Shown: positions 1-64,000 of the stretch, piece by piece
Layout of the letters: each line of letters starts with the position of its first letter
Position numbering within the stretch: position 1 is the stretch's first letter
Assembly (NCBI RefSeq): GCF_002119765.1
Contig: NZ_CP021112.1
Span: forward strand, 5,822,501 to 5,886,500
DNA from: Pseudorhodoplanes sinuspersici
Lineage (GTDB): Bacteria; Pseudomonadota; Alphaproteobacteria; Rhizobiales; Xanthobacteraceae
DNA: 64,000 bases
Direction of reading: 5' to 3'
Made by a program: the position numbers and the translations under genes
The notes under the pieces: model-generated
What the model was told of the DNA's origin: nothing
What the model saw: only the letters and a program-made list of their open reading frames with translations
The model's database searches: none

Positions 1-1
1 C

Positions 2-355
2 ACCGTTGCCCGTAACCGGGACACCGGCATTCAGGTCGACGAAATTCTCGATTCAATGGGGATTCCAAGGCGGATCATCGTGGCCGTCCCGCATTATCTG
101 AGCGTGCCGTCCCTCATCCGTGGTACCGATCTCGTTGCTCACACCCGCAGGCGTCTACTGTCGGTTTTCAAGATGTCTTCGGACCTCACCGTGTTTCCTG
201 TGCCACTGCCGATGAAAGTGCCTGAGCTGGAATTCATCCAGATTTGGCACAAGCGCTACGAGGGTGATCCCGGACATCGTTGGCTGCGTGATCTGGTGCT
301 CGACGCGGTCCGCAAAAATCCTCCTGACAATCCGGCCGTGAAGCGACAACGCTGA
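2..355 (+). CDS. LysR-family transcriptional regulator, C-terminal part (5'-truncated by window edge)
   Basis: The frame is open from the first bases and ends at the stop at 353-355. It gives about 117 residues of a LysR effector-binding domain. The visible signs are the run IPRRIIVAVPHYLSVPSLI followed by GTDLVAHTRRRL, and a C-terminal WH..(Y)..DPGHRWLRD block. These match the last third of NodD/LysR regulators, where a second alpha/beta lobe ends in a tryptophan-containing helix. The DNA-binding helix-turn-helix lies upstream of the window, so target and start cannot be given. The next gene starts 107 bases later on the same strand and has its own ribosome binding site, so co-transcription is not implied. 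Confidence 0.8.
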   Translation, partial: TVARNRDTGIQVDEILDSMGIPRRIIVAVPHYLSVPSLIRGTDLVAHTRRRLLSVFKMSSDLTVFPVPLPMKVPELEFIQIWHKRYEGDPGHRWLRDLVLDAVRKNPPDNPAVKRQR

Positions 356-462
356 ACCCGCGCCTTTACAAAACTTTACACTCCGCACATTCCCCCGAAA
401 CGAGCCTCCTGCAGATTTCCGTCCGTGGCCGCAAGCCACAGTGACCTTCAGGAGAACCCCCA

Positions 463-1044
463 ATGACCGACCAGCACAACGCTGATCGTCCGGAGCCGTC
501 CCCCGCTCCGCACGTCCCCACCCCTCGCACCAAACGCGGCCGCACTCTTTTGTTCGCAACGCTCGTCGTCGCCGCAGGCCTGACCGGCGCTGCCGTGACC
601 AAGGCCGTCAGCAATCCATTCGGTATGGGATGGCATGGCGGCGGCATGCGCGGCCATTGGGGCGGACCGCTCGATCCCGCGCAGATCGAAGACCGCGCCG
701 ACCGCATGGTCCGTCATCTTGCCGTCGAACTCGATGCCAATAATGAGCAGCAGGAGAAGCTGCGCGGCATCATGCGCGGCATGCTGAAGGACGTGATCCC
801 GGCCCGCGACAAGGCGCAGGCCGCACGTCGTCAGGCGCGTGAATTGCTGACCCAGACCACGATCGATCGTGGCGCAATGGAAAAGCTGCGCGCCGAACAG
901 ATTGCTCTCGCCGACTCGGTGTCGAAACGCATCGTGCAGGCGCTTGGCGATGCCGCAGACATTCTGTCGCCCGAACAGCGGCGCAAGCTCAACGACCGCT
1001 TTCCGCCATTCGGCGCCGGCGGCCCTGGCTGGCGCCACGGCTAA
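463..1044 (+). CDS. Spy/CpxP-like periplasmic helical protein (heavy-metal sensor/chaperone type)
   Basis: This is a 193-residue protein. After a proline-rich, charged N-terminus it has one hydrophobic segment at about residues 29-48 (signal anchor or uncleaved leader), then a Gly/His/Met-rich patch (GMGWHGGGMRGHWGG). A long amphipathic helical region ends in an LSPEQRRKL motif near residues 172-180, the LTxxQ-like signature of the Spy/CpxP/CnrX group. A ribosome binding site AGGAG lies at 450-454, 8 bases before ATG. Family members sit in the periplasm and act as holdases or sense metals. The His/Met patch fits metal binding, but that is inference. A response regulator and sensor kinase follow on the same strand, so this is probably the periplasmic accessory or target of that pair. 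Confidence 0.75.
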   Translation: MTDQHNADRPEPSPAPHVPTPRTKRGRTLLFATLVVAAGLTGAAVTKAVSNPFGMGWHGGGMRGHWGGPLDPAQIEDRADRMVRHLAVELDANNEQQEKLRGIMRGMLKDVIPARDKAQAARRQARELLTQTTIDRGAMEKLRAEQIALADSVSKRIVQALGDAADILSPEQRRKLNDRFPPFGAGGPGWRHG

Positions 1045-1097
1045 AGCGTTTTTCGAGCGAAGTGGTCCCGGTTTTCCGGAAAGATCATGCTCGAATG
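1042..1097. repeat. Dispersed intergenic repeat, copy 1 (related to 62500-62537)
   Basis: It starts at the stop codon of the Spy-like gene. Bases 1050-1065 (TTTTCGAGCGAAGTGG) reappear as their exact reverse complement at 62513-62528, and flanking bases (ACCGGTT-like) are also similar. The element lies only between genes. The match was seen by eye; copy number elsewhere is unknown. Confidence 0.6.
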
Positions 1098-1319
1098 AAG
1101 GGATGAATGCCGGAGTCTGATTCAACGCAATTGAAACAGACTCCCGACACCGAAATACCCTCCGGGCGATGTTGTATCCACCCACGCTTCGCCATGTTTC
1201 AGGTCCGGATCTTTCAGCCCGCTGATCCGGATGGGAGGGTTGGGTGGGGGCCTTCAATTCGTCCCCTGAATTCGACGGCCCCCACCCCACTTTGTCTGCT
1301 GATGTATTAGAATGCCGCC

Positions 1320-2006
1320 GTGACCGACCGTATCCTGCTCATTGAAGACGACCGGCGGCTGGCCGAGATGATTTCCAATTATCTCGGCGAAGCCGGCTTC
1401 CAGACCGCGATTGCCCCCTCCGGCGGGACCGGCATGGCGATGCATGATCGCGAACCCTTCGACATTCTTATTCTCGATCTGATGCTCCCGGACATCGACG
1501 GCCTGACCGTGTGCCGGCGCATCCGGGAAAAATCGGCAACGCCGATCCTGATGCTGACCGCGCGCGGCGATGCCATGGACCGCGTGGTCGGCCTCGAGAT
1601 GGGCGCCGACGATTATCTGCCCAAGCCCTTCGAACCGCGCGAATTGCTCGCGCGTCTGCGGGCGCTCCTGCGCCGCGCACGATCGGACAAAAAGACCGAG
1701 CTGATGCGGTTCGGCCGGCTGGAGATCGACACCGCCGCGCGGCAGGTCCGCCTCGATGGCGAGGAACGTCCGCTCACCAGCTATCAGTTCGCACTGCTGC
1801 TGGCGCTTGCGGAAAATGCCGGGCGCGTGCTCTCGCGCGACACCATCATGAACCTGTTGAAGAGCGAGACGCTGGAAGCCTTCGACCGCTCCATCGATGT
1901 GCACATCTCGCGCATCCGCGCCGCGATCGAGGACGATCCGAAAAAGCCGCGGCGGGTGATCACCGTGCGCGGCGCAGGCTATGTCTTCGCCAAGGCGCAG
2001 GATTAG
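1320..2006 (+). CDS. OmpR/PhoB-family response regulator
   Basis: 228 residues with a GTG start. The receiver domain (about 1-118) has the acidic pair D10/D11, phospho-acceptor D53 (LILDLMLPD), switch T80 and K102 (LPKPF). The winged-helix effector domain (about 128-225) has the usual DVHISRIR recognition helix and a C-terminal GAGYVF hairpin. Length and layout are canonical. It lies directly upstream of a sensor kinase, separated by an 80-base gap holding a palindromic repeat. With the Spy-like gene it resembles CpxR/CzcR-type envelope- or metal-stress systems. The specific signal cannot be read from the sequence. Confidence 0.93.
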   Translation: MTDRILLIEDDRRLAEMISNYLGEAGFQTAIAPSGGTGMAMHDREPFDILILDLMLPDIDGLTVCRRIREKSATPILMLTARGDAMDRVVGLEMGADDYLPKPFEPRELLARLRALLRRARSDKKTELMRFGRLEIDTAARQVRLDGEERPLTSYQFALLLALAENAGRVLSRDTIMNLLKSETLEAFDRSIDVHISRIRAAIEDDPKKPRRVITVRGAGYVFAKAQD

Positions 2007-2009
2007 CGC

Positions 2010-2050
2010 ATGATGCCGAAAAGCGCGCAACGGTTTTCGGATAGCATCAT
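2010..2050. repeat. Palindromic intergenic element between response regulator and kinase genes
   Basis: ATGATGCCGAAAA on the left pairs with TTTTCGGATAGCATCAT on the right, apart from a 4-base bulge, around an 11-base loop. It lies between the stop of the regulator and the start of the kinase, so it could modulate kinase expression. There is no U-tract, so I do not call it a terminator. Confidence 0.5.
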
Positions 2051-2086
2051 ACGCCAGAAAACAACGCGTCGAGAAACAACCCACGC

Positions 2087-3325
2087 ATGAAGCGGCTCTA
2101 TCAGAAAATCTACCTGACGATCGTCGTTTCGCTGCTGATCGTCGTCATGGTGGCGGGCGGCATCTGGCGCTTCGGAACGCGGCCGGCTTCCTTTGGCGAG
2201 GGCTTTGAAGTCGCCGGCGAACTGATATCGGCGGCCATGCCGCCGGCCAACGCGACACGCGCGGCGCAGCAGCAATCGATCGACCTGTTCGCGCAGCGTC
2301 TGCGTCTCGATCTGTCGTTGTTCGACGCCAATCTTAATATCATCGCCTCGTCGGGTTCGCCGCTACCGCCGCCGACCGACCGCACGCCGGGCTGGTCGCC
2401 GGTTGCAGGCGGACCAACCTGGAGCATTCCGCTGCCGGACGGACGCTGGATCGTGGCGCGTGCGATGTCGCGGCATCGTCACCCCGCCATCGGCCTGCTG
2501 ATCTTTCTCGGCACCATCGCCATCGTGGTCGCGCTTTGCGCCTATCCTGTGGTGCGCGGACTGACACGGCGGCTGGAGCGATTGCAGGAAGGCGTCGAGA
2601 CGCTGGGCTCCGGCGACCTTTCCGCGCGCGTGAAGGTCGAAGGCCGTGACGAGGTGGCGCAACTCGCCGAAAGCTTCAACCATTCAGCGGCGCGGATCGA
2701 AGAGCTTGTCAACGCGCATCGGCTGCTGCTTGCGCACGCCTCACATGAAATCCGCACGCCGCTCTCGCGCATCCGGCTCGGCATCGAATTGCTGCAGCAG
2801 ACGCGGGACGACAAATACAAGGCGGCGCTCGAGCAGGACATCACCGAGCTGGACGCGCTCGTCGACGACATCCTGCTGGCCAGTCGCCTCGACATCGCAA
2901 AAAGTCTGCCGACCCGCGAGAGTGTCGATCTCTTGGCGCTCGCAGCCGAGGAAGCCGCGCGTTACGAACACGCGCTGGCCGAGGGCGAGGCCATCACCAT
3001 CGACGGCGACGCGCGATTGCTGCGCCAGTTGATCCGCAATCTTCTCGACAACGGCGCGCGCCATGGCGAACCGCCGGTACGCGCCAGAGTGCATCGCGAT
3101 GGCGGCAACGCCCTCATCGATGTGCTCGATACCGGCCCCGGCATTCCGGCCGCCGAGCGCGAACAGGTATTCATTCCGTTCTACCGGCTGCCGGGAGACA
3201 CGAAGGGATCGGGTCTTGGCCTGTCCATCGCGCGCCAGATCGCGCGGCTGCATGGCGGCGACGTCATCGTCATGCCGCAGCTCGATCACGGAAGCTGCAT
3301 CCGCGTGACATTGCCGATCGTTTGA
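2087..3325 (+). CDS. Two-component sensor histidine kinase (EnvZ/CpxA-like)
   Basis: 412 residues. Membrane segments lie at about 9-27 and 134-155 and enclose a periplasmic loop of some 105 residues. A HAMP region follows (about 157-210), then HisKA with phospho-acceptor H220 in HASHEIRTPL. The HATPase domain has an N-box (IRNLLDNGARHG), G1 (DTGPGIP) and G2 (KGSGLGLSIA). The periplasmic loop has no recognised fold and carries few Cys or His residues, so it may read the Spy-like protein rather than bind metal itself; that is inference. It forms a pair with the regulator immediately upstream. Confidence 0.92.
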   Translation: MKRLYQKIYLTIVVSLLIVVMVAGGIWRFGTRPASFGEGFEVAGELISAAMPPANATRAAQQQSIDLFAQRLRLDLSLFDANLNIIASSGSPLPPPTDRTPGWSPVAGGPTWSIPLPDGRWIVARAMSRHRHPAIGLLIFLGTIAIVVALCAYPVVRGLTRRLERLQEGVETLGSGDLSARVKVEGRDEVAQLAESFNHSAARIEELVNAHRLLLAHASHEIRTPLSRIRLGIELLQQTRDDKYKAALEQDITELDALVDDILLASRLDIAKSLPTRESVDLLALAAEEAARYEHALAEGEAITIDGDARLLRQLIRNLLDNGARHGEPPVRARVHRDGGNALIDVLDTGPGIPAAEREQVFIPFYRLPGDTKGSGLGLSIARQIARLHGGDVIVMPQLDHGSCIRVTLPIV

Positions 3326-3378
3326 TTTCAGCAGAATGTCGAAAACGCCCGTCCGGACTTGATCCGGGTCGGACACCA

Positions 3379-4278
3379 TCATGCTCTAATCGGTGAGGCT
3401 TGAAACACCTCCGCCAGCCAATCAATAAACACCCGGATCCGCGAAGAGAGATGGCGGCTCTGCGGATAGAGCACCGACACCGGTATCGGCGGCGGTGGAA
3501 AGGCTTCCAGGATCGGCACCAATTGTCCGGCAGCGATCTGATGCTCAACGCGATAGCGTGGGACCTGTATCAGCCCCAACCCCGCCATGCCCGAAGCAGT
3601 GTAGATTTCAGCGCCTCGCACGATGACCTCGTAAGGCAAGGGGATCTCCCATTCCCGACCGTCCTTCTCGAACTCCATCGGATAGGGCTGGCCAGTCGCC
3701 GAGGCGGTATAGGCGACCATCCGATGGCCATCGAGATCGTCCGGCGTTGACGGCACGCCATGGCGCTCGAGATAAGCCGGGCTCGCCAGAGTGAGTTGTT
3801 CGAACACCGTGATGCGGCGACCGATCAGAGATGAATCGGAGAGTTCGCCCGCGCGCACGACACAATCCACGCCCTCGGTGATGAGGTCGACCATCCGGTC
3901 GCCCTCGCTGAGGTTCAGCGAAATCCCGGGATAGCGCGCGATGAACCCGGGCAGCGCGGGCAGCACGAAAAACCGTGCGATGGTCCCCTGCATATCCACC
4001 CGGAGCGGCCCCCTGGGTTCGGCATTCCTGAACACGTTCTCCACCTCGTCGAGATCCGCGAGAAGCCGAATACAGCGTTCGTGGTAGAGCGCGCCATCGA
4101 GCGTCGGCCGCACATTTCGGGTGGTCCGTTCGAGCAGCCGAACGCCGAGATCCGCCTCCAGGCGCTGGATCGCATGGGTGGCGGTGGGACGCGGGACCTG
4201 CAGGTCACGCGCGGCCTGAGCGAAGCTCCCCCGCTCAACGATCCTCACGAAAAGCCGCATGACGTCGATGCGATCCAT
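3379..4278 (-). CDS. LysR-family transcriptional regulator
   Basis: 299 residues, full length. The N-terminal winged helix-turn-helix (about 1-60) is typical: FVRIVERGSFAQAARDLQV then PTATHAIQRLEADLG. The effector-binding domain follows from about residue 90. It resembles the large subgroup that regulates an adjacent oxidoreductase. It diverges from the tautomerase and SDR genes at 4402 and 4685, with a 123-base shared promoter region containing an inverted repeat (4307-4355). By family precedent it probably controls that pair and itself. The inducer is unknown. Confidence 0.92.
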   Translation of the reverse strand: MDRIDVMRLFVRIVERGSFAQAARDLQVPRPTATHAIQRLEADLGVRLLERTTRNVRPTLDGALYHERCIRLLADLDEVENVFRNAEPRGPLRVDMQGTIARFFVLPALPGFIARYPGISLNLSEGDRMVDLITEGVDCVVRAGELSDSSLIGRRITVFEQLTLASPAYLERHGVPSTPDDLDGHRMVAYTASATGQPYPMEFEKDGREWEIPLPYEVIVRGAEIYTASGMAGLGLIQVPRYRVEHQIAAGQLVPILEAFPPPPIPVSVLYPQSRHLSSRIRVFIDWLAEVFQASPIRA

Positions 4279-4306
4279 GACCCTTCCCGTAGCCGATTGT
4301 TATGTT

Positions 4307-4355
4307 TTTTGAAATGGTGATGTTGAAAATGGCTTTCTACCCCTGAATTTCAAAA
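4307..4355. promoter_or_regulatory. Candidate LysR operator in divergent promoter region
   Basis: TTTTGAAAT at 4307-4315 is exactly mirrored by ATTTCAAAA at 4347-4355, giving 9-bp arms 31 bases apart. It lies between a LysR gene and the divergent pair it probably regulates. LysR tetramers commonly contact two sites across such distances. The assignment is inference. Confidence 0.4.
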
Positions 4356-4401
4356 CGGCTAATTTCGCCCCTGAGCAAACCAATCACCAGGAGGAGAGAT
4401 C

Positions 4402-4614
4402 ATGCCATTTGCCAATTTCAAGATTCCGGAGGCCGCACTGAGCCGCGCCCAGAAAGAAGAGATCGTCCATCGGACGACGGCGATGCTTGTCGAATATTTT
4501 TCGGAGGCCGCTCGCCCGCACACCATGGTTCTGATCGAGGAGGTCAAGGATGGCGGCTATGCACGCGCCGACGAGGTGTTCGTGATCCCCGAGAACTATC
4601 GAGCGAAAGAGTGA
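4402..4614 (+). CDS. 4-oxalocrotonate tautomerase-family protein
   Basis: 70 residues, the normal subunit size for this family. Pro follows the initiator Met (MPFANFKIP), supplying the N-terminal catalytic proline after Met removal. The second half (HTMVLIEEVKDGGY) matches the beta-alpha-beta fold. A strong AGGAGGAGAG ribosome site precedes the ATG. Family members isomerise enol/keto acids or handle related substrates as hexamers. It probably forms an operon with the SDR gene 70 bases downstream, under the divergent LysR gene. The substrate is unknown. Confidence 0.85.
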   Translation: MPFANFKIPEAALSRAQKEEIVHRTTAMLVEYFSEAARPHTMVLIEEVKDGGYARADEVFVIPENYRAKE

Positions 4615-4684
4615 TGTCCGCCGAACGCGGCCACCATCGATGCGCCATGCGGCGACGTAACAACACGACAAAGGAACAACGACA

Positions 4685-5425
4685 ATGACTCCATCAGCGA
4701 ACAGAGTCGCGATCGTCACCGGTGCGTCTCGCGGCATTGGAGCCGCCATCGCGCGGCGGCTGGCGAGGGATGGCCTCACGGTCATCGTCAACTACGCAGG
4801 CAGCGCCAACGCCGCCGCCAGGCTGGTCGACGAAATCGAGAGAGCCGGCGGTCGCGCCATCTCTTGCCAGGCCGATGTCAGCGATCCGCTAGCGGTGAAG
4901 CGGATGTTCGATTCCGCCGAAGCCACCTATGGCGGGGTCGACGTGCTGGTGAACAATGCCGGCATCATGAAGCTGGCACCCGTGGCACAGTTTGATGATG
5001 CAGCCTTCGACCAGACCATCGCGGTCAACCTCAAGGGCACGTTCAACGGGCTCCGCGAGGCAGCGAAGCGGCTGCGCGACGGCGGCCGCATCGTGAATTT
5101 CTCCACGAGTGTCGTCGGACTTTATCAGCCGACCTACGCCGTCTATGCGGCCACCAAGGCGGCGGTCGAAGCGCTGACGCATATTCTCGCGAAGGAGCTC
5201 GGATCTCGAGGCATCACCGTCAATGCCGTCGCACCCGGACCGGTCGCCACCGAGCTCTTTCTCGAAGGCAAGGACCAGGCGACGCTCGATCGCATCAAGC
5301 AGATGAACCCGCTCGGCCGCTTGGGCGAGGTCGACGACATCGCGCGCGTCGTCTCGCTGCTGGTCGGGCCGGACAGCGGCTGGATCAACGGCCAGATCGT
5401 GCGCGCGAATGGCGGCGTGGTCTGA
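4685..5425 (+). CDS. Short-chain dehydrogenase/reductase (SDR), classical type
   Basis: 246 residues. The Rossmann motif TGASRGIG (12-19) and NNAG (90-93) are present. The catalytic set is Ser 140-142, Tyr154 and Lys158 (YAATK). NAVAPGPVATEL after the active site is typical of 3-oxoacyl-ACP reductase-like SDRs. An AAGGA ribosome site lies upstream of ATG. It is cytoplasmic and probably NADP-linked, since the family usually is when a basic residue follows the glycine motif. It probably works with the tautomerase on the same keto compound; that is inference from context. Confidence 0.9.
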   Translation: MTPSANRVAIVTGASRGIGAAIARRLARDGLTVIVNYAGSANAAARLVDEIERAGGRAISCQADVSDPLAVKRMFDSAEATYGGVDVLVNNAGIMKLAPVAQFDDAAFDQTIAVNLKGTFNGLREAAKRLRDGGRIVNFSTSVVGLYQPTYAVYAATKAAVEALTHILAKELGSRGITVNAVAPGPVATELFLEGKDQATLDRIKQMNPLGRLGEVDDIARVVSLLVGPDSGWINGQIVRANGGVV

Positions 5426-5495
5426 GGCGTGGCAATCGTGAAGCACGTCATTCTCATGATCACCGCATTGTCGTAAGTCTTCTCGGCAAACCCGT

Positions 5496-6491
5496 TCAAT
5501 CCACCTTGGCGCCGGAGAAGGCCACAACGTCTGCGTAACGCTTCATTTCCTTGGCGATGAAATCGGCGGTCTGCGCCCGCGTTGTCGCCTTCACCTCCAC
5601 GCCCTGCTTCGTCAGCGCCTCTTTCACTGCCGGCAGGTTGAGCACCTCGACAAAGACGGCGTTGAGCCGGTCGAGCACGTCCGGCGGCGTGCCGCCGGGC
5701 GCAAAGTAGATAAAGCCGGAATTCGACTCGAAACCCGGATAGCCCTGTTCGGCCACGGTCTGCACGTCAGGCAGTTGCGGGGCCCGCGTCGGATGCGCCA
5801 CCGCGATGGCGCGCAGCTTGCCGTCCTTCACCAGCGGGGCTGCGTTCGGCGTGTTGGCAAAGGCCATCTGGATGTTGCCGGAGATCGCGTCGGTGAGCAC
5901 CTGACCCATCCCCTTGTACGGCACATGCACCATGTTGGTGCCCGACAGTTTTTTCAGTTCCTCGGTGCCGAGATGGAACGAGGTGCCGTTGCCGACCGAG
6001 CCGTAATTGATCGCGCCGGGCTTGGCGCGCGCGAGATCGAGCAGCTCCTTGAGGGTCTTGGCTGGGACATCGTTGTTGACGACGATGGTGTGCGGCGTGA
6101 CGCCGGCATAGGTGATCGGCGTGAGATCCTTCAGCGAGTCATAAGGCAGCGTCTTGAACAGGCTCGGATTGATCATGAACGTGTTCGCCACCAGGAGAAT
6201 GGTGTGTCCGTCCGGTGCGGACTTGGCGACGGCGCTGGTGCCGATCTGGGTGGCGCCGCCGCCACGATTGTCGATCAGCAGCGGCTGGCCAAGACGCTGG
6301 CTGATGGGCTCGGACATCGTGCGGGCGATGATGTCGGAGGTGCCGCCGGGCGCATAGGGAATGATCACGCGGATCGGCTGCGTTGGTGCCCATTGCGCTA
6401 GGGCGGGCGCAACAAACCCGGCAACAGACAAAAGCGTGGCCAAGCCCAGCGTGAACCTGCGCCCCGCAAACCGAACCGGGATCGATGTCAT
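5496..6491 (-). CDS. Tripartite tricarboxylate transporter-type substrate-binding protein (Bug family)
   Basis: 331 residues from the ATG at 6491, which is preceded by AGGAGCAGACG. A longer frame to 6551 exists but would overlap the upstream gene. The signal peptide ends near APALAQ. The mature part begins with PIRVIIPYAPGGTSDIIAR, the hallmark of Bug proteins, and continues with the usual VPYKGMGQ and GYPGFES segments. Bug proteins bind carboxylates in the periplasm for TctAB-type uptake. No TctA or TctB gene is next to it, which is common for orphan Bug genes. It follows the RidA-like gene by 10 bases, so the two are an operon and its ligand may be the substrate or product of that enzyme. 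Confidence 0.9.
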   Translation of the reverse strand: MTSIPVRFAGRRFTLGLATLLSVAGFVAPALAQWAPTQPIRVIIPYAPGGTSDIIARTMSEPISQRLGQPLLIDNRGGGATQIGTSAVAKSAPDGHTILLVANTFMINPSLFKTLPYDSLKDLTPITYAGVTPHTIVVNNDVPAKTLKELLDLARAKPGAINYGSVGNGTSFHLGTEELKKLSGTNMVHVPYKGMGQVLTDAISGNIQMAFANTPNAAPLVKDGKLRAIAVAHPTRAPQLPDVQTVAEQGYPGFESNSGFIYFAPGGTPPDVLDRLNAVFVEVLNLPAVKEALTKQGVEVKATTRAQTADFIAKEMKRYADVVAFSGAKVD

Positions 6492-6501
6492 CGTCTGCTC
6501 C

Positions 6502-7254
6502 TCACATGATGAGTTCGCGTGCGGCGCCCCGTACATCCATTTCGTATTCAAGCCCGATCACCGGCGGGCGGACGTAGCTCCACACCAGTCCGCCTGTCAT
6601 TGCCCCGCGCCGCGCAAGCTCCTCGCCGACAAGATGGCCGATATTCTGCACGGTATAGGCCTGTGTGGAGACGGCATCCCGCCAGCCAAATCCGAGAAGC
6701 TTGAGCCGGCGCTCCATTTCCGCGATGACGAAAGCCACTTTCTCGCGCAATCCCTCGGGAGAGGTGTCGCCGAAACGCACAATGCGGTCCTTGTATAATT
6801 CCGTTCCGGCGCGGACATCGCCGCCGCCCGACAGCATGAAGCTGCGGCGGCGGGGCTTTGCCGCAGGCACGGTATAGGTGAAGGCGAACATTGAAGGCGT
6901 AGTTGGCTCATCGTACATCGGGCAAACATTGGTCCGAGCCACCGGGTTCACACCATCCTTGTAGATGCCCCAGCGTTCGAGCGTCAGCACATATTGCTTG
7001 TTGAAATCGATGAAGCCCTGATCGGTGAATTGCGACGGCGAGCGCAGTTCACAATGGGCGAAGGCGGTGAACGGTCTGCCGATAGACGTGAGATGCTCCT
7101 CGACCTTGCCGAACGCTTCCGCGAGCGGAACGGGCGTCAGGAAGCGAACACGTTCAAGCTCAAAGCCGTCTTCGGCGGCGACACCGGCCGAGTATTGAAA
7201 CACAGCCGGAATATAACGATAGCCACCCGGAACGAAAACGGCAGTGCCAGTCAT
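6502..7254 (-). CDS. RidA/YjgF-superfamily deaminase-like protein (resembles 2-aminomuconate-type deaminase CnbZ)
   Basis: 250 residues. The sequence has a VFVPGGYRYIPAVFQYSAGV start, a central CPMYDEPTTPSMFAFTYTVP block and a C-terminal tail reading SYVRPPVIGLEYEMDVRG. I recall this arrangement from proteins called 2-amino-5-chloromuconate deaminase (CnbZ), a long RidA-like group. That recognition is from memory and should be treated as moderate. Such enzymes release ammonia from aminomuconate intermediates of aminophenol or nitroarene degradation. It is the first gene of a two-gene operon with the Bug binding protein and diverges from a crotonase at 7569, so the region may handle one aromatic- or keto-acid pathway. 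Confidence 0.6.
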   Translation of the reverse strand: MTGTAVFVPGGYRYIPAVFQYSAGVAAEDGFELERVRFLTPVPLAEAFGKVEEHLTSIGRPFTAFAHCELRSPSQFTDQGFIDFNKQYVLTLERWGIYKDGVNPVARTNVCPMYDEPTTPSMFAFTYTVPAAKPRRRSFMLSGGGDVRAGTELYKDRIVRFGDTSPEGLREKVAFVIAEMERRLKLLGFGWRDAVSTQAYTVQNIGHLVGEELARRGAMTGGLVWSYVRPPVIGLEYEMDVRGAARELIM

Positions 7255-7568
7255 AGAGACGATCTCCTGGTCTGTTGTCGTGCAAGCGACGTGCCACGAA
7301 AAGACAGATCGGGACGCGGCGCATGGACAGAGTATAGGCAGCTTCGTCAGGCCGGCGCCAATCGTGAATGCTGGCAGGCACCGCGACGTGCTCGCCCTGC
7401 CCGCTGCCCTTCATGCAGAGCAAAATTTCGCCTTTGACAGCAAAAAAGTGCATTTGTGAAAGCCGCAAATGAACATATGTCACTTTGGTCAACAGCGGGC
7501 GGGATCGTGTGATCGTGTCACCCTCGGCGGGAGCTGATGGACGACCACCACTCATTGGGAGCCCATCA
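7255..7568. other. Divergent promoter region between RidA-like and crotonase genes
   Basis: 314 bases without a convincing gene. Two short palindromes are visible: CATTTG/CAAATG arms at 7451-7456 and 7466-7471, and ACATATGT at 7473-7480. A regulator could bind here to control both directions, but no regulator gene is adjacent. A frame running antisense through here shows no family features. Confidence 0.4.
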
Positions 7569-8435
7569 ATGGACCGTGACGCGACTATCGCCACTGAGGA
7601 GGCTGTAGACAGAAGCGAACCTACAACTCTGGCAGAAATATCTGTTTCCTTGAACGCAAAGCTGACGATCGAACGTCGCGGGCAGCTTGCGCTGTTCGGA
7701 ATCAATCGTCCCTACATCCAGAACAGAATCGATCCAGAGACCTTCCGGGCGATGGCTAAGGCGTATTACGACTACGATCGCGATCCTTCACTGCGCGCAG
7801 CGATCCTGTTCGGCCATGGCGATCATTTCTCGCGGGGCATCGATGTAGAAGGCTTCAAGGCGCTCGCTCTAACGGGCAAACCGCTGATCAGCGGACCGGG
7901 CATGACGGATCCGCTCGCCACACATAAACCGCATCGGGCAAAACCGCTCATTGTCGCGGTACACGGCGATACCTGGAACATGGCTCACGAGCTATTTCTC
8001 GTTGCAGACGTTCGCGTCGCCGCCGCGGATACGAATTTCGGTCAAGACGAGTGCACGCACGGACGCTTCCCGGGCGGCGGCGCGACGATCCGCTTCGTTC
8101 GTGAAGCGGGCTGGGGCAATGCAATGCGCTACATCCTTACTGGAGATCATTGGACGGCCCAAGAGGCCTATCGCATGGGAACGATTCAGGAGATCGCCGA
8201 CACAGCCCAATCGGCGCTCGAGCGCGCCGTCGATCTCGGGAACAGGATTGCCGCCTGTGGGCCACTGGGGATCGGCGCGTCGTTGGCGTCCGCCCATTCG
8301 GCGATCGATTCCGGCGAGGAAGGAGCTCTGTCGCAACTTGAAGAGCAATATAGCGCGCTCTATCGCACCAAGGATTTCCTCGAAGGAAGAGCTGCTGAGG
8401 CGGAGGGTCGCAAGCCGGTGTATCACGGCAACTGA
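7569..8435 (+). CDS. Enoyl-CoA hydratase/isomerase (crotonase)-family protein with atypical oxyanion loop
   Basis: 288 residues from the ATG at 7569, preceded by GGGAG. A frame to 7485 is open but lacks a better start. The first oxyanion segment (FSRGIDVEGF, about 87-96) and the FGQDECTHGRFPGGGATIR region (about 157-175) fit crotonases. The second oxyanion loop, normally NGxAxGGGxEL, reads HGDTWNMAHEL at about 132-142, so the glycine triplet is gone. Because the loop works through backbone NH groups, activity is possible but substrate or reaction may differ. It diverges from the RidA-like/Bug operon. The reaction is unassigned. Confidence 0.8.
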   Translation: MDRDATIATEEAVDRSEPTTLAEISVSLNAKLTIERRGQLALFGINRPYIQNRIDPETFRAMAKAYYDYDRDPSLRAAILFGHGDHFSRGIDVEGFKALALTGKPLISGPGMTDPLATHKPHRAKPLIVAVHGDTWNMAHELFLVADVRVAAADTNFGQDECTHGRFPGGGATIRFVREAGWGNAMRYILTGDHWTAQEAYRMGTIQEIADTAQSALERAVDLGNRIAACGPLGIGASLASAHSAIDSGEEGALSQLEEQYSALYRTKDFLEGRAAEAEGRKPVYHGN

Positions 8436-8565
8436 TCGGGGATGCGGCTACGCATCGCTCAAATCCTCATAGCGCCCGCGGCGCCGGGTCGCATGACGAA
8501 AACGCGTCAGAGCAATAAGCGCGGAGCATTGGAATCGGGCCCAGCGTTGGTCTATTTTCGCCCGC

Positions 8566-9747
8566 ATGCATGCCGGTGCCCGCGGTCCCTTCCTTACAGT
8601 CGTCTGTCTTGGCATCGTCCAGATTCTCGCCTGGGGCTCGTCGTTTTATTTTCCGGCCGTTCTCGCAGCGCCGATCGTCGCCGATACCGGCTGGCCCTTG
8701 TCATGGGTGGTCGGCGGCGTGTCGATCGGGCTGTTGATTGGCGGGCTGATCTCGCCGCAAGTCGGCAAGCTGATCGAACGGCATGGCGGCCGGCCCATCC
8801 TCGCCGCGAGTTCAATACTGTTCGCATGCGGACTGGCCGCGATCGGCCTTGCACCAGCGCTGCCCTATTATCTTGCCGGATGGGTCGTCGTCGGCCTTGG
8901 CATGGGAACGGGACTTTACGACGCGGTGTTTGCTGCGCTCGGCAAGCTCTACGGACAGGCCGCGCGCGGACCGATCACCAATCTGACCTTGTTCGGCGGT
9001 TTCGCTTCGACCGTCTGCTGGCCGCTCAGCGCCTTTCTGGTCGAGAGCGTCGGCTGGCGCGCGACCTGCCTTGTCTATGCCGCTTTGCATCTCGTCATCG
9101 CCTTGCCGCTGCAGCTTTACGCCATGAGCGCGACCGCGAAGCCGGATGATGCGGCTGCGGCCACACCTGAGATTGCGACCAAGACAACGAAAGTCGCCGC
9201 ACACGAGACATCCATTCTGGTTCTGCTGGCGCTGATCCTGTCGATCGCCGCCGGCATCGGCTCGATCGTCGTTGTGCATCTTCTGATCTTCCTGCAGGCG
9301 CGCGGCATGGACTTTGCCGCCGCCGTCGCGCTCGGCACTTTGTTCGGGCCGGCGCAGGTCGGCGCGCGCATCTTCGAAAGCCTGTTCGGCCGCCGTTATC
9401 ATCCGATCTGGACACTCGCCGCCTCGGTCTCGCTGATGGCGATCGGCCTCATGATGCTGATGACCAGTTGGAGCATCGTCCTGCTTGCGGTGGTCCTGTA
9501 TGCGGCCGGCTACGGCATCTCATGGATCGCCCGCGGCACGCTGCCGCTGACGTTGTTCGGCGCGGCGCGGTTTCCGCGGCTGATGGGCAAGATCGCGATG
9601 CCGAGCCTGATCGTGCAGGCCTTGGCGCCGGCCGCCGGGGCGCTGTCGATCGAACGCTTCGGCACGCAATGGACCATCGCCGCGCTGGCGCTGTTCGCCG
9701 TCATCAATGTGGCGCTGATGGTAGCGCTCTCCTTTCGCCGGTCCTGA
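8566..9747 (+). CDS. Major facilitator superfamily (MFS) transporter
   Basis: 393 residues with about 12 hydrophobic segments and a charged central loop (about 187-215, rich in Ala, Thr and Lys) between the two six-helix halves. The loop-2 motif G.L.ERHGGRP (about 67-75) is the MFS signature. It resembles the small MFS group often annotated as a YbfB- or oxalate/formate-type permease. No substrate can be read from the sequence. The start at 8566 has no obvious ribosome site, so it is tentative. It is a single gene; the CBS gene downstream has its own promoter. Confidence 0.85.
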   Translation: MHAGARGPFLTVVCLGIVQILAWGSSFYFPAVLAAPIVADTGWPLSWVVGGVSIGLLIGGLISPQVGKLIERHGGRPILAASSILFACGLAAIGLAPALPYYLAGWVVVGLGMGTGLYDAVFAALGKLYGQAARGPITNLTLFGGFASTVCWPLSAFLVESVGWRATCLVYAALHLVIALPLQLYAMSATAKPDDAAAATPEIATKTTKVAAHETSILVLLALILSIAAGIGSIVVVHLLIFLQARGMDFAAAVALGTLFGPAQVGARIFESLFGRRYHPIWTLAASVSLMAIGLMMLMTSWSIVLLAVVLYAAGYGISWIARGTLPLTLFGAARFPRLMGKIAMPSLIVQALAPAAGALSIERFGTQWTIAALALFAVINVALMVALSFRRS

Positions 9748-9776
9748 CACTTAAAATTGAATCGCGGCCGCGCGCC

Positions 9777-9801
9777 GGAACGTCGGCAAGCGCCATGCGT
9801 T
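9777..9801 (+). promoter_or_regulatory. EcfG-type general stress promoter of the CBS gene
   Basis: GGAAC at 9777-9781, a 16-base spacer, then CGTT at 9798-9801. This exactly fits the alphaproteobacterial EcfG (PhyR-NepR-sigma EcfG) consensus GGAAC-N16/17-CGTT. It ends 79 bases before the ATG at 9881, on the right strand. Three similar sites occur at 49-51 kb. Confidence 0.75.
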
Positions 9802-9880
9802 CCCCGCCAAGGCGGGAGCGAAACCATGGGCGGGAAAAGCCGTGCACAGCAATTGATCGCGCAAAAACGGAGGCAAAGCC

Positions 9881-10342
9881 ATGGAAGTCAGCGAAGTCAT
9901 GACGACCAATGTGAAACTCGTCAGCCCTGACCAATCCGTCGCGCAGGCCGCGCGCATGATGCAGGACCTCGATGTCGGCCTTCTGCCGGTGGCCGAGAAT
10001 GACCGCCTTGTCGGCATGATCAGCGACCGCGACATCGCCATTCGCGCGGTCGGCGCCAATAAATCGCCGGACACGCCGGTCCGCGAGGTGATGAGCAAGG
10101 AAGTGCTGTATTGCTACGAGACCGACGAGGTCGAAGCCGCGGCCCAGAACATGGCCGACATCAAGGTCCGCCGGCTGCCGGTGCTCAGCCAGCAGAAGCG
10201 CCTCGTCGGCATCGTCTCGCTCGGCGATCTCGCCGTGATCGACGGCCCCGACAATGCCGGCGAAGCCCTGTGCGGCATTTCCGAACCCGGCGGCGCGCAT
10301 TCGCAATCGCGCGACGGCGGCCGCAGCCCGACATTATTCTAG
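9881..10342 (+). CDS. Two-CBS-domain protein, general stress type
   Basis: 153 residues with two CBS motifs (about 8-62 and 72-130). Each has the pattern VREVMSK/SEVMTTN, hydrophobic strand, then GMISDRDIA or GIVSLGDLA. Such stand-alone pairs bind adenine nucleotides and often act as energy or stress sensors in the cytoplasm. GGAGG lies 9 bases before ATG. The upstream EcfG-like promoter (9777-9801) predicts induction by starvation, osmotic or heat stress. The C-terminal 20 residues are polar and low in complexity. The stop codon lies inside a 14-bp tandem repeat. Confidence 0.9.
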
Positions 10343-10360
10343 GCGCATTATTCTAGGCGC
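10333..10360. repeat. Perfect 14-bp tandem duplication at the end of the CBS gene
   Basis: ATTATTCTAGGCGC occurs twice head to tail (10333-10346 and 10347-10360). The first copy contains the TAG stop of the CBS gene. A duplication by slippage is the simplest reading, and the second copy is downstream of the stop and harmless. Confidence 0.8.
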
Positions 10361-10379
10361 ATTGTCTTTTGCCTGTGTC

Positions 10380-10853
10380 ATGGCTTCAATGGACGCCATG
10401 ACACAGAGACTTGCGACACCAAGACCTGCGCCGCACGCCCGCTCCGCCTACCCGCACCATCGCGCGATCGCAACGCGCTGGATGGACAACGACGTCTACG
10501 GCCACGTCAACAACGTGACCTATTATTCCTATTTCGACACCATCGTGAACGGCTACCTGATCGAACGCGGCGCGCTCGATATCGCAAAGAGCCCCGTCAT
10601 CGGCCTCGTGGTCGAAACGCAATGCCATTACTTCAAGCCGGTCTCGTTTCCCGACACCCTCACCGGCGCCTTGCGCGTCGCGCATCGCGGCACATCGAGC
10701 GTGCGCTACGAGATCGGCCTGTTCCGCGAGGACGACGACCTCGCCTCAGCGCAGGGCCATTTCGTGCATGTCTATGTCGATCGCGTCAGCGGCCGCCCGG
10801 TCGCCCTGCCGGAGGAATTGCAGCGCGCACTGGCGGGGTTGGTCATGCCTTGA
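10380..10853 (+). CDS. Acyl-CoA thioesterase, 4HBT hotdog family
   Basis: About 157 residues from the ATG at 10380. In-frame ATGs at 10389 and 10398 are alternatives, and none has a clear ribosome site. The hotdog signature [21 protein letters not shown] (about 33-53) contains the catalytic acidic residue and the GHVNN turn of YbgC/FadM-like thioesterases. The C-terminal strand [15 protein letters not shown] is also typical. It hydrolyses acyl-CoA in the cytoplasm. It is probably a stand-alone gene or read through from the CBS gene. Confidence 0.88.
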
Positions 10854-10870
10854 GCGGAGCCAAAAACTCC

Positions 10871-10960
10871 GCTCGTCCCCGCGAAGGCGGGGACCCAGGG
10901 CCACAATCGCAAGCATTCATGCCCTTGGCTTTCTGGGTCCCCGCTTTCGCGGGGACGAAC
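10871..10960. repeat. Paired REP-like palindromic elements (family A)
   Basis: Two inverted copies of a GC-rich hairpin: CGTCCCCGCGAAGGCGGGGA at about 10875-10894 and its mirror TCCCCGCTTTCGCGGGGACG at about 10938-10957. Each copy is itself a hairpin and the pair forms a larger one. The same family recurs at 11751, 15545, 22352 and 29481. Confidence 0.8.
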
Positions 10961-11016
10961 GGTGGATGGGCCCCCACTTATCCCCCCTCTCCTCCACGCC
11001 GCTATAATTCCGCGCC

Positions 11017-11715
11017 ATGCGCAATCCCCTCTTCCGCCCCGCCATCGCCCGCCTCCGGGTCACCCCCGAGGATCCCTTCGCCACCAACGGGCCGCGCCCG
11101 AAAACCTCACGCCGGCCGCACACCGATGCCAAGGTCGCAAGCGTCCGCAAGCTGGTCGAGGAGACGACGCTGACCTATGGCGAAATCGAAGCCAAGACCG
11201 GCGTCGGCCGGGCCTCGATCTGCCGCTGGACGCGCGATCATGGCTGGGTGCGTCCGCTGTTCGCGCCGCGCGCGACCGACACCGTGCCGCGCGCGAGAGC
11301 CTCGGCGAAGCTGAAGCGCCGCCTGCTCGCGCAGCGGCTCTCGGCGCTGGCCGAGCGCACCGTGCATGAGCTTGAAACAAGCGCGGACATCGATCTGGAA
11401 AAGCTTGCGCAGGCGCTGATGCTGATGCGCATGATCAAGCTCGCCGCCCGCCCGAAGCGGCGGCGGAGCGGCAATGCGCGCGCCCTCCAGGGCGCGGAGC
11501 GCACCGCGCTCGATTACGAGGATGTACACACCATCCTCGCGCGCTTGCGCTCAGCCGGCGTCGATCCGCAGCAGGCGCCGGAGGTGGCGGTGAAGGATTT
11601 CATCGACGCCCATCTTCCCCCGCGCGACGACGAGCGGCACTTCCGCGCCCGCGGCGGCCACAAGTCGCGGCGCGTCAAGGCGCATGCACGGTTGCTGGAG
11701 CGGGAGCGGCGTTGA
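11017..11715 (+). CDS. Helix-turn-helix domain protein of unknown function
   Basis: 232 residues, very basic. A homeodomain-like helix-turn-helix is visible at about 44-75 (LTYGEIEAKTGVGRASICRW, then TRDHGW), as in small terminase or transposase DNA-binding domains. A helical, Arg-rich remainder follows, with a KRRRSGNAR patch near 148-156 and a basic C-terminus. I know similar proteins from Bradyrhizobium-type genomes but no function. It may be a nucleoid-associated protein or a remnant of a phage small terminase; neither is certain. The REP-like pair lies directly upstream. Confidence 0.7.
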   Translation: MRNPLFRPAIARLRVTPEDPFATNGPRPKTSRRPHTDAKVASVRKLVEETTLTYGEIEAKTGVGRASICRWTRDHGWVRPLFAPRATDTVPRARASAKLKRRLLAQRLSALAERTVHELETSADIDLEKLAQALMLMRMIKLAARPKRRRSGNARALQGAERTALDYEDVHTILARLRSAGVDPQQAPEVAVKDFIDAHLPPRDDERHFRARGGHKSRRVKAHARLLERERR

Positions 11716-11750
11716 GGCGCACGCGCGGCGATGAGGCCTCCTCTTTCCCC

Positions 11751-11778
11751 GTTCGTCCCCGCGAAGGCGGGGACTCAG
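11751..11778. repeat. Single REP-like element (family A) at the edge of the AT-richer cassette
   Basis: CGTCCCCGCGAAGGCGGGGA with the usual following ACTCAG. Only one half of the usual pair is present. It lies between the helix-turn-helix gene and the AT-richer cassette, so the cassette may have inserted beside or into a REP pair. Confidence 0.65.
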
Positions 11779-11819
11779 AAGCTACACAGTAACGGCGCCA
11801 AGGTGATGAGCGCAAATTG

Positions 11820-12137
11820 TCAACTGAGCGGATCAGAGTCTGGACAGAGCCCACAGTCTCTGTGCTCATCGCTTAGCTTGATCAGGGTTGTGTGTCCACA
11901 TTTCAAACAAATAGACGCCTTCATCCCAACCGGAACGAAAATTGGATTCGGTTTGATCGGTGGCCAACCAGACTTTTCTGGGGGGACGAAGCGGACCTCC
12001 CATTGATCATTCTCATTCTTCCGAACGGAGTAACCGTTCTTTCTTAGCGATTCTTTGTTCGCGTGCCAGACTTCCCAAAACCCTGGCTTAACAGGCCCCC
12101 ACTTCCCATGCCGCGGCGCCCATTTTGGCTTTGACAT
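11820..12137 (-). CDS. Small protein with C-terminal zinc-ribbon-like motif, function unknown
   Basis: 105 residues from the ATG at 12137; a frame to 12173 is open. The N-terminus is rich in Trp, Pro and Lys (KPKWAPRHGKWGPVKPGFW). The C-terminus has CLKCGH and CGLC, a possible four-cysteine zinc site. I do not recognise the family. It is the last of three same-strand genes in an AT-richer block and may belong to the same unit, although the gap to the next gene is 96 bases. Confidence 0.55.
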   Translation of the reverse strand: MSKPKWAPRHGKWGPVKPGFWEVWHANKESLRKNGYSVRKNENDQWEVRFVPPEKSGWPPIKPNPIFVPVGMKASICLKCGHTTLIKLSDEHRDCGLCPDSDPLS

Positions 12138-12233
12138 TGTATTGGTCAACCAGAACAGAATAGCCTGTTGCACAATGGAGGATTAGGAGCTCTCTTCGAG
12201 AAGGGCACAATTGTGACGGGTTGATGTGGACTG

Positions 12234-13667
12234 TCATACTTTTGGAAGTGGCGTATCGATTAGCGGCAACGCCGGTTCAGCCTCGTACTTCGCGAGTTCC
12301 GCCTTCACAGCATTTTCGGCATCAAAGAACATTTGGTCGGCGTTAGGCTGTATGAGCGTGCGGTTGATTGCCTGCTCAACAGTCTCCATTGTAACCACCC
12401 GAATTCCAAGCCTTCCAGCTGCCTCCATATCCGGCTTCACCTCGGCAACAGTTTTGGACGTCACGATCATCGGAAGGACACGCTGATACGTGTTGTTCGA
12501 TGCGGCTAGGCTGCGCCTGACAGCCTCGGCCCGCGCATGAAGAAGTGCCAGTTTGTTTTCCGCTTTAAGCAAACCAGTCGTACATTCTACAACCAAGAAA
12601 TGCCCGGCCGGACTAACAGCGATTAGGTCCGCCGCATCACGCGTTCTGGGCATTCCGCCTAGATGAACGACGCTAAAACCCAACATCCACATTATCCACG
12701 CAACTGCCGGTTCGAGTTGTCGCGCATCCTGTCCACGCATTGATGCGTTTCTGATCATGCCTTCGAGCGCTTCTAACTTAGGATCAAAAGCTTCATAAAC
12801 CGCACGTCGAGAGTTCTGAGATCTCTCGGGGTCACCGACCCACTGATGGTGCAAAGCACAACCGTCATAGCTAACAACGCAGTTGATTACGGCCGCAGGA
12901 GGCACCTGGACTTCGGTACGACCTCGCTTGAGCGCACCGTCGTTAGTCCACACCATGCTCGCCCCTTCGACGGTCTTTCGTTCAGTCGGCAATGCGGGAT
13001 TATAGACCCTATATCCAAGCTTGACTTTCTCAGAATCAAGTCCACTGGCAACAACAACACCGAGAACAGCCGTGGAGCCACTGACCTTTGAATCTTGCAT
13101 ATCGATTGCTGCAACATTAAACGCAATGATCTCTATCGTCGAAGTTGCGACTGAAATTGACCCAAAACCGAGCTCTGTCGCCAGTTCTTGTAAGCCGTCA
13201 TAAGGCGGCGTTGCCGATTTGACTTCCCAGTCAATATTTGGTTGCGCAATTGTGACCGGACCAGCCATCAGGCGCAGCACACTAGTGCGGTTCTGATTTT
13301 GCAGCCCGTCAGGATGGAACGGCATATAGCTAACGGCGTAGTCACCATTTTGTATCGCAACAAAATGCAAGTCGCCGTCTGGCGTAGTGATTTTTCCGGT
13401 CAGCAGCTGGGCGACAAACGCTCTCATATCGAGCTTGAGCTCTGACAATTGATAACGTCCGGCCCGAACATTCGGTGACTGGAAAATGTAAGTCGGCATT
13501 TTTGGATCAATCGAGTTCAAGAATAGACGGCCTTGAACAATAACAAATCGATCTTCAGATCGGATGGCTACAAAATTGAATGCAACATGTGCGTAGCCCG
13601 CTTCGTAGCGGGCAACTTCTGCAAAAAAATCATCAACAAACTTCTGATGAACCGGGAAAAGAGGCAT
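12234..13667 (-). CDS. Large protein of unknown function with a PD-(D/E)xK nuclease-like C-terminal domain
   Basis: 477 residues. The first 320 or so are strand-rich with no motif I know. From about residue 325 the pattern changes to a restriction-endonuclease-like fold: a helix (LEPAVAWIMWMLGFSVVHLG), then DAADLIA, then HFLVVECTTG, then a Lys/Arg-rich helix. This fits alpha-beta-(D)-beta-(E-x-x) of PD-(D/E)xK enzymes, with Thr in the place where Lys is usual (ECT). The G+C content is low for the window (22 of 60 bases at 13501-13560). It lies 28 bases after the 13696-14820 gene on the same strand, so the two are probably co-expressed. A DNA-targeting role is inference. Confidence 0.65.
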   Translation of the reverse strand: MPLFPVHQKFVDDFFAEVARYEAGYAHVAFNFVAIRSEDRFVIVQGRLFLNSIDPKMPTYIFQSPNVRAGRYQLSELKLDMRAFVAQLLTGKITTPDGDLHFVAIQNGDYAVSYMPFHPDGLQNQNRTSVLRLMAGPVTIAQPNIDWEVKSATPPYDGLQELATELGFGSISVATSTIEIIAFNVAAIDMQDSKVSGSTAVLGVVVASGLDSEKVKLGYRVYNPALPTERKTVEGASMVWTNDGALKRGRTEVQVPPAAVINCVVSYDGCALHHQWVGDPERSQNSRRAVYEAFDPKLEALEGMIRNASMRGQDARQLEPAVAWIMWMLGFSVVHLGGMPRTRDAADLIAVSPAGHFLVVECTTGLLKAENKLALLHARAEAVRRSLAASNNTYQRVLPMIVTSKTVAEVKPDMEAAGRLGIRVVTMETVEQAINRTLIQPNADQMFFDAENAVKAELAKYEAEPALPLIDTPLPKV

Positions 13668-13695
13668 GGCAATGTTGTCTTATAAACAGCGGAAT

Positions 13696-14820
13696 TCACA
13701 ACAATTTCGTGATCATACTCTGAATTCCGGCTGCAACCAAATTGCCGGCAGCACTTTCAGCGATTGTCAGGATGGACTGCAGAGCGACCTGCAGCTTCGA
13801 CGGCTCAGGAGAGCAGCTTCTGATCTCATCTTCTAAAAGCTTCAGCGGCACGAGTATCTCCGTGCGTTGCGGCTCAGGCAAAGAACCCACATGCGGCTTA
13901 ATCTGCTCGACGAGTTGAGCAACAGCCAGTGGCTGAAGCTGGTTGACTATGTTGACGCTGTTATCCGTTCCAAACGTGACGCGCGAATTGTCACCATGAA
14001 AATGATTCGTTATTCGCTGAATGACCTGATGCGGAGGGGCGGCAGCTTCCCGGCTCCGACGCACTTTTGACTGGAAGCTAGAGGGGATGCCGTGAATGCC
14101 TGTCATGAAGTTCGGGTCATCCACCACGTAATCCTCGACCAGCCCGGAAGGGAGAGACCGAAGAAAATGGTCGCCTGGCTCCAGTGGCAGATCAGCATCG
14201 AAGGTGATGATTTGACCAGGGGAAACCTGCGCTTGGATCTTTTCGCGTACGACCGTTCCGTCGGTCTTCACCAACGTTACCCTATCTCTCATCATATCCC
14301 TGAAGACCATGCCGTCCCCTCCCTTAGCGACCTCAATGTCGCAATAAATATGTCGCAATGTCGCTATGCGCGATTCGATGTCGGAAGGTTGCGCTCCAGC
14401 CCAATTTCCGAGGTCCTGTGCGGACGGAAACGCGAAGCCATTCCCCCTCAGAATACGGTCTTTATCGACTGCCGCCTTGCGGATTTTTGTTATGAAGACA
14501 CGAATAAGCGAGTGGGCCTCATTCAGTGCTTTCGACCTTATTTCGAGGGGATAGTTCTGCAACTCCCGCTCGATCTCGTCAAACAACTGCCCAACCTTCT
14601 GCCGGGCATATCGCTGGATCGTACCCCAATAAACGTCACGGGCCGTACCGGAGAACTTGATGCCGCCATATCTGATCATTCTGCCGTCGAATCCGTCGAT
14701 TTCGACGACGCTGTCGCGTCCAATCTGGTGCCAGTTGAAAAACCACTCGTTTTGCATACGCAAGTATTCAGCATCTAGCGCGATCTGCAGTCGCGCTCCA
14801 ATCGGGGTCAGCGTGCTCAT
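13696..14820 (-). CDS. Protein of unknown function with Gly/Asn-rich strand region, partner of the nuclease-like protein
   Basis: 374 residues from the ATG at 14820; a frame to 14856 is open. The N-terminal half is mostly helical. At about 200-250 there is a beta-rich block with LPLEPGDHFLRSLPSGLVED. A short segment HFHGDNSRVTFGTDNSVNI (about 268-286) follows, and a helical C-terminus. I have seen LPxExGD..R.LP.G and GDNSRV..TDNS patterns in uncharacterised accessory proteins, but I cannot name a family. It is the first gene of the AT-richer cassette. No membrane segment, signal peptide or nucleotide-binding motif is visible. Confidence 0.6.
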   Translation of the reverse strand: MSTLTPIGARLQIALDAEYLRMQNEWFFNWHQIGRDSVVEIDGFDGRMIRYGGIKFSGTARDVYWGTIQRYARQKVGQLFDEIERELQNYPLEIRSKALNEAHSLIRVFITKIRKAAVDKDRILRGNGFAFPSAQDLGNWAGAQPSDIESRIATLRHIYCDIEVAKGGDGMVFRDMMRDRVTLVKTDGTVVREKIQAQVSPGQIITFDADLPLEPGDHFLRSLPSGLVEDYVVDDPNFMTGIHGIPSSFQSKVRRSREAAAPPHQVIQRITNHFHGDNSRVTFGTDNSVNIVNQLQPLAVAQLVEQIKPHVGSLPEPQRTEILVPLKLLEDEIRSCSPEPSKLQVALQSILTIAESAAGNLVAAGIQSMITKLL

Positions 14821-14916
14821 GCCCAGAACTTTACGGACGAGCCAAACCCCACACAATAGACTGGCTTAGGTTCAGACAATTAGCGCCAAGGTCGCGGCAT
14901 GTGCCAGCCAAGTAGT

Positions 14917-14968
14917 GGCTTGAAAAGAAAAGGGTGGATTACGGCGTTACGCGCGTAATCCACCCTTT
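14917..14968 (-). terminator. Rho-independent terminator after cynS
   Basis: AAAGGGTGGATTACG (14929-14943) and CGTAATCCACCCTTT (14954-14968) form a perfect 15-bp stem with a 10-base loop. On the minus strand it is followed by CTTTTCTTTTC, a U-rich tail, so it should terminate the cyanase operon. On the plus strand the downstream sequence is not U-rich. Confidence 0.75.
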
Positions 14969-15001
14969 CAGCCTGCAGATTGCGAGACGCGTAAGCGCGC
15001 C

Positions 15002-15490
15002 TCAATCCTCCTTGAACCCGTATTCCGGCACGTTGCCCGTCGCGCCGTAATACTTGTAGGGCAGGAATTTGCCGCTCATGGTCAGCTTGACGCGGTCGCC
15101 CTTCGGGTTGGCGGCGCGCTCCATCTGCATGTCGAAATCGATCGCCGACATGATGCCGTCGCCGAATTCCTCCTCGATCAGCACCTTCATCGCCGGGCCG
15201 TTGATCATCACCAGCTCGTACAGGCGGTAGATCAGCGGGTCCTGCGGCGGCATCTGGATGTTTTCGCCGCGCATCGGCGTCTCGTTCAGCATCGTCTCCT
15301 CGGCCTTGGACAGGCCGAACAGTTCCGCCGCCTTCATCGCCTGCGGCTTGGTCAGCTTCATCTGGCCGAGCAGCGCGCCGACGATCAGCGTGTCGGAAAA
15401 GCCGCCGATCTCGCCGCAGATGTATTTCCACTTCCAACCCTTCTCGCGCTTGATGTCGAGAATCTTTTCGGTGAGGTCGCTACGTTTCAT
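15002..15490 (-). CDS. cynS: Cyanate hydratase (cyanase)
   Basis: 162 residues, close to the E. coli enzyme (156). The catalytic trio is present as R89 (IYRLYE), E92 and S115 (GDGIMSAIDFD). The N-terminal helical domain is typical and the C-terminus ends in GKFLPYKYYG. Cyanase converts cyanate plus bicarbonate to carbamate and CO2, so ammonia is released as a nitrogen source. It is the last gene of the operon whose upstream members encode a nitrate/cyanate-type ABC transporter, so imported cyanate is probably the substrate. A 127-base gap with paired REP elements separates it from the ATPase gene. A strong terminator follows. Confidence 0.95.
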   Translation of the reverse strand: MKRSDLTEKILDIKREKGWKWKYICGEIGGFSDTLIVGALLGQMKLTKPQAMKAAELFGLSKAEETMLNETPMRGENIQMPPQDPLIYRLYELVMINGPAMKVLIEEEFGDGIMSAIDFDMQMERAANPKGDRVKLTMSGKFLPYKYYGATGNVPEYGFKED

Positions 15491-15544
15491 GGGTGGTCTC
15501 CCAGCAGAGTGACGGATTCAGATTTCGGGCGTGACATTTCAACC

Positions 15545-15606
15545 CGCTCGTCTCCGCGAAGGCGGGGACCCAGAGTCTGGATTCCCGCCTGCGCGGGAAT
15601 GAGCGG
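15545..15606. repeat. Paired REP-like palindromic elements (family A) inside the cyanate operon
   Basis: One copy (CGTCTCCGCGAAGGCGGGGA) is followed by an inverted variant copy (ATTCCCGCCTGCGCGGGAAT). The pair lies between the ABC ATPase gene and cynS. Such hairpins may protect upstream mRNA or lower cynS expression. Confidence 0.75.
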
Positions 15607-15617
15607 AGCAAGTGGCT

Positions 15618-16517
15618 TCAACCATTGGCCGCACGCGGCTTCGCAGCGTCGCTTGCCGCAACCACCTGCGGCTCGACCGCGCCCGGCCGGATCAGCGGCA
15701 CCTGCCGCGGGTCGAAATCCGGCGTTTCCTTCGTGAAGGTGCGGCTGCGCGCAATCAGGAAATCGATGATGTGGTTGCGCACCGCGTAATAGAGCGGATG
15801 CTTGTGGAATTCGGTGCGGTTGCGCTCTTTCGGCAGCGGATTCTCGACGATTTCCGCCAGCACCGCGCCGGGCCCGTTGGTCATCAGCACGATCTTGTCG
15901 GCGAGATAGATCGCTTCGTCGACGTCGTGGGTGATCATGAACACGGTCTGGCCGGTCTCCTGGCAGATGCGGCGCACCTCGTCCTGCAGCGTGCCGCGGG
16001 TCAGCGCGTCGAGCGCCGAGAACGGCTCGTCCATGAGCAGGATCTTCGGCTCGATCGAGAGCGCACGCGCGATGCCGACGCGCTGCTTCATGCCGCCGGA
16101 GAGTTCGGACGGGCGCTTGTGCTCGGAGCCGGTCAGGCCGACGAGGTCGATGAATTTTTGCGCGTGCTTGTTCACCTCGGCGCTGGACCATTTGCGCCAT
16201 TTCGAGGTCACGGCATAGGCGACATTGCCGAGCACGGTGCGCCACGGCAAGAGCGAGTGCCCCTGGAAGATCACCGCGCGGTCGAGGCTCGGGCCCTCGA
16301 TCGCCTGGCCGTCGACGATCACCGCGCCCTCGGTCGGGGCGTCGAGGCCGGCGAGGATGTTGAGCACGGTGGTCTTGCCGCAGCCGGAATGGCCGATCAC
16401 GCAGACGAACTCGCCGCGGTTCACGCCGAGCCACAGGTTTTCGAAGATCGTGGTTAAGCCCTTCGGCGCGGGGTAACGCTTGGCGATGGATTCGATGGAG
16501 ATGAAATGGTCGGTCAC
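15618..16517 (-). CDS. ABC transporter ATP-binding protein, nitrate/sulfonate/cyanate type (NrtD/CynD-like)
   Basis: 299 residues. Walker A GHSGCGKT (42-49), signature LSGGMKQR (139-146), Walker B LLMDEP (160-165) and the H-switch THDVDEA are all present. The C-terminal extension of about 50 residues is usual for NrtD-like ATPases. It lies 6 bases after the permease gene. Together with the permease and the binding protein it should import cyanate or nitrate; cynS downstream favours cyanate. The ATPase faces the cytoplasm. Confidence 0.92.
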   Translation of the reverse strand: MTDHFISIESIAKRYPAPKGLTTIFENLWLGVNRGEFVCVIGHSGCGKTTVLNILAGLDAPTEGAVIVDGQAIEGPSLDRAVIFQGHSLLPWRTVLGNVAYAVTSKWRKWSSAEVNKHAQKFIDLVGLTGSEHKRPSELSGGMKQRVGIARALSIEPKILLMDEPFSALDALTRGTLQDEVRRICQETGQTVFMITHDVDEAIYLADKIVLMTNGPGAVLAEIVENPLPKERNRTEFHKHPLYYAVRNHIIDFLIARSRTFTKETPDFDPRQVPLIRPGAVEPQVVAASDAAKPRAANG

Positions 16518-16523
16518 GCTGCG

Positions 16524-17363
16524 CTACTCCGGGAACGTCACGAGCTTGGCGCAATAGGCGAGGATCTGATCGAGGATCATCCCAACGAGACCAATCAGCA
16601 AAATCGCGTTGATCACATTCACAATCGACAAATTATTCCATTCATTCCAGACGAAGTAACCGATGCCGGTTCCTCCGACGAGCATTTCGGCTGCAACGAT
16701 CACAAGCCAGGCGATGCCGATGGAGATGCGCATGCCGGTGAGTATAGTCGGTGCTGCGGCGGGGAGGATAACTGTAAAAGCGCGGCGGATCGGTCCGACT
16801 TCGAGTGTGCGCGCAACATTCAGCCATTCCTTGCGCACAGCCGAGACACCAAACGCGGTGTTCAGCAGCATCGGCCACACCGAACAGATAAAGATCACGA
16901 AGATCGCCGAGAGGTTCGAATCCTTGATGGTGTAGAGCGCGAGCGGCATCCAGGCGAGCGGCGAGATCGGCTTCAGGATTTGAATGAAGGGATCGAGCGC
17001 CCGGCTCATCAATGGTGACATGCCGATCAGAAAGCCGATCGGAAGCGCGACGATCACTGCGAGGAAATAACCGGTCAGCACCCGCGCGAGCGAATAAGCC
17101 AACTGAATGCCGACGCCCTTGTCGTTCGGGCCTTTATCGTAGAAGGGATGATTGAGATGATCCCAGAGCGTCTTGGCGACGTCGAGGGGACCTGGCATCG
17201 CCGATTTTCCCTGCGTCGCCGTAATGCCCATCAGCTTTGCATATTCCGGGTCCATGGATGCGACAGTGCCGGAGCCGCGCGTCGCCAGATGCCACGCGGT
17301 GATGAACAGCGCGAAGATCGCGATCGAGACGATGGCGGCGCGGAGGGAGAGAGAGCGGGTCAT
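16524..17363 (-). CDS. ABC transporter permease, nitrate/cyanate type (NrtB-like)
   Basis: 279 residues with about six membrane segments. The EAA-like cytoplasmic loop is recognisable (near VIVALPIGFLIGMSPLMSRALDP and AARTLEVGPIRRAFTVILPAAAP-like segments). The N-terminus carries an extra hydrophobic helix (about 8-26) followed by a soluble loop up to about 90, as in NrtB. The gap to the substrate-binding gene upstream is 61 bases. It forms the channel dimer with the ATPase. Confidence 0.92.
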   Translation of the reverse strand: MTRSLSLRAAIVSIAIFALFITAWHLATRGSGTVASMDPEYAKLMGITATQGKSAMPGPLDVAKTLWDHLNHPFYDKGPNDKGVGIQLAYSLARVLTGYFLAVIVALPIGFLIGMSPLMSRALDPFIQILKPISPLAWMPLALYTIKDSNLSAIFVIFICSVWPMLLNTAFGVSAVRKEWLNVARTLEVGPIRRAFTVILPAAAPTILTGMRISIGIAWLVIVAAEMLVGGTGIGYFVWNEWNNLSIVNVINAILLIGLVGMILDQILAYCAKLVTFPE

Positions 17364-17424
17364 GCTTTATGCTCGGGCACGGGCCTCTCCCCACGCATGG
17401 GGAGAGGGCGAAGAGAATTTTGAC

Positions 17425-18822
17425 TTACGCCGACTTCTTGATCTTGAAGCTGCCGAGATAGTCCTCCGGCTTTGCCGGATCGAAGGTCTTGCCCATGACC
17501 ACGAACGACTTCGTCGTCGCTGTTGGCGGCGTCAGACCAACCTCCTTCATCAGCTTGGCGGTATCGGTGGCGAGGAAGACCTGATTGGCGATCCCGGCGT
17601 AATCGACATCGCCCTTGATCTGGCCCCAGCGCTTCATCTGCGTGAGAATCCACACGGCAAAGGACTGCCACGGGAATGGATCGAAATCGACGCGATTCGG
17701 CTGCTTGACGATGTTGCCGAGGCCATCGGCGAATGTGCCGGTCAGAATCTGTTCCAGCACGATCGACGGCTGGTTGAGATAATTCGCCGGCGCGATCGCT
17801 TCGGCGATCTGCTTTCGGTTCTCTGCCTTATGCGCAAAAGCGGTGGCGTCGATAATCGACTTGAGCAATGCGGCGTAAGTGTTCGGCATCGTCTTGACGA
17901 ATTCGTTCGATGCGGCGAACGCGCAACATGGATGTCCTTCCCAGATGTCCTTTGTCAGAATGTGGATGAAACCGACGCCATCATAGACCGCACGCTGGTT
18001 CATCGGGTCGGGGCCGAGGTAACCGTCGATATTATCGGCGCGAAGGTTCGCAACCATTTCTGGCGGCGGCACGGCGCGGATCTGCACATCGGTGTCGGGA
18101 TCGATGCCGTGCTCCGCGAGGTAGTAGCGCAGCAGATAATTGTGCATCGAATAATCAAAGGGCACGGCGAACTTGAAGCCTTTCCACAACTTCGGGTCGC
18201 GCTTGTCCTTGTGCTTGAGCGACAGCGTAATCGCCTGGCCGTTGATATTTTCGACCGCCGGCATGGTGTAGGGCGTTGGATTCGAGCCCACCCCCATGGT
18301 GATGGCGAGCGGCATCGGCGACAGCATATGCGCCGCGTCGTATTCCTTGTTCAGCGTCTTGTCGCGGATCACAGCCCAGCCGGCCGTCTTGATCACTTCG
18401 ACATTGAGGCCGTGCTTTGTATAGAAACCCATCGGATGCGCCATGATGATCGGCGTGGCGCAAGTGATCGGAATGAATCCGACCTTCAGGTCCTTCTTCT
18501 CCAGCGGAGCGCCCTGCCCGAACACTTCGGTTGCGGTCTTCAGCGGGAAAAATTGCGAGATCGCGGCCAGCGCCGTCGAAGCACCGACCGATTTCAGGAA
18601 CGCTCTGCGGCTTGCATCCTGCGGAAACATCGCCCGCATGACCGCGGAGGCGACCACGCCTTCGTAGCGCGCCTCCTCGCTTTGCGGCGCCTCGACGGCT
18701 GCGCATTGCAATTGCCGGATCGCGTCGCGCTCATGTTCGGTCTCGTTGATGTGACGGCCGCAGGAGCAACCTGCGGAGTGCAATCTGCGCTTGGGATCAA
18801 ATGCATCGTCGAATGTGGACAT
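17425..18822 (-). CDS. ABC transporter substrate-binding protein, nitrate/cyanate type (NrtA-like), Tat-exported
   Basis: 465 residues from ATG at 18822, preceded by GGGAGAG. The core (about 100-460) has the NrtA pattern KVGFIPITCATPIIMAHPMGFY and the WEGHPCCAFAASNEF region of nitrate/bicarbonate-binding proteins. A twin-arginine signal SRRAFLK (71-77) precedes a hydrophobic stretch, so it is exported folded. The leader is unusually long: about 70 residues with a CSCGRH motif (19-24) before the Tat motif. It heads the cyanate operon, whose -24/-12 promoter lies at 18907-18923. Confidence 0.9.
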   Translation of the reverse strand: MSTFDDAFDPKRRLHSAGCSCGRHINETEHERDAIRQLQCAAVEAPQSEEARYEGVVASAVMRAMFPQDASRRAFLKSVGASTALAAISQFFPLKTATEVFGQGAPLEKKDLKVGFIPITCATPIIMAHPMGFYTKHGLNVEVIKTAGWAVIRDKTLNKEYDAAHMLSPMPLAITMGVGSNPTPYTMPAVENINGQAITLSLKHKDKRDPKLWKGFKFAVPFDYSMHNYLLRYYLAEHGIDPDTDVQIRAVPPPEMVANLRADNIDGYLGPDPMNQRAVYDGVGFIHILTKDIWEGHPCCAFAASNEFVKTMPNTYAALLKSIIDATAFAHKAENRKQIAEAIAPANYLNQPSIVLEQILTGTFADGLGNIVKQPNRVDFDPFPWQSFAVWILTQMKRWGQIKGDVDYAGIANQVFLATDTAKLMKEVGLTPPTATTKSFVVMGKTFDPAKPEDYLGSFKIKKSA

Positions 18823-18906
18823 CGAAGCTCTCCCGTCTGAAGCAACCGCCTGCAATGGACCGGGATCGCGCCGAGAGGCGCAGCGGCCGGCCTTTACGGG
18901 AGAATG

Positions 18907-18923
18907 AGCAAACTCGGTGCCAG
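18907..18923 (-). promoter_or_regulatory. Sigma-54 promoter of the cyanate transport/cyanase operon
   Basis: Read on the minus strand: CTGGCACCGAGTTTGCT. This matches the -24/-12 consensus YTGGCAC-N5-TTGCW, with 10 bases between GG and GC. Transcription would start near 18896, about 75 bases before the ATG at 18822. A palindromic site lies 75-117 bases upstream, the usual place for an activator. Confidence 0.8.
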
Positions 18924-18997
18924 ATCACCGGCGCGCCGCCGGCCAATCTGACGCAAGCGAAATAGCGTAGGAAAACCGAGATCGATGGATTACTATT

Positions 18998-19039
18998 TTT
19001 CGTGATTTACGAAATTTGGTAGCAATGCTACGAATTTCG
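18998..19039. promoter_or_regulatory. Nested palindromes, probable enhancer (UAS) for the divergent sigma-54 activator
   Basis: TTTCGT/ACGAAA arms (18998-19003 and 19009-19014) overlap a 30-bp palindrome at 19010-19039. The longer one has CGAAATT/AATTTCG outer arms and GTAGC/GCTAC inner arms around AAT. Two sites would fit a dimeric Fis-type domain. It lies upstream of the sigma-54 promoter and just before the activator gene, so autoregulation is possible. Confidence 0.65.
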
Positions 19040-19060
19040 GATCAATCACGGCTTCGCGCG

Positions 19061-20983
19061 ATGCATTCTCCACTGCACGAAAAACAGGCAATAGCGCATC
19101 ACGCTGCCGATTTCGGCCGCATCTTCGAAATGTGTCCCGAGGCGATGCTGGTATTGCGCCCGGCTGAAGACCGCATTGCCGATGGCAACCCGGCCGCCTG
19201 CCGGCTTCTCGGCTATGATCGCCAACAACTGCGTGGGATGGCGGTGACCGCCCTTCATCCCGGTCAGTTGCCGGCATTGATCGTGTTTACCGACGGCGTC
19301 ATGGCCAAGGGCGAATACTGGACGCGGGGCCTCAAGCCCCGCCATGCCGCTGGCCACGAACTCGTGCTGGAATATTCCGCCAGCGTGCTGACGCGCGGCG
19401 GTGCGCCCGAATTGCTGCTGACGATGACCGATCTCGCCACGCAACGCCGGCGCAATGTCGATACCGAAGCCGATCTCTATGTGCGCGGCGGGATCGAGGA
19501 ATGGCAGCGGGTCGAACGCTTCTTCCGCGATGTCGAGCGAGAGAACCAGTTGATCCTGCGCGCGGCCGGCGAAGGCATTTATGGCGTCAATGCCGACGGC
19601 AAGACCACGTTCGTCAATCCGGCGGCCGAGCGCATGTTGGGCTGGAAAGCGGAAGAGCTTGTCGGCAAGGACATGCATTCGATCGTGCATCACACGCATG
19701 CGGATGGCTCTTATTATCCGGCGATGCATTGCCCGATTTATGCGGCGTTCCGCGATGGCGCGGTGCACCAGGTCGACAACGAAGTATTCTGGCGCAAGGA
19801 TGGCACCCGCTTCTTCGTCGAATATACATCGACGCCGATCAAGGATCGCGGCAGCGTCGTCGGCGCGGTGATCGTGTTTCGCGATGTCACGCAGCGCAAG
19901 GAAGCCGACGAGAAGCTGCGCAGCGCGCTGGCCGAAGTGGAGCAGCTTCGCAAACAGCTCGAACGCGACAATGAATATCTGCAGGAAGAGATCCGCCGCG
20001 AGAGCAATCATCGCGGCATCATCGGCGCCAGCGCCCCGATGCAGAAGACCATCCGGCAGATCGAACTCGTTGCACCAACCGATGCCAGCGTGCTGATCAC
20101 CGGAGAATCTGGCACCGGCAAGGAATTGATCGCGCGCGCCATTCACGATGCCAGCAAGCGCAGCCACCGTCCGCTGATCCGCGTCAATTGCGCCAGCATA
20201 CCGCGCGAATTGTTCGAGAGTGAATTCTTCGGCCATGCCAAAGGCGCCATTCCCGGCGCGCTGCGCGATCGGCTCGGCCGTTTCGAATTGGCCGATGGCG
20301 GCACGCTGTTTCTCGACGAAGTCGGCGAAATCCCGCTGGAGCTGCAGGGCAAGCTTTTGCGTGTGTTGCAGGAAGGGCAATTCGAGCGCGTCGGCGAATC
20401 CCGCACGCGAAACGTCAATGTCCGGGTGATCGCTGCAACCAATCGAGACCTTGCAGCCGAGGTGCGGCAGAAGCGATTTCGCGAGGATCTTTATTTTCGG
20501 CTGAATGTCTTTCCGGTGGAATCCGTACCCCTGCGCGAACGCACCGACGATATCTCCCTGCTCGCGGCGCATTTTCTGCGGCTCGCCAGCGGTAAGTTGA
20601 AGATCAGCGATCTGCGCCTGACCGAAGGCGATGTCCGGCGGCTGACGCAATATGCCTGGCCGGGCAATGTCCGGGAATTGCAGAATGTCATTGAGCATGC
20701 GGCCATCCTGGCTCGCAACGGACGCCTGCGCATCGACCTGCCCGGCGGTTTAACGCGCGGCGCCGGCGGACCGAACAATGCTTCCCTGCTCACCGAGGAT
20801 GAACGGCGCGACCGCGATCGCGCCAATATCATTGCGGCGCTCGACGCCTGCGGCGGCAAGGTGTTCGGACATGGCGGCGCGGCGGAATTACTCCATGTCC
20901 GGCCAACGACGCTGGCGTCACGCATCAAGGTGCTGGGCATCAAAGTCCTGCGGAAAGGGCAGTCATCTTCTCTTACCGATTGA
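19061..20983 (+). CDS. PAS-domain sigma-54-dependent transcriptional activator, probable regulator of the cyanate operon
   Basis: 640 residues from ATG at 19061 (TTG 19016 and ATG 19025 lie inside the palindrome, so 19061 is preferred). Two PAS domains (about 17-125 and 160-280) and a coiled-coil (280-312) lead to the AAA+ domain. Walker A is GESGTGKE (348-355), Walker B GGTLFLDE (413-420), and the Arg fingers and GNVRELQN are normal. The sigma-54-contacting loop reads GAIPGA (395-400) instead of GAFTGA. A Fis-type helix-turn-helix (about 600-630) closes the protein. It has no receiver domain, so a ligand or redox signal through PAS is likely. It diverges from the cyanate operon, which has a matching promoter. 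Confidence 0.9.
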   Translation: MHSPLHEKQAIAHHAADFGRIFEMCPEAMLVLRPAEDRIADGNPAACRLLGYDRQQLRGMAVTALHPGQLPALIVFTDGVMAKGEYWTRGLKPRHAAGHELVLEYSASVLTRGGAPELLLTMTDLATQRRRNVDTEADLYVRGGIEEWQRVERFFRDVERENQLILRAAGEGIYGVNADGKTTFVNPAAERMLGWKAEELVGKDMHSIVHHTHADGSYYPAMHCPIYAAFRDGAVHQVDNEVFWRKDGTRFFVEYTSTPIKDRGSVVGAVIVFRDVTQRKEADEKLRSALAEVEQLRKQLERDNEYLQEEIRRESNHRGIIGASAPMQKTIRQIELVAPTDASVLITGESGTGKELIARAIHDASKRSHRPLIRVNCASIPRELFESEFFGHAKGAIPGALRDRLGRFELADGGTLFLDEVGEIPLELQGKLLRVLQEGQFERVGESRTRNVNVRVIAATNRDLAAEVRQKRFREDLYFRLNVFPVESVPLRERTDDISLLAAHFLRLASGKLKISDLRLTEGDVRRLTQYAWPGNVRELQNVIEHAAILARNGRLRIDLPGGLTRGAGGPNNASLLTEDERRDRDRANIIAALDACGGKVFGHGGAAELLHVRPTTLASRIKVLGIKVLRKGQSSSLTD

Positions 20984-21025
20984 TATGCTACATTGGCGTG
21001 CAGCGATCGCGTGAAGACAGCCGGC

Positions 21026-22342
21026 ATGAGCGCAGACGTAACCATCGGCGAGACCAATCTGAAACCGCATCGGCTTCGCGCCACGGTGCTCGGCGAAGTC
21101 CATGCGCGGCCATTCACGGCTTTATCGACGCCAGCGCGTGTCCTGCATTTCGCTTTCGACACCATGAGCGATCAGGCCGAGGCCGACCGAAACGCCCTCG
21201 CCGACCTGTGCGTCAGACGTGGTGTCCAGCCGCCTCGGCCCGGCGACAAGCACCTGCATGTCTCGTTCGGTGACCTGAGTTTGCGCTGGGAACAACATTC
21301 GGAATTCACCACCTACACCTGGGAATTGCCGTCCAATCCGGCCGAGGCGCCGTTCCAGCCGCCCGCTTCATCGCTTGCCACCCCGATGGGACTCGTGCCG
21401 CAACCAGGCCCGCTGCTGGTGGCGATCGATCTGCAACTGATGAACGACGAATCTGACCGGATCGACGTGACGCGTCTGTTCAACCGGCCGAGCCTTGCGG
21501 TCGCGGACAACTCCGACGGCACCGCCTTGTACGCGACAGACTTTCAGCCCGATGCCGGCGGCTTTGTCCATATCCTCGTGCTCGATCGGGGGCTTGGACC
21601 TGAGCGCGCTGGCGCATTGGTCCAGCGCCTGATCGAACTTGAAACCTATCGGACGCTCGCCCTTCTCGGCTTGCCGAAAGCGCAGGAGCTCGCCCCCTCG
21701 ATCAATCGTATCGAAAAACGGCTCGCCGAGCTGACTGAGGAATTGCGCAGCACCTCCGCGCTGGCCGACAATCGCCGACTGCTGGACCAGCTCACCGCAC
21801 TCGCAGCGGAACTGGAAGCGGGCGCCACCGGCAGTCTGTTTCGCTTCGGCGCCAGCCGCGCCTATGACGAGATCGTGCAGACCCGGTTGAAGATCATCGG
21901 CGAACGCAAGGTCGGCGGCTTGCCGACATGGTCGTCGTTCCTCGCGCGCCGCATGGCGCCCGCCATCCGCACCTGTGCCACCACCGAAGAGCGGCAGGCC
22001 ACGCTCTCTCGCAAGCTTGCTCGTGCCGCCAACCTGTTGCGCACCCGCGTCGATGTCGAACTCGAACAGCAGAATCAGGAATTGCTGAAATCGATGAATG
22101 CGCGCACTCGCCTGCAGTTGCGTTTGCAGGCGACGGTAGAGGGATTGTCGGTCGCCGCGATCAGCTATTACGTCGTTGGGCTGTTCGGCTATCTGGTGAA
22201 GGGCGCGCACGATGCCGGCTGGCCGATCGAGCCGTCATTGGCCACGGCCGCTTTTGTACCCATTGCGGTGCTTGCGATCTGGTGGACGGTCCGCCGCATC
22301 CGCAGCCGGCATATCGGCCGGGACCACGAGCACGCGGTATGA
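21026..22342 (+). CDS. DUF3422 family protein, membrane-anchored at the C-terminus
   Basis: 438 residues from ATG at 21026 (TTG 20993 is open). The N-terminal motif LGEVHARPF is the mark of DUF3422. Two hydrophobic segments near the C-terminus (about 385-405 and 412-428) are followed by a basic tail. A coiled region (about 230-275) lies between. The family is widespread in Alphaproteobacteria, and its function is unknown to me. Although it follows the sigma-54 activator by 42 bases, there is no functional link I can show. Confidence 0.9.
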   Translation: MSADVTIGETNLKPHRLRATVLGEVHARPFTALSTPARVLHFAFDTMSDQAEADRNALADLCVRRGVQPPRPGDKHLHVSFGDLSLRWEQHSEFTTYTWELPSNPAEAPFQPPASSLATPMGLVPQPGPLLVAIDLQLMNDESDRIDVTRLFNRPSLAVADNSDGTALYATDFQPDAGGFVHILVLDRGLGPERAGALVQRLIELETYRTLALLGLPKAQELAPSINRIEKRLAELTEELRSTSALADNRRLLDQLTALAAELEAGATGSLFRFGASRAYDEIVQTRLKIIGERKVGGLPTWSSFLARRMAPAIRTCATTEERQATLSRKLARAANLLRTRVDVELEQQNQELLKSMNARTRLQLRLQATVEGLSVAAISYYVVGLFGYLVKGAHDAGWPIEPSLATAAFVPIAVLAIWWTVRRIRSRHIGRDHEHAV

Positions 22343-22351
22343 GCATCGTAT

Positions 22352-22422
22352 CCGCTCGTCCCCGCGAAGGCGGGGACCCAGCGCATGACTCTGGATTCCC
22401 GCTTTCGCGGGAATGAGCGGAG
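22352..22422. repeat. Paired REP-like palindromic elements (family A) between convergent genes
   Basis: CGTCCCCGCGAAGGCGGGGA followed by the inverted variant ATTCCCGCTTTCGCGGGAAT. The pair occupies almost all of the 85-base space between the convergent DUF3422 and secreted-protein genes, so it may act as a two-way transcription stop. Confidence 0.8.
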
Positions 22423-22427
22423 TTTGT

Positions 22428-23057
22428 TTACATCGGCGGCGTGAGCCCATCCTTGCCGACATTCACACGCGCTGCGGTGAAAGTGCCGTCGGCTTGCGGG
22501 ATCGCGGCAACGATGAAGATCTTCGCGCCCGGTTTCAGATCGGCCATGCTGCCCGGAACATAGGTGACGATCGGCGCCTCTTTCGGAACGATGATCTTCT
22601 TTTCACCGTCCTTGTATTTGACGGTAATGGTCTGGCCGTCGACGCCGGCCACCGTTTCGGCAACCGTTGCATTGGTCATCGTGCTCTGCGGCCGCACGTC
22701 CCAGGGACCGAAGCCTTCGGCGACGCCGCGCATGGCTTCCGGGAAGATATGAACATGCAGCGCGCGTTGACTACCGTCCGGCTGCGGCATGGCGGAGACG
22801 CCGATATAGGAGTTCGGCTTGATATCGCCGATGTTCATCGGAACGATGCCGGCGACACTGACATTATCCGCGAGCTTGATCTTCAGATCCTTGCCGTCGC
22901 GCGATTTCACCGTCATCATCGGACCATCGACAGCGACGATCTCGCCACGCACGCGGATCGGCTTGTCCTGCGCGAGCGCAAAGCCGATAAAGCAAAAGAC
23001 TGCAATTGCAGCGGCCACTATCGTGGAGATATGTGACAAATTGATACGAGCGGTCAT
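22428..23057 (-). CDS. Secreted protein with two DUF5666-like OB-type repeats
   Basis: 209 residues from ATG at 23057, preceded by GGAGGG. The signal peptide ends near GFALAQD. Two similar strand-rich parts (about 32-90 and 118-185) each hold a pattern GxIxxVDGxxMTVKxxDG or GVDGQTITVKYKDG, then a LKPG/IKPNSY turn and a GxF/xxRV strand. This is like small periplasmic DUF5666 proteins, which are of unknown function. The repeats suggest a duplicated beta barrel. It is a single gene with no evident partner. Confidence 0.8.
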   Translation of the reverse strand: MTARINLSHISTIVAAAIAVFCFIGFALAQDKPIRVRGEIVAVDGPMMTVKSRDGKDLKIKLADNVSVAGIVPMNIGDIKPNSYIGVSAMPQPDGSQRALHVHIFPEAMRGVAEGFGPWDVRPQSTMTNATVAETVAGVDGQTITVKYKDGEKKIIVPKEAPIVTYVPGSMADLKPGAKIFIVAAIPQADGTFTAARVNVGKDGLTPPM

Positions 23058-23174
23058 GATGCCCTCCCTTGCTTCCGGCGCTTTACACGCCGCGTGCATG
23101 CCCGGGAGAACACCAACCGCCCGATGCTATTCCCTACGCAGGCGGGACCTTGGCAACAAAAGCGAGGCTGTCTG

Positions 23175-23960
23175 TCAGTAATATCCCGGCTGCGAGCCGC
23201 CATCGACCGGGATTGCCGCGCCCTGAATATGACGCCCCTTCTCACTGCACAGAAACAAGATCAGTTCGGCAATATCCGCCGGCTCTCCCATCCGCTTGAT
23301 ACCGTCACGAGCGACGGCTTGCGCGCTGATTTCACCGACTGTCTTGCCCGCGGCGGTCGCGCGTTGCGCAAACAGATCCTGCACGCGATCCGTTGCGGTC
23401 AGCCCGGGATGGATGATGTTGACGTTGACGCCTTCCTTCATGCCGAGACGCGACAATCCCTTGGTGAAGTTCGCCATCGCAGCGTTGCACGAGCCGCCGA
23501 TCAGGAAATCGGCGCTCGGCGATCGGGCCGCACCGCCACCGATATTGACCACATGACCCTGCGCATCCTTCAACATCGGCCAGAACAGCCGGGACAACCG
23601 CACACAGCCGAAGAATTTCAGCGCGAAACCGTCGAGCCAGCTTTCATCGCTCAGCTCAAGAAAATTGCCGGCTTTGGTCGCACCTGCGTTGTTGATGAGG
23701 ATGTCACAGCGCCCGAGCCCCTTCCTCACCAGCGCGTACAGCTTCTCGCAATCCGACAGCTTGCGCAGATCGAGTGCTGCTGTAACAGGATGGGGACCGC
23801 CAGTTGCGACAATGGCCTGCGCAGCCGTCTCCAGATTTCTTTCCGATGTCGACGCGATGACTGTCTGCGCGCCCTCGCGTGCGAACGCTTCCGCAATGCC
23901 GCGCCCGATTCCGCGGCTGCCGCCGGTAATGACAACAACCTTGCCGGTGAACGCGCCCAT
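23175..23960 (-). CDS. SDR-family protein lacking the catalytic Tyr/Lys pair
   Basis: 261 residues. TGGSRGIGRG (about 12-21) and NNAG (about 90-93) show an intact cofactor site. At the active site the usual YxxxK is replaced by FLIGGSCNAAMANFTKGL (about 152-169): neither Tyr nor Lys stands at the expected place. A subgroup of SDRs with a GG..NAA segment exists, so it may catalyse another reaction or only bind NAD(P). It is the last gene of a minus-strand operon with HpaR and two ring-cleavage pathway enzymes, 9 bases after the MarR gene. Its role in homoprotocatechuate breakdown is unknown. Confidence 0.85.
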   Translation of the reverse strand: MGAFTGKVVVITGGSRGIGRGIAEAFAREGAQTVIASTSERNLETAAQAIVATGGPHPVTAALDLRKLSDCEKLYALVRKGLGRCDILINNAGATKAGNFLELSDESWLDGFALKFFGCVRLSRLFWPMLKDAQGHVVNIGGGAARSPSADFLIGGSCNAAMANFTKGLSRLGMKEGVNVNIIHPGLTATDRVQDLFAQRATAAGKTVGEISAQAVARDGIKRMGEPADIAELILFLCSEKGRHIQGAAIPVDGGSQPGYY

Positions 23961-23969
23961 CCATCGCTC

Positions 23970-24473
23970 CTATCGCAAGGCCGCGCGCCGAACGGCAACC
24001 CGCGACCGCGCCGCAGCCGATGGCACCCGTCGCTGTGGCTTGGCGAGGACGCCGATCACCTCATCGAGCAATCCATAAATCTGTTCGAGCCGCATCGGTC
24101 CAATCTCCTGCGCAAGCGCGGCATAGATCGCTTCGGATTGGGGCGCGACCGTCTCAAACAGACGACGCCCTTTGGCCGTCAGCGAAACAATAATCCGTCG
24201 CTGATCCTGCTTGTTGCCACGCCGGGACACAAGCCCATTGGCTTCGAGCTTGGGCAGGATACGCGACAGGCTTGCGGCATGCAGGCAGCAGGCGCGGCCA
24301 AGCTCAACGATTTCGAGCGCCTCGACCTCGTTGAGCGCACGGACGATCCGCCATTGCTGATCGGTCAGGCCGTGCGCCGTCAGATGTGGCCGGAAACGCT
24401 GCATGATGGCTTCCCGCGCCAGCATCAACTGCATCGGCAGCGAGCGCTGGAACGGGCGCATCCGCACGCTCAT
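23970..24473 (-). CDS. hpaR: MarR-family repressor, HpaR-like
   Basis: 167 residues. The N-terminal sequence SLPMQLMLAREAIMQRFRP, then HGLTDQQWRIVRAL, is close to HpaR, the repressor of homoprotocatechuate genes in enterobacteria. The winged helix (about 55-110) has RILPKLEANGLVSRR and DQRRIIVSLT. It overlaps the hydrolase gene by 4 bases (ATGA). Family members are inactivated by aromatic acids such as 4-hydroxyphenylacetate. The operator may be the TTAACATGTTAA palindrome at 26321-26332. Confidence 0.85.
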   Translation of the reverse strand: MSVRMRPFQRSLPMQLMLAREAIMQRFRPHLTAHGLTDQQWRIVRALNEVEALEIVELGRACCLHAASLSRILPKLEANGLVSRRGNKQDQRRIIVSLTAKGRRLFETVAPQSEAIYAALAQEIGPMRLEQIYGLLDEVIGVLAKPQRRVPSAAARSRVAVRRAALR

Positions 24474-25327
24474 AGTCCATCCTCAACGCCGTTGCGCAGC
24501 GTCCCGATCTCCGGGACGGTCACCTCGATCACATCGCCCGGCTTGAGCCATTTGGGCGGATCGAAACGGGCGCCGGCGCCGGTCGGCGTACCGGTGACGA
24601 TCATGTCGCCAGGCTTCAATGTGGTGAAGGTGGTGATGTAGGCGAGCAGCGCACCGTAATCGAAGATCAGGTTCGCCGTGGTGTCGTCCTGCCGCACTTC
24701 GCCATTGACGGTCGTCGTCAGATGCAACGGCTTGCCGTATTCGATCTCGTCGGCTGTCACCATCCACGGACCGATCGAGCCGGAGCGGTCGAAATTCTTG
24801 CCTTGCGTCACGTTGAATTTGGCATGCCGCACCCAGTCGCGGATCGTCCCCTCGTTGCAAAGCGTATAGCCGATGATGTGGTCGGCGGCCTGTTCGGCGG
24901 TAATGCGATGGCATTCCTTGCCGATCACAATCACGATCTCGCCCTCGTAATCGAGTTGCGGCGATTCCGGCGGGCGGATCAGCGGCTGACCGTGGCCAAC
25001 GAACGAGCCCGGCGTGCGAAAGAACATGCTGGGATATTTCGGCTTTTCCGAACCGTCCTTGTATTCCTCATTGCGGTTGCCGTAATTCACACCGATGCAA
25101 AGGATCTTCTCCGGTCCGATCACAGGCGGCAGCAATTGCACGTCCGTCAGTGGAAAGTCCGGCCGCACATTCGCGGCGACGTCCATCACTTCTTTCAGTG
25201 CATCGGCACGCAGGACATCGAGCAAACTATGAAGGCGCGGCATGCGCGGACGCACATCGACAATGCCATCGCCGATCACCGCGCCATATCCGGGGCGGCC
25301 ACGATGCGTAAAACTCGCTAATTTCAT
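24470..25327 (-). CDS. Fumarylacetoacetate hydrolase-family enzyme, probable HpaG-type decarboxylase/isomerase
   Basis: 285 residues from ATG at 25327 (a longer frame to 25570 overlaps the aldolase-like gene, so it is rejected). The FAH core shows CIGVNYGNRNEEY, then PQLDYEGEIVIVIGKE with metal-binding acidic residues, then GYTLCNEGTIRDW, and a closing LKPGDVIEVTVPEIG. Relatives open fumarylpyruvate or decarboxylate 5-carboxymethyl-2-oxo-hex-3-ene-1,7-dioate. A single FAH domain is present, while enterobacterial HpaG is a fusion of two. It overlaps the upstream gene by 4 bases, so the two are translationally coupled. Confidence 0.85.
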   Translation of the reverse strand: MKLASFTHRGRPGYGAVIGDGIVDVRPRMPRLHSLLDVLRADALKEVMDVAANVRPDFPLTDVQLLPPVIGPEKILCIGVNYGNRNEEYKDGSEKPKYPSMFFRTPGSFVGHGQPLIRPPESPQLDYEGEIVIVIGKECHRITAEQAADHIIGYTLCNEGTIRDWVRHAKFNVTQGKNFDRSGSIGPWMVTADEIEYGKPLHLTTTVNGEVRQDDTTANLIFDYGALLAYITTFTTLKPGDMIVTGTPTGAGARFDPPKWLKPGDVIEVTVPEIGTLRNGVEDGL

Positions 25328-26238
25328 TCTGCAGCTTCGCTCGTCAAAAGACCCGCACGCGACAGCACATCGTCGAGGCGCTTTTCCAGTTCCGGCGTGG
25401 CCGGCACCATCGGCAGGCGATGTTCGTTGCGCTCGATGATGCCGAGACGCTTCGCCATGTATTTGATCGGGATCGGATTGGTGTCGTAGAAAATCGCCTT
25501 GTTGAGACCGTGCAGGCGATGGTGCAGATCCTGCGCCGTCTTCAGGTCGCCGCGCCACACCGCTTCGCACAGATCCGACAGGACGCGCGGCCGCAGGTTG
25601 CCGACCGCATTCATCAGTCCACAGGCGCCGATCGCCATCATCGGGAACGACAACTCCTCAAGCCCGACGAAAATCCTGAAATCCGGCCCGGCGACAGCCA
25701 GGCACTCGGTCACGAAATCGAGATCGAGCGAGGCGTGCTTCATGCCGACGAAGTTCGGCGATTTGTCGCGCAGTTCCTTGACCGTGTCGATCTTGATGTC
25801 GATCGCGGCGCGGCCTGGAATGTGATAGATCATCCACGGCAGATCGATGCCCTTCATCACCTCGAGATAATAGGCGATCATGCCGCGCTGCGGCGGCCGC
25901 GTGTAATAGGGTGTCACGATCAGCAGAGCATCGGCGCCCGCCTTGGCGGCGTGCTCGGTGAGAATGCGGGTTTCCCAGATCGCCTGCGAGCCGGTGGCGG
26001 CCACAATCGGCACCCGCCCCTTCGCCACCTCGACTGACAAGGTTACCAGCCGGTTGCGTTCTTCCGTCGTGAGCGATGCCGGTTCCGACGTGGTCCCGTT
26101 CACCAGGATACCATGCGATCCTTCCCGGATCTGCATTTCGATCATGCGAGCATAGGTATCGTAGTCGACCTCGCCGTTTCGAAACGGCGTCAGCAGCGGC
26201 GGAATTGAACCCTTCAGGCGATCAAGGGGTAACGGCAT
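25324..26238 (-). CDS. Dihydrodipicolinate synthase (DapA)-family aldolase/lyase
   Basis: 304 residues, full TIM barrel. The pyruvate-type site is intact: GTTSE (48-52), Tyr138 (MIYHIPG) and Schiff-base Lys167 (GMKHAS). The C-terminal helical part is of normal length. It starts the minus-strand operon. In place of the usual lysine-biosynthesis context it sits in a homoprotocatechuate cluster, where the aldolase HpaI is missing. I infer that it may cleave 4-hydroxy-2-oxoheptanedioate or a similar keto acid to pyruvate, but biosynthetic DapA function cannot be excluded from sequence alone. Confidence 0.85.
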   Translation of the reverse strand: MPLPLDRLKGSIPPLLTPFRNGEVDYDTYARMIEMQIREGSHGILVNGTTSEPASLTTEERNRLVTLSVEVAKGRVPIVAATGSQAIWETRILTEHAAKAGADALLIVTPYYTRPPQRGMIAYYLEVMKGIDLPWMIYHIPGRAAIDIKIDTVKELRDKSPNFVGMKHASLDLDFVTECLAVAGPDFRIFVGLEELSFPMMAIGACGLMNAVGNLRPRVLSDLCEAVWRGDLKTAQDLHHRLHGLNKAIFYDTNPIPIKYMAKRLGIIERNEHRLPMVPATPELEKRLDDVLSRAGLLTSEAAE

Positions 26239-26296
26239 GGACGGCCTCCCGTTTTCTTAGGCGATAAACGCTCTTTTGTTTCCGGTAGCAACCGGC

Positions 26297-26332
26297 TTGA
26301 CGCCCGGCCCGGACCAATGATTAACATGTTAA
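26297..26332. promoter_or_regulatory. Promoter and MarR-type operator between the divergent hpa operons
   Basis: TTAACATGTTAA at 26321-26332 is a perfect 12-bp palindrome in the 152-base space between the two hpa operons. TTGACG at 26297-26302 could be a -35 box for the hpaF side, with the palindrome covering the -10 area. A MarR-type HpaR dimer would fit. The site was found by eye; binding is inference. Confidence 0.55.
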
Positions 26333-26390
26333 ATGTCTCCACCGGGGCGCGTCAACGACCCCGCCAACAGGCGACAAGGAGGATCGACGC

Positions 26391-26774
26391 ATGCCGCATA
26401 TCATCGTGGAATATTCAGGCAATCTGGACGATTCGGTGGACGTGCCCGGCCTGTTGAGTGCCTTGCACCAGGCGATGATCGAGACCGGGGTCGCCGATAC
26501 CGCTGCCATTCGCACCCGCGCGATCCGTCTTGAGCACTTTTGCATTGCCGACCGCGATCCGGCGAACGGCTTTGTCCAGATTACCGTCCGCATGCGCGAG
26601 GGGCGGCCGGCGGAAGCGTATCAGAAGGTTGCGGAAAACCTGATGGCGGCCGCCGAAAAATCGCTCGAGCGCGCCTTTGCGTCGCATCCGCTGCAACTGG
26701 CGCTGGAAATTCACGAGATCACCCAGCTCACGCTCCGCAAGAACACCGTTCGCGGAAAAGAGAAGGCAGCATGA
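26391..26774 (+). CDS. hpaF: 5-carboxymethyl-2-hydroxymuconate isomerase
   Basis: 127 residues, the normal length. It begins MPHIIVEYSGNL, with the catalytic N-terminal Pro and the classic VEYSGNL strand of CHMI. The core RLEHFCIADRDPANGFVQITV matches the family. A strong AAGGAGGA site precedes ATG. It converts 5-carboxymethyl-2-hydroxymuconate to the 2-oxo isomer in the homoprotocatechuate meta pathway. It overlaps hpaE by 4 bases, so the two are translationally coupled. Confidence 0.93.
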   Translation: MPHIIVEYSGNLDDSVDVPGLLSALHQAMIETGVADTAAIRTRAIRLEHFCIADRDPANGFVQITVRMREGRPAEAYQKVAENLMAAAEKSLERAFASHPLQLALEIHEITQLTLRKNTVRGKEKAA

Positions 26775-28291
26775 CGACGGCACTCGACGAGACCATGGCC
26801 CGCGCGGAGGGATACCTCGCGCGTTTTCGCAAAGGCACCGTGGCCCATCTGATCGACGGCAAGCCGGACCTCGGCACTGGCGAAACCTTCGAGACGGCCT
26901 CGCCGATCGATAACACGGCCATTGCCAAAGTTGCGCGTGGTGGTGCAGCCGAGATCGATCGGGCCGCGAAAGCGGCGATGAAAGCGTTTCGCACCAATTG
27001 GGGCCGCACCTCCGGCGAGAAGCGCCGCGCAATCCTGCATAAAATCGCCGATGCGATCGTGGCGCGCGCCGACGAGATCGCCTATGTCGAATGCATGGAT
27101 ACGGGTCAGCCGATCCGTTACATGTCGAAGGCGGCCCTGCGCGGTGCGGAAAATTTCCGCTTCTATGCCGACCGCGCACCGGATGCGGCCGACGGCCTGT
27201 CGCTGCCGACCGAGACGCATCTCAATTACACCTTGCGCCAGCCGATCGGCCCCGTGGGCGTGATTACGCCGTGGAATACGCCGTTCATGCTGTCGACCTG
27301 GAAGATCGCACCTGCCCTCGCCGCCGGCTGCACGGTCGTGCACAAGCCCGCGGAATGGTCTCCCCTCACCGCGCAATTGCTGGCGGAGATCTGCCTCGAG
27401 GCCGGATTGCCGGCGGGCGTGCTCAATGTCGTCCATGGCTTCGGCGAAGACGCCGGCAAGGCGTTGACCGAACATCCCGACATCAAGGCGATCGGCTTTG
27501 TCGGTGAAAGCGCGACCGGCTCCGCCATCATGCGCCAGGGCGCGGCCACACTGAAGCGCGTGCATTTCGAACTCGGCGGCAAGAATCCGGTGATCGTGTT
27601 CGGTGATGCCGATATCGACCGCGCGCTCGATGCCTGCCTGTTCATGATCTACTCGCTCAACGGCGAGCGCTGCACATCCTCCAGCCGCGCGCTGGTGGAC
27701 GCATCGATCTATGACGAATTCGCCAAGCGCGCGGCCGAACGCGTCAAGAAGATCAAGATCGGTCACCCGCTCGATCCCGCAACCGAGATCGGCCCGCTGA
27801 TCCATCCGCGCCATGTCGACAAGGTGCTCAGCTACGTCAATGCCGCGCGTGAGGCCGGCGCGACGGTTGCCGTTGGCGGCGGCCGCGCCAATGGTGGTGT
27901 CGGCAATTTTGTTGAACCGACGCTCTACACGCATGCCCGCAACGACATGAAAATCGCGCAGGAAGAAATCTTCGGGCCGGTGCTGACGATGATCCCCTTC
28001 GCCGACGAAACCGAGGCGATCGCGCTCGCCAACGATGTGCGTTACGGCCTTGCCGGCTATCTGTGGACGCGTGATGTCGGCCGGGCGCATCGCATGGCGC
28101 AGGCGCTGGAGGCCGGCATGATCTGGGTGAATTCGGAAAATGTCCGCCACCTGCCGACCCCGTTCGGCGGCGTGAAATCATCCGGCATCGGCCGCGACGG
28201 CGGCGACTATTCGTTCGATTTCTACATGGAGACGAAGAATATTGCGATTGCGCTCGACAATCACAAGATTCCAAAGATTGGAGCTAGCTGA
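26771..28291 (+). CDS. hpaE: 5-carboxymethyl-2-hydroxymuconate semialdehyde dehydrogenase
   Basis: 506 residues from ATG at 26771. The aldehyde dehydrogenase core has ITPWNTPFML (165-174), general base E267 (FELGGKNPV) and catalytic C301 (NGERCTSSSR). The ending NVRHLPTPFGGVKSSGIGRDGG is typical of HpaE. It oxidises the ring-cleavage semialdehyde with NAD+ in the second step of the pathway. A REP-like element separates it from hpaD, 185 bases downstream. Cytoplasmic enzyme. Confidence 0.93.
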   Translation: MTTALDETMARAEGYLARFRKGTVAHLIDGKPDLGTGETFETASPIDNTAIAKVARGGAAEIDRAAKAAMKAFRTNWGRTSGEKRRAILHKIADAIVARADEIAYVECMDTGQPIRYMSKAALRGAENFRFYADRAPDAADGLSLPTETHLNYTLRQPIGPVGVITPWNTPFMLSTWKIAPALAAGCTVVHKPAEWSPLTAQLLAEICLEAGLPAGVLNVVHGFGEDAGKALTEHPDIKAIGFVGESATGSAIMRQGAATLKRVHFELGGKNPVIVFGDADIDRALDACLFMIYSLNGERCTSSSRALVDASIYDEFAKRAAERVKKIKIGHPLDPATEIGPLIHPRHVDKVLSYVNAAREAGATVAVGGGRANGGVGNFVEPTLYTHARNDMKIAQEEIFGPVLTMIPFADETEAIALANDVRYGLAGYLWTRDVGRAHRMAQALEAGMIWVNSENVRHLPTPFGGVKSSGIGRDGGDYSFDFYMETKNIAIALDNHKIPKIGAS

Positions 28292-28309
28292 ACGACTCTA
28301 AAATTTGCC

Positions 28310-28456
28310 CCGTCATCCTGAGGTGAGAGCATCGCTGGCAAGTTTACGCAGCAGCGTAAACTTGGTTGCGTGCGAGCCTCGAAGGATGAACGGCCACAGA
28401 ACGGGCCGTCGCCCTTCGAGGCCCGCGCTTCGCGCGGGCACCTCAGGGTGACGGAG
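28310..28456. repeat. Inverted repeat element (family B) between hpaE and hpaD
   Basis: CGTCATCCTGAGGTG at 28311-28325 faces CACCTCAGGGTGACGG at 28441-28456. Inside are a second hairpin (TTTACG/CGTAAA) and the GCCCGCGCTTCGCGCGGGC hairpin. A related, shorter element is at 51441-51493. It may cut expression between the two genes. Confidence 0.7.
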
Positions 28457-28476
28457 AAAAAACCAAGGAAACGTCC

Positions 28477-29460
28477 ATGCCCATTCGTAAACCGAATTTC
28501 ACCCCGCCCTTCAACATCGTGCGCGCCAGCCATATCGAATTCGACGTGCGCGACATTGCAAAGTCACGCGCCTTCTATGTCGACTGCCTCGGCTATCTCG
28601 TCACCGACGAGGACAAGGATTCGCTGTATCTGCGCGCGGTGGAAGAGCGCAATCATCACTCGATCGTGCTGCGCAAGGCCAACGATGCCAGCATTCCGGC
28701 GTTGGGCTTCAAGGTCGCAAGCGAGGAAGATCTCGATCGCGCCGCCTTCTGGTTCGCCCATAAGGGCTTCCCGACATCGTTCCCGGATGTGCCGCATCAG
28801 GGCCGAACCTTACGCACCTGCGACATGTTCGGCATGCCGCTCGACTTCTATTTCCGGATGGAACAGCCCGAGTGCATGCTGCGCAAATATGCCGAATACA
28901 AGGGCGCGCGCATCCAGCGCATCGATCACATCAATTGCTTCACGCCGGATGTTCAGGCGTCCTACGATTTCTATACCGATCTCGGCTTCCGCCTGACCGA
29001 ATATACCGAGACGGATGGCGAGAATGGTCAGCTCTGGGCGGTGTGGATGCATCGCAAGGGCAATGTGCATGACCTCGCCTTCACCAACGGCCGCGGCCCG
29101 CGCCTGCATCATATCGGCGTTTGGACCGCAAGCTCGCTCGACATCCTGCACATCTGCGATGTGATGGCGTCGTCCGGCTTTCTCGACAATATGGAGCGCG
29201 GCCCGGGACGGCACGGCATTTCCAACGCTTTCTTTCTCTATATCCGCGATCCCGACGGTCATCGCGTCGAGCTGTTCACGTCGGATTATCTGACAGTCGA
29301 TCCCGACCATGAGCCCCTGCGCTGGTCGTTGCAGGACCCGCAGCGCCAGACGCTATGGGGCCATCCGGCGCCCAAGTCCTGGTTCGAGGAAGGTTCGGTA
29401 TTCACTGGCGTTCCGGTCCGCGAGCCGGTGCTGGAGGCGCAGCCGATCGTGGCAAGGTAG
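28477..29460 (+). CDS. hpaD: 3,4-dihydroxyphenylacetate (homoprotocatechuate) 2,3-dioxygenase, VOC type
   Basis: 327 residues with two vicinal-oxygen-chelate modules. The metal ligands are H151 (RIDHINCF), H211 or H212 (RLHHIGVW) and E265 (GHRVELFTSD), with H198, H246 and Y255 as active-site residues. These correspond, within a few positions, to H155, H214, E267, H200, H248 and Y257 of the Brevibacterium/Arthrobacter enzymes. It opens the aromatic ring with O2, the entry step for the genes around it. Fe(II) or Mn(II) cannot be told from sequence. Confidence 0.92.
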   Translation: MPIRKPNFTPPFNIVRASHIEFDVRDIAKSRAFYVDCLGYLVTDEDKDSLYLRAVEERNHHSIVLRKANDASIPALGFKVASEEDLDRAAFWFAHKGFPTSFPDVPHQGRTLRTCDMFGMPLDFYFRMEQPECMLRKYAEYKGARIQRIDHINCFTPDVQASYDFYTDLGFRLTEYTETDGENGQLWAVWMHRKGNVHDLAFTNGRGPRLHHIGVWTASSLDILHICDVMASSGFLDNMERGPGRHGISNAFFLYIRDPDGHRVELFTSDYLTVDPDHEPLRWSLQDPQRQTLWGHPAPKSWFEEGSVFTGVPVREPVLEAQPIVAR

Positions 29461-29480
29461 CGAGGAAACCCAAGCGTATT

Positions 29481-29570
29481 CCGCTCGCCCCCCGCGAAGG
29501 CGGGAATCCAGAGCCACAAGCAAGGCTGTCGGTTGAAGCCCTGGATTCCCGCATGCGCGGGAATGAGCGG
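29481..29570. repeat. Paired REP-like palindromic elements (family A) after hpaD
   Basis: CGCCCCCCGCGAAGGCGGGA at about 29485-29504 and the inverted ATTCCCGCATGCGCGGGAAT near 29544-29563 frame a 40-base spacer. It lies 20 bases after the hpaD stop, so it may end or stabilise that transcript. Confidence 0.75.
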
Positions 29571-29749
29571 GTGTTGAGAGAGCGAGGTAAAACAACAACC
29601 GCAATCAACGCGTTTGGATCGCGATAGGTTTTGTTCGCTCAGCCATCCTTGCCGCAATGTCAGTCGCATTGGCTCGCGGGCAGTCCATCCTCGTCCGCTC
29701 ATTCCCGAAGGCTGTTTGAAAAATGGATCCGGCAATGAGGCGGCACTCT

Positions 29750-29892
29750 TACCCTCCCCTGGAGGGGGAGGGTCGCTGTGAGCGAAGCGAGCAGCGGGGT
29801 GGGGTGATTTCCATGTTCAGAATTCACCCCACCCCGGCTCGTATCTCACTTGCGTTCGATACGCGCCGACCCTCCCCCTCCAGGGGAGGGTG
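29750..29892. repeat. Long inverted repeat with GGAG/CTCC-rich arms (family C)
   Basis: TACCCTCCCCTGGAGGGGGA (from 29750) and its mirror TCCCCCTCCAGGGGAGGGT (to 29891) enclose a second mirror pair (CGGGGTGGGGTGA/TCACCCCACCCCG). The whole is a 143-base cruciform-like element. I know similar boxes from other Rhizobiales genomes; function unknown. Confidence 0.75.
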
Positions 29893-29932
29893 AACCGCGC
29901 GGCCGTTGGCTGAAAATTCCCGCTTGACAATT

Positions 29933-30382
29933 TTCCTATTATATGATTTTTTTCCTTCATCCCGCTCCGCTGAAGGGGCGTTTCATGAGCGTCGTGAGAC
30001 GTGGGGCGGGAAGCGGTGGCCGTGTGTGCGCTTGAGACGTGAAGCGCCGCGCGGAGGCCCAAGCTGCGATGATCCGGCTCACCGGCCGTGGGTCACCAGC
30101 GGAGGATAACAAGACCAGCCGCCCGGTGTCGTCCGGTCCACGGTGTCTGTCCTCCGGGGTTGTCGCAGAGCAAGCCTCAAACACCGCGCGCGGAACGCCG
30201 GAATCTTTCGGCGGTTCGTGGTGCTACCAATCTCATGCGCTTACCACACTTGCGCATGGGGCCGCGGGCAGGCTGAGAGCCCGGCGTTCCGCGCGCCCTT
30301 CTCTTCGAAGGGTTCCGAGCGGCGGTTTGGACGACGGGCGCGCCCGCGCCGGCTAAATAACAGGGCCGGCGGAGCTATGTCC
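29933..30382. other. Gene-free structured region upstream of nothing obvious; possible ncRNA or dispersed element
   Basis: No protein-like frame is convincing. Two halves show pairing: CGCGCGGAACGCCGG (30187-30201) mirrors CCGGCGTTCCGCGCG (30281-30295) with CATGCGC/GCGCATG (30234-30240, 30252-30258) inside. Another likely hairpin joins GGAGGATAA near 30102 with CTGTCCTCC near 30150. I recall that translations of such stretches turn up as spurious proteins in many alphaproteobacteria, which suggests a conserved non-coding element. It lies downstream of the minus-strand pntB gene. Confidence 0.45.
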
Positions 30383-31777
30383 TCACATCGCCTTGACGAT
30401 GCTCTCGGTCATCTTCTTGGCATCGCCGAGCAGCATCATGGTGTTGTCGCGATAGAACAGCGGATTGTCGATGCCGGCATAGCCGGAGGCGAGCGAGCGC
30501 TTGATGAACATCACGGTGCCGGCCTTCCATACCTGCAGCACCGGCATGCCGTAGATCGGCGAGGACTTGTCCTCTTCCGCGGCCGGATTGGTCACGTCGT
30601 TGGCGCCGATGACAAAGGCGACGTCCGCCTGCGCGAATTCCGAATTGATGTCCTCGAGTTCGAACACCTCGTCGTAGGGCACGTTGGCTTCGGCCAGCAG
30701 CACGTTCATGTGGCCGGGCATGCGGCCCGCGACCGGGTGAATGGCGTATTTGACCTCGACGCCGTCCTTCTTGAGATGGTCGGCCATCTCGCGCAGCGCG
30801 TGCTGCGCCTGCGCCACCGCCATGCCGTAGCCCGGCACGATGATGACCTTGGAGGCGTTCTTCATGATGTAGGCCGCGTCTTCCGCCGAGCCGAGCTTGA
30901 CCGGCCGCTGCTCCTGCGCACCGCCCGCCGCAGCCACCTCGCCGCCGAAGCCGCCGAGGATGACGGAGATGAAGGAGCGGTTCATGCCCTTGCACATGAT
31001 GTAGGACAGGATCGCGCCCGAGGAGCCGACCAGCGCGCCGGTGATGATCAGCGCGGTGTTGCCGAGTGTGAAGCCGATGCCCGCCGCGGCCCAGCCCGAA
31101 TAGGAATTCAGCATCGAGATCACGACCGGCATATCGGCGCCGCCGATCGGGATGATGATCAGCACGCCGAAAATGAGCGAGGCGATCACCAGCAGCCAGA
31201 ACAGCATGTGGCTTTCAGTGCGTGCGAGCAGCGTGATCAGCACGATCACGCCAATGGCAAGCGCGATGTTGATGGCATGCCGCGCCGGCAGCATGATCGG
31301 CGCGCCGCTCATGCGGCCCGACAATTTCATGAAGGCGATGATCGAGCCGGTGAAGGTGACGGCGCCGATGGCGGTGCCGAGCGACATTTCAACGAGACTC
31401 GAGCCGTGGATCGCTCCCACCTTGCCGATACCGAAGGCCTCCGGCGCATAAAGCGCGCCCGCAGCCACCAGCACCGCGGCCATACCGACCAGCGAGTGGA
31501 AAGCCGCGACCAGTTCCGGCATCGACGTCATCGGCACCCTGCGGGCGATCACCGCACCGATGCCGCCGCCAATGCCGATACCGAGGATCACCAGCAGCCA
31601 GGCAATGGCGCCGGCCGGAGGATGGGCCGCAAGCGTTGTGAGGATCGCGATCCCCATGCCGATCATGCCGAACAGGTTGCCCTGCCGGCTCGTTGCCGGA
31701 GACGACAATCCGCGCAGCGCGAGAATGAAAAGAACGCCGGCGACGAGATAAAGCAGCGCGACGAAGTTTGGGCTCAT
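30383..31777 (-). CDS. pntB: NAD(P) transhydrogenase subunit beta
   Basis: 464 residues from ATG at 31777. The first 270 or so form about eight or nine membrane helices (proton channel). The C-terminal NADP-binding domain III has VPGYGMAVAQAQHALREMA and GANDVTNPAA, both characteristic. It transfers hydride from NADH to NADP+ driven by the proton gradient. It lies 7 bases after pntAB and ends the operon. Confidence 0.96.
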   Translation of the reverse strand: MSPNFVALLYLVAGVLFILALRGLSSPATSRQGNLFGMIGMGIAILTTLAAHPPAGAIAWLLVILGIGIGGGIGAVIARRVPMTSMPELVAAFHSLVGMAAVLVAAGALYAPEAFGIGKVGAIHGSSLVEMSLGTAIGAVTFTGSIIAFMKLSGRMSGAPIMLPARHAINIALAIGVIVLITLLARTESHMLFWLLVIASLIFGVLIIIPIGGADMPVVISMLNSYSGWAAAGIGFTLGNTALIITGALVGSSGAILSYIMCKGMNRSFISVILGGFGGEVAAAGGAQEQRPVKLGSAEDAAYIMKNASKVIIVPGYGMAVAQAQHALREMADHLKKDGVEVKYAIHPVAGRMPGHMNVLLAEANVPYDEVFELEDINSEFAQADVAFVIGANDVTNPAAEEDKSSPIYGMPVLQVWKAGTVMFIKRSLASGYAGIDNPLFYRDNTMMLLGDAKKMTESIVKAM

Positions 31778-31784
31778 GTCACGC

Positions 31785-32096
31785 TCACTGCTTCTTTTCT
31801 TTCTTCTGGTACATCGCAAGCATGCGCTGCGTCACCAGGAAGCCGCCGAAGATGTTGATGGATGCGAAAACCAGCGCGATGAAACCGAGCACGCGCGCAA
31901 ACACCGTACCGGAGTCCACGATCTGCACACCGACCGCCAGCAGCGCGCCAACCACAATCACCGAGGAGATTGCGTTGGTCACCGACATCAGCGGCGTGTG
32001 CAGGGCGGGCGTGACCGACCACACGACGTAATAGCCGACGAATACGGCCATCACGAAAATCGAGAACTGGAAAACGAAAGGATCGACGTGTTCCAT
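31785..32096 (-). CDS. pntAB: NAD(P) transhydrogenase subunit alpha, membrane part
   Basis: 103 residues with three hydrophobic segments (about 10-30, 37-57, 66-88), the split C-terminal part of PntA. The [20 protein letters not shown] motif (about 32-51) is a hallmark. Alphaproteobacteria have PntA as two polypeptides, as here. It is followed 12 bases upstream by pntAA. Confidence 0.95.
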
Positions 32097-32108
32097 TGCG
32101 GTCGCTCC

Positions 32109-33242
32109 TTAAGCCGCGCCCTTCGGCTGGAAATTTGGGTGGATGATCTGGCCGTCGCGCGTCAGCGCGGTCGCCTTGACGATCTCGTCGTCCCAGTTGA
32201 TCGCAAGCTTCTTCTCTTTCTTGTCGATCAGGATGTCGAGGAAGGTCAAAAGGTTCTTCGCATAAAGCGCCGATGCCGAAGCGGCGAGTCGGCCGGGCAC
32301 GTTGTTGTGGCCGACGATCTTCACGCCGTTGACGTTGACGACCTCGCCGGCCCGCGCCCCTTCAACATTGCCACCGCGTTCGACCGCGAGATCGATAATC
32401 ACCGAACCCGGCCGCATCGACGCCACCATTTCTCTGGTGATCAGCCGCGGCGCCGGACGGCCCGGAATGAGCGCCGTGGTGATGACGATATCCTGCTTCT
32501 TGATGTGCTCGGCGACAAGTTCGGCCTGCTTGGCCTGATACTCTTTCGACATTTCCTTGGCATAGCCGCCAGCGGTCTCGGCCTGCTTGAATTCGTCGTC
32601 CTCAACCGCGATGAATTTCGCACCGAGGCTCTGCACCTGCTCCTTCACCGCGGGACGGACGTCGGTCGCGGTCACCACGGCGCCGAGACGGCGCGCCGTC
32701 GCGATCGCCTGCAAGCCAGCAACGCCGACACCCATGACGAATGCCTTAGCCGCGGGCACCGTGCCGGCCGCCGTCATCATCATCGGCAGTGCGCGGCCAT
32801 ATTCGGCGGCGGCATCGATCACAGCGCGATAGCCGGCCAGATTCGCCTGGCTCGACAGCACGTCCATGGATTGCGCACGGGTGATGCGCGGCATCAATTC
32901 CATCGCGAACGCGACAAGACCGGCATCGGCCAGGCCCTTCAGCGCCACTTCATGGCCATAAGGATCCATGATGGCGATGACCAGCGCACCCTCTTTGTAG
33001 AGGAGCGATTCCTCAGGAGATGGACGCCGGACGCGCAGAACGACGTCGGCGTTCTTGGCCGCGTCTTTCGAGACCGTCGCACCGGCAGCCGTGTAATCGG
33101 CATCAAGGATTCCCGACTGAACGCCGGCGCCGGGCTCAACAGCGACCTCAGCCCCCAGACCGATCAGCTTCTTGACCGTTTCAGGCGTACCGGCAACGCG
33201 CGGCTCAGCCTTATCGGACTCCGCAGCAACCGCAATTTTCAT
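32109..33242 (-). CDS. pntAA: NAD(P) transhydrogenase subunit alpha, NAD-binding part
   Basis: 377 residues, with the alanine dehydrogenase-like fold. The NAD motif GVGVAGLQAIATARRLGAVV lies near 170-189 and DVRPAVKEQVQSLGAKF follows. The mobile RxxPxxxxYxQ-like regions are replaced by the transhydrogenase form. A GGCGGGGG site precedes ATG. Domain I of the transhydrogenase is exposed to the cytoplasm and binds NAD(H). The small aa3-oxidase subunit gene lies 26 bases upstream. Confidence 0.96.
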   Translation of the reverse strand: MKIAVAAESDKAEPRVAGTPETVKKLIGLGAEVAVEPGAGVQSGILDADYTAAGATVSKDAAKNADVVLRVRRPSPEESLLYKEGALVIAIMDPYGHEVALKGLADAGLVAFAMELMPRITRAQSMDVLSSQANLAGYRAVIDAAAEYGRALPMMMTAAGTVPAAKAFVMGVGVAGLQAIATARRLGAVVTATDVRPAVKEQVQSLGAKFIAVEDDEFKQAETAGGYAKEMSKEYQAKQAELVAEHIKKQDIVITTALIPGRPAPRLITREMVASMRPGSVIIDLAVERGGNVEGARAGEVVNVNGVKIVGHNNVPGRLAASASALYAKNLLTFLDILIDKKEKKLAINWDDEIVKATALTRDGQIIHPNFQPKGAA

Positions 33243-33268
33243 TTGGCCCCCGCCCCTTCAGCCCGCTG

Positions 33269-33421
33269 TCAAAGCAGGAAATAGGCCATCAGAAGGAGAA
33301 TACCGATGACGATGCCGACAGCCCATTTGGTGAGGGTCAGAAAAGCGACATAGGTGCGCTCGTGCTCCCGGTAGTCATTGCCGTCGGCCGTTGTGTAGGC
33401 CACTTCGCTGTGTTCAGCCAT
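33269..33421 (-). CDS. aa3-type cytochrome c oxidase subunit IV, small
   Basis: 50 residues from ATG at 33421, preceded by GAGG. It has a short hydrophilic N-terminus (EHSEVAYTTADGNDYREHER) and one membrane helix (about 27-48). This matches the small bacterial subunit IV of Rhodobacter/Paracoccus oxidase. The main cox genes are not here. It is commonly found beside the pnt genes in Rhizobiales. Confidence 0.85.
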   Translation of the reverse strand: MAEHSEVAYTTADGNDYREHERTYVAFLTLTKWAVGIVIGILLLMAYFLL

Positions 33422-33524
33422 TCCAGTCCTCGTAAGGCGATCGTTCCCAATCCGGTTACCGCAATTGCGCCACAAGGGCAACGGGACGAATTAGGATGTC
33501 GGTTCGGCGTGGTGAAAATCGCGC

Positions 33525-34886
33525 TCAACCGGGCGGCACAAGGCCAACCTGCGTCAGTATGGCCGCCTGTTTCGACGCCACCTGAGCTACAGAGAAATTT
33601 TCTATCGCCTCATTGAAAAGTTGGTGGAAATTCAGTTCAGCGTGCAGGTGCAGAAATACACCGCCGAGCCCGATGGCGGCGCGGTCCATGAATACGAATT
33701 CACGGGGCACGCGCACCGGCCCCTTTTCTTTCAGCGCCTGATGCACGCGGAAGGCTTCGCGCCGGCCATATTCGCCCGGTTTGACGCCATCGGCGATGCT
33801 GCGCACGCGATCGTCAAGCAGAGGACCGTAGATGAAGCGCGCCCAAATATTGAGGATATCGATCAATTCACGTGACAAACCTTTGAAGCCCCAGGTCTCG
33901 TAGGCGTGAACGACCTTGGCATCGTCGCCGTCGCGCAGACCATGATAGAGATCGACCACGCCGCCGACGAAACGCGGCGGGAAAATCCGGATACAGCCAT
34001 AATCGAGAAGATTGATTCCGCCCGGTTCGCCGTTCTCCTCGAACACGCTGTAATTGCCAAGATGCGGATCGCCGTGAATGACTCCGAAGCGGCTGAACGG
34101 AAACCACCATGCGGTGAACATTGCCCGGGCGATGCGGTTGCGATGCTCGAGCGATGCCTCCTTGTAGGTCAGCAGCTTGTTGCCTTCGAGCCAGTCGAGC
34201 GTCAGAAGCCGCGCTGTCGAAAGCTCGGGCCATACACGCGGCACATGGATCAAATCGGTCCCTGACAGCATCTCGCGATAAAGCGCGACGTGTTTCGCTT
34301 CACGCAAATAGTCCAGTTCCTCGCGAATGCGCTCGCCAATCTCCTTGTTGATCTCGCTGGTGTCGATCGCCGGCTCCATTCGGCGGTGCAGAGCGAACAG
34401 GAGCTTGAGCTGTTTGAGGTCGGCTTCGACCGCGGACTGCATGTCCGGATATTGCAGCTTGCATGCGAGTTGTGTGCCGTCATGCGCGCGCGCCTTATGC
34501 ACCTGCCCCAATGATGCAGCGGCCGCCGGCTTGTGCTCGAATTCGGCGAATTTGGATTGCCAGTCCGCGCCGAGTTCCGCCATCATGCGCCGCTTGACGA
34601 AAGCCCAGCCCATTGGTGGCGCTTCGCTCTGCAGTCTGGCCAGTTCGGCGACATATTCCTGCGGCAGCGCATCGGGAATGGTGGACAGAAGCTGCGCCAC
34701 CTTCATGATCGGGCCTTTCAGCCCGCCCAGTGCCGCTGCCAGTTGTGCCGCGTTTTTGGCCCGATCGAGATCAATACCGAAGAACCGTGCACCGGCGATC
34801 CGCGCTGCCACACCACCGACATCGGTTCCTACCCGCGCATAGCGCCGGGCGCGGGCTGAAAAGCGATTGGCTTCGGAATCCGTCAT
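33525..34886 (-). CDS. ABC1/UbiB-family atypical kinase
   Basis: 453 residues from ATG at 34886. The family motifs are all visible: GGLKGPIMKVAQLLS (KxGQ-like), AAAASLGQVHKARAHDG (Ala-rich loop), ACKLQYP (the lysine), VIHGDPHLGNY and NLLDYGC. The extra C-terminal helical part is normal. UbiB/ADCK relatives support ubiquinone synthesis or lipid handling and have ATPase activity; the specific role here is unknown. It is separate from the oxidase gene by 103 bases. Confidence 0.9.
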   Translation of the reverse strand: MTDSEANRFSARARRYARVGTDVGGVAARIAGARFFGIDLDRAKNAAQLAAALGGLKGPIMKVAQLLSTIPDALPQEYVAELARLQSEAPPMGWAFVKRRMMAELGADWQSKFAEFEHKPAAAASLGQVHKARAHDGTQLACKLQYPDMQSAVEADLKQLKLLFALHRRMEPAIDTSEINKEIGERIREELDYLREAKHVALYREMLSGTDLIHVPRVWPELSTARLLTLDWLEGNKLLTYKEASLEHRNRIARAMFTAWWFPFSRFGVIHGDPHLGNYSVFEENGEPGGINLLDYGCIRIFPPRFVGGVVDLYHGLRDGDDAKVVHAYETWGFKGLSRELIDILNIWARFIYGPLLDDRVRSIADGVKPGEYGRREAFRVHQALKEKGPVRVPREFVFMDRAAIGLGGVFLHLHAELNFHQLFNEAIENFSVAQVASKQAAILTQVGLVPPG

Positions 34887-34976
34887 GCAGGTCAAAGCTA
34901 GGTGCTCAGATCATGAAACGCCAGTCTCTGGAAAGCGATAGAGCGGCATGACAGAATGACGAAAATGGAGTCGGCC

Positions 34977-35729
34977 ATGCGCCAGATCGTCGCCCTGCTT
35001 GTTCTCGTCTTTCTCGGCTTCCCCTCGCAGGCTTCGGCTCAGGACGGTCCGCGGCTGTCACTGGCCGCGGTTCAGGCGTCGAAAGACTTCAAGGCCTACC
35101 TTGACAAAACGGCTAACGACAAAAACCAACTCGATCTGTCATCCCCACCCGGTTCGACATTATTCGCAGCGATCTTCGACACGAAGGCCGTCGAAGCCCT
35201 GCCACCACCGACAGGCCCCGATCTGCCATGGCTCTCGGAATGGCTCGGTGTTGCGGCCTCCAGCTATGTTGGCATTATTAACTTCAGTGCTGATCCCCGG
35301 GGCGAGCCATTGCAGAAGGCAGTGCAGGAAAACGTCGCCCGCTATGAAGACAATCTTTCAGTCGCGATGGATTTCCTGCTGCGATTGATGCCGCGGATGG
35401 CCATTGCCGCCGATGCCTTCATGGAATCGCTGCCGGAAAAGGATCGCAATCTGCCGGCGCGGCAACAGGGCATGGCGCAGGTGCGTAACGGTTATATGCA
35501 GACCGTGACAGGCGCTATCACCTTCATTGGCGGCAGCCCGAAGGCGGACAATTCGCGGCTGCTTGCAAAGGCGCTGCGGGACACGGTCGATGTCTGGAGC
35601 AAACGCGCCAACGCCGAGGAACGGACCCAGTTCCTATCACAATTGGCGCAAGCTCGCACAGGCGCCAAGGATTCCACCGTCGACGATCATTTGATCGCAG
35701 TTTCAACCGCTATTGCCGCGATTCAATAA
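34977..35729 (+). CDS. Secreted protein of unknown function
   Basis: 250 residues from ATG at 34977, preceded by GGAGTCGGCC. A signal peptide (hydrophobic 4-17) is cleaved near SQASAQ. The mature protein is mostly helical, with no motif I recognise. A stretch AKALRDTVDVWSKRANAEER occurs near the C-terminus. It is convergent with the hydroxybutyrate dehydrogenase gene, 15 bases apart. Probably periplasmic. Confidence 0.75.
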   Translation: MRQIVALLVLVFLGFPSQASAQDGPRLSLAAVQASKDFKAYLDKTANDKNQLDLSSPPGSTLFAAIFDTKAVEALPPPTGPDLPWLSEWLGVAASSYVGIINFSADPRGEPLQKAVQENVARYEDNLSVAMDFLLRLMPRMAIAADAFMESLPEKDRNLPARQQGMAQVRNGYMQTVTGAITFIGGSPKADNSRLLAKALRDTVDVWSKRANAEERTQFLSQLAQARTGAKDSTVDDHLIAVSTAIAAIQ

Positions 35730-35744
35730 TCACCAGTCGCCCCA

Positions 35745-36527
35745 CTACTGCGCCGTCCAACCGCCATCAACACCGATGGATTGTCCGCGGATCTGCGCCG
35801 CGGCATCCGAACACAGAAACACCGCGACACCGCCGAGTTGTTCGGGCGTCACGAATTCGAGGGATGGCTGCTTTTCACCTAACAATTCGAGCTTGGCTTT
35901 CTCGACCGAGATGCCCTCGTTCGCTGCACGCGCGTCGATCTGCTTTTGCACCAGCGGCGTCAGCACCCAACCGGGACAAATCGCATTGCACGTCACCCCC
36001 GTCTTTGCGGTTTCCAGCGCAACGACCTTGGTCAGACCAACCAGGCCGTGTTTCGAGGCCACATAGGCGACCTTCTCGGCGCTGGCAACAAGACCATGCG
36101 CGCTGGCAATGTTGATGATCCGCCCCCAATTGCGATCCAGCATCTGCGGCAAGGCTGCGCGAGTGGCATGGAAGGATGACGATAGGTTGATCGCGATCAC
36201 CGCATCCCATTTCTCGGGCGGAAAATTCTGGATCGGCGCGACGTGCTGAATGCCGGCATTGTTGACCAGGATATCGACATGGCCGAGCTCCGAGGTTGCG
36301 TGTTGCACCATCTTTTCGATCTCGGCCGGCTTTGACATATCCGCCGGTGAATAGACCGCGCGGACCATGCATTCACTCTCGATGCCTGTGCGCAGCTTTT
36401 CGATCTCGCCGGAGTCGCCGAAGCCGTTCATGACGATGTCGGCGCCAGCACCCGCCAGCGCCCGCGCGATGCCAAGTCCAATGCCTGAGGTCGAACCAGT
36501 AACAATGGCGACTTTGTTCTTCAGCAT
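35745..36527 (-). CDS. bdhA: 3-hydroxybutyrate dehydrogenase (SDR)
   Basis: 260 residues from ATG at 36527, with GGAG 8 bases upstream; longer frames to 36632 are rejected for lack of support. GSTSGIGLGIA opens the Rossmann fold, NNAGIQHVAPI follows, then S-Y-K (YVASK). The C-terminal TPLVQKQI and LEFVTPEQLGG pattern is that of D-beta-hydroxybutyrate dehydrogenases of rhizobia. It oxidises 3-hydroxybutyrate to acetoacetate in polyhydroxybutyrate turnover. No partner gene is adjacent. Confidence 0.9.
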   Translation of the reverse strand: MLKNKVAIVTGSTSGIGLGIARALAGAGADIVMNGFGDSGEIEKLRTGIESECMVRAVYSPADMSKPAEIEKMVQHATSELGHVDILVNNAGIQHVAPIQNFPPEKWDAVIAINLSSSFHATRAALPQMLDRNWGRIINIASAHGLVASAEKVAYVASKHGLVGLTKVVALETAKTGVTCNAICPGWVLTPLVQKQIDARAANEGISVEKAKLELLGEKQPSLEFVTPEQLGGVAVFLCSDAAAQIRGQSIGVDGGWTAQ

Positions 36528-36682
36528 GTCGTAAATCTCCATGGGCGAGCCGATCTTGCTCATGATCGAAATCACGTCCCGTGTCATTTGAAAACATCTC
36601 CATTCGGAGAACAGCCATTCAGGCTGACACACAATTGCCGTGCCGAGTGACTATCCGGCGTCGGCAATCTTTGGAGATTCGT

Positions 36683-37387
36683 ATGAGCCATCGTCTATCT
36701 GCCGCCTTCATCGTACTTTGTCTCGCCTGCACGGGCGCTTCTGCGCAGCAAAACACGGCGCGTGTTCCGAGCATCAGCGTGCAGGGCGAGGGCCGCGTCG
36801 ATACCGCGCCCGACCATGCTAAACTGACCGCCGAAGTCGTGACTCGCGGCAAGACACTGGAAGCGACAACGGCAGCGCATCGCGAGCGCGCGACCAAGGC
36901 CGACGGTATCCTGCGCGGCATGGAGAATGACGGATTGAAAATCGAACACGCGACATTCCGTCTCGACCAGAGCCGGCTGCCCGCGCCTCCCGGACAGAAG
37001 CAGCCAGAGCCAGAATATGAAGCGGTGACATCGTTCTCGCTCAAAACGGATCGCGTGGCTTCGATCGACCAACTCGTCACTGCCATTGCCGACAGCGGGC
37101 TGTTCGAAATCCAGAATCTGCGATTTGGCATTGAAGAAAAAAATCCGGCCATTGCCGCCGCCCGACGCGATGCCGTCGCCGACGCCCGCGAGCGCGCCAA
37201 GACCTATGCCGAAGCTGCCGGCCAGCAACTCGGTGAAGTGCTGGAAATGTCCGACAATTCGGCGCGTCCTATGCGCGACATGGCCGCGCCGATGGCCATG
37301 CGTGCCAGTATGAAGGTCTCGCCGCCGGAGACGCTGTCTGTCACGGCGATGATCAACATGACCTGGCGAATCGTGCCTGCGCCGTAA
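36683..37387 (+). CDS. SIMPL/DUF541-domain periplasmic protein
   Basis: 234 residues from ATG at 36683, with GGAG upstream. A signal peptide ends at GASAQQ. The mature part contains VPSISVQGEGRVDTAPDHAKL, the start of the SIMPL domain, and a C-terminal VSPPETLSVTAMINMTWRI strand. Family members such as YggE of E. coli reduce oxidative stress in the periplasm. Divergent from bdhA. Confidence 0.9.
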   Translation: MSHRLSAAFIVLCLACTGASAQQNTARVPSISVQGEGRVDTAPDHAKLTAEVVTRGKTLEATTAAHRERATKADGILRGMENDGLKIEHATFRLDQSRLPAPPGQKQPEPEYEAVTSFSLKTDRVASIDQLVTAIADSGLFEIQNLRFGIEEKNPAIAAARRDAVADARERAKTYAEAAGQQLGEVLEMSDNSARPMRDMAAPMAMRASMKVSPPETLSVTAMINMTWRIVPAP

Positions 37388-37410
37388 GCGGCGCGGCCAT
37401 TCTCCCAATG

Positions 37411-39306
37411 TCAGGACGCTGTGCGGTCCAATTCCTCCAGCTCAGTGATTAGGCGGTCGACGACGCCGAGGCCGCCATTCCAGAAATCGGGGTCGCGAGC
37501 ATCGAGGCCAAAGGGGGCAAGAAGCTCCGAATGGTGCTTGGTTCCACCCGCCGCGAGCATGGCTAAGTACCTGTCTGCAAAGCCGGATTCGGCCTTTTCG
37601 TAGACCGCATAGAGCGAGTTCACAAGGCAGTCGCCGAAGGCATAGGCATATACGTAGAAAGGCGAATGTACGAAGTGAGGAATATAGCTCCAGAACACCT
37701 CATAGCCTTCTTTCAGCTCGATTGACGGGCCGAGGCTCTCCTTCTGCACCTCCAGCCAGATCTCGCCGATCCGCTCGGCCGTGAGCTCCCCGTGCTTGCG
37801 CTCGGTATGGACCCGCCGCTCGAACGTATAGAAGGCGATCTGCCGGACCACCGTATTGATCATGTCCTCGACCTTGGACGCGAGCATCGCCTTGCGTTCG
37901 AGGGGATTATCGATCGTCGCCAGCAGCCGCTTGAAGGTCAGCATCTCGCCGAACACGCTTGCCGTCTCGGCCAGCGTCAGCGGCGTCGGCGCCATCAGCG
38001 GACCGTTCGGCGCCGCCAGCACTTGATGCACCCCATGGCCAAGCTCGTGCGCCAGCGTCATCACGTCACGCGGCTTGCCCTGGTAATTGAGCAGCACATA
38101 CGGATGCGCCGACGGCACGGTCGGATGGGCAAAAGCACCGGGCGCCTTGCCCGGCCGCACCGGCGCGTCGATCCAGCGATCGTCAAAGAAGCGCTGCGCG
38201 ATCTGTGCCATCACCGGCGAGAACGCGCCATAGGCCGACAGCACCGTCTCGCGCGCATCCGGCCAGCGGATCGTGCGCATCGGCACCGCCGGCAGCGGCG
38301 CATTGCGATCCCAATGCGGCAGCCGCTCCTTGCCGAACCATTTCGCCTTCAATGCGTAATAGCGGTGCGACAAGCGCGGATAGGCCGCCTGCACCGACGA
38401 GACCAGCGCATCCACGACTTCGCGCTCGACCCGGTTCGACAGATGCCGCGCATCGGCGACATCGGCAAAACCGCGCCAGCGATCGGAAATGTCCTTGTCC
38501 TTCGCCAGCGTGTTGGTGATCAGCGAGAAAACCCGCACATTGTCCTTGAATGTGACGGCGAGCGCTTCAGCCGCGCTCTTGCGCTTCTTTTCATCGGAGT
38601 CCTGCAGCAGGCTCAGGGTCGGCTCAACCGCCAGTTCCTGCCCGTCAACCTTGAAGCGCAGCGCCGAGATCGTTTCATCAAACAGACGATTCCACGCCGA
38701 GTAACCGCTGACCGACTTTTCATGGAAAAGCTGCTCGATCCGGTCTTCGAGCTGATAGGGTTTTTCCTTCCGCAGATCCTCGATCCAGGGCCGGTAATGG
38801 CCGAGCACCGGATCCTGCATCGCCTTTTCGATCGCGGCATCGTCAACGCGATTGAGTTCAAGCGTGAAGAACAGAAGATGCAGCGAGATTGCGGTGATGC
38901 GCTCCTGCACGTCGCCATAAAATTTCGCGATAGTCGGATCGGCGGTGTTGCCGGCGTAAACCAGCCCGGCAAACGACATCAGCCGGCCGAGCAAATCCTC
39001 GATCGCTTCGTAGCGGCGGATCGGTTCGACCAGCGACTGGCCGGGCTTCGCACTTTTGGCGAGATCATCCAGCCGGCCCTTATACGACTTCTCGAAAGCG
39101 ATGCATTCGGCTTCCGCCTTGTCGAGATCGCGCTTGAATTCGGGCGCGTCGATCGATGGGTAAAGATCGGCCAGATTCCATTCCGGCAAAGGACCGAGGT
39201 CGACAGCCAGTTTTTCGCCTGGTTTGACAGCGTCGCTTGATTTGCTGGCGTCGCTTGGCTTTGCACCAGCTTTCTTTGACTTTGCTGCGGCGGCTGGTTT
39301 GGACAT
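37411..39306 (-). CDS. pepF: Oligoendopeptidase F (M3 family)
   Basis: 631 residues. The zinc site is HELGH (420-424) with E447 as third ligand (LAETAS), and the following HEASVFGE-like helix is intact. The N-terminus starts with a low-complexity Lys/Ala/Ser tract (about 2-30), which is longer than in Bacillus enzymes. It degrades oligopeptides of 7-17 residues in the cytoplasm. Its stop faces the SIMPL gene. Confidence 0.94.
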   Translation of the reverse strand: MSKPAAAAKSKKAGAKPSDASKSSDAVKPGEKLAVDLGPLPEWNLADLYPSIDAPEFKRDLDKAEAECIAFEKSYKGRLDDLAKSAKPGQSLVEPIRRYEAIEDLLGRLMSFAGLVYAGNTADPTIAKFYGDVQERITAISLHLLFFTLELNRVDDAAIEKAMQDPVLGHYRPWIEDLRKEKPYQLEDRIEQLFHEKSVSGYSAWNRLFDETISALRFKVDGQELAVEPTLSLLQDSDEKKRKSAAEALAVTFKDNVRVFSLITNTLAKDKDISDRWRGFADVADARHLSNRVEREVVDALVSSVQAAYPRLSHRYYALKAKWFGKERLPHWDRNAPLPAVPMRTIRWPDARETVLSAYGAFSPVMAQIAQRFFDDRWIDAPVRPGKAPGAFAHPTVPSAHPYVLLNYQGKPRDVMTLAHELGHGVHQVLAAPNGPLMAPTPLTLAETASVFGEMLTFKRLLATIDNPLERKAMLASKVEDMINTVVRQIAFYTFERRVHTERKHGELTAERIGEIWLEVQKESLGPSIELKEGYEVFWSYIPHFVHSPFYVYAYAFGDCLVNSLYAVYEKAESGFADRYLAMLAAGGTKHHSELLAPFGLDARDPDFWNGGLGVVDRLITELEELDRTAS

Positions 39307-39514
39307 GGTCGGGATGCGCTCGCTGACGGGCTCTTTGCGGGGGTTGCCAACATATCGCCTCTTAGGCCGCGCTCCGCAACCGCATTGCGGAGAAAATCAT
39401 TCTTCGCACAAGCGTCATGCGCTTCAAAAAGCCGAAACATTCGCGTAGTTTCCGCCGCCTTGCGGCCTGAACGGCTGCTTTCCCAAGGATTAGTTCGAAT
39501 TAAGGACGCTTTGC

Positions 39515-41863
39515 ATGAACCGCAAAGAACGACGCGCCGCGCAGAAACGAGGCAGCCCCACCGCCTCCCCCATGGCGGCGACGCTTGCTTCGGCCTTCCG
39601 GGCCCATCAGGCGGGGCACCGGGCCGACGCCGAGCGGTTGTATCGTGACGTCCTGATGACGGAGCCGGGCAACGCGGCGGCGTTGCACCTCCTCGGCGCA
39701 CTCCTGCACCAGAGCGGCCGCACGCGTGAAGGGCTCTCGCTGATCGGCCAGGCTGTCGCCATTGAACCACTCAATGCCGATTACCAATACAATTTCGGAT
39801 TGATCCTTGCGAGCGCCGGACGGCTGGACGAAGCCGCCTCGCATTTGCAGAAAGCACTTGTTCTCAATCCAAAATACGCCGCGGCACATTTCGAGCTTGG
39901 GCGCCTGCATGCACAGGGAGCACGCTGGCCAGAAGCCGCCGCAAGCTTCCGGCAGGCGCTGACCTTGAAGCCGAACGATGCTGCAACCCTCAACAATCTC
40001 GGCATGGTGCTGCGGGAACAAGGACAACTTGCCGAAGCCACGACACTATGGCAGCGCGCCATCTCGGCAGCCTCGTCATATCCGCTCGCGCACATGAATC
40101 TCGGCCTCGCCTATCAGGCACAGGGAAAGGCCGACGACGCCATCGCCAGCCTCAATCGCGCGCTCGAACTTGCGCCCGGCAATGCCGAGGTGACACACAA
40201 CCTTGCCGTTGCATTGCTGAATCATGGCCAGCACGAGCAGGCGTTGCAGACCATCATGCGCAGCCTCGACAAATCAGCAAGCGCTGAACTGCGCGCCCTG
40301 TTCGTCACCTGCCTCACCACGATGCCGCGTGTTCCAGCGGAGGATCGTATCCGCAATCTCGCGGCACGCGCGCTCGTCGAGGGATGGTCACGCCCCGATC
40401 AGCTTGCGTCCATCGCCACTACCATTCTGAAAAACAATCCGATTATGTCCAGAGCCGTTGCGCTGGTGAACCAGCATTGGCCGCGACCGGTGCCGGTGCA
40501 AGAGATGCTCGGCCCGGGCGGCCTTGCGGTCATCGCACAGGACGAGCTTCTGGCCGCCCTCCTTCAGTCCGCGCCGGTCGCCGATATCGAACTGGAGCGT
40601 GTCCTGGCGGGACTGCGCTTCGCGTTGCTGGCGGACGCGCGCCAGAGCGATGGCATTGCAAGCGCCGAAAAGGTCGTGCGCCTGTCGGCTGCATTGGCGC
40701 AGCAATGCTTCCTCAATGGCTATGTCTGGGTGCAGTCGGAGGATGAAGCCAACCACGTGCGCGAGTTGCAAAAAGCGGTCACGGCGGCACTCGAAAATAA
40801 ACAACCGGTCGCGCCGCAGTGGCTGACATCGATTGCCGCTTATGTCCCGCTTCATGCGTTGCCGATCGCCGGGCAATTGTCGAAACAAACTGTAGGCGAG
40901 CCGCTGACACTGCTGCTGGATCGGCAGATCAAGGAACCGGCGGAGGAAGCGGCTCTGCGTCCGTCGATCCAGATCATCGCCAAGCCCAGCGATACCAAAA
41001 CAAGCGATGCACCGGACGATACGCCAGCGCCCCGCTGGACAGCGGTGACGCCGCAACGACCCATATCCGTCGAAGCGTATCTCCGACGCGGGTTTCCGGA
41101 CGCGGATGTCCGGACGTCCGACAAAAACGAACCGTTTGATATTCTCATCGCCGATTGCGGCACCGGGCAATCGGCGATCGAGATGGCCGCCCGTCATGCC
41201 GGATCGAATATGCTGGCGATTGATCCGAACGCAGCCAATCTGGCTTATGCAGCCCGTCAGGCTCGGCGGTTGGGTCAATCAGCGATCGGTTTCGCGGTTT
41301 GTGACGATCTCAGTTCGGTCAAGCAAAGCTTCGATGTGATCGATGCCACTGGCGCGATGAGCAAAGCTGCAAATGCTGAACAGACGCTTGTAATGCTCAC
41401 ATCTCTGCTGCGGACCGGCGGCTTCATGCGTGTCGGCATTCAGGGCGAAAATCTGCGCCGGGCGATCAAAAGCGGTCAGGATTTTGTCCGCAGCGGCAAT
41501 TATCAATCCGACCAAGACGGCATTCGTCTGCTGCGGCAAAATATTCTGAAATTATCGGAAGGGCATCCCGCCCGCATTCTGTCGCAGCGCGTGGAATTCT
41601 ATACCACGGCGACATGCCGCGACCTTCTTTTCCGCCTTCAGGAGCCGACAGTGACGCTTGCGAATGCCGCAATGCTGCTGACGAAGGCCGGGCTTGCCGT
41701 CATCGGCTTCGATATCGATACGCGTATCGGCGATCGATACCGCGCTCGCTTTCCGCAAGATCCCCGCATGACCAACTTTGCCAATTGGCAATCGCTGGAA
41801 AGCGGAGAACCGGACATGGCGGCGATGAGCTACAATGTGTGGGTGCAGAAGATCTCCAGTTGA
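39515..41863 (+). CDS. TPR-repeat protein fused to a methyltransferase-like domain
   Basis: 782 residues. About six tetratricopeptide repeats lie in 25-250, with consensus-like runs (AAAHFELGRLHAQGARWPEAA, LAHMNLGLAYQAQGKADDA). A less defined helical region (about 270-510) follows. From about 535 a class I SAM-methyltransferase fold appears: FDILIADCGTGQSAIEMA, then LAIDPNAANLAYAARQARRLG. Motif I reads CGTGQ rather than the usual GCGTG, and the acidic end of strand 2 is D (AIDPN). It resembles TPR-methyltransferases in Rhizobiales of unknown substrate. Probably cytoplasmic. Single gene. Confidence 0.75.
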   Translation: MNRKERRAAQKRGSPTASPMAATLASAFRAHQAGHRADAERLYRDVLMTEPGNAAALHLLGALLHQSGRTREGLSLIGQAVAIEPLNADYQYNFGLILASAGRLDEAASHLQKALVLNPKYAAAHFELGRLHAQGARWPEAAASFRQALTLKPNDAATLNNLGMVLREQGQLAEATTLWQRAISAASSYPLAHMNLGLAYQAQGKADDAIASLNRALELAPGNAEVTHNLAVALLNHGQHEQALQTIMRSLDKSASAELRALFVTCLTTMPRVPAEDRIRNLAARALVEGWSRPDQLASIATTILKNNPIMSRAVALVNQHWPRPVPVQEMLGPGGLAVIAQDELLAALLQSAPVADIELERVLAGLRFALLADARQSDGIASAEKVVRLSAALAQQCFLNGYVWVQSEDEANHVRELQKAVTAALENKQPVAPQWLTSIAAYVPLHALPIAGQLSKQTVGEPLTLLLDRQIKEPAEEAALRPSIQIIAKPSDTKTSDAPDDTPAPRWTAVTPQRPISVEAYLRRGFPDADVRTSDKNEPFDILIADCGTGQSAIEMAARHAGSNMLAIDPNAANLAYAARQARRLGQSAIGFAVCDDLSSVKQSFDVIDATGAMSKAANAEQTLVMLTSLLRTGGFMRVGIQGENLRRAIKSGQDFVRSGNYQSDQDGIRLLRQNILKLSEGHPARILSQRVEFYTTATCRDLLFRLQEPTVTLANAAMLLTKAGLAVIGFDIDTRIGDRYRARFPQDPRMTNFANWQSLESGEPDMAAMSYNVWVQKISS

Positions 41864-41914
41864 GAACTACGGAACCCACCAGCTAGAATGGTCAAATATT
41901 TTCAGGAAGTTTTG

Positions 41915-41949
41915 TTGCCGATCCATTGAATGTAATTTATAGGTTACAT
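41915..41949 (+). promoter_or_regulatory. Promoter and operator of the toxin-antitoxin genes
   Basis: TTGCCG (41915-41920) and TATAGG (41938-41943) are spaced by 17 bases. ATGTAA/TTACAT arms (41930-41935, 41944-41949) cover the -10 box, as expected for autorepression by the antitoxin. Transcription would start very near the ATG at 41952, so the toxin mRNA may be leaderless. Found by eye. Confidence 0.5.
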
Positions 41950-41951
41950 AT

Positions 41952-42260
41952 ATGGCTGACACAGCCTTTGATGTCCGGGTAACCGAGGAATACAGAAAAT
42001 GGTATGCGGGGATACGCGACATTGAAGCTAGGGCGCGTATCCGGACGAGACTTCGCCGATTGTCGTTAGGCAATCCCGGCCAAACGAGGCCGGTTGGCGA
42101 GGGCGTGAGCGAACTCAAGATTGATTACGGCCCCGGCTATCGGATCTACTACGTAAAGCGCGGCAAAGTGATCTATCTTCTGCTCTTCGGTGGCACCAAG
42201 AAAACACAGCAAAATGACATTCGAACCGCGCTGGAACTGGCGAGACTATTGAAAGAATAA
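41952..42260 (+). CDS. RelE/ParE-superfamily (HigB-like) toxin
   Basis: 102 residues of the small RelE fold. VTEEYRKWYAGI leads to RIRTRLRRLSLGNPG, ELKIDYGPGYRIYYV, then KVIYLLLFGGTKKTQQNDI. This is the pattern of the 'addiction module killer' group. Members cut ribosome-bound mRNA. The toxin comes first, as in HigBA, and there is no ribosome site before it. The antitoxin starts 4 bases after its stop. Confidence 0.9.
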   Translation: MADTAFDVRVTEEYRKWYAGIRDIEARARIRTRLRRLSLGNPGQTRPVGEGVSELKIDYGPGYRIYYVKRGKVIYLLLFGGTKKTQQNDIRTALELARLLKE

Positions 42261-42264
42261 AACC

Positions 42265-42627
42265 ATGGCATTGAAAACATATCCTTGGGACCCCGTCGAC
42301 GAACTCACATCTGAAAAAGAGATTCAGGCTTATCTGGCAGCCGCCTTAGAGGATGGCGATCCTGCTCTCGTCGTTGCGGTGATCGGCGACATTGCAAGAG
42401 CGCGCGGCATGGGCAAGGTGGCCAAGGACGTCGGCGTGTCGCGCGAGGCTCTCTACAAATCGTTGAGCCCGTCAGGCAATCCAGGCTTCATTACGATGAT
42501 GAAAGTTGCAGAAGCGGTCGGACTTAAGTTTACAGTGCAGCCTGCCAAACGCCGACGGCGTTCCACGCCGGCTCTTCGCGCAAAAAAAACAACAGCTCCC
42601 AAACGACGGCGGCTGAAGGCTGGCTAG
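42265..42627 (+). CDS. Putative addiction-module antidote protein (HigA-like)
   Basis: 120 residues. The helix-turn-helix (about 47-80: GMGKVAKDVGVSREALYKSL) is typical of the antidote group that accompanies these toxins. It ends in a very basic Lys/Arg-rich tail (about 92-120), unusual compared with the usual 95-100 residues. It should neutralise the toxin and repress the operon. Followed closely by repeats. Confidence 0.88.
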   Translation: MALKTYPWDPVDELTSEKEIQAYLAAALEDGDPALVVAVIGDIARARGMGKVAKDVGVSREALYKSLSPSGNPGFITMMKVAEAVGLKFTVQPAKRRRRSTPALRAKKTTAPKRRRLKAG

Positions 42628-42693
42628 TGTCCTGAAACCGAAGTTCGCATGATTATGCCGCCCCTCTTTTGCGAACTTCGGATTCAGGACACT
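42626..42693. repeat. Long imperfect hairpin element at the end of the antitoxin gene
   Basis: AGTGTCCTGAAACCGAAG and TTCGGATTCAGGACACT form a stem of about 24 bp with one mismatch and a 20-base loop. It begins at the antitoxin stop. It could be the transcription end or a dispersed repeat; there is no U-tract. Confidence 0.6.
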
Positions 42694-42709
42694 CGCAACA
42701 TATTGATTT

Positions 42710-42784
42710 TAGTGTGGTTAGGATCGGAAGTCCGCTTGGCGAGGGTGCAGCAACAATGAAGCGGATTTCCGATCCACCACACTA
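42710..42784. repeat. Second inverted-repeat element before the response-regulator gene
   Basis: TAGTGTGGTTAGGATCGGAA (42710-42729) faces TTCCGATCCACCACACTA (42767-42784), with a 2-base offset, and AGTCCGCTT/AAGCGGATT adds to the stem. It directly follows the 42626 element. The two palindromes plus the toxin-antitoxin pair suggest that the spot is a hot place for insertions. Confidence 0.6.
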
Positions 42785-42790
42785 GTCGCC

Positions 42791-42813
42791 TCACTTAACA
42801 CCCTGTTAAGTGA
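42791..42813. promoter_or_regulatory. Perfect 10-bp hairpin/palindrome upstream of the NtrC-type gene
   Basis: TCACTTAACA-CCC-TGTTAAGTGA lies 63 bases before the ATG at 42876. It could be an operator for the gene or a hairpin that ends upstream transcripts. No -24/-12 promoter was seen here. Confidence 0.4.
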
Positions 42814-42875
42814 AACTGCCGACACTGCCCCGAAACGGCACAACCATGCCGCGGTTCAGCGTGTCGGGAGATTTC

Positions 42876-44363
42876 ATGTCCGAGTGCATCCTTGTCGTCG
42901 ATGACGATCCGGTTCAGCGTCGCCTGCTCGAGAATATGGTGCGCAAGTTCGGTTACGACGCGATCGTTGCCGAAGGTGGCGAGGAAGCGGCCCGCATTCT
43001 GAATGGCGACACGCGCGTCGATGGCATGATCCTCGATCTCGTGATGCCCGATCTCGACGGCCTTGGCCTGCTCGCGCGCATGCGCAGCGAGGGCATTTCG
43101 ATCCCGGTGATCGTGCAGACCGCGCATGGCGGCATCGACAACGTGATCTCGGCGATGCGCGCAGGCGCCGCCGATTTCGTGGTCAAGCCGGCGAGCCCCG
43201 AACGCCTGCAGGTCTCCTTGAAGAACGCGCTCAACACCAGCGCCCTCGCCGGCGAATTGCAGCGCATCAAGCGCAGCCAATCCGGCACGTTGAGCTTCCG
43301 CGATATCGTCACGCGCAGCCCGGCGATGAGCGCGGTGATCAATCAGGCGCAGAAGGCGGCAACGTCGACGATCCCGGTTCTGATCGAGGGCGAATCCGGC
43401 GTCGGCAAGGAACTGATCGCGCGCGCCATCCACGGCAGCGGCGATCGCCGGGCCAAGCCATTCGTTGCGGTCAATTGCGGCGCGATCCCCGACAATCTTG
43501 TCGAGTCGATCCTGTTCGGTCATGAGCGGGGCGCCTTCACCGGCGCCACCGAAAAGCATGTCGGCAAATTCGCCGAAGCGAATGGCGGCACATTGTTTCT
43601 CGATGAAGTCGGAGAATTGCCGCCGGCCGCGCAGGTGAAATTGCTGCGCGCGTTGCAAGAGGGAGAGATCGAACCTGTCGGTGCGCGGCGAAGCTTGCCG
43701 GTCGATGTCCGGGTGATCTCGGCGACCAACCGCAATCTCCTGGCCGATGTGAGGTCCGGCCGTTTCCGCGAAGATCTTTTCTACCGGCTGCACGTCTTCC
43801 CGATTTCCGTTCCGCCACTGCGCCAGCACGCCGAAGACATCCCGGATCTGGTCCGCCATTTCCTGGCGCGGTTCTGCGCTGAGGAAGGAAAGACCATCAA
43901 GACGGTCACCGGGGACGCCATGGCGTTGCTGAGGGGGTTACGGTGGCCCGGTAACGTTCGCCAGCTCGAAAATGCAGTGTTCCGCGCGGTGGTATTAGCG
44001 GATGGCGACGAGATCGGATTGCACGAATTTCCGCAGCTTGCCGGCCGCGATGCCGATAGCGGCTCATCCGCATCGCTGGTTCCGGCCGACGCTCATCAGC
44101 ACGCCGCCGAGGACCTCGTGATCGAAGCCCTGCCGGCCTTCCATCCCGATCACCTCCCCTTGCTTCAAGGCGAGCATTTGCGGCCGCTCGACGAGCTCGA
44201 AGCCGATATCATCCGCTATGCCATCGCCCATTACCGTGGGCAGATGTCCGAGGTCGCGCGCCGCCTGCGAATCGGGCGATCGACGCTGTACCGCAAACTC
44301 GAAGGGCTCGGCCTGTCGGACCCGGAAAAGCCGAAAAGTCCCGATCCAGTGGCCGCCGAGTAA
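42876..44363 (+). CDS. Sigma-54-dependent response regulator (NtrC/DctD class)
   Basis: 495 residues from ATG at 42876, with GGGAG upstream. The receiver domain has phospho-acceptor D54 (MILDLVMPD). The AAA+ domain has GESGVGKE, an intact GAFTGA loop ([14 protein letters not shown]), GGTLFLDE and GNVRQLEN. A Fis-type helix-turn-helix ([22 protein letters not shown]) is near the end. No kinase gene is adjacent, so its partner is elsewhere. It is the second sigma-54 activator of the window and is a useful comparison for the altered loop of the first. Confidence 0.93.
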
Positions 44364-44374
44364 CATTTCCGGCG

Positions 44375-44399
44375 ATAACGCATTGAGGCCTTGCGTTAT
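44375..44399. terminator. Small hairpin after the NtrC-type gene
   Basis: ATAACGCA (44375-44382) pairs with TGCGTTAT (44392-44399) around a 9-base loop, 11 bases after the stop codon. There is no clear U-tract, so termination is uncertain. Confidence 0.3.
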
Positions 44400-44513
44400 T
44401 GCCGCAGCGACATTGCCTCACGACAAATTTTCGCGTCTGTTGCGGCACGTTCGGCTATGCTGCCTACATGCAACGAATCCTTTCTTTTCCGGGACTTGGC
44501 TGAGGAGAATGTA

Positions 44514-46568
44514 ATGCGCGGCCCCTTACTCGACCGCATTCTGGCGAGCACCGCGCTCGCTCTCGTTCTGGGAATGTCCGTCCCCGCATTGTCGCAATCG
44601 GTCGATCCGGAAGAGACGGCCCGCGTCGAGTCGCGCATTCCGGTGCCGGACACAACGCTCCCCCCGCCACCCGATGCGACCGACGTGATGTCGCCGATGC
44701 CGGCGAATACCGGGACGGTGGATGCGGCACCCGCCGCCGAAACCTCGTCAGAGCCCGCGAATCAGGCAGCCACACCAGCGCCGGTGGCCGAACCGGCTGC
44801 GCCATCGACAGCGACCGCTCCGGCCGCAACACCGGCGGCTCCGACAGCTTCAGCCCCGGAAGCCGCACCGGCCAAGACCGCAGATGTCGACCCGGCCTTC
44901 GCTGACAAGCTGCGTGATCTGCTCACCGCCAAGACCGCGAGCCGTTACTTCGCGCGCCCGGCCGAACGCGCCGCCGCCGAAGCCTTCTACAAGGACCGCA
45001 ACTACGCGCCGATCTGGACCGACGGCCAGGCACCGTCAGCCCGCGGCGCGGCCGCCATATCCTATCTGCAGAATGTCGATGCGGATGGCATGGAGCCGGC
45101 GGATTACCCGACGCCGGATTTCAAGACCGGCGATAGCGATGCATTGGCGGAAGCCGAATTGCGGCTGACCGGCGAAGTGCTGGAATATGCGCGTCACGCC
45201 GCGATCGGCCGCGTGCATTATTCGCGCATCAGCAACGACATCGGCTTCGAGCTCAATACGCCGGAGCCGGCGGATGTGCTGGCCAAGATCGCCGGCACCG
45301 ACAATCTTAGTCAGGCGCTGGATTCGTATCAGCCGCAACATCCGCAATACAAGGCGCTGAAGGCGAAGCTCGCCGAAGCGCGCGGCAAGGCTGCAGCGCC
45401 GGCGGAAGAGATTGTGCGCATTCCCGAAGGCGGCAAGTTCAAGGTCGGCGCGGAAGACCCGCGCGTGCCGCTGCTGCGCAAGCGCCTGAAGATGAGCGAC
45501 GACGAGACCAGCCTTGTCTATGACAAGGACGTCGTCGACGCGGTGAAGAAGTTCCAGCAGGGCGCCGGTCTCAGCACCGACGGCATTGCCGGTCCCGCCA
45601 CGCTTCGCGCATTGAACGGCGTCCAGAAGCGCGAGCGCACCGCCGACATCATCGCCGCCAATATGGAACGGTGGCGTTGGATGCCGCATGATCTCGGCAA
45701 GAATTACGTGATGCTCAATATCCCTGAATATCGCGTGCGTCTGTTCAAGGATCAAAAGCTCTATTGGGACACCAAAGTCGTTGTCGGCAAGCCAACCCAG
45801 GCGACACCGCTCATGACCGGTTCGATGAGGTTCATCACCGTCAATCCGACCTGGAACGTGCCGCCATCAATCATTGCCAAGGAATATCTACCGGCCGTGC
45901 GTCAGGACCCGACCGTGCTCGATCGCATGGGCCTTCGCATGGAGCAGAACCGCGACGGCACCGTGCGCATCTATCAGCCGCCGGGTGACCGCAACGCCCT
46001 CGGCCGCATTCGCTTCAACTTCCCGAACAAGTTCCTGGTCTATCAACACGATACGCCGGACAAACATCTGTTCGCGCATGAGCGGCGCGCCTACAGCCAT
46101 GGCTGCATGCGTGTCGAGAACCCGCTGATGTATGGCGAGAAGCTGCTGTCGATCGTGGCGCCAAACGAGAAATACACCGCGGAAAAACTGCGCTCGATGT
46201 ATGGCCCGTCGGAAATCAACATCAACTTCCCGACGCAATTGCCGGTCCACCTGACCTATCAGACCGCGTTCGTGGACGATGCCGGCAACCTGCAGATCCG
46301 CGACGATATCTACAATCTCGACAAGCGTTACCTTGCGATCGTCCGCGGTGACGAGCGCCGGGTGGCCGATATCGCGACACCACGCGCTCCGACCGGGACC
46401 AATATCAGCCAGGACCAGCTCCGCTTCGAGGGCGTCCGCGAAGCCCGCGAGATGAGCCCGTTTGCCGACTGGTTCCAGTCCCGCCAGGCGTCCAATAACC
46501 CGAATGACCGCCGCCGCGGGGCGCAGATGAACGGACCACAGGACTTCTTCAGCCGATTGTTCCGCTAG
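44514..46568 (+). CDS. L,D-transpeptidase (YcbB/LdtD-like)
   Basis: 684 residues from ATG at 44514, with GAGGAG upstream. A signal peptide ends near VPALSQ. A Pro/Ala/Thr-rich linker (about 40-130) follows. A scaffold region with the AEAFYKDRNYAPIW pattern comes next, then a peptidoglycan-binding domain (PLLRKRL..FQQGAGLSTDGIAGPATLRAL). The YkuD catalytic domain has H529 and C531 (SHGCMR). It makes 3-3 cross-links in peptidoglycan of the periplasm. Length and layout fit the YcbB group. Confidence 0.93.
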   Translation: MRGPLLDRILASTALALVLGMSVPALSQSVDPEETARVESRIPVPDTTLPPPPDATDVMSPMPANTGTVDAAPAAETSSEPANQAATPAPVAEPAAPSTATAPAATPAAPTASAPEAAPAKTADVDPAFADKLRDLLTAKTASRYFARPAERAAAEAFYKDRNYAPIWTDGQAPSARGAAAISYLQNVDADGMEPADYPTPDFKTGDSDALAEAELRLTGEVLEYARHAAIGRVHYSRISNDIGFELNTPEPADVLAKIAGTDNLSQALDSYQPQHPQYKALKAKLAEARGKAAAPAEEIVRIPEGGKFKVGAEDPRVPLLRKRLKMSDDETSLVYDKDVVDAVKKFQQGAGLSTDGIAGPATLRALNGVQKRERTADIIAANMERWRWMPHDLGKNYVMLNIPEYRVRLFKDQKLYWDTKVVVGKPTQATPLMTGSMRFITVNPTWNVPPSIIAKEYLPAVRQDPTVLDRMGLRMEQNRDGTVRIYQPPGDRNALGRIRFNFPNKFLVYQHDTPDKHLFAHERRAYSHGCMRVENPLMYGEKLLSIVAPNEKYTAEKLRSMYGPSEININFPTQLPVHLTYQTAFVDDAGNLQIRDDIYNLDKRYLAIVRGDERRVADIATPRAPTGTNISQDQLRFEGVREAREMSPFADWFQSRQASNNPNDRRRGAQMNGPQDFFSRLFR

Positions 46569-46819
46569 GGCGGCGCTCACCCGTTAGGCCACTGACCGAC
46601 CCTTTTCAGGCGCCGTCCGTTAACCCTGCCGGTTGACGGACGGCCTTTGCCGTTGGGAAGAGGCCATTTTTTGCCATACTCTGTCCCTATCACGAATGCT
46701 TGAATTCGTCGGGGGACACTAATCTCACGTTAACTCCACTCGGTAACACTGCGTTCACCATGGCCGCGGGGGTCTCGCGGCGTCAGCGTTCATTCTTTGT
46801 CATTTCAGTAGGATCGTTC

Positions 46820-48493
46820 GTGCCAGTCGGTAACGCGCGCAAGGCCAGAGTTCTGACCGCCATCCGCGTCTCACAGCGCCTTGCGCTCGCCTCAGCCCTC
46901 ACGATCATCAGCGCCAACAACCTGAACACCGCCGTCGCCAATGGCGATACCCGCACCATCACGATGCACCATACGCATCGCGGCGACGACATCACCGTCA
47001 CTTTCAAGCGCAATGGCCGCTATGACGACGAGGCGCTGAAAAAGCTCAATTACTTCCTGCGCGACTGGCGCACTGATGACGTCACCACTATGGATCCGCA
47101 ATTGTTCGATGCGGTCTGGGAAGTGGCGCGCGAATTCGGTCCCGACAAGCAGATCAACATCATCTCGTCCTATCGCTCGCCGCGCACCAACGAGATGCTG
47201 CGCGGCCGTTCGGCTTCGAGCGGCGTCGCCCGCCATAGCCTGCATATGCAGGGCAAGGCGATGGACTTCTTCATCCCCGGCGTGCCGCTGGACAAGATCC
47301 GCGAAGCGGGACTGCGCCTGCAGCGCGGCGGCGTCGGCTTCTATCCGACCTCGGGCTCGCCCTTCGTGCACATGGATGTCGGCAATGTCCGCCATTGGCC
47401 GCGCATGACCCGCGATCAGCTCGTCCGCGTCTTCCCCAATGGCCGCACCGTGCATCTGCCCACCGACGGCAAGCCGCTGGCCGGCTTCGCGTTGGCCCAG
47501 GCCGATATCGAAAGGCGCGCCTCCTCGCCCTCGGCTTATGAAGCGGCCCGCATCGCCAGCGCCGATTCCAAGAAACCCAACACCCTCACCCGCCTGTTCA
47601 GCAGCTTGGGCAAGAAGGAGCCGGCCGATGGTACGCCTGCCGCGGCTGCAAAGCCGACGCAGATCGCAGCCGCGGGCACTCGTGACAATCTCTTTGCCGG
47701 CATGGACACGGCGGCGCCATTGCCTGCTCCGGCCCCGGTTGGCGTAGCCGCGTCAGCCCCGGTGCCGATGCCGAAATCGCGCCCGGCTGCCGCTGACCGC
47801 CGGATGGTCGCCGCGGCACATCCTGTTGCCGAACCGGCCGAGGTCTCCGGCACCTATACGCTGGCCGCCGCCAGCACACCGAACGACATCATCCTGTCGC
47901 GCGGTTATTGGCATGGTCTGCCGGAAACCCCGGATGAGAATTCCGCTCTCCGTCGCCGTGGCCCTGAATTGGCTTCCGCCGATCACTCCACCGGCAGCAT
48001 TGGGCCCTTCGCAGCGCCTCCCGGCTATGGCGAAGGCAAACTCCGCCATGCGTCGCTGTCTTACGCCAGCCAGACCGAACCGGAGATGGAGCCAGCACCG
48101 CAACGCGCCAAATCGGCTGCCATCCCGCGTGCAGCCGCCATTGCCGCGAATACCACGATCGCCTCGAAGGCCGGCCCCAATGCTCCGACCGAAGTGCAAT
48201 CCGCTCCGGCCATGGTGACCGATGCCCGGGAGATCGAACAGCGCCGCTGGGATGGTCCCTGGATGCGGGCGCTGATCATGACGCCAAGTGTCGAGCACTT
48301 CATGAACACGACACTCTATGGCAGCCAGGATTTCCTCAGCCTGCGGCCAATGCTGCAGAAGCCAACCGAAATGGTGCTGATGGCCTTTGCACCGGAGCCC
48401 AATTCCAATCTGACACATGTTCGCTTCGAAGGCCGGGCGATCGAATTCATCGCCACCGCGACCTTCACGCCGCGCACGACGGCCTTCCGCTAA
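46820..48493 (+). CDS. DUF882 (YcbK-like, M15-type) cell-wall peptidase-like protein
   Basis: About 557 residues. I prefer GTG at 46820, which has AGGA 6 bases upstream; TTG at 46700 and ATG at 46760 are alternatives. A leader with a hydrophobic segment precedes the DUF882 domain. Zinc ligands are H142, D149 and H184 (HSLHMQGKAMD, FVHMDVG). The C-terminal 300 residues are a low-complexity Pro/Ala-rich region ending in a conserved folded stretch (MTPSVEHFMNTTLYG to RFEGRAIEF). It likely trims murein in the periplasm. It follows the transpeptidase gene, so both serve the cell wall. Confidence 0.85.
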   Translation: MPVGNARKARVLTAIRVSQRLALASALTIISANNLNTAVANGDTRTITMHHTHRGDDITVTFKRNGRYDDEALKKLNYFLRDWRTDDVTTMDPQLFDAVWEVAREFGPDKQINIISSYRSPRTNEMLRGRSASSGVARHSLHMQGKAMDFFIPGVPLDKIREAGLRLQRGGVGFYPTSGSPFVHMDVGNVRHWPRMTRDQLVRVFPNGRTVHLPTDGKPLAGFALAQADIERRASSPSAYEAARIASADSKKPNTLTRLFSSLGKKEPADGTPAAAAKPTQIAAAGTRDNLFAGMDTAAPLPAPAPVGVAASAPVPMPKSRPAAADRRMVAAAHPVAEPAEVSGTYTLAAASTPNDIILSRGYWHGLPETPDENSALRRRGPELASADHSTGSIGPFAAPPGYGEGKLRHASLSYASQTEPEMEPAPQRAKSAAIPRAAAIAANTTIASKAGPNAPTEVQSAPAMVTDAREIEQRRWDGPWMRALIMTPSVEHFMNTTLYGSQDFLSLRPMLQKPTEMVLMAFAPEPNSNLTHVRFEGRAIEFIATATFTPRTTAFR

Positions 48494-48527
48494 CTTTCAG
48501 CCTGCGCTCACCTTCGCCGGCGTATCG

Positions 48528-49142
48528 CTACGCTGGCGCGTGGTGCTGCCTCAACCGAAACGCGAGCGCGATGTTGACTGCGCCGAACAGGACCGCGAAC
48601 CAGGCAATCAACCAGACCAACGCCAACGCCCCCGCGCCCGGCTGAACGATCAGGATCAGACCAAAGGCGACCGACAGAAGACCGGCGAGGATCAGCAACC
48701 ACTCACCCTCGATTTCCTTGCGCAGCTTGACGGCCCCCCAAATCTCCATGACGCCTGTGACGATCGCCCAGGCTGCGACGAACATCAGAAGAATGACCGC
48801 CGTTATTCCCGGCCAGGCGAAGGTCAGGATGCCGGCAGCGATGCCGGCAATCCCGACGATGCCCAGCCACCAGCGGGGGCCAACCGTCATTGAGGTCATT
48901 GAGGGCAACCGCCCTGAAAGGGCAGCCCACAGAGCGAGGACGCCATCAACCAGGGCATAAGCGCCCCAGAACAGAACGAGGGTAAGAAGGGTGATGCCCG
49001 GCCAGAAGAAGGCCAGGACACCGAAAACGATGGCGGCGATTCCGCGCAGCAGCAGAAGCCACCAATTGTCGGCCAAAGCGCGTAGCATCAAAACGTTGTT
49101 CAGCGGCGAGGCCGGCCCGGTTGGAGCGTGCATGCTGGTCAT
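48528..49142 (-). CDS. HdeD/DUF308 family membrane protein
   Basis: 204 residues from ATG at 49142, preceded by AAGGAGGT. About six membrane helices, with the repeating pattern LRGIAAIVFGVLAFFWPGI and LGIVGIAGIAAGILTFAWPGI typical of HdeD. Family members help acid resistance at high density in E. coli. An EcfG-like promoter upstream predicts stress induction. Convergent with the DUF882 gene. Confidence 0.9.
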   Translation of the reverse strand: MTSMHAPTGPASPLNNVLMLRALADNWWLLLLRGIAAIVFGVLAFFWPGITLLTLVLFWGAYALVDGVLALWAALSGRLPSMTSMTVGPRWWLGIVGIAGIAAGILTFAWPGITAVILLMFVAAWAIVTGVMEIWGAVKLRKEIEGEWLLILAGLLSVAFGLILIVQPGAGALALVWLIAWFAVLFGAVNIALAFRLRQHHAPA

Positions 49143-49176
49143 TGCTGACCTCCTTGGACAGATTGCCAAAGAATTT

Positions 49177-49202
49177 AACGGCGCGTGTTCGAAAAAAGTT
49201 CC
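49177..49202 (-). promoter_or_regulatory. EcfG-type general stress promoter of the HdeD gene
   Basis: On the minus strand GGAAC (49202-49198), 17 bases, then CGTT (49180-49177). This exactly fits GGAAC-N16/17-CGTT. Transcription would start about 7 bases on, some 28 bases before the ATG. Confidence 0.75.
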
Positions 49203-49412
49203 CGTCCCGGGCGGCCCACTCAGGACCCGGTTCATCCGGCGCAGCCGCTTTGGGCCCCCCTGGGGGCCAGTCTTGCTGCCCGGTTTCCGTGTGTCAGGCG
49301 GTCGCGGCGGCGGCCTGTTCAATCAAGTGAATTGAGCTTTGCTCGGGCTGCCGTCGTAAGGCGATCGCGCCTTTGGGCAGAGCGAAGATAAGGGTTAAAG
49401 CGTACGGGCGTC

Positions 49413-49595
49413 TCAAGTCCTTGGTGGCGCGTCTCCGCGATCGAACACCGGCAGCTTGTTCGTGTTGTCCTTCTTTCCGATCGGAGTTTCCTCAGCGCCT
49501 TTGCGCGTCGACTCGGTATAGGAATCGAGACCGTCGAGTGTCTCGTTCGCCTGGCTTCCGCTATCGTGTTTTTTCGGCTCCACTCGTCCTGCCAT
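49413..49595 (-). CDS. Small hydrophilic protein of unknown function
   Basis: 60 residues with a strong AGGAGG site 6 bases before ATG. Composition is charged and polar with no hydrophobic core, likely disordered. The sequence contains NETLDGLDSYTES and PIGKKDNTNKLP. I know similar short proteins only as hypotheticals. A weak EcfG-like site (GGAAC at 49700-49696 with a 15-base spacer to GGTT) lies upstream. Its place between stress genes suggests a stress role, but this is inference. Confidence 0.6.
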   Translation of the reverse strand: MAGRVEPKKHDSGSQANETLDGLDSYTESTRKGAEETPIGKKDNTNKLPVFDRGDAPPRT

Positions 49596-50042
49596 TTTTT
49601 GCCTCCTATTTCTTTTCCTTTCTGTTTCGAAGTGCAGCTGCTCTCCACTGGATGAGCCTCCGTATTCGTCCGTTCAAACCTCACTGACGCTTGAAGTTCC
49701 AGGACCTGCGGACGCGCGCGCTGTGGGAAAATTGCTGTTGAGCTGCAACTTTCACGTGGTTCGTCGGTTTCTTCACTGTCGCACACGCTGGCGACAATCC
49801 CTCCCCCCTCCCCCCTGTTCGCCAGTGCGCTGTGACCCACACGCGTCCGGGTCAGGCTGCATGCCGGGCGCGTGCGGCTTGCTCGCGCAATACCTTCGAC
49901 GTTGGTGAGGCGCGAGGCCCGTCGCACGTTTTGAGAGGACCAATCGCTTCCGCTTGAAACGAAAGGCCACCCCGGAAGAAGAAATATCTTCCACTGGACG
50001 AAAGTCCGCCGCACCCTGTCGATGCGGCGGCATTCACATCGT
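49596..50042. other. Intergenic stretch between the small protein and DUF1236 genes
   Basis: 447 bases without a supported gene. Short frames exist on both strands but lack ribosome sites or family features. It holds a C-rich run near 49799-49817 and the weak EcfG-like site at 49681-49700 for the upstream gene. Nothing else is clear. Confidence 0.5.
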
Positions 50043-50381
50043 TTAATCAAGGATATGGACGACGCGCCGGCTATCCGGCTCGACGAAGTAGACTCGGTCA
50101 CCCGAATAGACATACCGATACTTCGAGGCCGAAGGTCCCCAGTCGGCCGGTGCAGAGCGAATTTCAACATCTTCCGGGAGAGTTGTGCCGACAGTGACTT
50201 GTTCACGGAAAGTGACGGGGCGCTCGCGCTTCACGTACTCCCTAACGATGGTGCGCTGTTCGGGCGAAAAATCGATACCGGCACCGACAGGGCCTACGCC
50301 GACGCCAACCGTCTGTGCATTGGCGAGCGGCGCTGCAACGATGGCTATTGCTGCAACGCCGGCGAGCAGAATGGATTTCAT
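50043..50381 (-). CDS. DUF1236 domain periplasmic protein
   Basis: 112 residues. A signal peptide ends at ANAQT. The mature part has SPEQRTIVREYVKRERP, then a closing YVYSGDRVYFVEPDSRRVVHIL block, which is the DUF1236 pattern common in Bradyrhizobium-like bacteria. Function unknown, with a likely envelope role. An exact EcfG-like promoter lies at 50421-50445. Confidence 0.88.
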   Translation of the reverse strand: MKSILLAGVAAIAIVAAPLANAQTVGVGVGPVGAGIDFSPEQRTIVREYVKRERPVTFREQVTVGTTLPEDVEIRSAPADWGPSASKYRYVYSGDRVYFVEPDSRRVVHILD

Positions 50382-50420
50382 CTGGTTTTCTCCCTGTTGC
50401 GTATGATTGTCCGGTCATGA

Positions 50421-50445
50421 AACGTGGAGCCAAGGCCAGCGTTCC
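50421..50445 (-). promoter_or_regulatory. EcfG-type general stress promoter of the DUF1236 gene
   Basis: GGAAC (50445-50441), a 16-base spacer, then CGTT (50424-50421) on the minus strand. Exact consensus match. It lies 40 bases before the ATG at 50381. Confidence 0.75.
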
Positions 50446-50672
50446 AGATGGCTATGCGTTGCAGCAGATAGTCGACGTCTGATTTCAGAGGCGGCTCGAG
50501 TGCCCGTCTGTTTCGCGTTGCCGCAATGCGCTCACTCGCGCCAGGGCCCAATCCCGACAAGCAACGCGCGGCAACAGCAATTCGGCACGCGACAAGCATG
50601 GTCCGAGCCGCGGCCCATACTTCTTTGAAGATTTTGGATATCGCGGCTAGTTGAGGCCGTTACCCCTCGCTC

Positions 50673-50698
50673 GGAACCGGTTCCCTCATGACAGCGTT
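50673..50698 (+). promoter_or_regulatory. EcfG-type general stress promoter of the small gene at 50814
   Basis: GGAAC (50673-50677), a 17-base spacer, then CGTT (50695-50698). An ATG at 50688 would fall inside the promoter, which supports a later start for the gene. Confidence 0.7.
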
Positions 50699-50813
50699 GG
50701 CTATCACCATGAGCGACGCAGTGTTGCAGTTTCTGGAGTTACTTCGCTCTGGCGAGGGTGTCGCTGAGCAGGCCCAACGCATTTTGGCTTCCTACCGGTG
50801 TCAGGAGGCGGAT

Positions 50814-50999
50814 ATGTCAAAAGTTAAACTGGTAAAGCGTGTCCGCGGAATGCTTTCCAACGGTACCGCTACGGAGCTGCGCAGACGAGCGAAGGACGCT
50901 CGACGCAGGGCCGGAACGTCTACCAACGACATGGACCGGCTTGTTCAAATTCGCCGCGCCCGCGACTTCGAAAAATTGGCCGAAGAGGCGGAGCATTGA
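50814..50999 (+). CDS. Small basic protein of unknown function
   Basis: 61 residues from ATG at 50814, preceded by an excellent AGGAGG site. In-frame ATGs at 50688 and 50709 exist; the first is excluded by the promoter. The product is helical and rich in Arg and Lys (TELRRRAKDARRRAG) with no known domain. A general-stress promoter upstream suggests a role in stationary or stress conditions, perhaps nucleic-acid binding; that is inference. Confidence 0.6.
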   Translation: MSKVKLVKRVRGMLSNGTATELRRRAKDARRRAGTSTNDMDRLVQIRRARDFEKLAEEAEH

Positions 51000-51059
51000 G
51001 CTGTCCGCGGCTGCTGTGTCGACCAGCCAAATCGTCGCCTCTTATTCCCGTGCAGGCCT

Positions 51060-51419
51060 TCAATGCGAAATCATCCAAGGCCGGCTGGTCGGGAAGCTTT
51101 TTGAACCGTCTTTGCCGCGCGCGGTGAAACGCGAGAATGTCTTGCTACCGCCGGAACAGCAACTGCAACCCTTGCCGTGCCGGTCTGCCTGTTCGGCTTT
51201 GAATTGAGCAGACGTTCGCGGTGCATGCGCGTTCTTTTCGTTGGTCGCATGGGCGACGCGCCGCTCCGAGGACAGGCCGGAAAAATGCGGCGCCGTGAGA
51301 ATGACCCTCTGCGCCAGGGCGCCGCAATCGGGGCAAGCCTGCGGGAGATCGTATTCGGCCATCGGCCGCATGTCCGTGAAAGGACCGCAACTGGTGCAGA
51401 GATAATCGTAGATGGGCAT
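51060..51419 (-). CDS. fmdB: FmdB-family zinc-ribbon protein
   Basis: 119 residues. The N-terminal zinc ribbon MPIYDYLCTSCG...CPDCG has C8, C11, C29 and C32. The C-terminus adds a CSCCSGG motif. FmdB was proposed to regulate amidase genes in Methylophilus, though its role is uncertain. It is the last gene of the urea/amide operon, with a REP-like element between it and fmdA. Confidence 0.85.
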   Translation of the reverse strand: MPIYDYLCTSCGPFTDMRPMAEYDLPQACPDCGALAQRVILTAPHFSGLSSERRVAHATNEKNAHAPRTSAQFKAEQADRHGKGCSCCSGGSKTFSRFTARGKDGSKSFPTSRPWMISH

Positions 51420-51440
51420 GGTTTCACTCTCATCTCATTC

Positions 51441-51493
51441 CGTCTCATCCTGAGGAGCGCACCGAGAGGTGCGCGTCTCGAAGGATGAGGCGG
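51441..51493. repeat. REP-like element (family B) between fmdA and fmdB
   Basis: CTCATCCT/AGGATGAG outer arms and GCGCACC/GGTGCGC inner arms form a double hairpin. It resembles the ends of the element at 28310-28456. It occupies most of the space between fmdA and fmdB, so it may lower fmdB expression. Confidence 0.65.
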
Positions 51494-51500
51494 ATGTGGG

Positions 51501-52730
51501 CTACTTGTCCGGCGACATCGGAATATCGACACCGCCCTTGATGTGCTTGATCGGTCCGGCGGCGCTCGGCATGACATCGAAATCGAAAATGTCGGTCGGC
51601 AACCACAAGGTGGCGCAGGCATTCGGAATATCGACGACGCCCGAGATATGACCCTGCACCGGCGCGGTACCAAGGATGGCGTAGGCCTGCGCCTTCGAGT
51701 AGCCGAACTTGGTCAGATATTCGATCGCGTTCAGGCAGGCCTGCCGATAGGCGATATGCACGTCGAGATAATGTTGCTTGCCCCATTCATCGACCGAGAT
51801 GCCTTCGAAGATCAGATAATCGTTGTAGGTCGGCGTGATCGGCGACGGCTTGAAGATCGGATTCTTGATGCCGTATTTCGAAACACCATCCTTGATCAGC
51901 TCGACCTTCAGATGCAGCCAGCCGGCCATCTCGATCGCACCGCAGAAGGTGATTTCGCCGTCGCCCTGGCTGAAATGCAGATCGCCCATCGAGAGCCCGG
52001 CACCTTTGACATAGACTGGGAAATAGATCTTCGAGCCGCGCGACAGATCCTTGATGTCGCAGTTGCCGCCATGCTCGCGCGGCGGCACGGTCCGCGCGCC
52101 CTCGGCTGCAACCTTGGCTTTCGCGTCGCCCCTGGCCATACCGGCATGCGCAGTCGACGGGAATGGTGGATTGGCGAGCGGCGGCACGCGCGTCGGATTG
52201 GTGGCGATGAAATCCACCTCGCGTTTGTTCCAAGTGTCGAGCAGCTTCTGATCCGGCAGACAGCCGATCAGACCGGGATGGATCAGACCGGCAAACTTGA
52301 CGCCGGGCACATGACGCGAATGCGTATAGAGGCCGGAAATATCCCAGATCGATTTCTGGGCCATCGGGAAATGATCGGTGAGAAAACCACCGCCATTGTT
52401 CTTGGAGAAAAAGCCGTTGAAGCCCCAGAGGCTCTCGGGCTTCGCCCCCACATCAAGCAGATCGACTACCAGAAGATCGCCGGGCTCGGCGCCTTCCACC
52501 CCGATCGGGCCCGAGAGGAAATGCACAATCGAAAGATCGATGTCGCGCACGTCGTCCGCGGAATCGTTGTTCTTGATGAATCCGCCGGTCCAGTCATACG
52601 TCTCGATAATGAAGTCATCGCCCGGCTTGACCCACGCGACCATCGGGATGTCTGGATGCCAACGGTTATGGATCATCTCGTTCTTGTAGGGAGATTCCGA
52701 CAGATCGACTTTGACGACGGTTTTGGGCAT
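51501..52730 (-). CDS. fmdA: Formamidase/acetamidase
   Basis: 409 residues from ATG at 52730, with GAAGGAG upstream. It is close to Methylophilus FmdA in length and shows the family landmarks: HNRWHPDIP, EGAEPGDLLVVD, NGGNCDIKDLSRGS-like turn, and the long VEGAR..PPREHGGN stretch. It hydrolyses formamide to formate and ammonia. It sits 96 bases after urtE in the same direction. In Methylophilus the amidase is also linked to an amide ABC transporter. Confidence 0.93.
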   Translation of the reverse strand: MPKTVVKVDLSESPYKNEMIHNRWHPDIPMVAWVKPGDDFIIETYDWTGGFIKNNDSADDVRDIDLSIVHFLSGPIGVEGAEPGDLLVVDLLDVGAKPESLWGFNGFFSKNNGGGFLTDHFPMAQKSIWDISGLYTHSRHVPGVKFAGLIHPGLIGCLPDQKLLDTWNKREVDFIATNPTRVPPLANPPFPSTAHAGMARGDAKAKVAAEGARTVPPREHGGNCDIKDLSRGSKIYFPVYVKGAGLSMGDLHFSQGDGEITFCGAIEMAGWLHLKVELIKDGVSKYGIKNPIFKPSPITPTYNDYLIFEGISVDEWGKQHYLDVHIAYRQACLNAIEYLTKFGYSKAQAYAILGTAPVQGHISGVVDIPNACATLWLPTDIFDFDVMPSAAGPIKHIKGGVDIPMSPDK

Positions 52731-52825
52731 GTTTCCTGCTCCTTCACTTGAACTTTTAAAGAGGCACACAGAATGAACCGCCGGCTGGCGCGCGCCCCTG
52801 GCGCCGGCACAGCAGAGAACGGGGT

Positions 52826-53515
52826 TTAAACCGCGAGAAAGCGCGCAATGGCGGCCTCATCGACGCGGTCGCGGGTATCGGAATGGACGATGCTGCCGTT
52901 TTCCATCACCAGAATGCGGTCCGCCGCATCCAGCACGAAACTCAGCACCTGTTCGCAGACGACGATGCAGAGATTCTTGAGATCGCGGATCTCCTTGAGA
53001 ACCTTGGCGATGTCCTTGATGATCGAAGGCTGTATGCCTTCGGTCGGCTCGTCGAGGAGAAGAATTTTCGGATCGCTCGCCAGCGCCCGCGCGATTGCGA
53101 GCTGCTGCTGCTGCCCGCCGGACAGATTGCCGCCCCGGCGCTTTTCAAATTCACGAAGGATCGGAAACAGCGAATAGATTTCGGGCGGCACGTCGCTCTT
53201 GCCGGTGACCACAAGCCCGGTCTCGATATTCTCCTTCACCGTCATGGTGCCGAAGATCTGCCGGCCCTGCGGCACATAGGCCAATCCCTTGGCGACCCGC
53301 TGGTGGCTTTGCAGCGCCGACACATCGCTGCCGTCAACCATGATCTGCCCCGACCGCGACGGCATCACGCCGATCAGGGATTTCATCAATGTCGATTTGC
53401 CCATGCCGTTCCGGCCGACCACGGCGACAATTTCTCCGGGCTTCACCGCCATATTGATGTCGTGCAGCACCGTGCTTTGACCATAGGCGGCGGAAAGATT
53501 GCGGACTTCAAACAT
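52826..53515 (-). CDS. urtE: Urea/short-chain amide ABC transporter ATPase, UrtE-like
   Basis: 229 residues from ATG at 53515, with GAGGAAACAG upstream. Walker A GRNGMGKS (34-41), signature LSGGQ (131-135) and Walker B ILLLDEP (151-157) are intact, as is EGIQPSII after Walker B, a mark of UrtE. It is the second ATPase of the branched-chain-type transporter. It overlaps the end of urtD only by spacing of 8 bases. Confidence 0.92.
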   Translation of the reverse strand: MFEVRNLSAAYGQSTVLHDINMAVKPGEIVAVVGRNGMGKSTLMKSLIGVMPSRSGQIMVDGSDVSALQSHQRVAKGLAYVPQGRQIFGTMTVKENIETGLVVTGKSDVPPEIYSLFPILREFEKRRGGNLSGGQQQQLAIARALASDPKILLLDEPTEGIQPSIIKDIAKVLKEIRDLKNLCIVVCEQVLSFVLDAADRILVMENGSIVHSDTRDRVDEAAIARFLAV

Positions 53516-53523
53516 CTGTTTCC

Positions 53524-54270
53524 TCAATGTCCGAGATAGACTTCCTTGACTTTCGGATTGTCCTGGATCGCCTCCATATTGCCTTCCGCCAGCACCTGTC
53601 CCTGATGCAGCACGGTGACATGATGGGCGATGCTCGCCACGAACTTCATGTCGTGTTCGATCACGATCACGGACCGGTTCTTGATGATTTCCTTGAGCAA
53701 CTCTGCAGTTTTAACGCGCTCGGACACGCTCATGCCGGCGACCGGCTCATCAAGCATGAGCAATTCGGGATCCTGGATCAACAGCATGCCGATCTCGAGC
53801 CATTGCTTTTGGCCATGGCTCAGCGTTTCGGCGAGCTGGTCGAGATGCTTTTCCAGAAAAATCATGCGCGACGTCTCGCGCACGCGCTCGACAATCTCGT
53901 CAGTTCGCTTCCAGAATAGGGCGCCATGCACATCGCGCCCGCGCGGGAATGAAATCTCCAGATTCTCGAAGACGGTCAGATCTTCATAGATCGACGGTGT
54001 CTGGAATTTGCGACCGATACCGCGCCTGACGATCTGCTGCTCCTTGAGCCCAGTGATTTCCTGATCCTTGAACTTGATCGAGCCTTCACTCACTTTGGTG
54101 CGGCCGCAGATCAGGTCGAGCACCGTGGTCTTGCCGGCGCCATTCGGGCCGATAATCACACGCAGCTCACCCTTATCGACATAGAGGCTGAGATTATTGA
54201 CCGCCTTGAAGCCGTCGAACGATACAGTGACGCCTTCGAGCGCGAGTAGAAAATCGGTGTTGCTGGACAT
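53524..54270 (-). CDS. urtD: Urea/short-chain amide ABC transporter ATPase, UrtD-like
   Basis: 248 residues. Walker A GPNGAGKT (41-48), signature LSHGQ (150-154), Walker B LLMLDEP (170-176). The KFQTPSIYEDLTVFENLEI stretch is characteristic of UrtD. The alternate signature LSHGQ is normal for the LivG/UrtD group. It is 9 bases from urtC. Confidence 0.93.
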   Translation of the reverse strand: MSSNTDFLLALEGVTVSFDGFKAVNNLSLYVDKGELRVIIGPNGAGKTTVLDLICGRTKVSEGSIKFKDQEITGLKEQQIVRRGIGRKFQTPSIYEDLTVFENLEISFPRGRDVHGALFWKRTDEIVERVRETSRMIFLEKHLDQLAETLSHGQKQWLEIGMLLIQDPELLMLDEPVAGMSVSERVKTAELLKEIIKNRSVIVIEHDMKFVASIAHHVTVLHQGQVLAEGNMEAIQDNPKVKEVYLGH

Positions 54271-54279
54271 GCTGCTTTC

Positions 54280-55425
54280 CTACTCTGCCGGCGCCGGTTG
54301 CGCGTTCGCCTGCTCGCTCGCCGCGCGAGAGCGCGACATCAGCTTGGAGATGAACGGAATCATCTGATCGGTCACCAGGCCGGCAAGGCCGCGCGGGAAA
54401 GCCAGAACCACAGCGATGAACAATCCGCCCATAGCGAACAGCCAAAGTTCCGGAAAACTTTCGGAGAACAGCGTCTTGCCCCAGTTCACGAGCAATGTGC
54501 CGACCACCGCGCCAACCAGCGAATGACGACCGCCGACCGCGCAAAAGATCACCATCTCGATCGATGGCACGATCCCGACAAAGGACGGCGACATGAACCC
54601 GACCTGCAGCGTGAACATGGCGCCGCCTATTGCGGCGATCGCGGACGCCAGGCAAAAAATAAAAATCTTGAAATTGGCGACGTCGTATCCCGAGAAGCGG
54701 ACACGATCCTCTTTGTCGCGCACGGCGACCAGAATGCGTCCGAGTTTGCTGGTCAGAACAAAGCGAGCCAGAAACATTGTGCCGAGCAAGCAAAGACAGC
54801 AGACGAAGTAGAGGATGTATTTAGCACCGTCGGTGCGGATGTCCCAGCCGAGCAGCGTTCGCAGGTCGGTGATACCGTTGATGCCGCCGGTATAGCCCTG
54901 CTGGCCGATGATCAGGATGGTCATCACGGCGGCGAGCGCCTGCGTGATGATGGCGAAATAGACGCCGCCCACGCGCCGCTTGAACATCGCGGCCGACAGT
55001 ACGAAGGCGAAGAAAGCCGGGACCGCGATGACCGCGATCAGCGTGAAGGGGAACGATTTGAACGGCACCCAGAAGAACGGCAGCTCCGTGATCTGATTCC
55101 AGTCCATGAAGTCCGGAATGCCCGGCGTGGACTGGATCTTGGTGTTGGCGGGCGACGATGCTTCGAGCTTGAGGAACATCGCCATGCAATATCCGCCGAG
55201 ACCGAAGAACACACCCTGCCCGAGACTGAGGATGCCAGTATGCCCCCAGCACAGGACGAGACCGACCGCAACGAAGGCATAAGTGAGATACTTGCCGACC
55301 AGGTTGAGCCGAAAGATATCGAGGGCGAGCGGCAATACCACCAAGATCAACAGAGCGATCAGAGCGAAGCCGATGAGTTCGAGATTGCGTTTGTTTGTTA
55401 TTGCGGCCGGCATGACGACGGTCAC
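54280..55425 (-). CDS. urtC: Urea/short-chain amide ABC transporter permease, UrtC-like
   Basis: 381 residues with about ten hydrophobic segments. The CWGHTGILSLGQGVFFGLGGY motif is the LivM/UrtC hallmark. It includes an inserted loop (about 105-130). The C-terminus is charged and cytoplasmic. It overlaps urtB by 4 bases, so translation is coupled. Confidence 0.93.
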   Translation of the reverse strand: MTVVMPAAITNKRNLELIGFALIALLILVVLPLALDIFRLNLVGKYLTYAFVAVGLVLCWGHTGILSLGQGVFFGLGGYCMAMFLKLEASSPANTKIQSTPGIPDFMDWNQITELPFFWVPFKSFPFTLIAVIAVPAFFAFVLSAAMFKRRVGGVYFAIITQALAAVMTILIIGQQGYTGGINGITDLRTLLGWDIRTDGAKYILYFVCCLCLLGTMFLARFVLTSKLGRILVAVRDKEDRVRFSGYDVANFKIFIFCLASAIAAIGGAMFTLQVGFMSPSFVGIVPSIEMVIFCAVGGRHSLVGAVVGTLLVNWGKTLFSESFPELWLFAMGGLFIAVVLAFPRGLAGLVTDQMIPFISKLMSRSRAASEQANAQPAPAE

Positions 55426-56348
55426 CTTCTGACCTTGAGGACGAAGAGACCCTGCGGGCGCAGCATCAGGAGGCCGATCACGATCAGCAGGGTGAGAACC
55501 TTTGCCATCGATCCCGACAGGAAAAATTCGAGGGTCGATTGCGATTGGGAAATGGTGAGCGCCGACGCGATCGTGCCGAGCAGGCTTTGTGCGCCTCCGA
55601 ACACAACGACCAGGAAGGTATCGACGATGTAAAGTTGGCCCGCGGTCGGACCCGTCGAACCAATCATGGTGAAGGCGGAACCCGCGACGCCGGCAATGCC
55701 GCAGCCAAGACCGAAGGTGAGCCGGTCGACGCGGCGAGTATCGATGCCGACGGCGCCGCTCATGGTGCGGTTGGTCACCACTGCGCGCACCTGCAAGCCC
55801 CAGCGCGAGCGGAACAGAAGCAGCGCGACGATGCCGGTAATAACAAGCGTCAGCCCCATCACGAACAGGCCGTTAATCTGCACATCGATCGTGTCGGTCA
55901 CCGGCAGCGAACCCATCATCCAGTTCGGCAGCTGCACGCCCACTTCACGCGCGCCGAAAATAGAACGGAAGGCCTGTTGCATGATCAAGCTCAAGCCCCA
56001 GGTTGCCAGCAGCGTATCGAGCGGACGAGCATAGAGACGGCGTATCAACAACCACTCGACAGCAAGCCCAAGCGCGCCGGAGACGACGAAGGCGATGGCC
56101 ATCGCAACAAAGAAGTAGGCGCTGAAAAGAAGCGGAACGTATTGTTCGAAAACATTCGAGGTCAGATAGGTCATGTAGGCGCCGAGGATCATGAACTCCC
56201 CGTGCGCCATGTTGATCACGCCCATCTGTCCGAAGATGATGGCCAGTCCGAGCGCCATCAGCAGAAAGACCGAGAACAGGATCAGGCCGGAAAAGGCCTG
56301 CATCGCGAAGATCGAGCCAAGCTCTTCGAGCGTAAAGCCGCCAAACAT
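55422..56348 (-). CDS. urtB: Urea/short-chain amide ABC transporter permease, UrtB-like
   Basis: 308 residues from ATG at 56348, preceded by GAGG. Eight or so membrane helices, with GQMGVINMAHGEFMILGAYM, the LivH/UrtB signature. The usual extra N-terminal soluble domain of some UrtB proteins is absent. The gap to urtA is 101 bases. Confidence 0.93.
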   Translation of the reverse strand: MFGGFTLEELGSIFAMQAFSGLILFSVFLLMALGLAIIFGQMGVINMAHGEFMILGAYMTYLTSNVFEQYVPLLFSAYFFVAMAIAFVVSGALGLAVEWLLIRRLYARPLDTLLATWGLSLIMQQAFRSIFGAREVGVQLPNWMMGSLPVTDTIDVQINGLFVMGLTLVITGIVALLLFRSRWGLQVRAVVTNRTMSGAVGIDTRRVDRLTFGLGCGIAGVAGSAFTMIGSTGPTAGQLYIVDTFLVVVFGGAQSLLGTIASALTISQSQSTLEFFLSGSMAKVLTLLIVIGLLMLRPQGLFVLKVRR

Positions 56349-56449
56349 CGCGCAACCTCGTGCGTGCACCGCCGGCAGCGGTGGCAATTGCAGAAACAAT
56401 AAAGAAGACAGGCGTCCCGGCAGACCTCGCGCCGGGACGTTCGCGACGC

Positions 56450-57742
56450 CTATTGGTAGCCCTTCGGGAATGGATCGGGCTCGACCAAGTCCGCGGTCTC
56501 AAAAATCAGATCATATTGGCCATTGGTTTTCGCACGGCCGACGCGCGTCTTCGACCAGAGATGATGATTCTCATGGACCTTGACGTAGCCCTCCGGCGCC
56601 TCCTTGAATTCGACACCGGGCGAGGCGGCGGCAATCTTGTCGATATCGAACGAGCCTGCTTTTTCGACGGTCAATTTCCACAACCATGGTCCGAGATAGG
56701 CGGCCTGGGTGACGTCGCCGATCACCGTCTTCTCGCCCCACATCTTCTTGAAGGCGCCAACGAATTGCTTGTTGTTCGGATTGTCGAGTGACTGGAAGTA
56801 TTTCATGCAGGCATAGGCGCCGGCGATGTTCTCACCGCCGATGCCGTCGATCTCATCTTCGGTGACCGAAATGGTGAGCAGCGTCTGCTTGTTGAGATCG
56901 ACGCCGGCTGCCTTGAGCTGCTTGTAGAAAGCCACGTTCGAGCCGCCGACGATGATCGCGTAGATCACATCGGGCTTGGTCAGCTTGATCTTGTTGATGA
57001 CGGAGTTGAACTGGGTGTGGCCGAGGGGGAAGTATTCTTCGCCGACCACCTTGGTCTTGAGGAAGTTTTCGATATGCTTGCGGGCGATCTTGTTCGACGT
57101 GCGCGGCCAGATGTAGTCGGAGCCGAGCAGATAGAAGGTCTTGGCGCCCTTCTCCTTCGCCACCCAGTCGAGGCCGGCGATAATCTGCTGGGTTGCTTCC
57201 TGACCGGTATAGATGACGTTCTTGGACTGCTCGAGGCCTTCATAGAAGGTCGGGTAATAAAGCATGCCGTTATATTGCTCGAACACGGGCAGCACAGCCT
57301 TACGGGAGGCCGAGGTCCAGCACCCCATCACCGACGCGACCTTGTCGTTGACGAGAAGCTTCTTGGCCTTTTCCGCGAAGGTCGGCCAGTCGCTCGCACC
57401 GTCTTCCTGGATAAACTTGATCTTGCGGCCCAGCACGCCACCCGACGCATTGATCTGCTCAATGGCGAGTTTTTCGGCCTGGACCGAGCCGGTTTCCGAG
57501 ATCGCCATTGTGCCGGTCACAGAATGCAGAATTCCGACTGTGACCTCCGTATCGGTGACCGCCAGGCCCGTGGTGTTCACCTTTGCTGTCGGAAATTGCT
57601 GAGCCAGTGCGGCCGACGGCAGCAGCGCGGCCGCCGATACCGCCGCCGTGCCCATGAGCAATTGCCGCCGCGACAGAGCTTCCAAATCGAAAGGCTGTTT
57701 TCCCCAAGACTGCTTTTCCCAAGATCGTTTATCCCAAGACAT
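56450..57742 (-). CDS. urtA: Urea/short-chain amide ABC transporter substrate-binding protein, UrtA-like, Tat-exported
   Basis: 430 residues from ATG at 57742. The Tat signal SRRQLLM lies near 24-30, followed by a hydrophobic stretch ending ALAQQ. Before it is an unusual run of short repeats (SWDKRSWEKQSWGKQ). The mature part starts DTEVTVGILHSVTGTMAISETG and contains GCWTSASRKAVLPVFEQYNGMLYYP, the UrtA core. Urea, formamide or acetamide are possible ligands; fmdA downstream supports amides. It heads the operon, divergent from the sensor gene. Confidence 0.93.
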   Translation of the reverse strand: MSWDKRSWEKQSWGKQPFDLEALSRRQLLMGTAAVSAAALLPSAALAQQFPTAKVNTTGLAVTDTEVTVGILHSVTGTMAISETGSVQAEKLAIEQINASGGVLGRKIKFIQEDGASDWPTFAEKAKKLLVNDKVASVMGCWTSASRKAVLPVFEQYNGMLYYPTFYEGLEQSKNVIYTGQEATQQIIAGLDWVAKEKGAKTFYLLGSDYIWPRTSNKIARKHIENFLKTKVVGEEYFPLGHTQFNSVINKIKLTKPDVIYAIIVGGSNVAFYKQLKAAGVDLNKQTLLTISVTEDEIDGIGGENIAGAYACMKYFQSLDNPNNKQFVGAFKKMWGEKTVIGDVTQAAYLGPWLWKLTVEKAGSFDIDKIAAASPGVEFKEAPEGYVKVHENHHLWSKTRVGRAKTNGQYDLIFETADLVEPDPFPKGYQ

Positions 57743-58100
57743 GCGACGCCCCCATCCACGTTGTTCGATCCCAAGAGCGCGTGAGCCACTCTTTCGGCGG
57801 TCATGCTGGGCCTGAATATTGCAATGCAGCATACGTCAATTGACGTATTCGCCTACGCCGAATGACGTAACAAACTGAATGTGGACCAAGGCTCTAGGTC
57901 GCAGCGGGACGAGCGCACCAAACAATGGGGACATGCATTTTTTTGCGGCGCACGCTGCTCGGATTTTTGTCAATCCAGTGCGCCGACAACCGGCTAGATT
58001 TTGACGTCGCGGGACAATCGAGCAGCGCAGCGACCGGCAAGAGCGGAAACGGCAAGCCGAGCTTGCGGGCATTTGCGCGCAAACGAACAAGCGATCGGCC
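57743..58100. other. Divergent promoter region between urtA and the transporter-kinase gene
   Basis: 358 bases without a gene. It contains the 18-bp palindrome at 57831-57848 and a related half-site pair TACG/CGTA at about 57854-57869. No -24/-12 promoter was seen. The palindrome lies about 90 bases before urtA and about 250 bases before the sensor gene. Confidence 0.6.
57831..57848. promoter_or_regulatory. Perfect 18-bp palindrome, candidate operator of the LuxR-type response regulator
   Basis: ATACGTCAATTGACGTAT is its own reverse complement. It is followed after 5 bases by a weaker TACG-N8-CGTA arrangement. LuxR/NarL-type regulators bind such dyads, and the divergent sensor-regulator genes make the nearby regulator the best candidate. 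Binding is inference. Confidence 0.6.
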
Positions 58101-61100
58101 ATGACAGCGCAACAAAGAATTGTCCGTGTCCGGCGCAACTACAACAAGTGGGTCGCCAATCAGACGCTCGAGGACTACGCGCTGCGTTTCACCGCCAAAA
58201 GCGCGCGGAAATGGTCGAACTTTCGCGTCGCCAATACAGCAATCGGCGCGATTTCATTTTTGGCGCTGGAGGCCATCGGCGGCGCCATTACCGTCAATTA
58301 CGGCTTTACCAATGCCACATTGGCCATCCTGGTGGTCGGCGCGATCATCTTCCTCACCGGCTTGCCGATCACCTATTACGCCTCAACTTATGGGGTCGAT
58401 ATCGATCTGCTGACGCGCGGTGCCGGTTTTGGCTATTTCGGCTCGACGATCACATCCCTTATCTATGCGTCTTTCACGTTCATCTTCTTTGCGCTGGAAG
58501 CGGCCATTATGTCGCTCGCGCTGGAGATGTGTTTCGGAATACCGCTTTTTATCGGCTATGTGATCAGCTCGCTCGCGGTCATTCCGCTTGTCACCCACGG
58601 CATTACGCTTATCAGCCGGTTTCAGCTCTGGACGCAACCGTTCTGGATCGCGCTGCATCTGCTGCCATTCGCATTCATTGCCGTTGCCGATGTTGCATCC
58701 TTCGATGCATGGACGCGATATGGCGGCGTTTCCGAAACGGACGGCCGGACGTTCAACATTATCCTGTTCGGCGCGGCAACGACGGTTGTTTTTTCGCTGA
58801 TCGCGCAAATTGGCGAACAGGTCGACTTTCTTCGGTTTCTGCCACCGCGCGACAAAAGCCGGCGATTGGGTTGGTGGGGCGCCTGTCTGTCCGCCGGGCC
58901 AGGCTGGATCATTCCCGGCATGCTGAAAATGCTGGCAGGATCTTTCCTGGCTTTCCTGGCGGTCCAGCACCTTGTGCCGCCGGACAAGGCCGCCGAACCG
59001 ACGCAGATGTATCTGGTCGCGTTCCAATATGTCTTCTCGTCGCCAGCACTCGCCCTCGCTTTTACGGGCGCATTCGTGATCATTTCCCAGATCAAGATCA
59101 ACGTCACCAATGCCTATGCAGGATCGATCGCCTGGTCCAATTTCTTCTCTCGCCTGACCCACAGCCATCCCGGCCGTGTCGTCTGGCTCGTTTTCAATGT
59201 CACGATCGCGCTGATGCTGATGGAGCTCGGCATCTTCAAGGCGCTGGAGCACATTCTCGGTCTCTATTCGATTCTCGCCGTGGCATGGGTCGGCGCGCTG
59301 GTGGCCGATCTTGTAATCAACAAGCCACTGGGACTGAGCCCTCCCGGAATCGAATTCAAACGCGCTCATCTCTACGACATCAATCCGGTCGGTGTCGGTT
59401 CGATGGTGCTCGCGACCCTTGCTGGGATAGCCGCCTTTTCCGGGCTGTTTGGCACGACGCTACAAGCGCTGCCGGCATTTCTCACGCTGGCCGTCGCTTT
59501 TGTGGCAGCACCCGTCATCGCCTTTGTCACCAAGGGAAAATATTACATCGCGCGCAATCCCTGGCAGAACTGGGGACAAAGCCCGACCATCCCCTGCTCG
59601 ATTTGCGAACATCACTTCGAGCCGGAGGATATGGCGCAATGCCCGGCGTATTCGGGCGCCATCTGCTCGCTATGCTGTTCGCTTGAGACCCGCTGCCGCG
59701 ACTGCTGCAAGCCGGACGCGCGGATTTCCAGGCAAATCGTTGGCGTTGTCGGAAAAGCCTTACCCAGTTGGATAACGCGGCCACTGGGTTCCGACGTGGC
59801 GCATTTCCTCGGCGTTTTGTCATTGTTTGCCGGCGTGATCGCGACCGTTCTTCTGTTCGTCTATTTTCAGGTTTCCTTCGATTCCATCGTCAACAAGAGC
59901 GTCCTGAGATCGACGCTGTGGACGATTTTCTTCATCCTCACGATCATCGGCGGCATCGCCGCATGGCTGTTTGTTCTGGCCCATGAAAGTCGCAGGGTGG
60001 CGGAAGAAGAATCCCGCCGCCAGACAGACCTTCTGATGCGGGAAATCGAAGCGCATAAACGCACCGACGCCAAACTGCAAAAGGCGAAGGAAATTGCCGA
60101 AGCCGCCAGCAAAGCCAAAAGCCGATATGTGGTCGGCTTGAGCCACGAGTTACGCACGCCGCTGAATGCTATTCTCGGCTACGCACAGATCCTCGAGCGC
60201 GATCCGGACATGCCGACACGGCGGCTCGACGGCATCAGGGTCGTGCGTCGCAGCGCCGAGCATCTTTCAGGACTGATCGATGGATTGCTGGACATTTCCA
60301 AGATCGAGGCAGGACGCTTTCAACTCAATCGCAACGAGGTGCGCCTGCCCGAATTCATCGATCAACTGGTCGACATGTTCCGCCTGCAGGCGATTGCTAA
60401 GGGAATAGAATTCCATTTCGCAGCGTCCGGGCGGTTGCCGGTCGCGGTTTTTACTGACGAAAACCGGTTACGCCAGATTCTGATCAATCTGCTGTCGAAC
60501 GCGATCAAGTTCACGGAGGCCGGTCAGGTCACGTTTCGCGCTAGCTACCGTTCACAGGTTGCCGAGTTCGAGATTGAAGATACGGGTATCGGCATCGGCG
60601 CCAAGGATATCGACCGCATCTTCCAGCCGTTCGCACGCACTGAGACGGTGCGCGCGCGAGGGATTATCGGGACGGGCCTTGGACTGACAATTACAAAGCT
60701 CCTGACCGAGACCATGGGCGGACAAATTACGGTGCAGAGCGAGATCAACAGGGGCACCACGTTTCGCGTCAAATTATTCCTGTCCGAAGTCGCCCGTCCC
60801 CGCACGGCGCCGACAAAGGAAAACGCCGTCCGCGGTTACATCGGCGCAAGGCAGACCGTTCTTGTGGTGGATGACAACAGCACACAACGCGACCTCGTTC
60901 GCGAATTGCTGGCTCCGCTGGATTTCATCGTGATCACGGCCGCAAGTGGCAAGGATTGCATGACCCTTGCCAACAAACACAAGCCAAACCTCATTCTTCT
61001 CGACATCTTTATGCCGGAGATGGACGGCTGGGAGGTCGCCAGACGCCTCCGTCAATCGGCCGGAGAACGAGCTGCGATCATCATGCTGTCCGCCAATGCG

Positions 61101-61481
61101 ATCGATAAAGCGCATGACGTTGGCCCCAACAGATTGCATGACGATTATCTGATGAAACCTTTCGACCTGCGGCAATTGCTCGAGAAAATTCACACGCTAC
61201 TCGATATCGAATGGACTTATGATTCAGAGAGTGGCCCGCCACGACCCCGAATCCCCCCAGTACAGCCCCTGACCCCTGCCCTGGCAATTCGGGACATCGA
61301 CGACCTGATGCATCTTGCACAGATCGGTCATATCCGTGGCATCCAGGAGAAACTTACCGAGATCGAAAGCAACTCGCCGGCTCATCAGGCTTTTGTCGTC
61401 CAAATGAGGGCGATTGCGGACAGCTTTGACCCGAAACGATTGGCGACAATGCTGGAGGCGCTTCGCAGCACGCATGTCTAA
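58101..61481 (+). CDS. NCS1-type transporter fused to a Cys-rich module, histidine kinase and receiver
   Basis: 1126 residues. Residues 1-480 are a complete NCS1/CodB-type permease: YNKWVANQTLEDYALRF at the start, then about 12 helices, with FLALEAIGGAITVNYGF and ISQIKINVTNAYAGSIAWSN. Residues 499-536 hold nine cysteines (C499, C502, C514, C522, C525, C526, C532, C535, C536). Two more helices (about 566-590, 605-627) and a coiled linker follow. The HisKA has H682 (SHELRTPLNA), the ATPase domain has NLLSNAIKF and EDTGIGIG, and the receiver has D968 and K1019. A helical tail ends the protein. By analogy with CbrA (an SLC5-kinase fusion), it may sense a nitrogen compound. Ligand unknown. Confidence 0.88.
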   Translation: MTAQQRIVRVRRNYNKWVANQTLEDYALRFTAKSARKWSNFRVANTAIGAISFLALEAIGGAITVNYGFTNATLAILVVGAIIFLTGLPITYYASTYGVDIDLLTRGAGFGYFGSTITSLIYASFTFIFFALEAAIMSLALEMCFGIPLFIGYVISSLAVIPLVTHGITLISRFQLWTQPFWIALHLLPFAFIAVADVASFDAWTRYGGVSETDGRTFNIILFGAATTVVFSLIAQIGEQVDFLRFLPPRDKSRRLGWWGACLSAGPGWIIPGMLKMLAGSFLAFLAVQHLVPPDKAAEPTQMYLVAFQYVFSSPALALAFTGAFVIISQIKINVTNAYAGSIAWSNFFSRLTHSHPGRVVWLVFNVTIALMLMELGIFKALEHILGLYSILAVAWVGALVADLVINKPLGLSPPGIEFKRAHLYDINPVGVGSMVLATLAGIAAFSGLFGTTLQALPAFLTLAVAFVAAPVIAFVTKGKYYIARNPWQNWGQSPTIPCSICEHHFEPEDMAQCPAYSGAICSLCCSLETRCRDCCKPDARISRQIVGVVGKALPSWITRPLGSDVAHFLGVLSLFAGVIATVLLFVYFQVSFDSIVNKSVLRSTLWTIFFILTIIGGIAAWLFVLAHESRRVAEEESRRQTDLLMREIEAHKRTDAKLQKAKEIAEAASKAKSRYVVGLSHELRTPLNAILGYAQILERDPDMPTRRLDGIRVVRRSAEHLSGLIDGLLDISKIEAGRFQLNRNEVRLPEFIDQLVDMFRLQAIAKGIEFHFAASGRLPVAVFTDENRLRQILINLLSNAIKFTEAGQVTFRASYRSQVAEFEIEDTGIGIGAKDIDRIFQPFARTETVRARGIIGTGLGLTITKLLTETMGGQITVQSEINRGTTFRVKLFLSEVARPRTAPTKENAVRGYIGARQTVLVVDDNSTQRDLVRELLAPLDFIVITAASGKDCMTLANKHKPNLILLDIFMPEMDGWEVARRLRQSAGERAAIIMLSANAIDKAHDVGPNRLHDDYLMKPFDLRQLLEKIHTLLDIEWTYDSESGPPRPRIPPVQPLTPALAIRDIDDLMHLAQIGHIRGIQEKLTEIESNSPAHQAFVVQMRAIADSFDPKRLATMLEALRSTHV

Positions 61482-62403
61482 ACGGGAGCCGCGCGATATC
61501 GTGCTTGTTGTCGACGATTCGCCAGACACATTGAGGATGCTGACGGACGCGCTCGAACAGGCCGAGATGACCGTTCTGATTGCGCGCGACGGCGATCAGG
61601 CGCTTTCCATGATTGAACGGGTCACGCCTGACATTGTTCTGATGGATGCCATTATGCCAGGCCGAGATGGCTTCGAAACATGCCGCGAACTCAAGCGCAA
61701 CAAAACGCTCACACATGTCCCTGTCATTTTCATGACTGGCCTCAGCGATACGGATGATATCGTGAAAGGGCTCGAAGCCGGTGGGGTTGACTATGTGACC
61801 AAGCCCATCATTCCGGACGAGTTGTTGGCCCGCATCCGCGTTCATCTGGCCAATGCCAGAATGACACATAGTGCGAGAACGGCTCTCGATGCTTTCGGTC
61901 GCTTCCTTCTCGCAATCAATCGCACCGGTCATGTGCTCTGGTGCACGCCGCAAGCGGTGAAGCTCCTGAACGCGGCCTTCAGAGGTTTTGATTCGGAGAC
62001 ATTCATATTTCCGCAGGATATTCAGGAATGGTTGCGACAACGCACGAGCGGCGGAGCGCCGTCATCGACCGATACGATCAAACTTCAGCACGATCAAACG
62101 GCCGGCTCTCTCGAGTTGTCCTACATTGGCCAGATCGGCCCCGATGAGATCCTGTTCAGGCTGGTGGAAGGAAACGGTACCAGCGATCAGACAGTGCTTC
62201 GTAACAAGCTGATGCTGACGCATCGCGAAAGCGAGGTCCTGCTGTGGATTGCCAGAGGCAAATCCAACCGTGACATCGCCGACATTCTGACGCTCAGCCC
62301 GCGGACGGTGAACAAGCACCTTGAACAAATCTATGCCAAGCTCGGGGTCGAGAACCGGACATCGGCAGCGGCATTGGCTGTGCGCGCGCTGGGGCTGCGA
62401 TAG
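61474..62403 (+). CDS. Response regulator, REC plus LuxR-type DNA-binding domain
   Basis: 309 residues from ATG at 61474, which overlaps the kinase gene by 8 bases. The receiver (about 8-125) has phospho-acceptor D58 (VLMDAIMPG) and K near 111 (VTKPI). A middle part (about 135-235) resembles a PAS-like domain (TGHVLWCTPQAV). The LuxR helix-turn-helix is at about 245-308 (THRESEVLLWIARGKSNRDIA to SPRTVNKHLEQIY). It is the obvious partner of the hybrid kinase. Its target is probably the urt-fmd operon and this pair. Confidence 0.92.
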   Translation: MSKREPRDIVLVVDDSPDTLRMLTDALEQAEMTVLIARDGDQALSMIERVTPDIVLMDAIMPGRDGFETCRELKRNKTLTHVPVIFMTGLSDTDDIVKGLEAGGVDYVTKPIIPDELLARIRVHLANARMTHSARTALDAFGRFLLAINRTGHVLWCTPQAVKLLNAAFRGFDSETFIFPQDIQEWLRQRTSGGAPSSTDTIKLQHDQTAGSLELSYIGQIGPDEILFRLVEGNGTSDQTVLRNKLMLTHRESEVLLWIARGKSNRDIADILTLSPRTVNKHLEQIYAKLGVENRTSAAALAVRALGLR

Positions 62404-62435
62404 GATCATCGCGGATCGCTTTGTGATGGGCGATC

Positions 62436-62474
62436 CTAGAGCCCGGCTTTGATGGAATCAAAGCCGGGCTCTAG
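62436..62474. terminator. Perfect 18-bp stem hairpin after the response regulator gene
   Basis: CTAGAGCCCGGCTTTGAT (62436-62453) mirrors ATCAAAGCCGGGCTCTAG (62457-62474) with a 3-base loop. It lies 33 bases after the regulator stop, in a convergent gap. Such a strong stem could end transcription from both sides, although the U-tract is poor. Confidence 0.6.
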
Positions 62475-62499
62475 CTTATGTTTTGACGCATTTTCTTCG

Positions 62500-62537
62500 C
62501 GCGAACCGGTAGCCACTTCGCTCGAAAATGCTCTAGC
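62500..62537. repeat. Dispersed intergenic repeat, copy 2 (inverse of 1042-1097)
   Basis: Bases 62513-62528 (CCACTTCGCTCGAAAA) are the exact reverse complement of 1050-1065. Flanks GAACCGGT and ATGCTCTAG also resemble the first copy. It lies in the convergent gap, so it is not part of a gene. Confidence 0.6.
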
Positions 62538-62629
62538 CTCTACCGCGGTACGTAGCAGCATCGCTGCACGACAAGACTCATCTGACGGCAGGCCAGCAGT
62601 TTTCGTTGCGGACACACTCTAAAGCCAGC

Positions 62630-63556
62630 TTACGCGACACCTGCCTCCGCGACAGCATTGCTCTGTGTGTTGGCCCATTTGGCACTCGCCGTGATCCCGC
62701 CCAGCGGGAAAATATGGACCTGCTCGATCATGCTGTTTGGATGCGCCTCGCGATACGCCGCAAGCTCGCCGAGCACATCGAATGGCTCATAGGGCGTCAT
62801 CAGCTTGGTGAGGTCCATGGCACGCTTCTGTAGCACCTTCAGCGAGGGTCCCACGCCGCAGGCGATCGCGAATTTGATCAGCGTCTGCAATTTGGTCGGG
62901 CCGGCTACGCCGACATGAATTGGCAGCGTGATTCCAAGCGCATGCAAGCGTTCCGACCAGCGGATGACCGGCTTTGCGTCAAAGAAGAATTGCGTCACGA
63001 TGGCCATGTCGGCATCGGTGCGTTCTGAAAAGGATTGCTTCCAGAGCAGCGCCTCATCCGCCTGACGCGACGAGCCATCAGGATCGATGTCGCGATTGCC
63101 TTCCGGATGCCCGGCCACATGCAGGCGGCGGAAACCGTATTTGTCGAAGAGCCCCGTCTCCAAGAGCTGCATCGCACTGTGCAAGTCTCCATGCGGCTCC
63201 CGCGGTCCGCCAGCGAGAAGCAGCGCCTCTTCTACACCGGCCTCGTCCCGATATTGCCGCACCCAGTCTTCCAGCGTGGCGGTGTCTTTGATGATCCTGG
63301 CGGGGACATGCGGCATGGCCGCATAACCTTCATCGCGCAGGCGCCGAGCCGTGGTCACCATGTCGGCGATCGGCGTGCCCTCGATATGGGCGATGTAGAC
63401 ACGCGTGCCGCGCGGCAGGAGATCGGCAAAGCGCTCCACCTTGGCGGCGGTCCGCGGCATGACCTCGATCGAATAACCGCTCAGGATTTTCCCGAGGCCG
63501 CTACCGCCGCCTCCGCTGGTATCGGCCTGCCGTCTCAAAATATCCGCGAACGCCAC
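62630..63556 (-). CDS. Methylenetetrahydrofolate reductase (MetF)-like protein
   Basis: 308 residues from GTG at 63556, preceded by GGAGGAG. It has the TIM-barrel pattern: SIEVMPRTAAKVERFADLLPRGTRVYIAHIEGTP, then ALLLAGGPREPHGDLHSAMQLLETG and VAGHPEGNRDIDPDG. These match the MTHFR/FAD-binding fold. It is a divergent MetF of the kind linked to C1 or demethylation metabolism; biosynthetic MetF is not excluded. Two GTATACAT-type sites lie upstream (63590 and 63731). It is convergent with the response regulator gene. Confidence 0.85.
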   Translation of the reverse strand: MAFADILRRQADTSGGGGSGLGKILSGYSIEVMPRTAAKVERFADLLPRGTRVYIAHIEGTPIADMVTTARRLRDEGYAAMPHVPARIIKDTATLEDWVRQYRDEAGVEEALLLAGGPREPHGDLHSAMQLLETGLFDKYGFRRLHVAGHPEGNRDIDPDGSSRQADEALLWKQSFSERTDADMAIVTQFFFDAKPVIRWSERLHALGITLPIHVGVAGPTKLQTLIKFAIACGVGPSLKVLQKRAMDLTKLMTPYEPFDVLGELAAYREAHPNSMIEQVHIFPLGGITASAKWANTQSNAVAEAGVA

Positions 63557-63918
63557 GGGGGCTCCTCCAAACCTCTTTCTGTATAGCACATGTATACATT
63601 TAACCGGACGCCAAAGAAAGCCTATTCCTGTATCGAGATCAAAAGTAGGATTTTTTTTGGGATTTTGCCCATCTCCGCCCCAAGATGAAGCATCCATGCG
63701 GATCAAATCTGGATACAGAATGGTGGTTTGGTATACATAAAGGCACTCGCCCACCTATCTGAAGCGCCGGCTGCCCATTGCCTGCGATCGGTTTTGCAGG
63801 ACGATTTCGTAGGTCGGGAGTGCGCAACATCGCGCCAACGTCGGCTTGGCGACGGCGCTCATTGGCGAGCTCAGGGCCGGAAGGTCGTGCCCGCCGACAC
63901 TTTAAAGCGCCATTTGGA
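63557..63918. other. Intergenic region upstream of the metF-like gene
   Basis: About 360 bases. It holds two GTATACAT-type sites and an A/T-rich run near 63648-63660. A 68-residue plus-strand frame (63728-63934) has no ribosome site or family features and is not called. Confidence 0.5.
63590..63599. promoter_or_regulatory. ATGTATACAT palindrome, candidate GntR-type operator
   Basis: A perfect 10-bp dyad 33 bases before the GTG of the metF-like gene. The octamer GTATACAT recurs at 63731-63738. GntR/FCD regulators prefer such TnGTATACnA-like dyads. No GntR gene lies in the window, so the link is inference. Confidence 0.4.
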
Positions 63919-63999
63919 TCAGGCCGCTTTTTGAGCGATGTGCGCGGCAGCGAGAATGCCGCCGCGCATCTTTGTCTGTGCAAAGGAAGAGGGTCTTTC
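63919..63999 (-). CDS. Possible C-terminal end of a protein entering from beyond the window
   Basis: A minus-strand frame is open from the window edge to a TGA at 63921-63919. It gives 26 residues ending MRGGILAAAHIAQKAA. It is too short for identification. In relatives, C1 corrinoid genes often lie near such metF genes, so this may be one, but only the composition supports a gene. Confidence 0.3.
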   Translation of the reverse strand, partial: ERPSSFAQTKMRGGILAAAHIAQKAA

Positions 64000-64000
64000 G

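Follow-up and report, generated by a model that had tools for sequence, protein, structure and literature searches.

Results

Organization of the locus

The window, a 64,000-nucleotide stretch of the Pseudorhodoplanes sinuspersici genome, holds a single intact open frame of 1,126 codons separated by a short gap from urt- and fmd-type genes on the opposite strand (Table 1). A sequence-only reading had described this frame as one 1126-residue protein in which a permease, nine cysteines, two further helices, a complete kinase core (H682) and a receiver (D968) are joined, and our analysis bore out this layout. All features of a hybrid histidine kinase were present, namely HisKA with its phospho-histidine, HATPase_c and a receiver with its aspartate, and both phosphorylation residues occupy the positions given in that reading. 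The cysteines were found at 499, 502, 514, 522, 525, 526, 532, 535 and 536. The extra helix pair appeared as hydropathy peaks at 569-587 and 609-627 and as helices 565-592 and 599-625 in the AlphaFold model, whose mean pLDDT was modest (74.6), with the cysteine module low. The linked regulator carries a receiver and a GerE helix-turn-helix, as in NarL/LuxR-type two-component systems. The start of urtA is probably at 57742, not 57832.

Table 1. Features of the sensor kinase locus (window positions)
Feature	Position	Strand	Basis
FmdB-type zinc-ribbon protein	51060..51419	-	homologue of annotated FmdB in Methylovirgula
Formamidase FmdA	51501..52769	-	NF045496 E 2.8e-235, PF03069 E 3.7e-182
urtE-type ATPase	52826..53527	-	homology to annotated genes of relatives
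urtD-type ATPase	53524..54270	-	homology to annotated genes of relatives
urtC-type permease	54280..55425	-	homology to annotated genes of relatives
urtB-type permease	55422..56399	-	homology to annotated urtB of relatives
urtA-type amide/urea binding protein, Tat-like signal	56450..57742	-	TIGR03407 E 3.8e-164
Predicted operator 1, TACGTCAATTGACGTA, 7-2-7 inverted repeat	57832..57847	.	similar sites at urtA in relatives
Predicted operator 2, 2 mismatches, 22 bp from operator 1	57854..57869	.	genome motif search
Complete sensor, 1126 aa: NCS1-type transporter, Cys module, two helices, hybrid histidine kinase	58101..61481	+	open frame, Pfam, conserved fusion
NCS1-like membrane domain, residues ~21-478	58161..59534	+	hhalign vs NCS1, Foldseek Mhp1/CodB, PDB profile match CodB
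Cysteine module, residues ~497-540, C-2-C-11-C-7-C-2-CC-5-C-3-C	59589..59720	+	spacing exact in fused relatives
Two extra transmembrane helices, residues ~565-627	59793..59981	+	hydropathy, AlphaFold helices
HisKA dimerisation/phosphoacceptor domain, H682, residues 673-738	60117..60314	+	Pfam E 2.9e-15
HATPase_c kinase core, residues 785-894	60453..60782	+	Pfam E 1.1e-27
C-terminal receiver (Response_reg), D968, residues 920-1030	60858..61190	+	Pfam E 4.8e-22
LuxR-type response regulator (receiver + GerE HTH)	61474..62403	+	Pfam; ATG 61474 overlaps kinase stop

The fusion is conserved in relatives

A frame of this kind could arise when a sequencing error, frameshift or misassembly merges two separate proteins, or could conceal a second protein behind an internal start. 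We give this explanation practically no credence: the frame is open throughout, nothing was found in favour of a merger, and in a first survey each of the 99 loci from relatives that carry the N-terminal part was a fusion (100 rows including the window's own copy, 96 distinct), which rules it out. Matches below E 1e-100 numbered 57 in 52 of 398 Pseudomonadota genomes (window's own included), all in frames of 894-1365 codons. The collection of fused proteins comprised 150 rows, 148 distinct owing to two duplicate pairs; completeness of the fusion was judged by BLAST coverage, and over-strict patterns for the H-box and receiver, which missed 17 and 60 of the 150, were set aside. Plasmid matches came from 535 records, 342 of these Klebsiella.

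The membrane domain belongs to the NCS1 fold

The sequence-only reading had assigned the N-terminal part to NCS1, and the evidence favours this family over SLC5. Profile-profile comparison (hhalign) with NCS1 gave a probability of 99.8 and E 5.8e-27 over 439 columns. After removal of the query-recruited NCS1 protein L101 and of two other rows, L105 and L113, the values were 98.0 and 2.3e-13 over 389 columns. An SLC5 profile did not match (E 0.2-0.5; positive control, 1e-142), ruling out an SLC5 origin. When the AlphaFold model was searched with Foldseek, the five best PDB matches were Mhp1 and CodB (TM-score by target 0.66-0.72). A wider family profile (A2) found CodB as its only PDB match (2.6e-6) and a narrow one (A1) found none, and BLAST connected the membrane domain to the stand-alone NCS1 protein L101.

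Curated family models miss this relationship. Residues 1-626 gave no match in Pfam or NCBIfam, PF02133 was silent in the sensor, 24 relatives and the whole genome, and a Pfam scan of 25 members for a hidden NCS1 match returned five weak unrelated families only. The SLC5 model PF00474 likewise did not match the sensor; its matches in this genome lie elsewhere. Close stand-alone kin also lack a Pfam match. Taken together, profile and predicted-structure comparisons confirm that residues ~21-478 adopt an NCS1-type transporter fold and not that of a non-transporter family, as the sequence-only reading had it.

Residues of the membrane site

In NCS1 transporters the substrate is sandwiched by an aromatic pair, a Trp in TM3 and a Phe or Trp in TM6 (PMC9379551, in the part available). 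At the position of the TM3 Trp, with the Trp-Phe equivalence taken from the hhalign comparison, the fused proteins have Phe in 138 and Leu in 15 of 153 rows; the TM6 position appears non-aromatic, in a region of uncertain alignment. The sandwich typical of NCS1 at TM3 is thus absent from the sensor family. Residues E133, Q236, E239, Q240, D242, R245, K276, Q330, K332, N334 and N337 were invariant in all 153 fused rows and in each of the five close stand-alone sequences, which indicates strong constraint on the membrane site. At TM1, fused proteins have E57 and stand-alone ones D56, a sequence difference hinting at altered coupling. Comparison of urea and amide clades singled out positions 398 and 169, from which we draw no claim of ligand specificity.

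The sensor might still bind a classical NCS1 ligand (purine, pyrimidine, hydantoin or allantoin), with amide and urea genes responding because these compounds end as urea or formamide. The homology to NCS1 fits this idea, as do the annotation of stand-alone relatives as 'allantoin permease' and, in one of them, a cytosine-permease match below threshold (E 2.9e-4). Against it stand the TM3 position, the genes listed for nine annotated regions (in incomplete gene tables), among which none for purine, hydantoin or allantoin catabolism was present, and stand-alone kin situated directly at urease or formamidase genes. We therefore regard a classical ligand as very unlikely; purine and hydantoin are disfavoured, since the TM3 Trp is replaced by Phe or Leu and no such catabolic gene was listed, and urea and short amides are favoured among the ligands proposed.

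The cysteine module

Eight of the nine cysteines were invariant, with exact spacing, in all 150 fused rows (148 distinct), C535 being the exception. The module, which probably binds zinc, matched nothing in PDB or Pfam. No STAC four-helix linker was recognized by Pfam in the Cys-rich linker, and the library may have no STAC model. When 190 genomes were searched with the module plus hairpin, 12 strong matches appeared, all in frames of at least 1130 codons, along with 7 of low significance (E between 5e-4 and 0.01). A 56-residue search of plasmids yielded 510 records; of 60 spread rows, three were examined: two, from Sphingobium and Thioclava, proved to be kinases linked to urea/amide genes, and the third, from Moraxella, a permease. 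Full or half modules also occur on kinase-less stand-alone relatives.

Since these invariant cysteines separate the membrane part from the kinase in every fused row, the NCS1 part might serve mainly as an anchor or transporter while the module reads a cytoplasmic signal (redox, zinc, or ammonium/nitrogen status). The invariance of the membrane core in fused and stand-alone sequences alike, and the presence of the module on proteins without a kinase, speak against this, and we consider it unlikely.

Gene context of the fused and stand-alone proteins

The survey of relatives showed that the fusion is linked mostly to amide and urea genes. Amide-type genes (fmdA, amiE, amiF, amiS or the associated urt type) adjoined 121 of 150 fused rows, and urease or canonical urt 23, with both kinds at 1 and neither at 5; the survey scored only amide/urea reference genes chosen by us, with purine genes outside its scope, so other linked functions could be missed. 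For the 68 distinct loci outside 80 picked by similarity, the counts were 39 amide, 23 urease or canonical urt, 1 both and 5 neither. The five loci with no amide/urea gene in the fetched stretch were L216, L220, L231, L232 and L247, the last a short contig. A LuxR-type regulator match (ORF, over half its length) was found at 143 of 150 fused loci (141/148 distinct).

Four genomes have two copies, one by fmdA-urt and the other by urease, and the sensors cluster by partner, with 7 label changes compared with 25.6 and 21.4 in shuffles (0/500 as low). Among stand-alone relatives, one precedes ureEFGJDABC in Acinetobacter johnsonii and one is divergent from fmdA-fmdB in Moraxella osloensis. That of A. 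baumannii is divergent from the kinase, with no urease or amidase match within 26 kb, and an Arthrobacter relative adjoins bioA/bioB and dehydrogenase genes. In the P. sinuspersici genome a canonical urt-urease cluster lies apart from this locus and the sensor is the sole protein of its kind, which points to an amide as the ligand here.

The earlier proposal that the permease part reports a nitrogen compound to the kinase thus gains indirect support from gene context, from stand-alone kin by urease or formamidase and from a palindrome at urtA (below). Its urea/amide part is favoured and its purine/hydantoin part disfavoured. Gene linkage itself is equally compatible with sensing of the inducer, of nitrogen status or of a product.

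Alternatively, the protein could import the amide or urea and derive its signal from the flux, or from contact with ligand-bound UrtA, instead of acting as an equilibrium receptor. Transport-competent relatives probably exist, and CbrA is able to import histidine through its SLC5 domain (PMC13022988, available portion). Nevertheless, urt genes were not detected in the stretches fetched around kinase loci L149, L150, L183 and L184, so UrtA seems not to be essential; the TM1 difference hints at altered coupling; and in the accessible text on CrbS/CbrA activation is independent of transport (PMC5715377). Signalling of this kind, by flux or UrtA contact, we hold to be very unlikely.

A palindrome in the urtA/kinase gap

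TACGTCA-N2-TGACGTA occurs exactly once in the 5.97-Mb genome, within the urtA/kinase gap. In a survey whose discovery and testing used overlapping sets of loci, the best site of the locus lay upstream of the kinase in 82 of the 145 distinct loci, against 3.9 expected, or 34 of 58 with one locus per 80%-identity cluster (1.6 expected). Of 130 distinct urtA loci, 106 had the core TACG-N8-CGTA at urtA, as did 31 of 50 with one per cluster, with control patterns at 0-1. It was absent from 24/130 distinct urtA loci, 9/16 canonical (urea-type) urtA and 19/50 one per cluster, and 34/145 loci had no site of at least 10/14 upstream of the kinase. Six loci in which kinase and urtA are separated still had an 11-13/14 site 67-102 bp before canonical urtA.

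A 2-mismatch match near this genome's urease genes was dropped, as it sits inside urtC; a second lies at 2.49 Mb. The operator formed no notable DNA hairpin (z -1.1), a sigma-70 scan of the gap found no promoter, and the gap has one terminator-like site (0.8 expected).

Discussion

We conclude that the protein is probably an NCS1-derived receptor kinase for formamide- or urea-like compounds, activating the adjacent import-and-hydrolysis operon. We infer that the NCS1-fold domain would bind a small acyclic amide, the likeliest ligand here being formamide or a short amide akin to it and in other lineages urea, and that binding would shift the bundle/hash arrangement of the fold. This shift may travel via the cytoplasmic, probably zinc-binding cysteine module and the helix hairpin to the kinase, which would autophosphorylate H682 and pass the phosphate to the LuxR-type regulator encoded alongside it, either directly or by way of its own receiver (D968). 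In the promoter region common to both transcription units, the regulator is predicted to bind TACGTCA-N2-TGACGTA and to activate urtABCDE-fmdAB, and hence amide import and hydrolysis.

More tentatively, the permeases and kinase receptor domains may form one unrecognised NCS1 subfamily, specialised for ring-free amides (urea, formamide, acetamide) and with a common core site. In it, the TM1 change from Asp56 to Glu57 would be the mark, and perhaps the cause, of the conversion of a transporter into a receptor, and the receptors would have been retuned at least five times between amide and urea partners; we offer this as a possibility short of a probable one. Permease/receptor pairs with an otherwise common core and a clean TM1 difference make the transporter-to-receptor question directly testable.

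The locus shares its operon content (formamidase, FmdB and a Urt-type ABC transporter) with urt/fmd amide-urea uptake clusters. In the passages found, one description includes a hybrid kinase and LuxR regulator as annotation only (PMC13296017) and two do not mention them (PMC13209695, PMC13060141). For urt/fmd/ami/ure clusters, our results put forward a candidate regulator together with a candidate operator.

By fold and profile the membrane domain is homologous to Mhp1, CodB and MetT, and MetT shows, in the text available, that a nitrogen compound without a ring can be an NCS1 substrate (PMC13390362). The sensor differs from them in lacking the TM3 stacking Trp, in its invariant Glu 133 in place of the TM3 Gln (Mhp1 Q121), in its TM6 signature Q-I-G-E-Q-x-D-F-L-R-F, in the kinase fusion and in the silence of PF02133.

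The SLC5 domain of SLC5-STAC kinases has 13 helices. Transporter-kinase 'transceptors' of the SLC5-STAC and Amt types are already known; in keeping with the sequence-only reading, no characterised NCS1-kinase fusion was among the matches listed in the open-licence literature, as far as its text was available. Ks-Amt5, an Amt-histidine kinase, likewise uses a nitrogen-compound transporter fold as kinase input, but with the Amt fold and ammonium as ligand (PMC12918730, in part). If our reading holds, the present protein would be a second LeuT-fold transporter turned kinase input, beside SLC5-STAC, and a candidate membrane receptor for urea or formamide. According to the accessible portions of the sources, CbrA, CrbS and RpuS also fuse a LeuT-fold transporter domain to a cytoplasmic kinase; CrbS and RpuS are, like the sensor here, hybrid kinases that contain a receiver and are paired with a LuxR-type regulator, and activation requires a palindrome (CrbR) or a direct repeat (RpuR) (PMC5715377, PMC9100948). 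In contrast, the transporter part here is NCS1 instead of SLC5, the linker is an eight-cysteine module with two helices and appears to differ from the four-helix STAC (PMC13022988, as available), and the context is amide and urea, whereas theirs is histidine, acetate and pyruvate.

An NCS1-type membrane domain in one frame with a hybrid kinase

We found that the kinase gene is a single uninterrupted open frame of 1126 codons, as the sequence-only reading had claimed, and that H682, D968 and the nine cysteines (499-536) are where it had placed them. Residues 1-626 had no match in Pfam or NCBIfam. The stop codon of the kinase is overlapped by the ATG of the regulator gene, whose product contains a receiver and a GerE helix-turn-helix (Pfam), and genes for an Urt-type ABC transporter, the formamidase FmdA (NF045496, E 2.8e-235) and FmdB diverge from the kinase. 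urtA probably starts at 57742 instead of 57832, which puts the palindrome 90 bp upstream.

Features of the kinase region and of related loci (window coordinates or kinase residues unless a locus is named)
Feature	Position	Strand	Remark
Kinase gene	58101-61481	+	
HisKA	residues 673-738	+	Pfam
HATPase_c	residues 785-894	+	Pfam
Receiver	residues 920-1030	+	Pfam
Regulator gene	61474-62403	+	
urtA frame	56450-57832	-	likelier start 30 codons later; listed start overlaps palindrome
Predicted operator 1	57832-57847		TACGTCAATTGACGTA; urtA/kinase gap
Predicted operator 2	57854-57869		2 mismatches; 22 bp from operator 1
374-aa frame	62630-63754	-	methylenetetrahydrofolate-reductase-like match barely over Pfam cut-off
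Remoter stand-alone NCS1	L194 7949-9439		30% identity; TIGR00800 E 2.5e-16
~390-aa protein	L151 8262-9452		no Pfam match
Canonical urt-urease cluster	L291 (own genome C1:3566000-3582000)		urtABCDE-ureDABC-EFG at 3.566-3.579 Mb

Neither the sequence by itself nor a narrow profile built from 25 relatives found a transporter in Pfam, NCBIfam or PDB, and PF02133 matched nothing across the whole genome. A profile-profile alignment with 12 NCS1 proteins, 11 recruited through PF02133 plus the relative L101, itself found by the query, covered 439 columns (probability 99.8, E 5.8e-27). When L101 and two rows with poor trimming were removed (9 of 12 kept), it still covered 389 columns (probability 98.0, E 2.3e-13). 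SLC5 alignments gave no match to the membrane domain, while SLC5 halves used as a positive control matched each other at 1e-142, ruling out an SLC5 identity. An AlphaFold model built from 25 sequences (mean pLDDT 74.6) had Mhp1 and CodB as its best PDB matches, with other LeuT-fold families scoring weaker, and the only PDB sequence matched by a wider alignment including stand-alone kin was CodB (2.6e-6). Judged by profile and model, the membrane part belongs to NCS1 and not SLC5, as first proposed.

The fusion also holds beyond the window. It was present in 100 of 101 loci (the window's copy and all 99 relatives besides L101; 96 distinct sequences), 80 of the loci being the best 80 of 582; the exception, L101, is a stand-alone NCS1 protein with 23% identity. 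Across the phylum, 58 of the 398 genomes surveyed matched at E <= 0.001, and 52 (the window's own counted) held 57 matches with E < 1e-100, every one in a frame of 894-1365 codons. All 150 fused rows (148 distinct, forming 60 clusters at 80% identity) keep the exact cysteine spacing C-2-C-11-C-7-C-2-CC-5-C-3-C. This module matched no PDB structure or Pfam family; its cysteine content suggests a zinc site.

Ligand site and stand-alone relatives

The reduced profile-profile alignment placed E133 in the Gln column and F129 in the Trp column of the NCS1 TM3 motif W-x-x-x-Q. Judged by the spacing of this motif, the two columns are those of Gln121 and Trp117 in Mhp1, residues in contact with hydantoin (PMC4195764). 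A CodB paper describes two sandwiching aromatics conserved throughout NCS1 (PMC9379551). At the TM3 position the fused receptors have Phe (138 of 153 rows) or Leu (15 of 153), and E133 is invariant in all 153. This composition would fit a ring-free ligand. A precedent is MetT, an NCS1 protein that transports metformin, a compound without a ring (PMC13390362).

Five kinase-less proteins of ~535-560 aa share the core site. When 153 fused rows (two duplicate pairs included) were compared with these five, E133, Q236, E239, Q240, D242, R245, W269, K276, Q330, K332, N334 and N337 were identical in both. Position 56 is Asp and 57 Phe or Gln in 5/5 stand-alone proteins; in the fused receptors 56 is Leu, Cys or Met and 57 is Glu in 152/152 rows, one further row being gapped. 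The stand-alone relative lies directly before ureEFGJDABC in Acinetobacter johnsonii, divergent from fmdA-fmdB in Moraxella osloensis, after kinase and regulator in Methylovirgula, and divergent from a kinase in A. baumannii, where no urease or amidase match was found in 26 kb. Against the amide/urea pattern, the Arthrobacter protein sits among bioA/bioB and dehydrogenase genes. The Cys module is full in Methylovirgula, half in A. baumannii and Moraxella, and degenerate in Arthrobacter. The remoter stand-alone NCS1 of L194 adjoins ORFs with sub-threshold nitrilase and UrtA-type matches.

Partner genes of the fused kinases

Of the 80 loci picked by similarity, 79 contain urtA, 79 the regulator and 71 fmdA; 8 of the 9 without fmdA are stretches < 15 kb. 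L016, with full flanks, lacks urt and fmd genes and has an amiE match. Scoring amide/urea reference genes only, within ~8-10 kb of flank, we labelled the 150 fused rows, whose relatedness makes the counts non-independent, as amide-type (121), urease/canonical urt (23), both (1) or neither (5). The same classes held 39, 23, 1 and 5 of the 68 distinct rows outside the similarity-picked 80, and 45, 11, 1 and 3 with one row per 80% cluster (n=60). Four genomes have two copies, one beside fmdA-urt and the other beside urease. Because four loci (L149, L150, L183, L184) have a formamidase and no urt gene within the fetched stretch, the sensor is not a mere passenger of the ABC transporter. Short kinases (873-894 aa) lie beside formamidase and AmiS/UreI-type channel genes in L183, L184 and L149, with a response regulator of a different kind nearby.

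On a quick-mode tree of 94 membrane domains, the amide label changed 7 times (25.6 in shuffles) and the urea label 7 times (21.4); none of 500 shuffles was as low, indicating that partner and receptor evolve together. Starred branches force at least 5 (amide) and 6 (urea) changes. As read from this tree, partner genes switched several times during receptor evolution.

In a plasmid survey, 535 records matched the NCS1 domain (342 Klebsiella; 308/535 predicted conjugative). The NCS1-domain kinase of L147 sits in an urt-formamidase cluster, akin to the 'UTS' described in the literature as a urea transporter. A conserved ~390-aa protein, beta-barrel-porin-like by eye, is encoded near urtA and kinase in urea-type loci (L151, L203, L217, L219, L233); in L217, L219 and L233 the palindrome precedes it by 84-107 bp.

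A predicted operator

Predicted operator 1 is a 7-2-7 inverted repeat, the form that NarL-type regulators recognise. An exact match to TACGTCANNTGACGTA occurs once in the 5.97-Mb genome, at operator 1. With 2 mismatches the motif gave 4 matches genome-wide and a control pattern 13, so weak matches elsewhere are meaningless; one near the separate urea cluster was rejected, as it lies inside urtC. Of 145 distinct fused loci, 82 had their best palindrome within the 450 bp before the kinase (3.9 expected; first count 82/144), as did 34 of 58 with one per 80% cluster (1.6 expected), and 34 of the 145 had no palindrome >= 10/14 there. The core TACG-N8-CGTA lies close to urtA in 106 of the 130 distinct loci with that gene (first count 108/133), comprising 99/114 amide-type and 7/16 canonical, and in 31/50 with one per cluster, compared with 0 or 1 occurrences for five control patterns. 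Where the kinase is distant from a canonical urtA (L146, L188, L199, L243, L244, L246), an 11-13/14 site lies 67-102 bp before urtA. Palindromes also precede amiF (L273) and, weaker and remoter, urease genes (L272) and amiE (L150).

Proposed mechanism and comparison with known systems

We propose that the NCS1 pocket would bind an amide or urea, and that a conformational signal would pass through the Cys module and hairpin to the kinase. H682 would then autophosphorylate and the phosphate would move to D968 and/or the regulator, which would activate urt-fmd. The genome holds one receptor-type protein only. Its second urt-urease cluster has no NCS1-kinase, and its 16 kb, including 586 bp upstream of the canonical urtA frame, contain no palindrome > 9/14 besides the site inside urtC. 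Therefore, formamide or a related amide is probably the dedicated ligand of the kinase here; gene neighbourhoods suggest that the same receptor type probably serves urease in other lineages.

No characterised NCS1-kinase was found in open-licence literature, among the matches listed. In a genome paper, a hybrid kinase and a regulator of the LuxR type are listed next to urt (PMC13296017), and a Klebsiella UrtABC/AmiF cluster is discussed without a kinase in the passages found (PMC13060141). Membership in the SLC5-STAC kinases was rejected, since the transporter family is NCS1 here and SLC5 there by profile comparison, and the linker, a Cys module plus hairpin, appears to differ from STAC. The likeness is that the transporter-kinase architecture would work alike: CrbS and RpuS are also of the hybrid kind, and their LuxR-type regulators, CrbR and RpuR, require a DNA motif (PMC5715377, PMC9100948).
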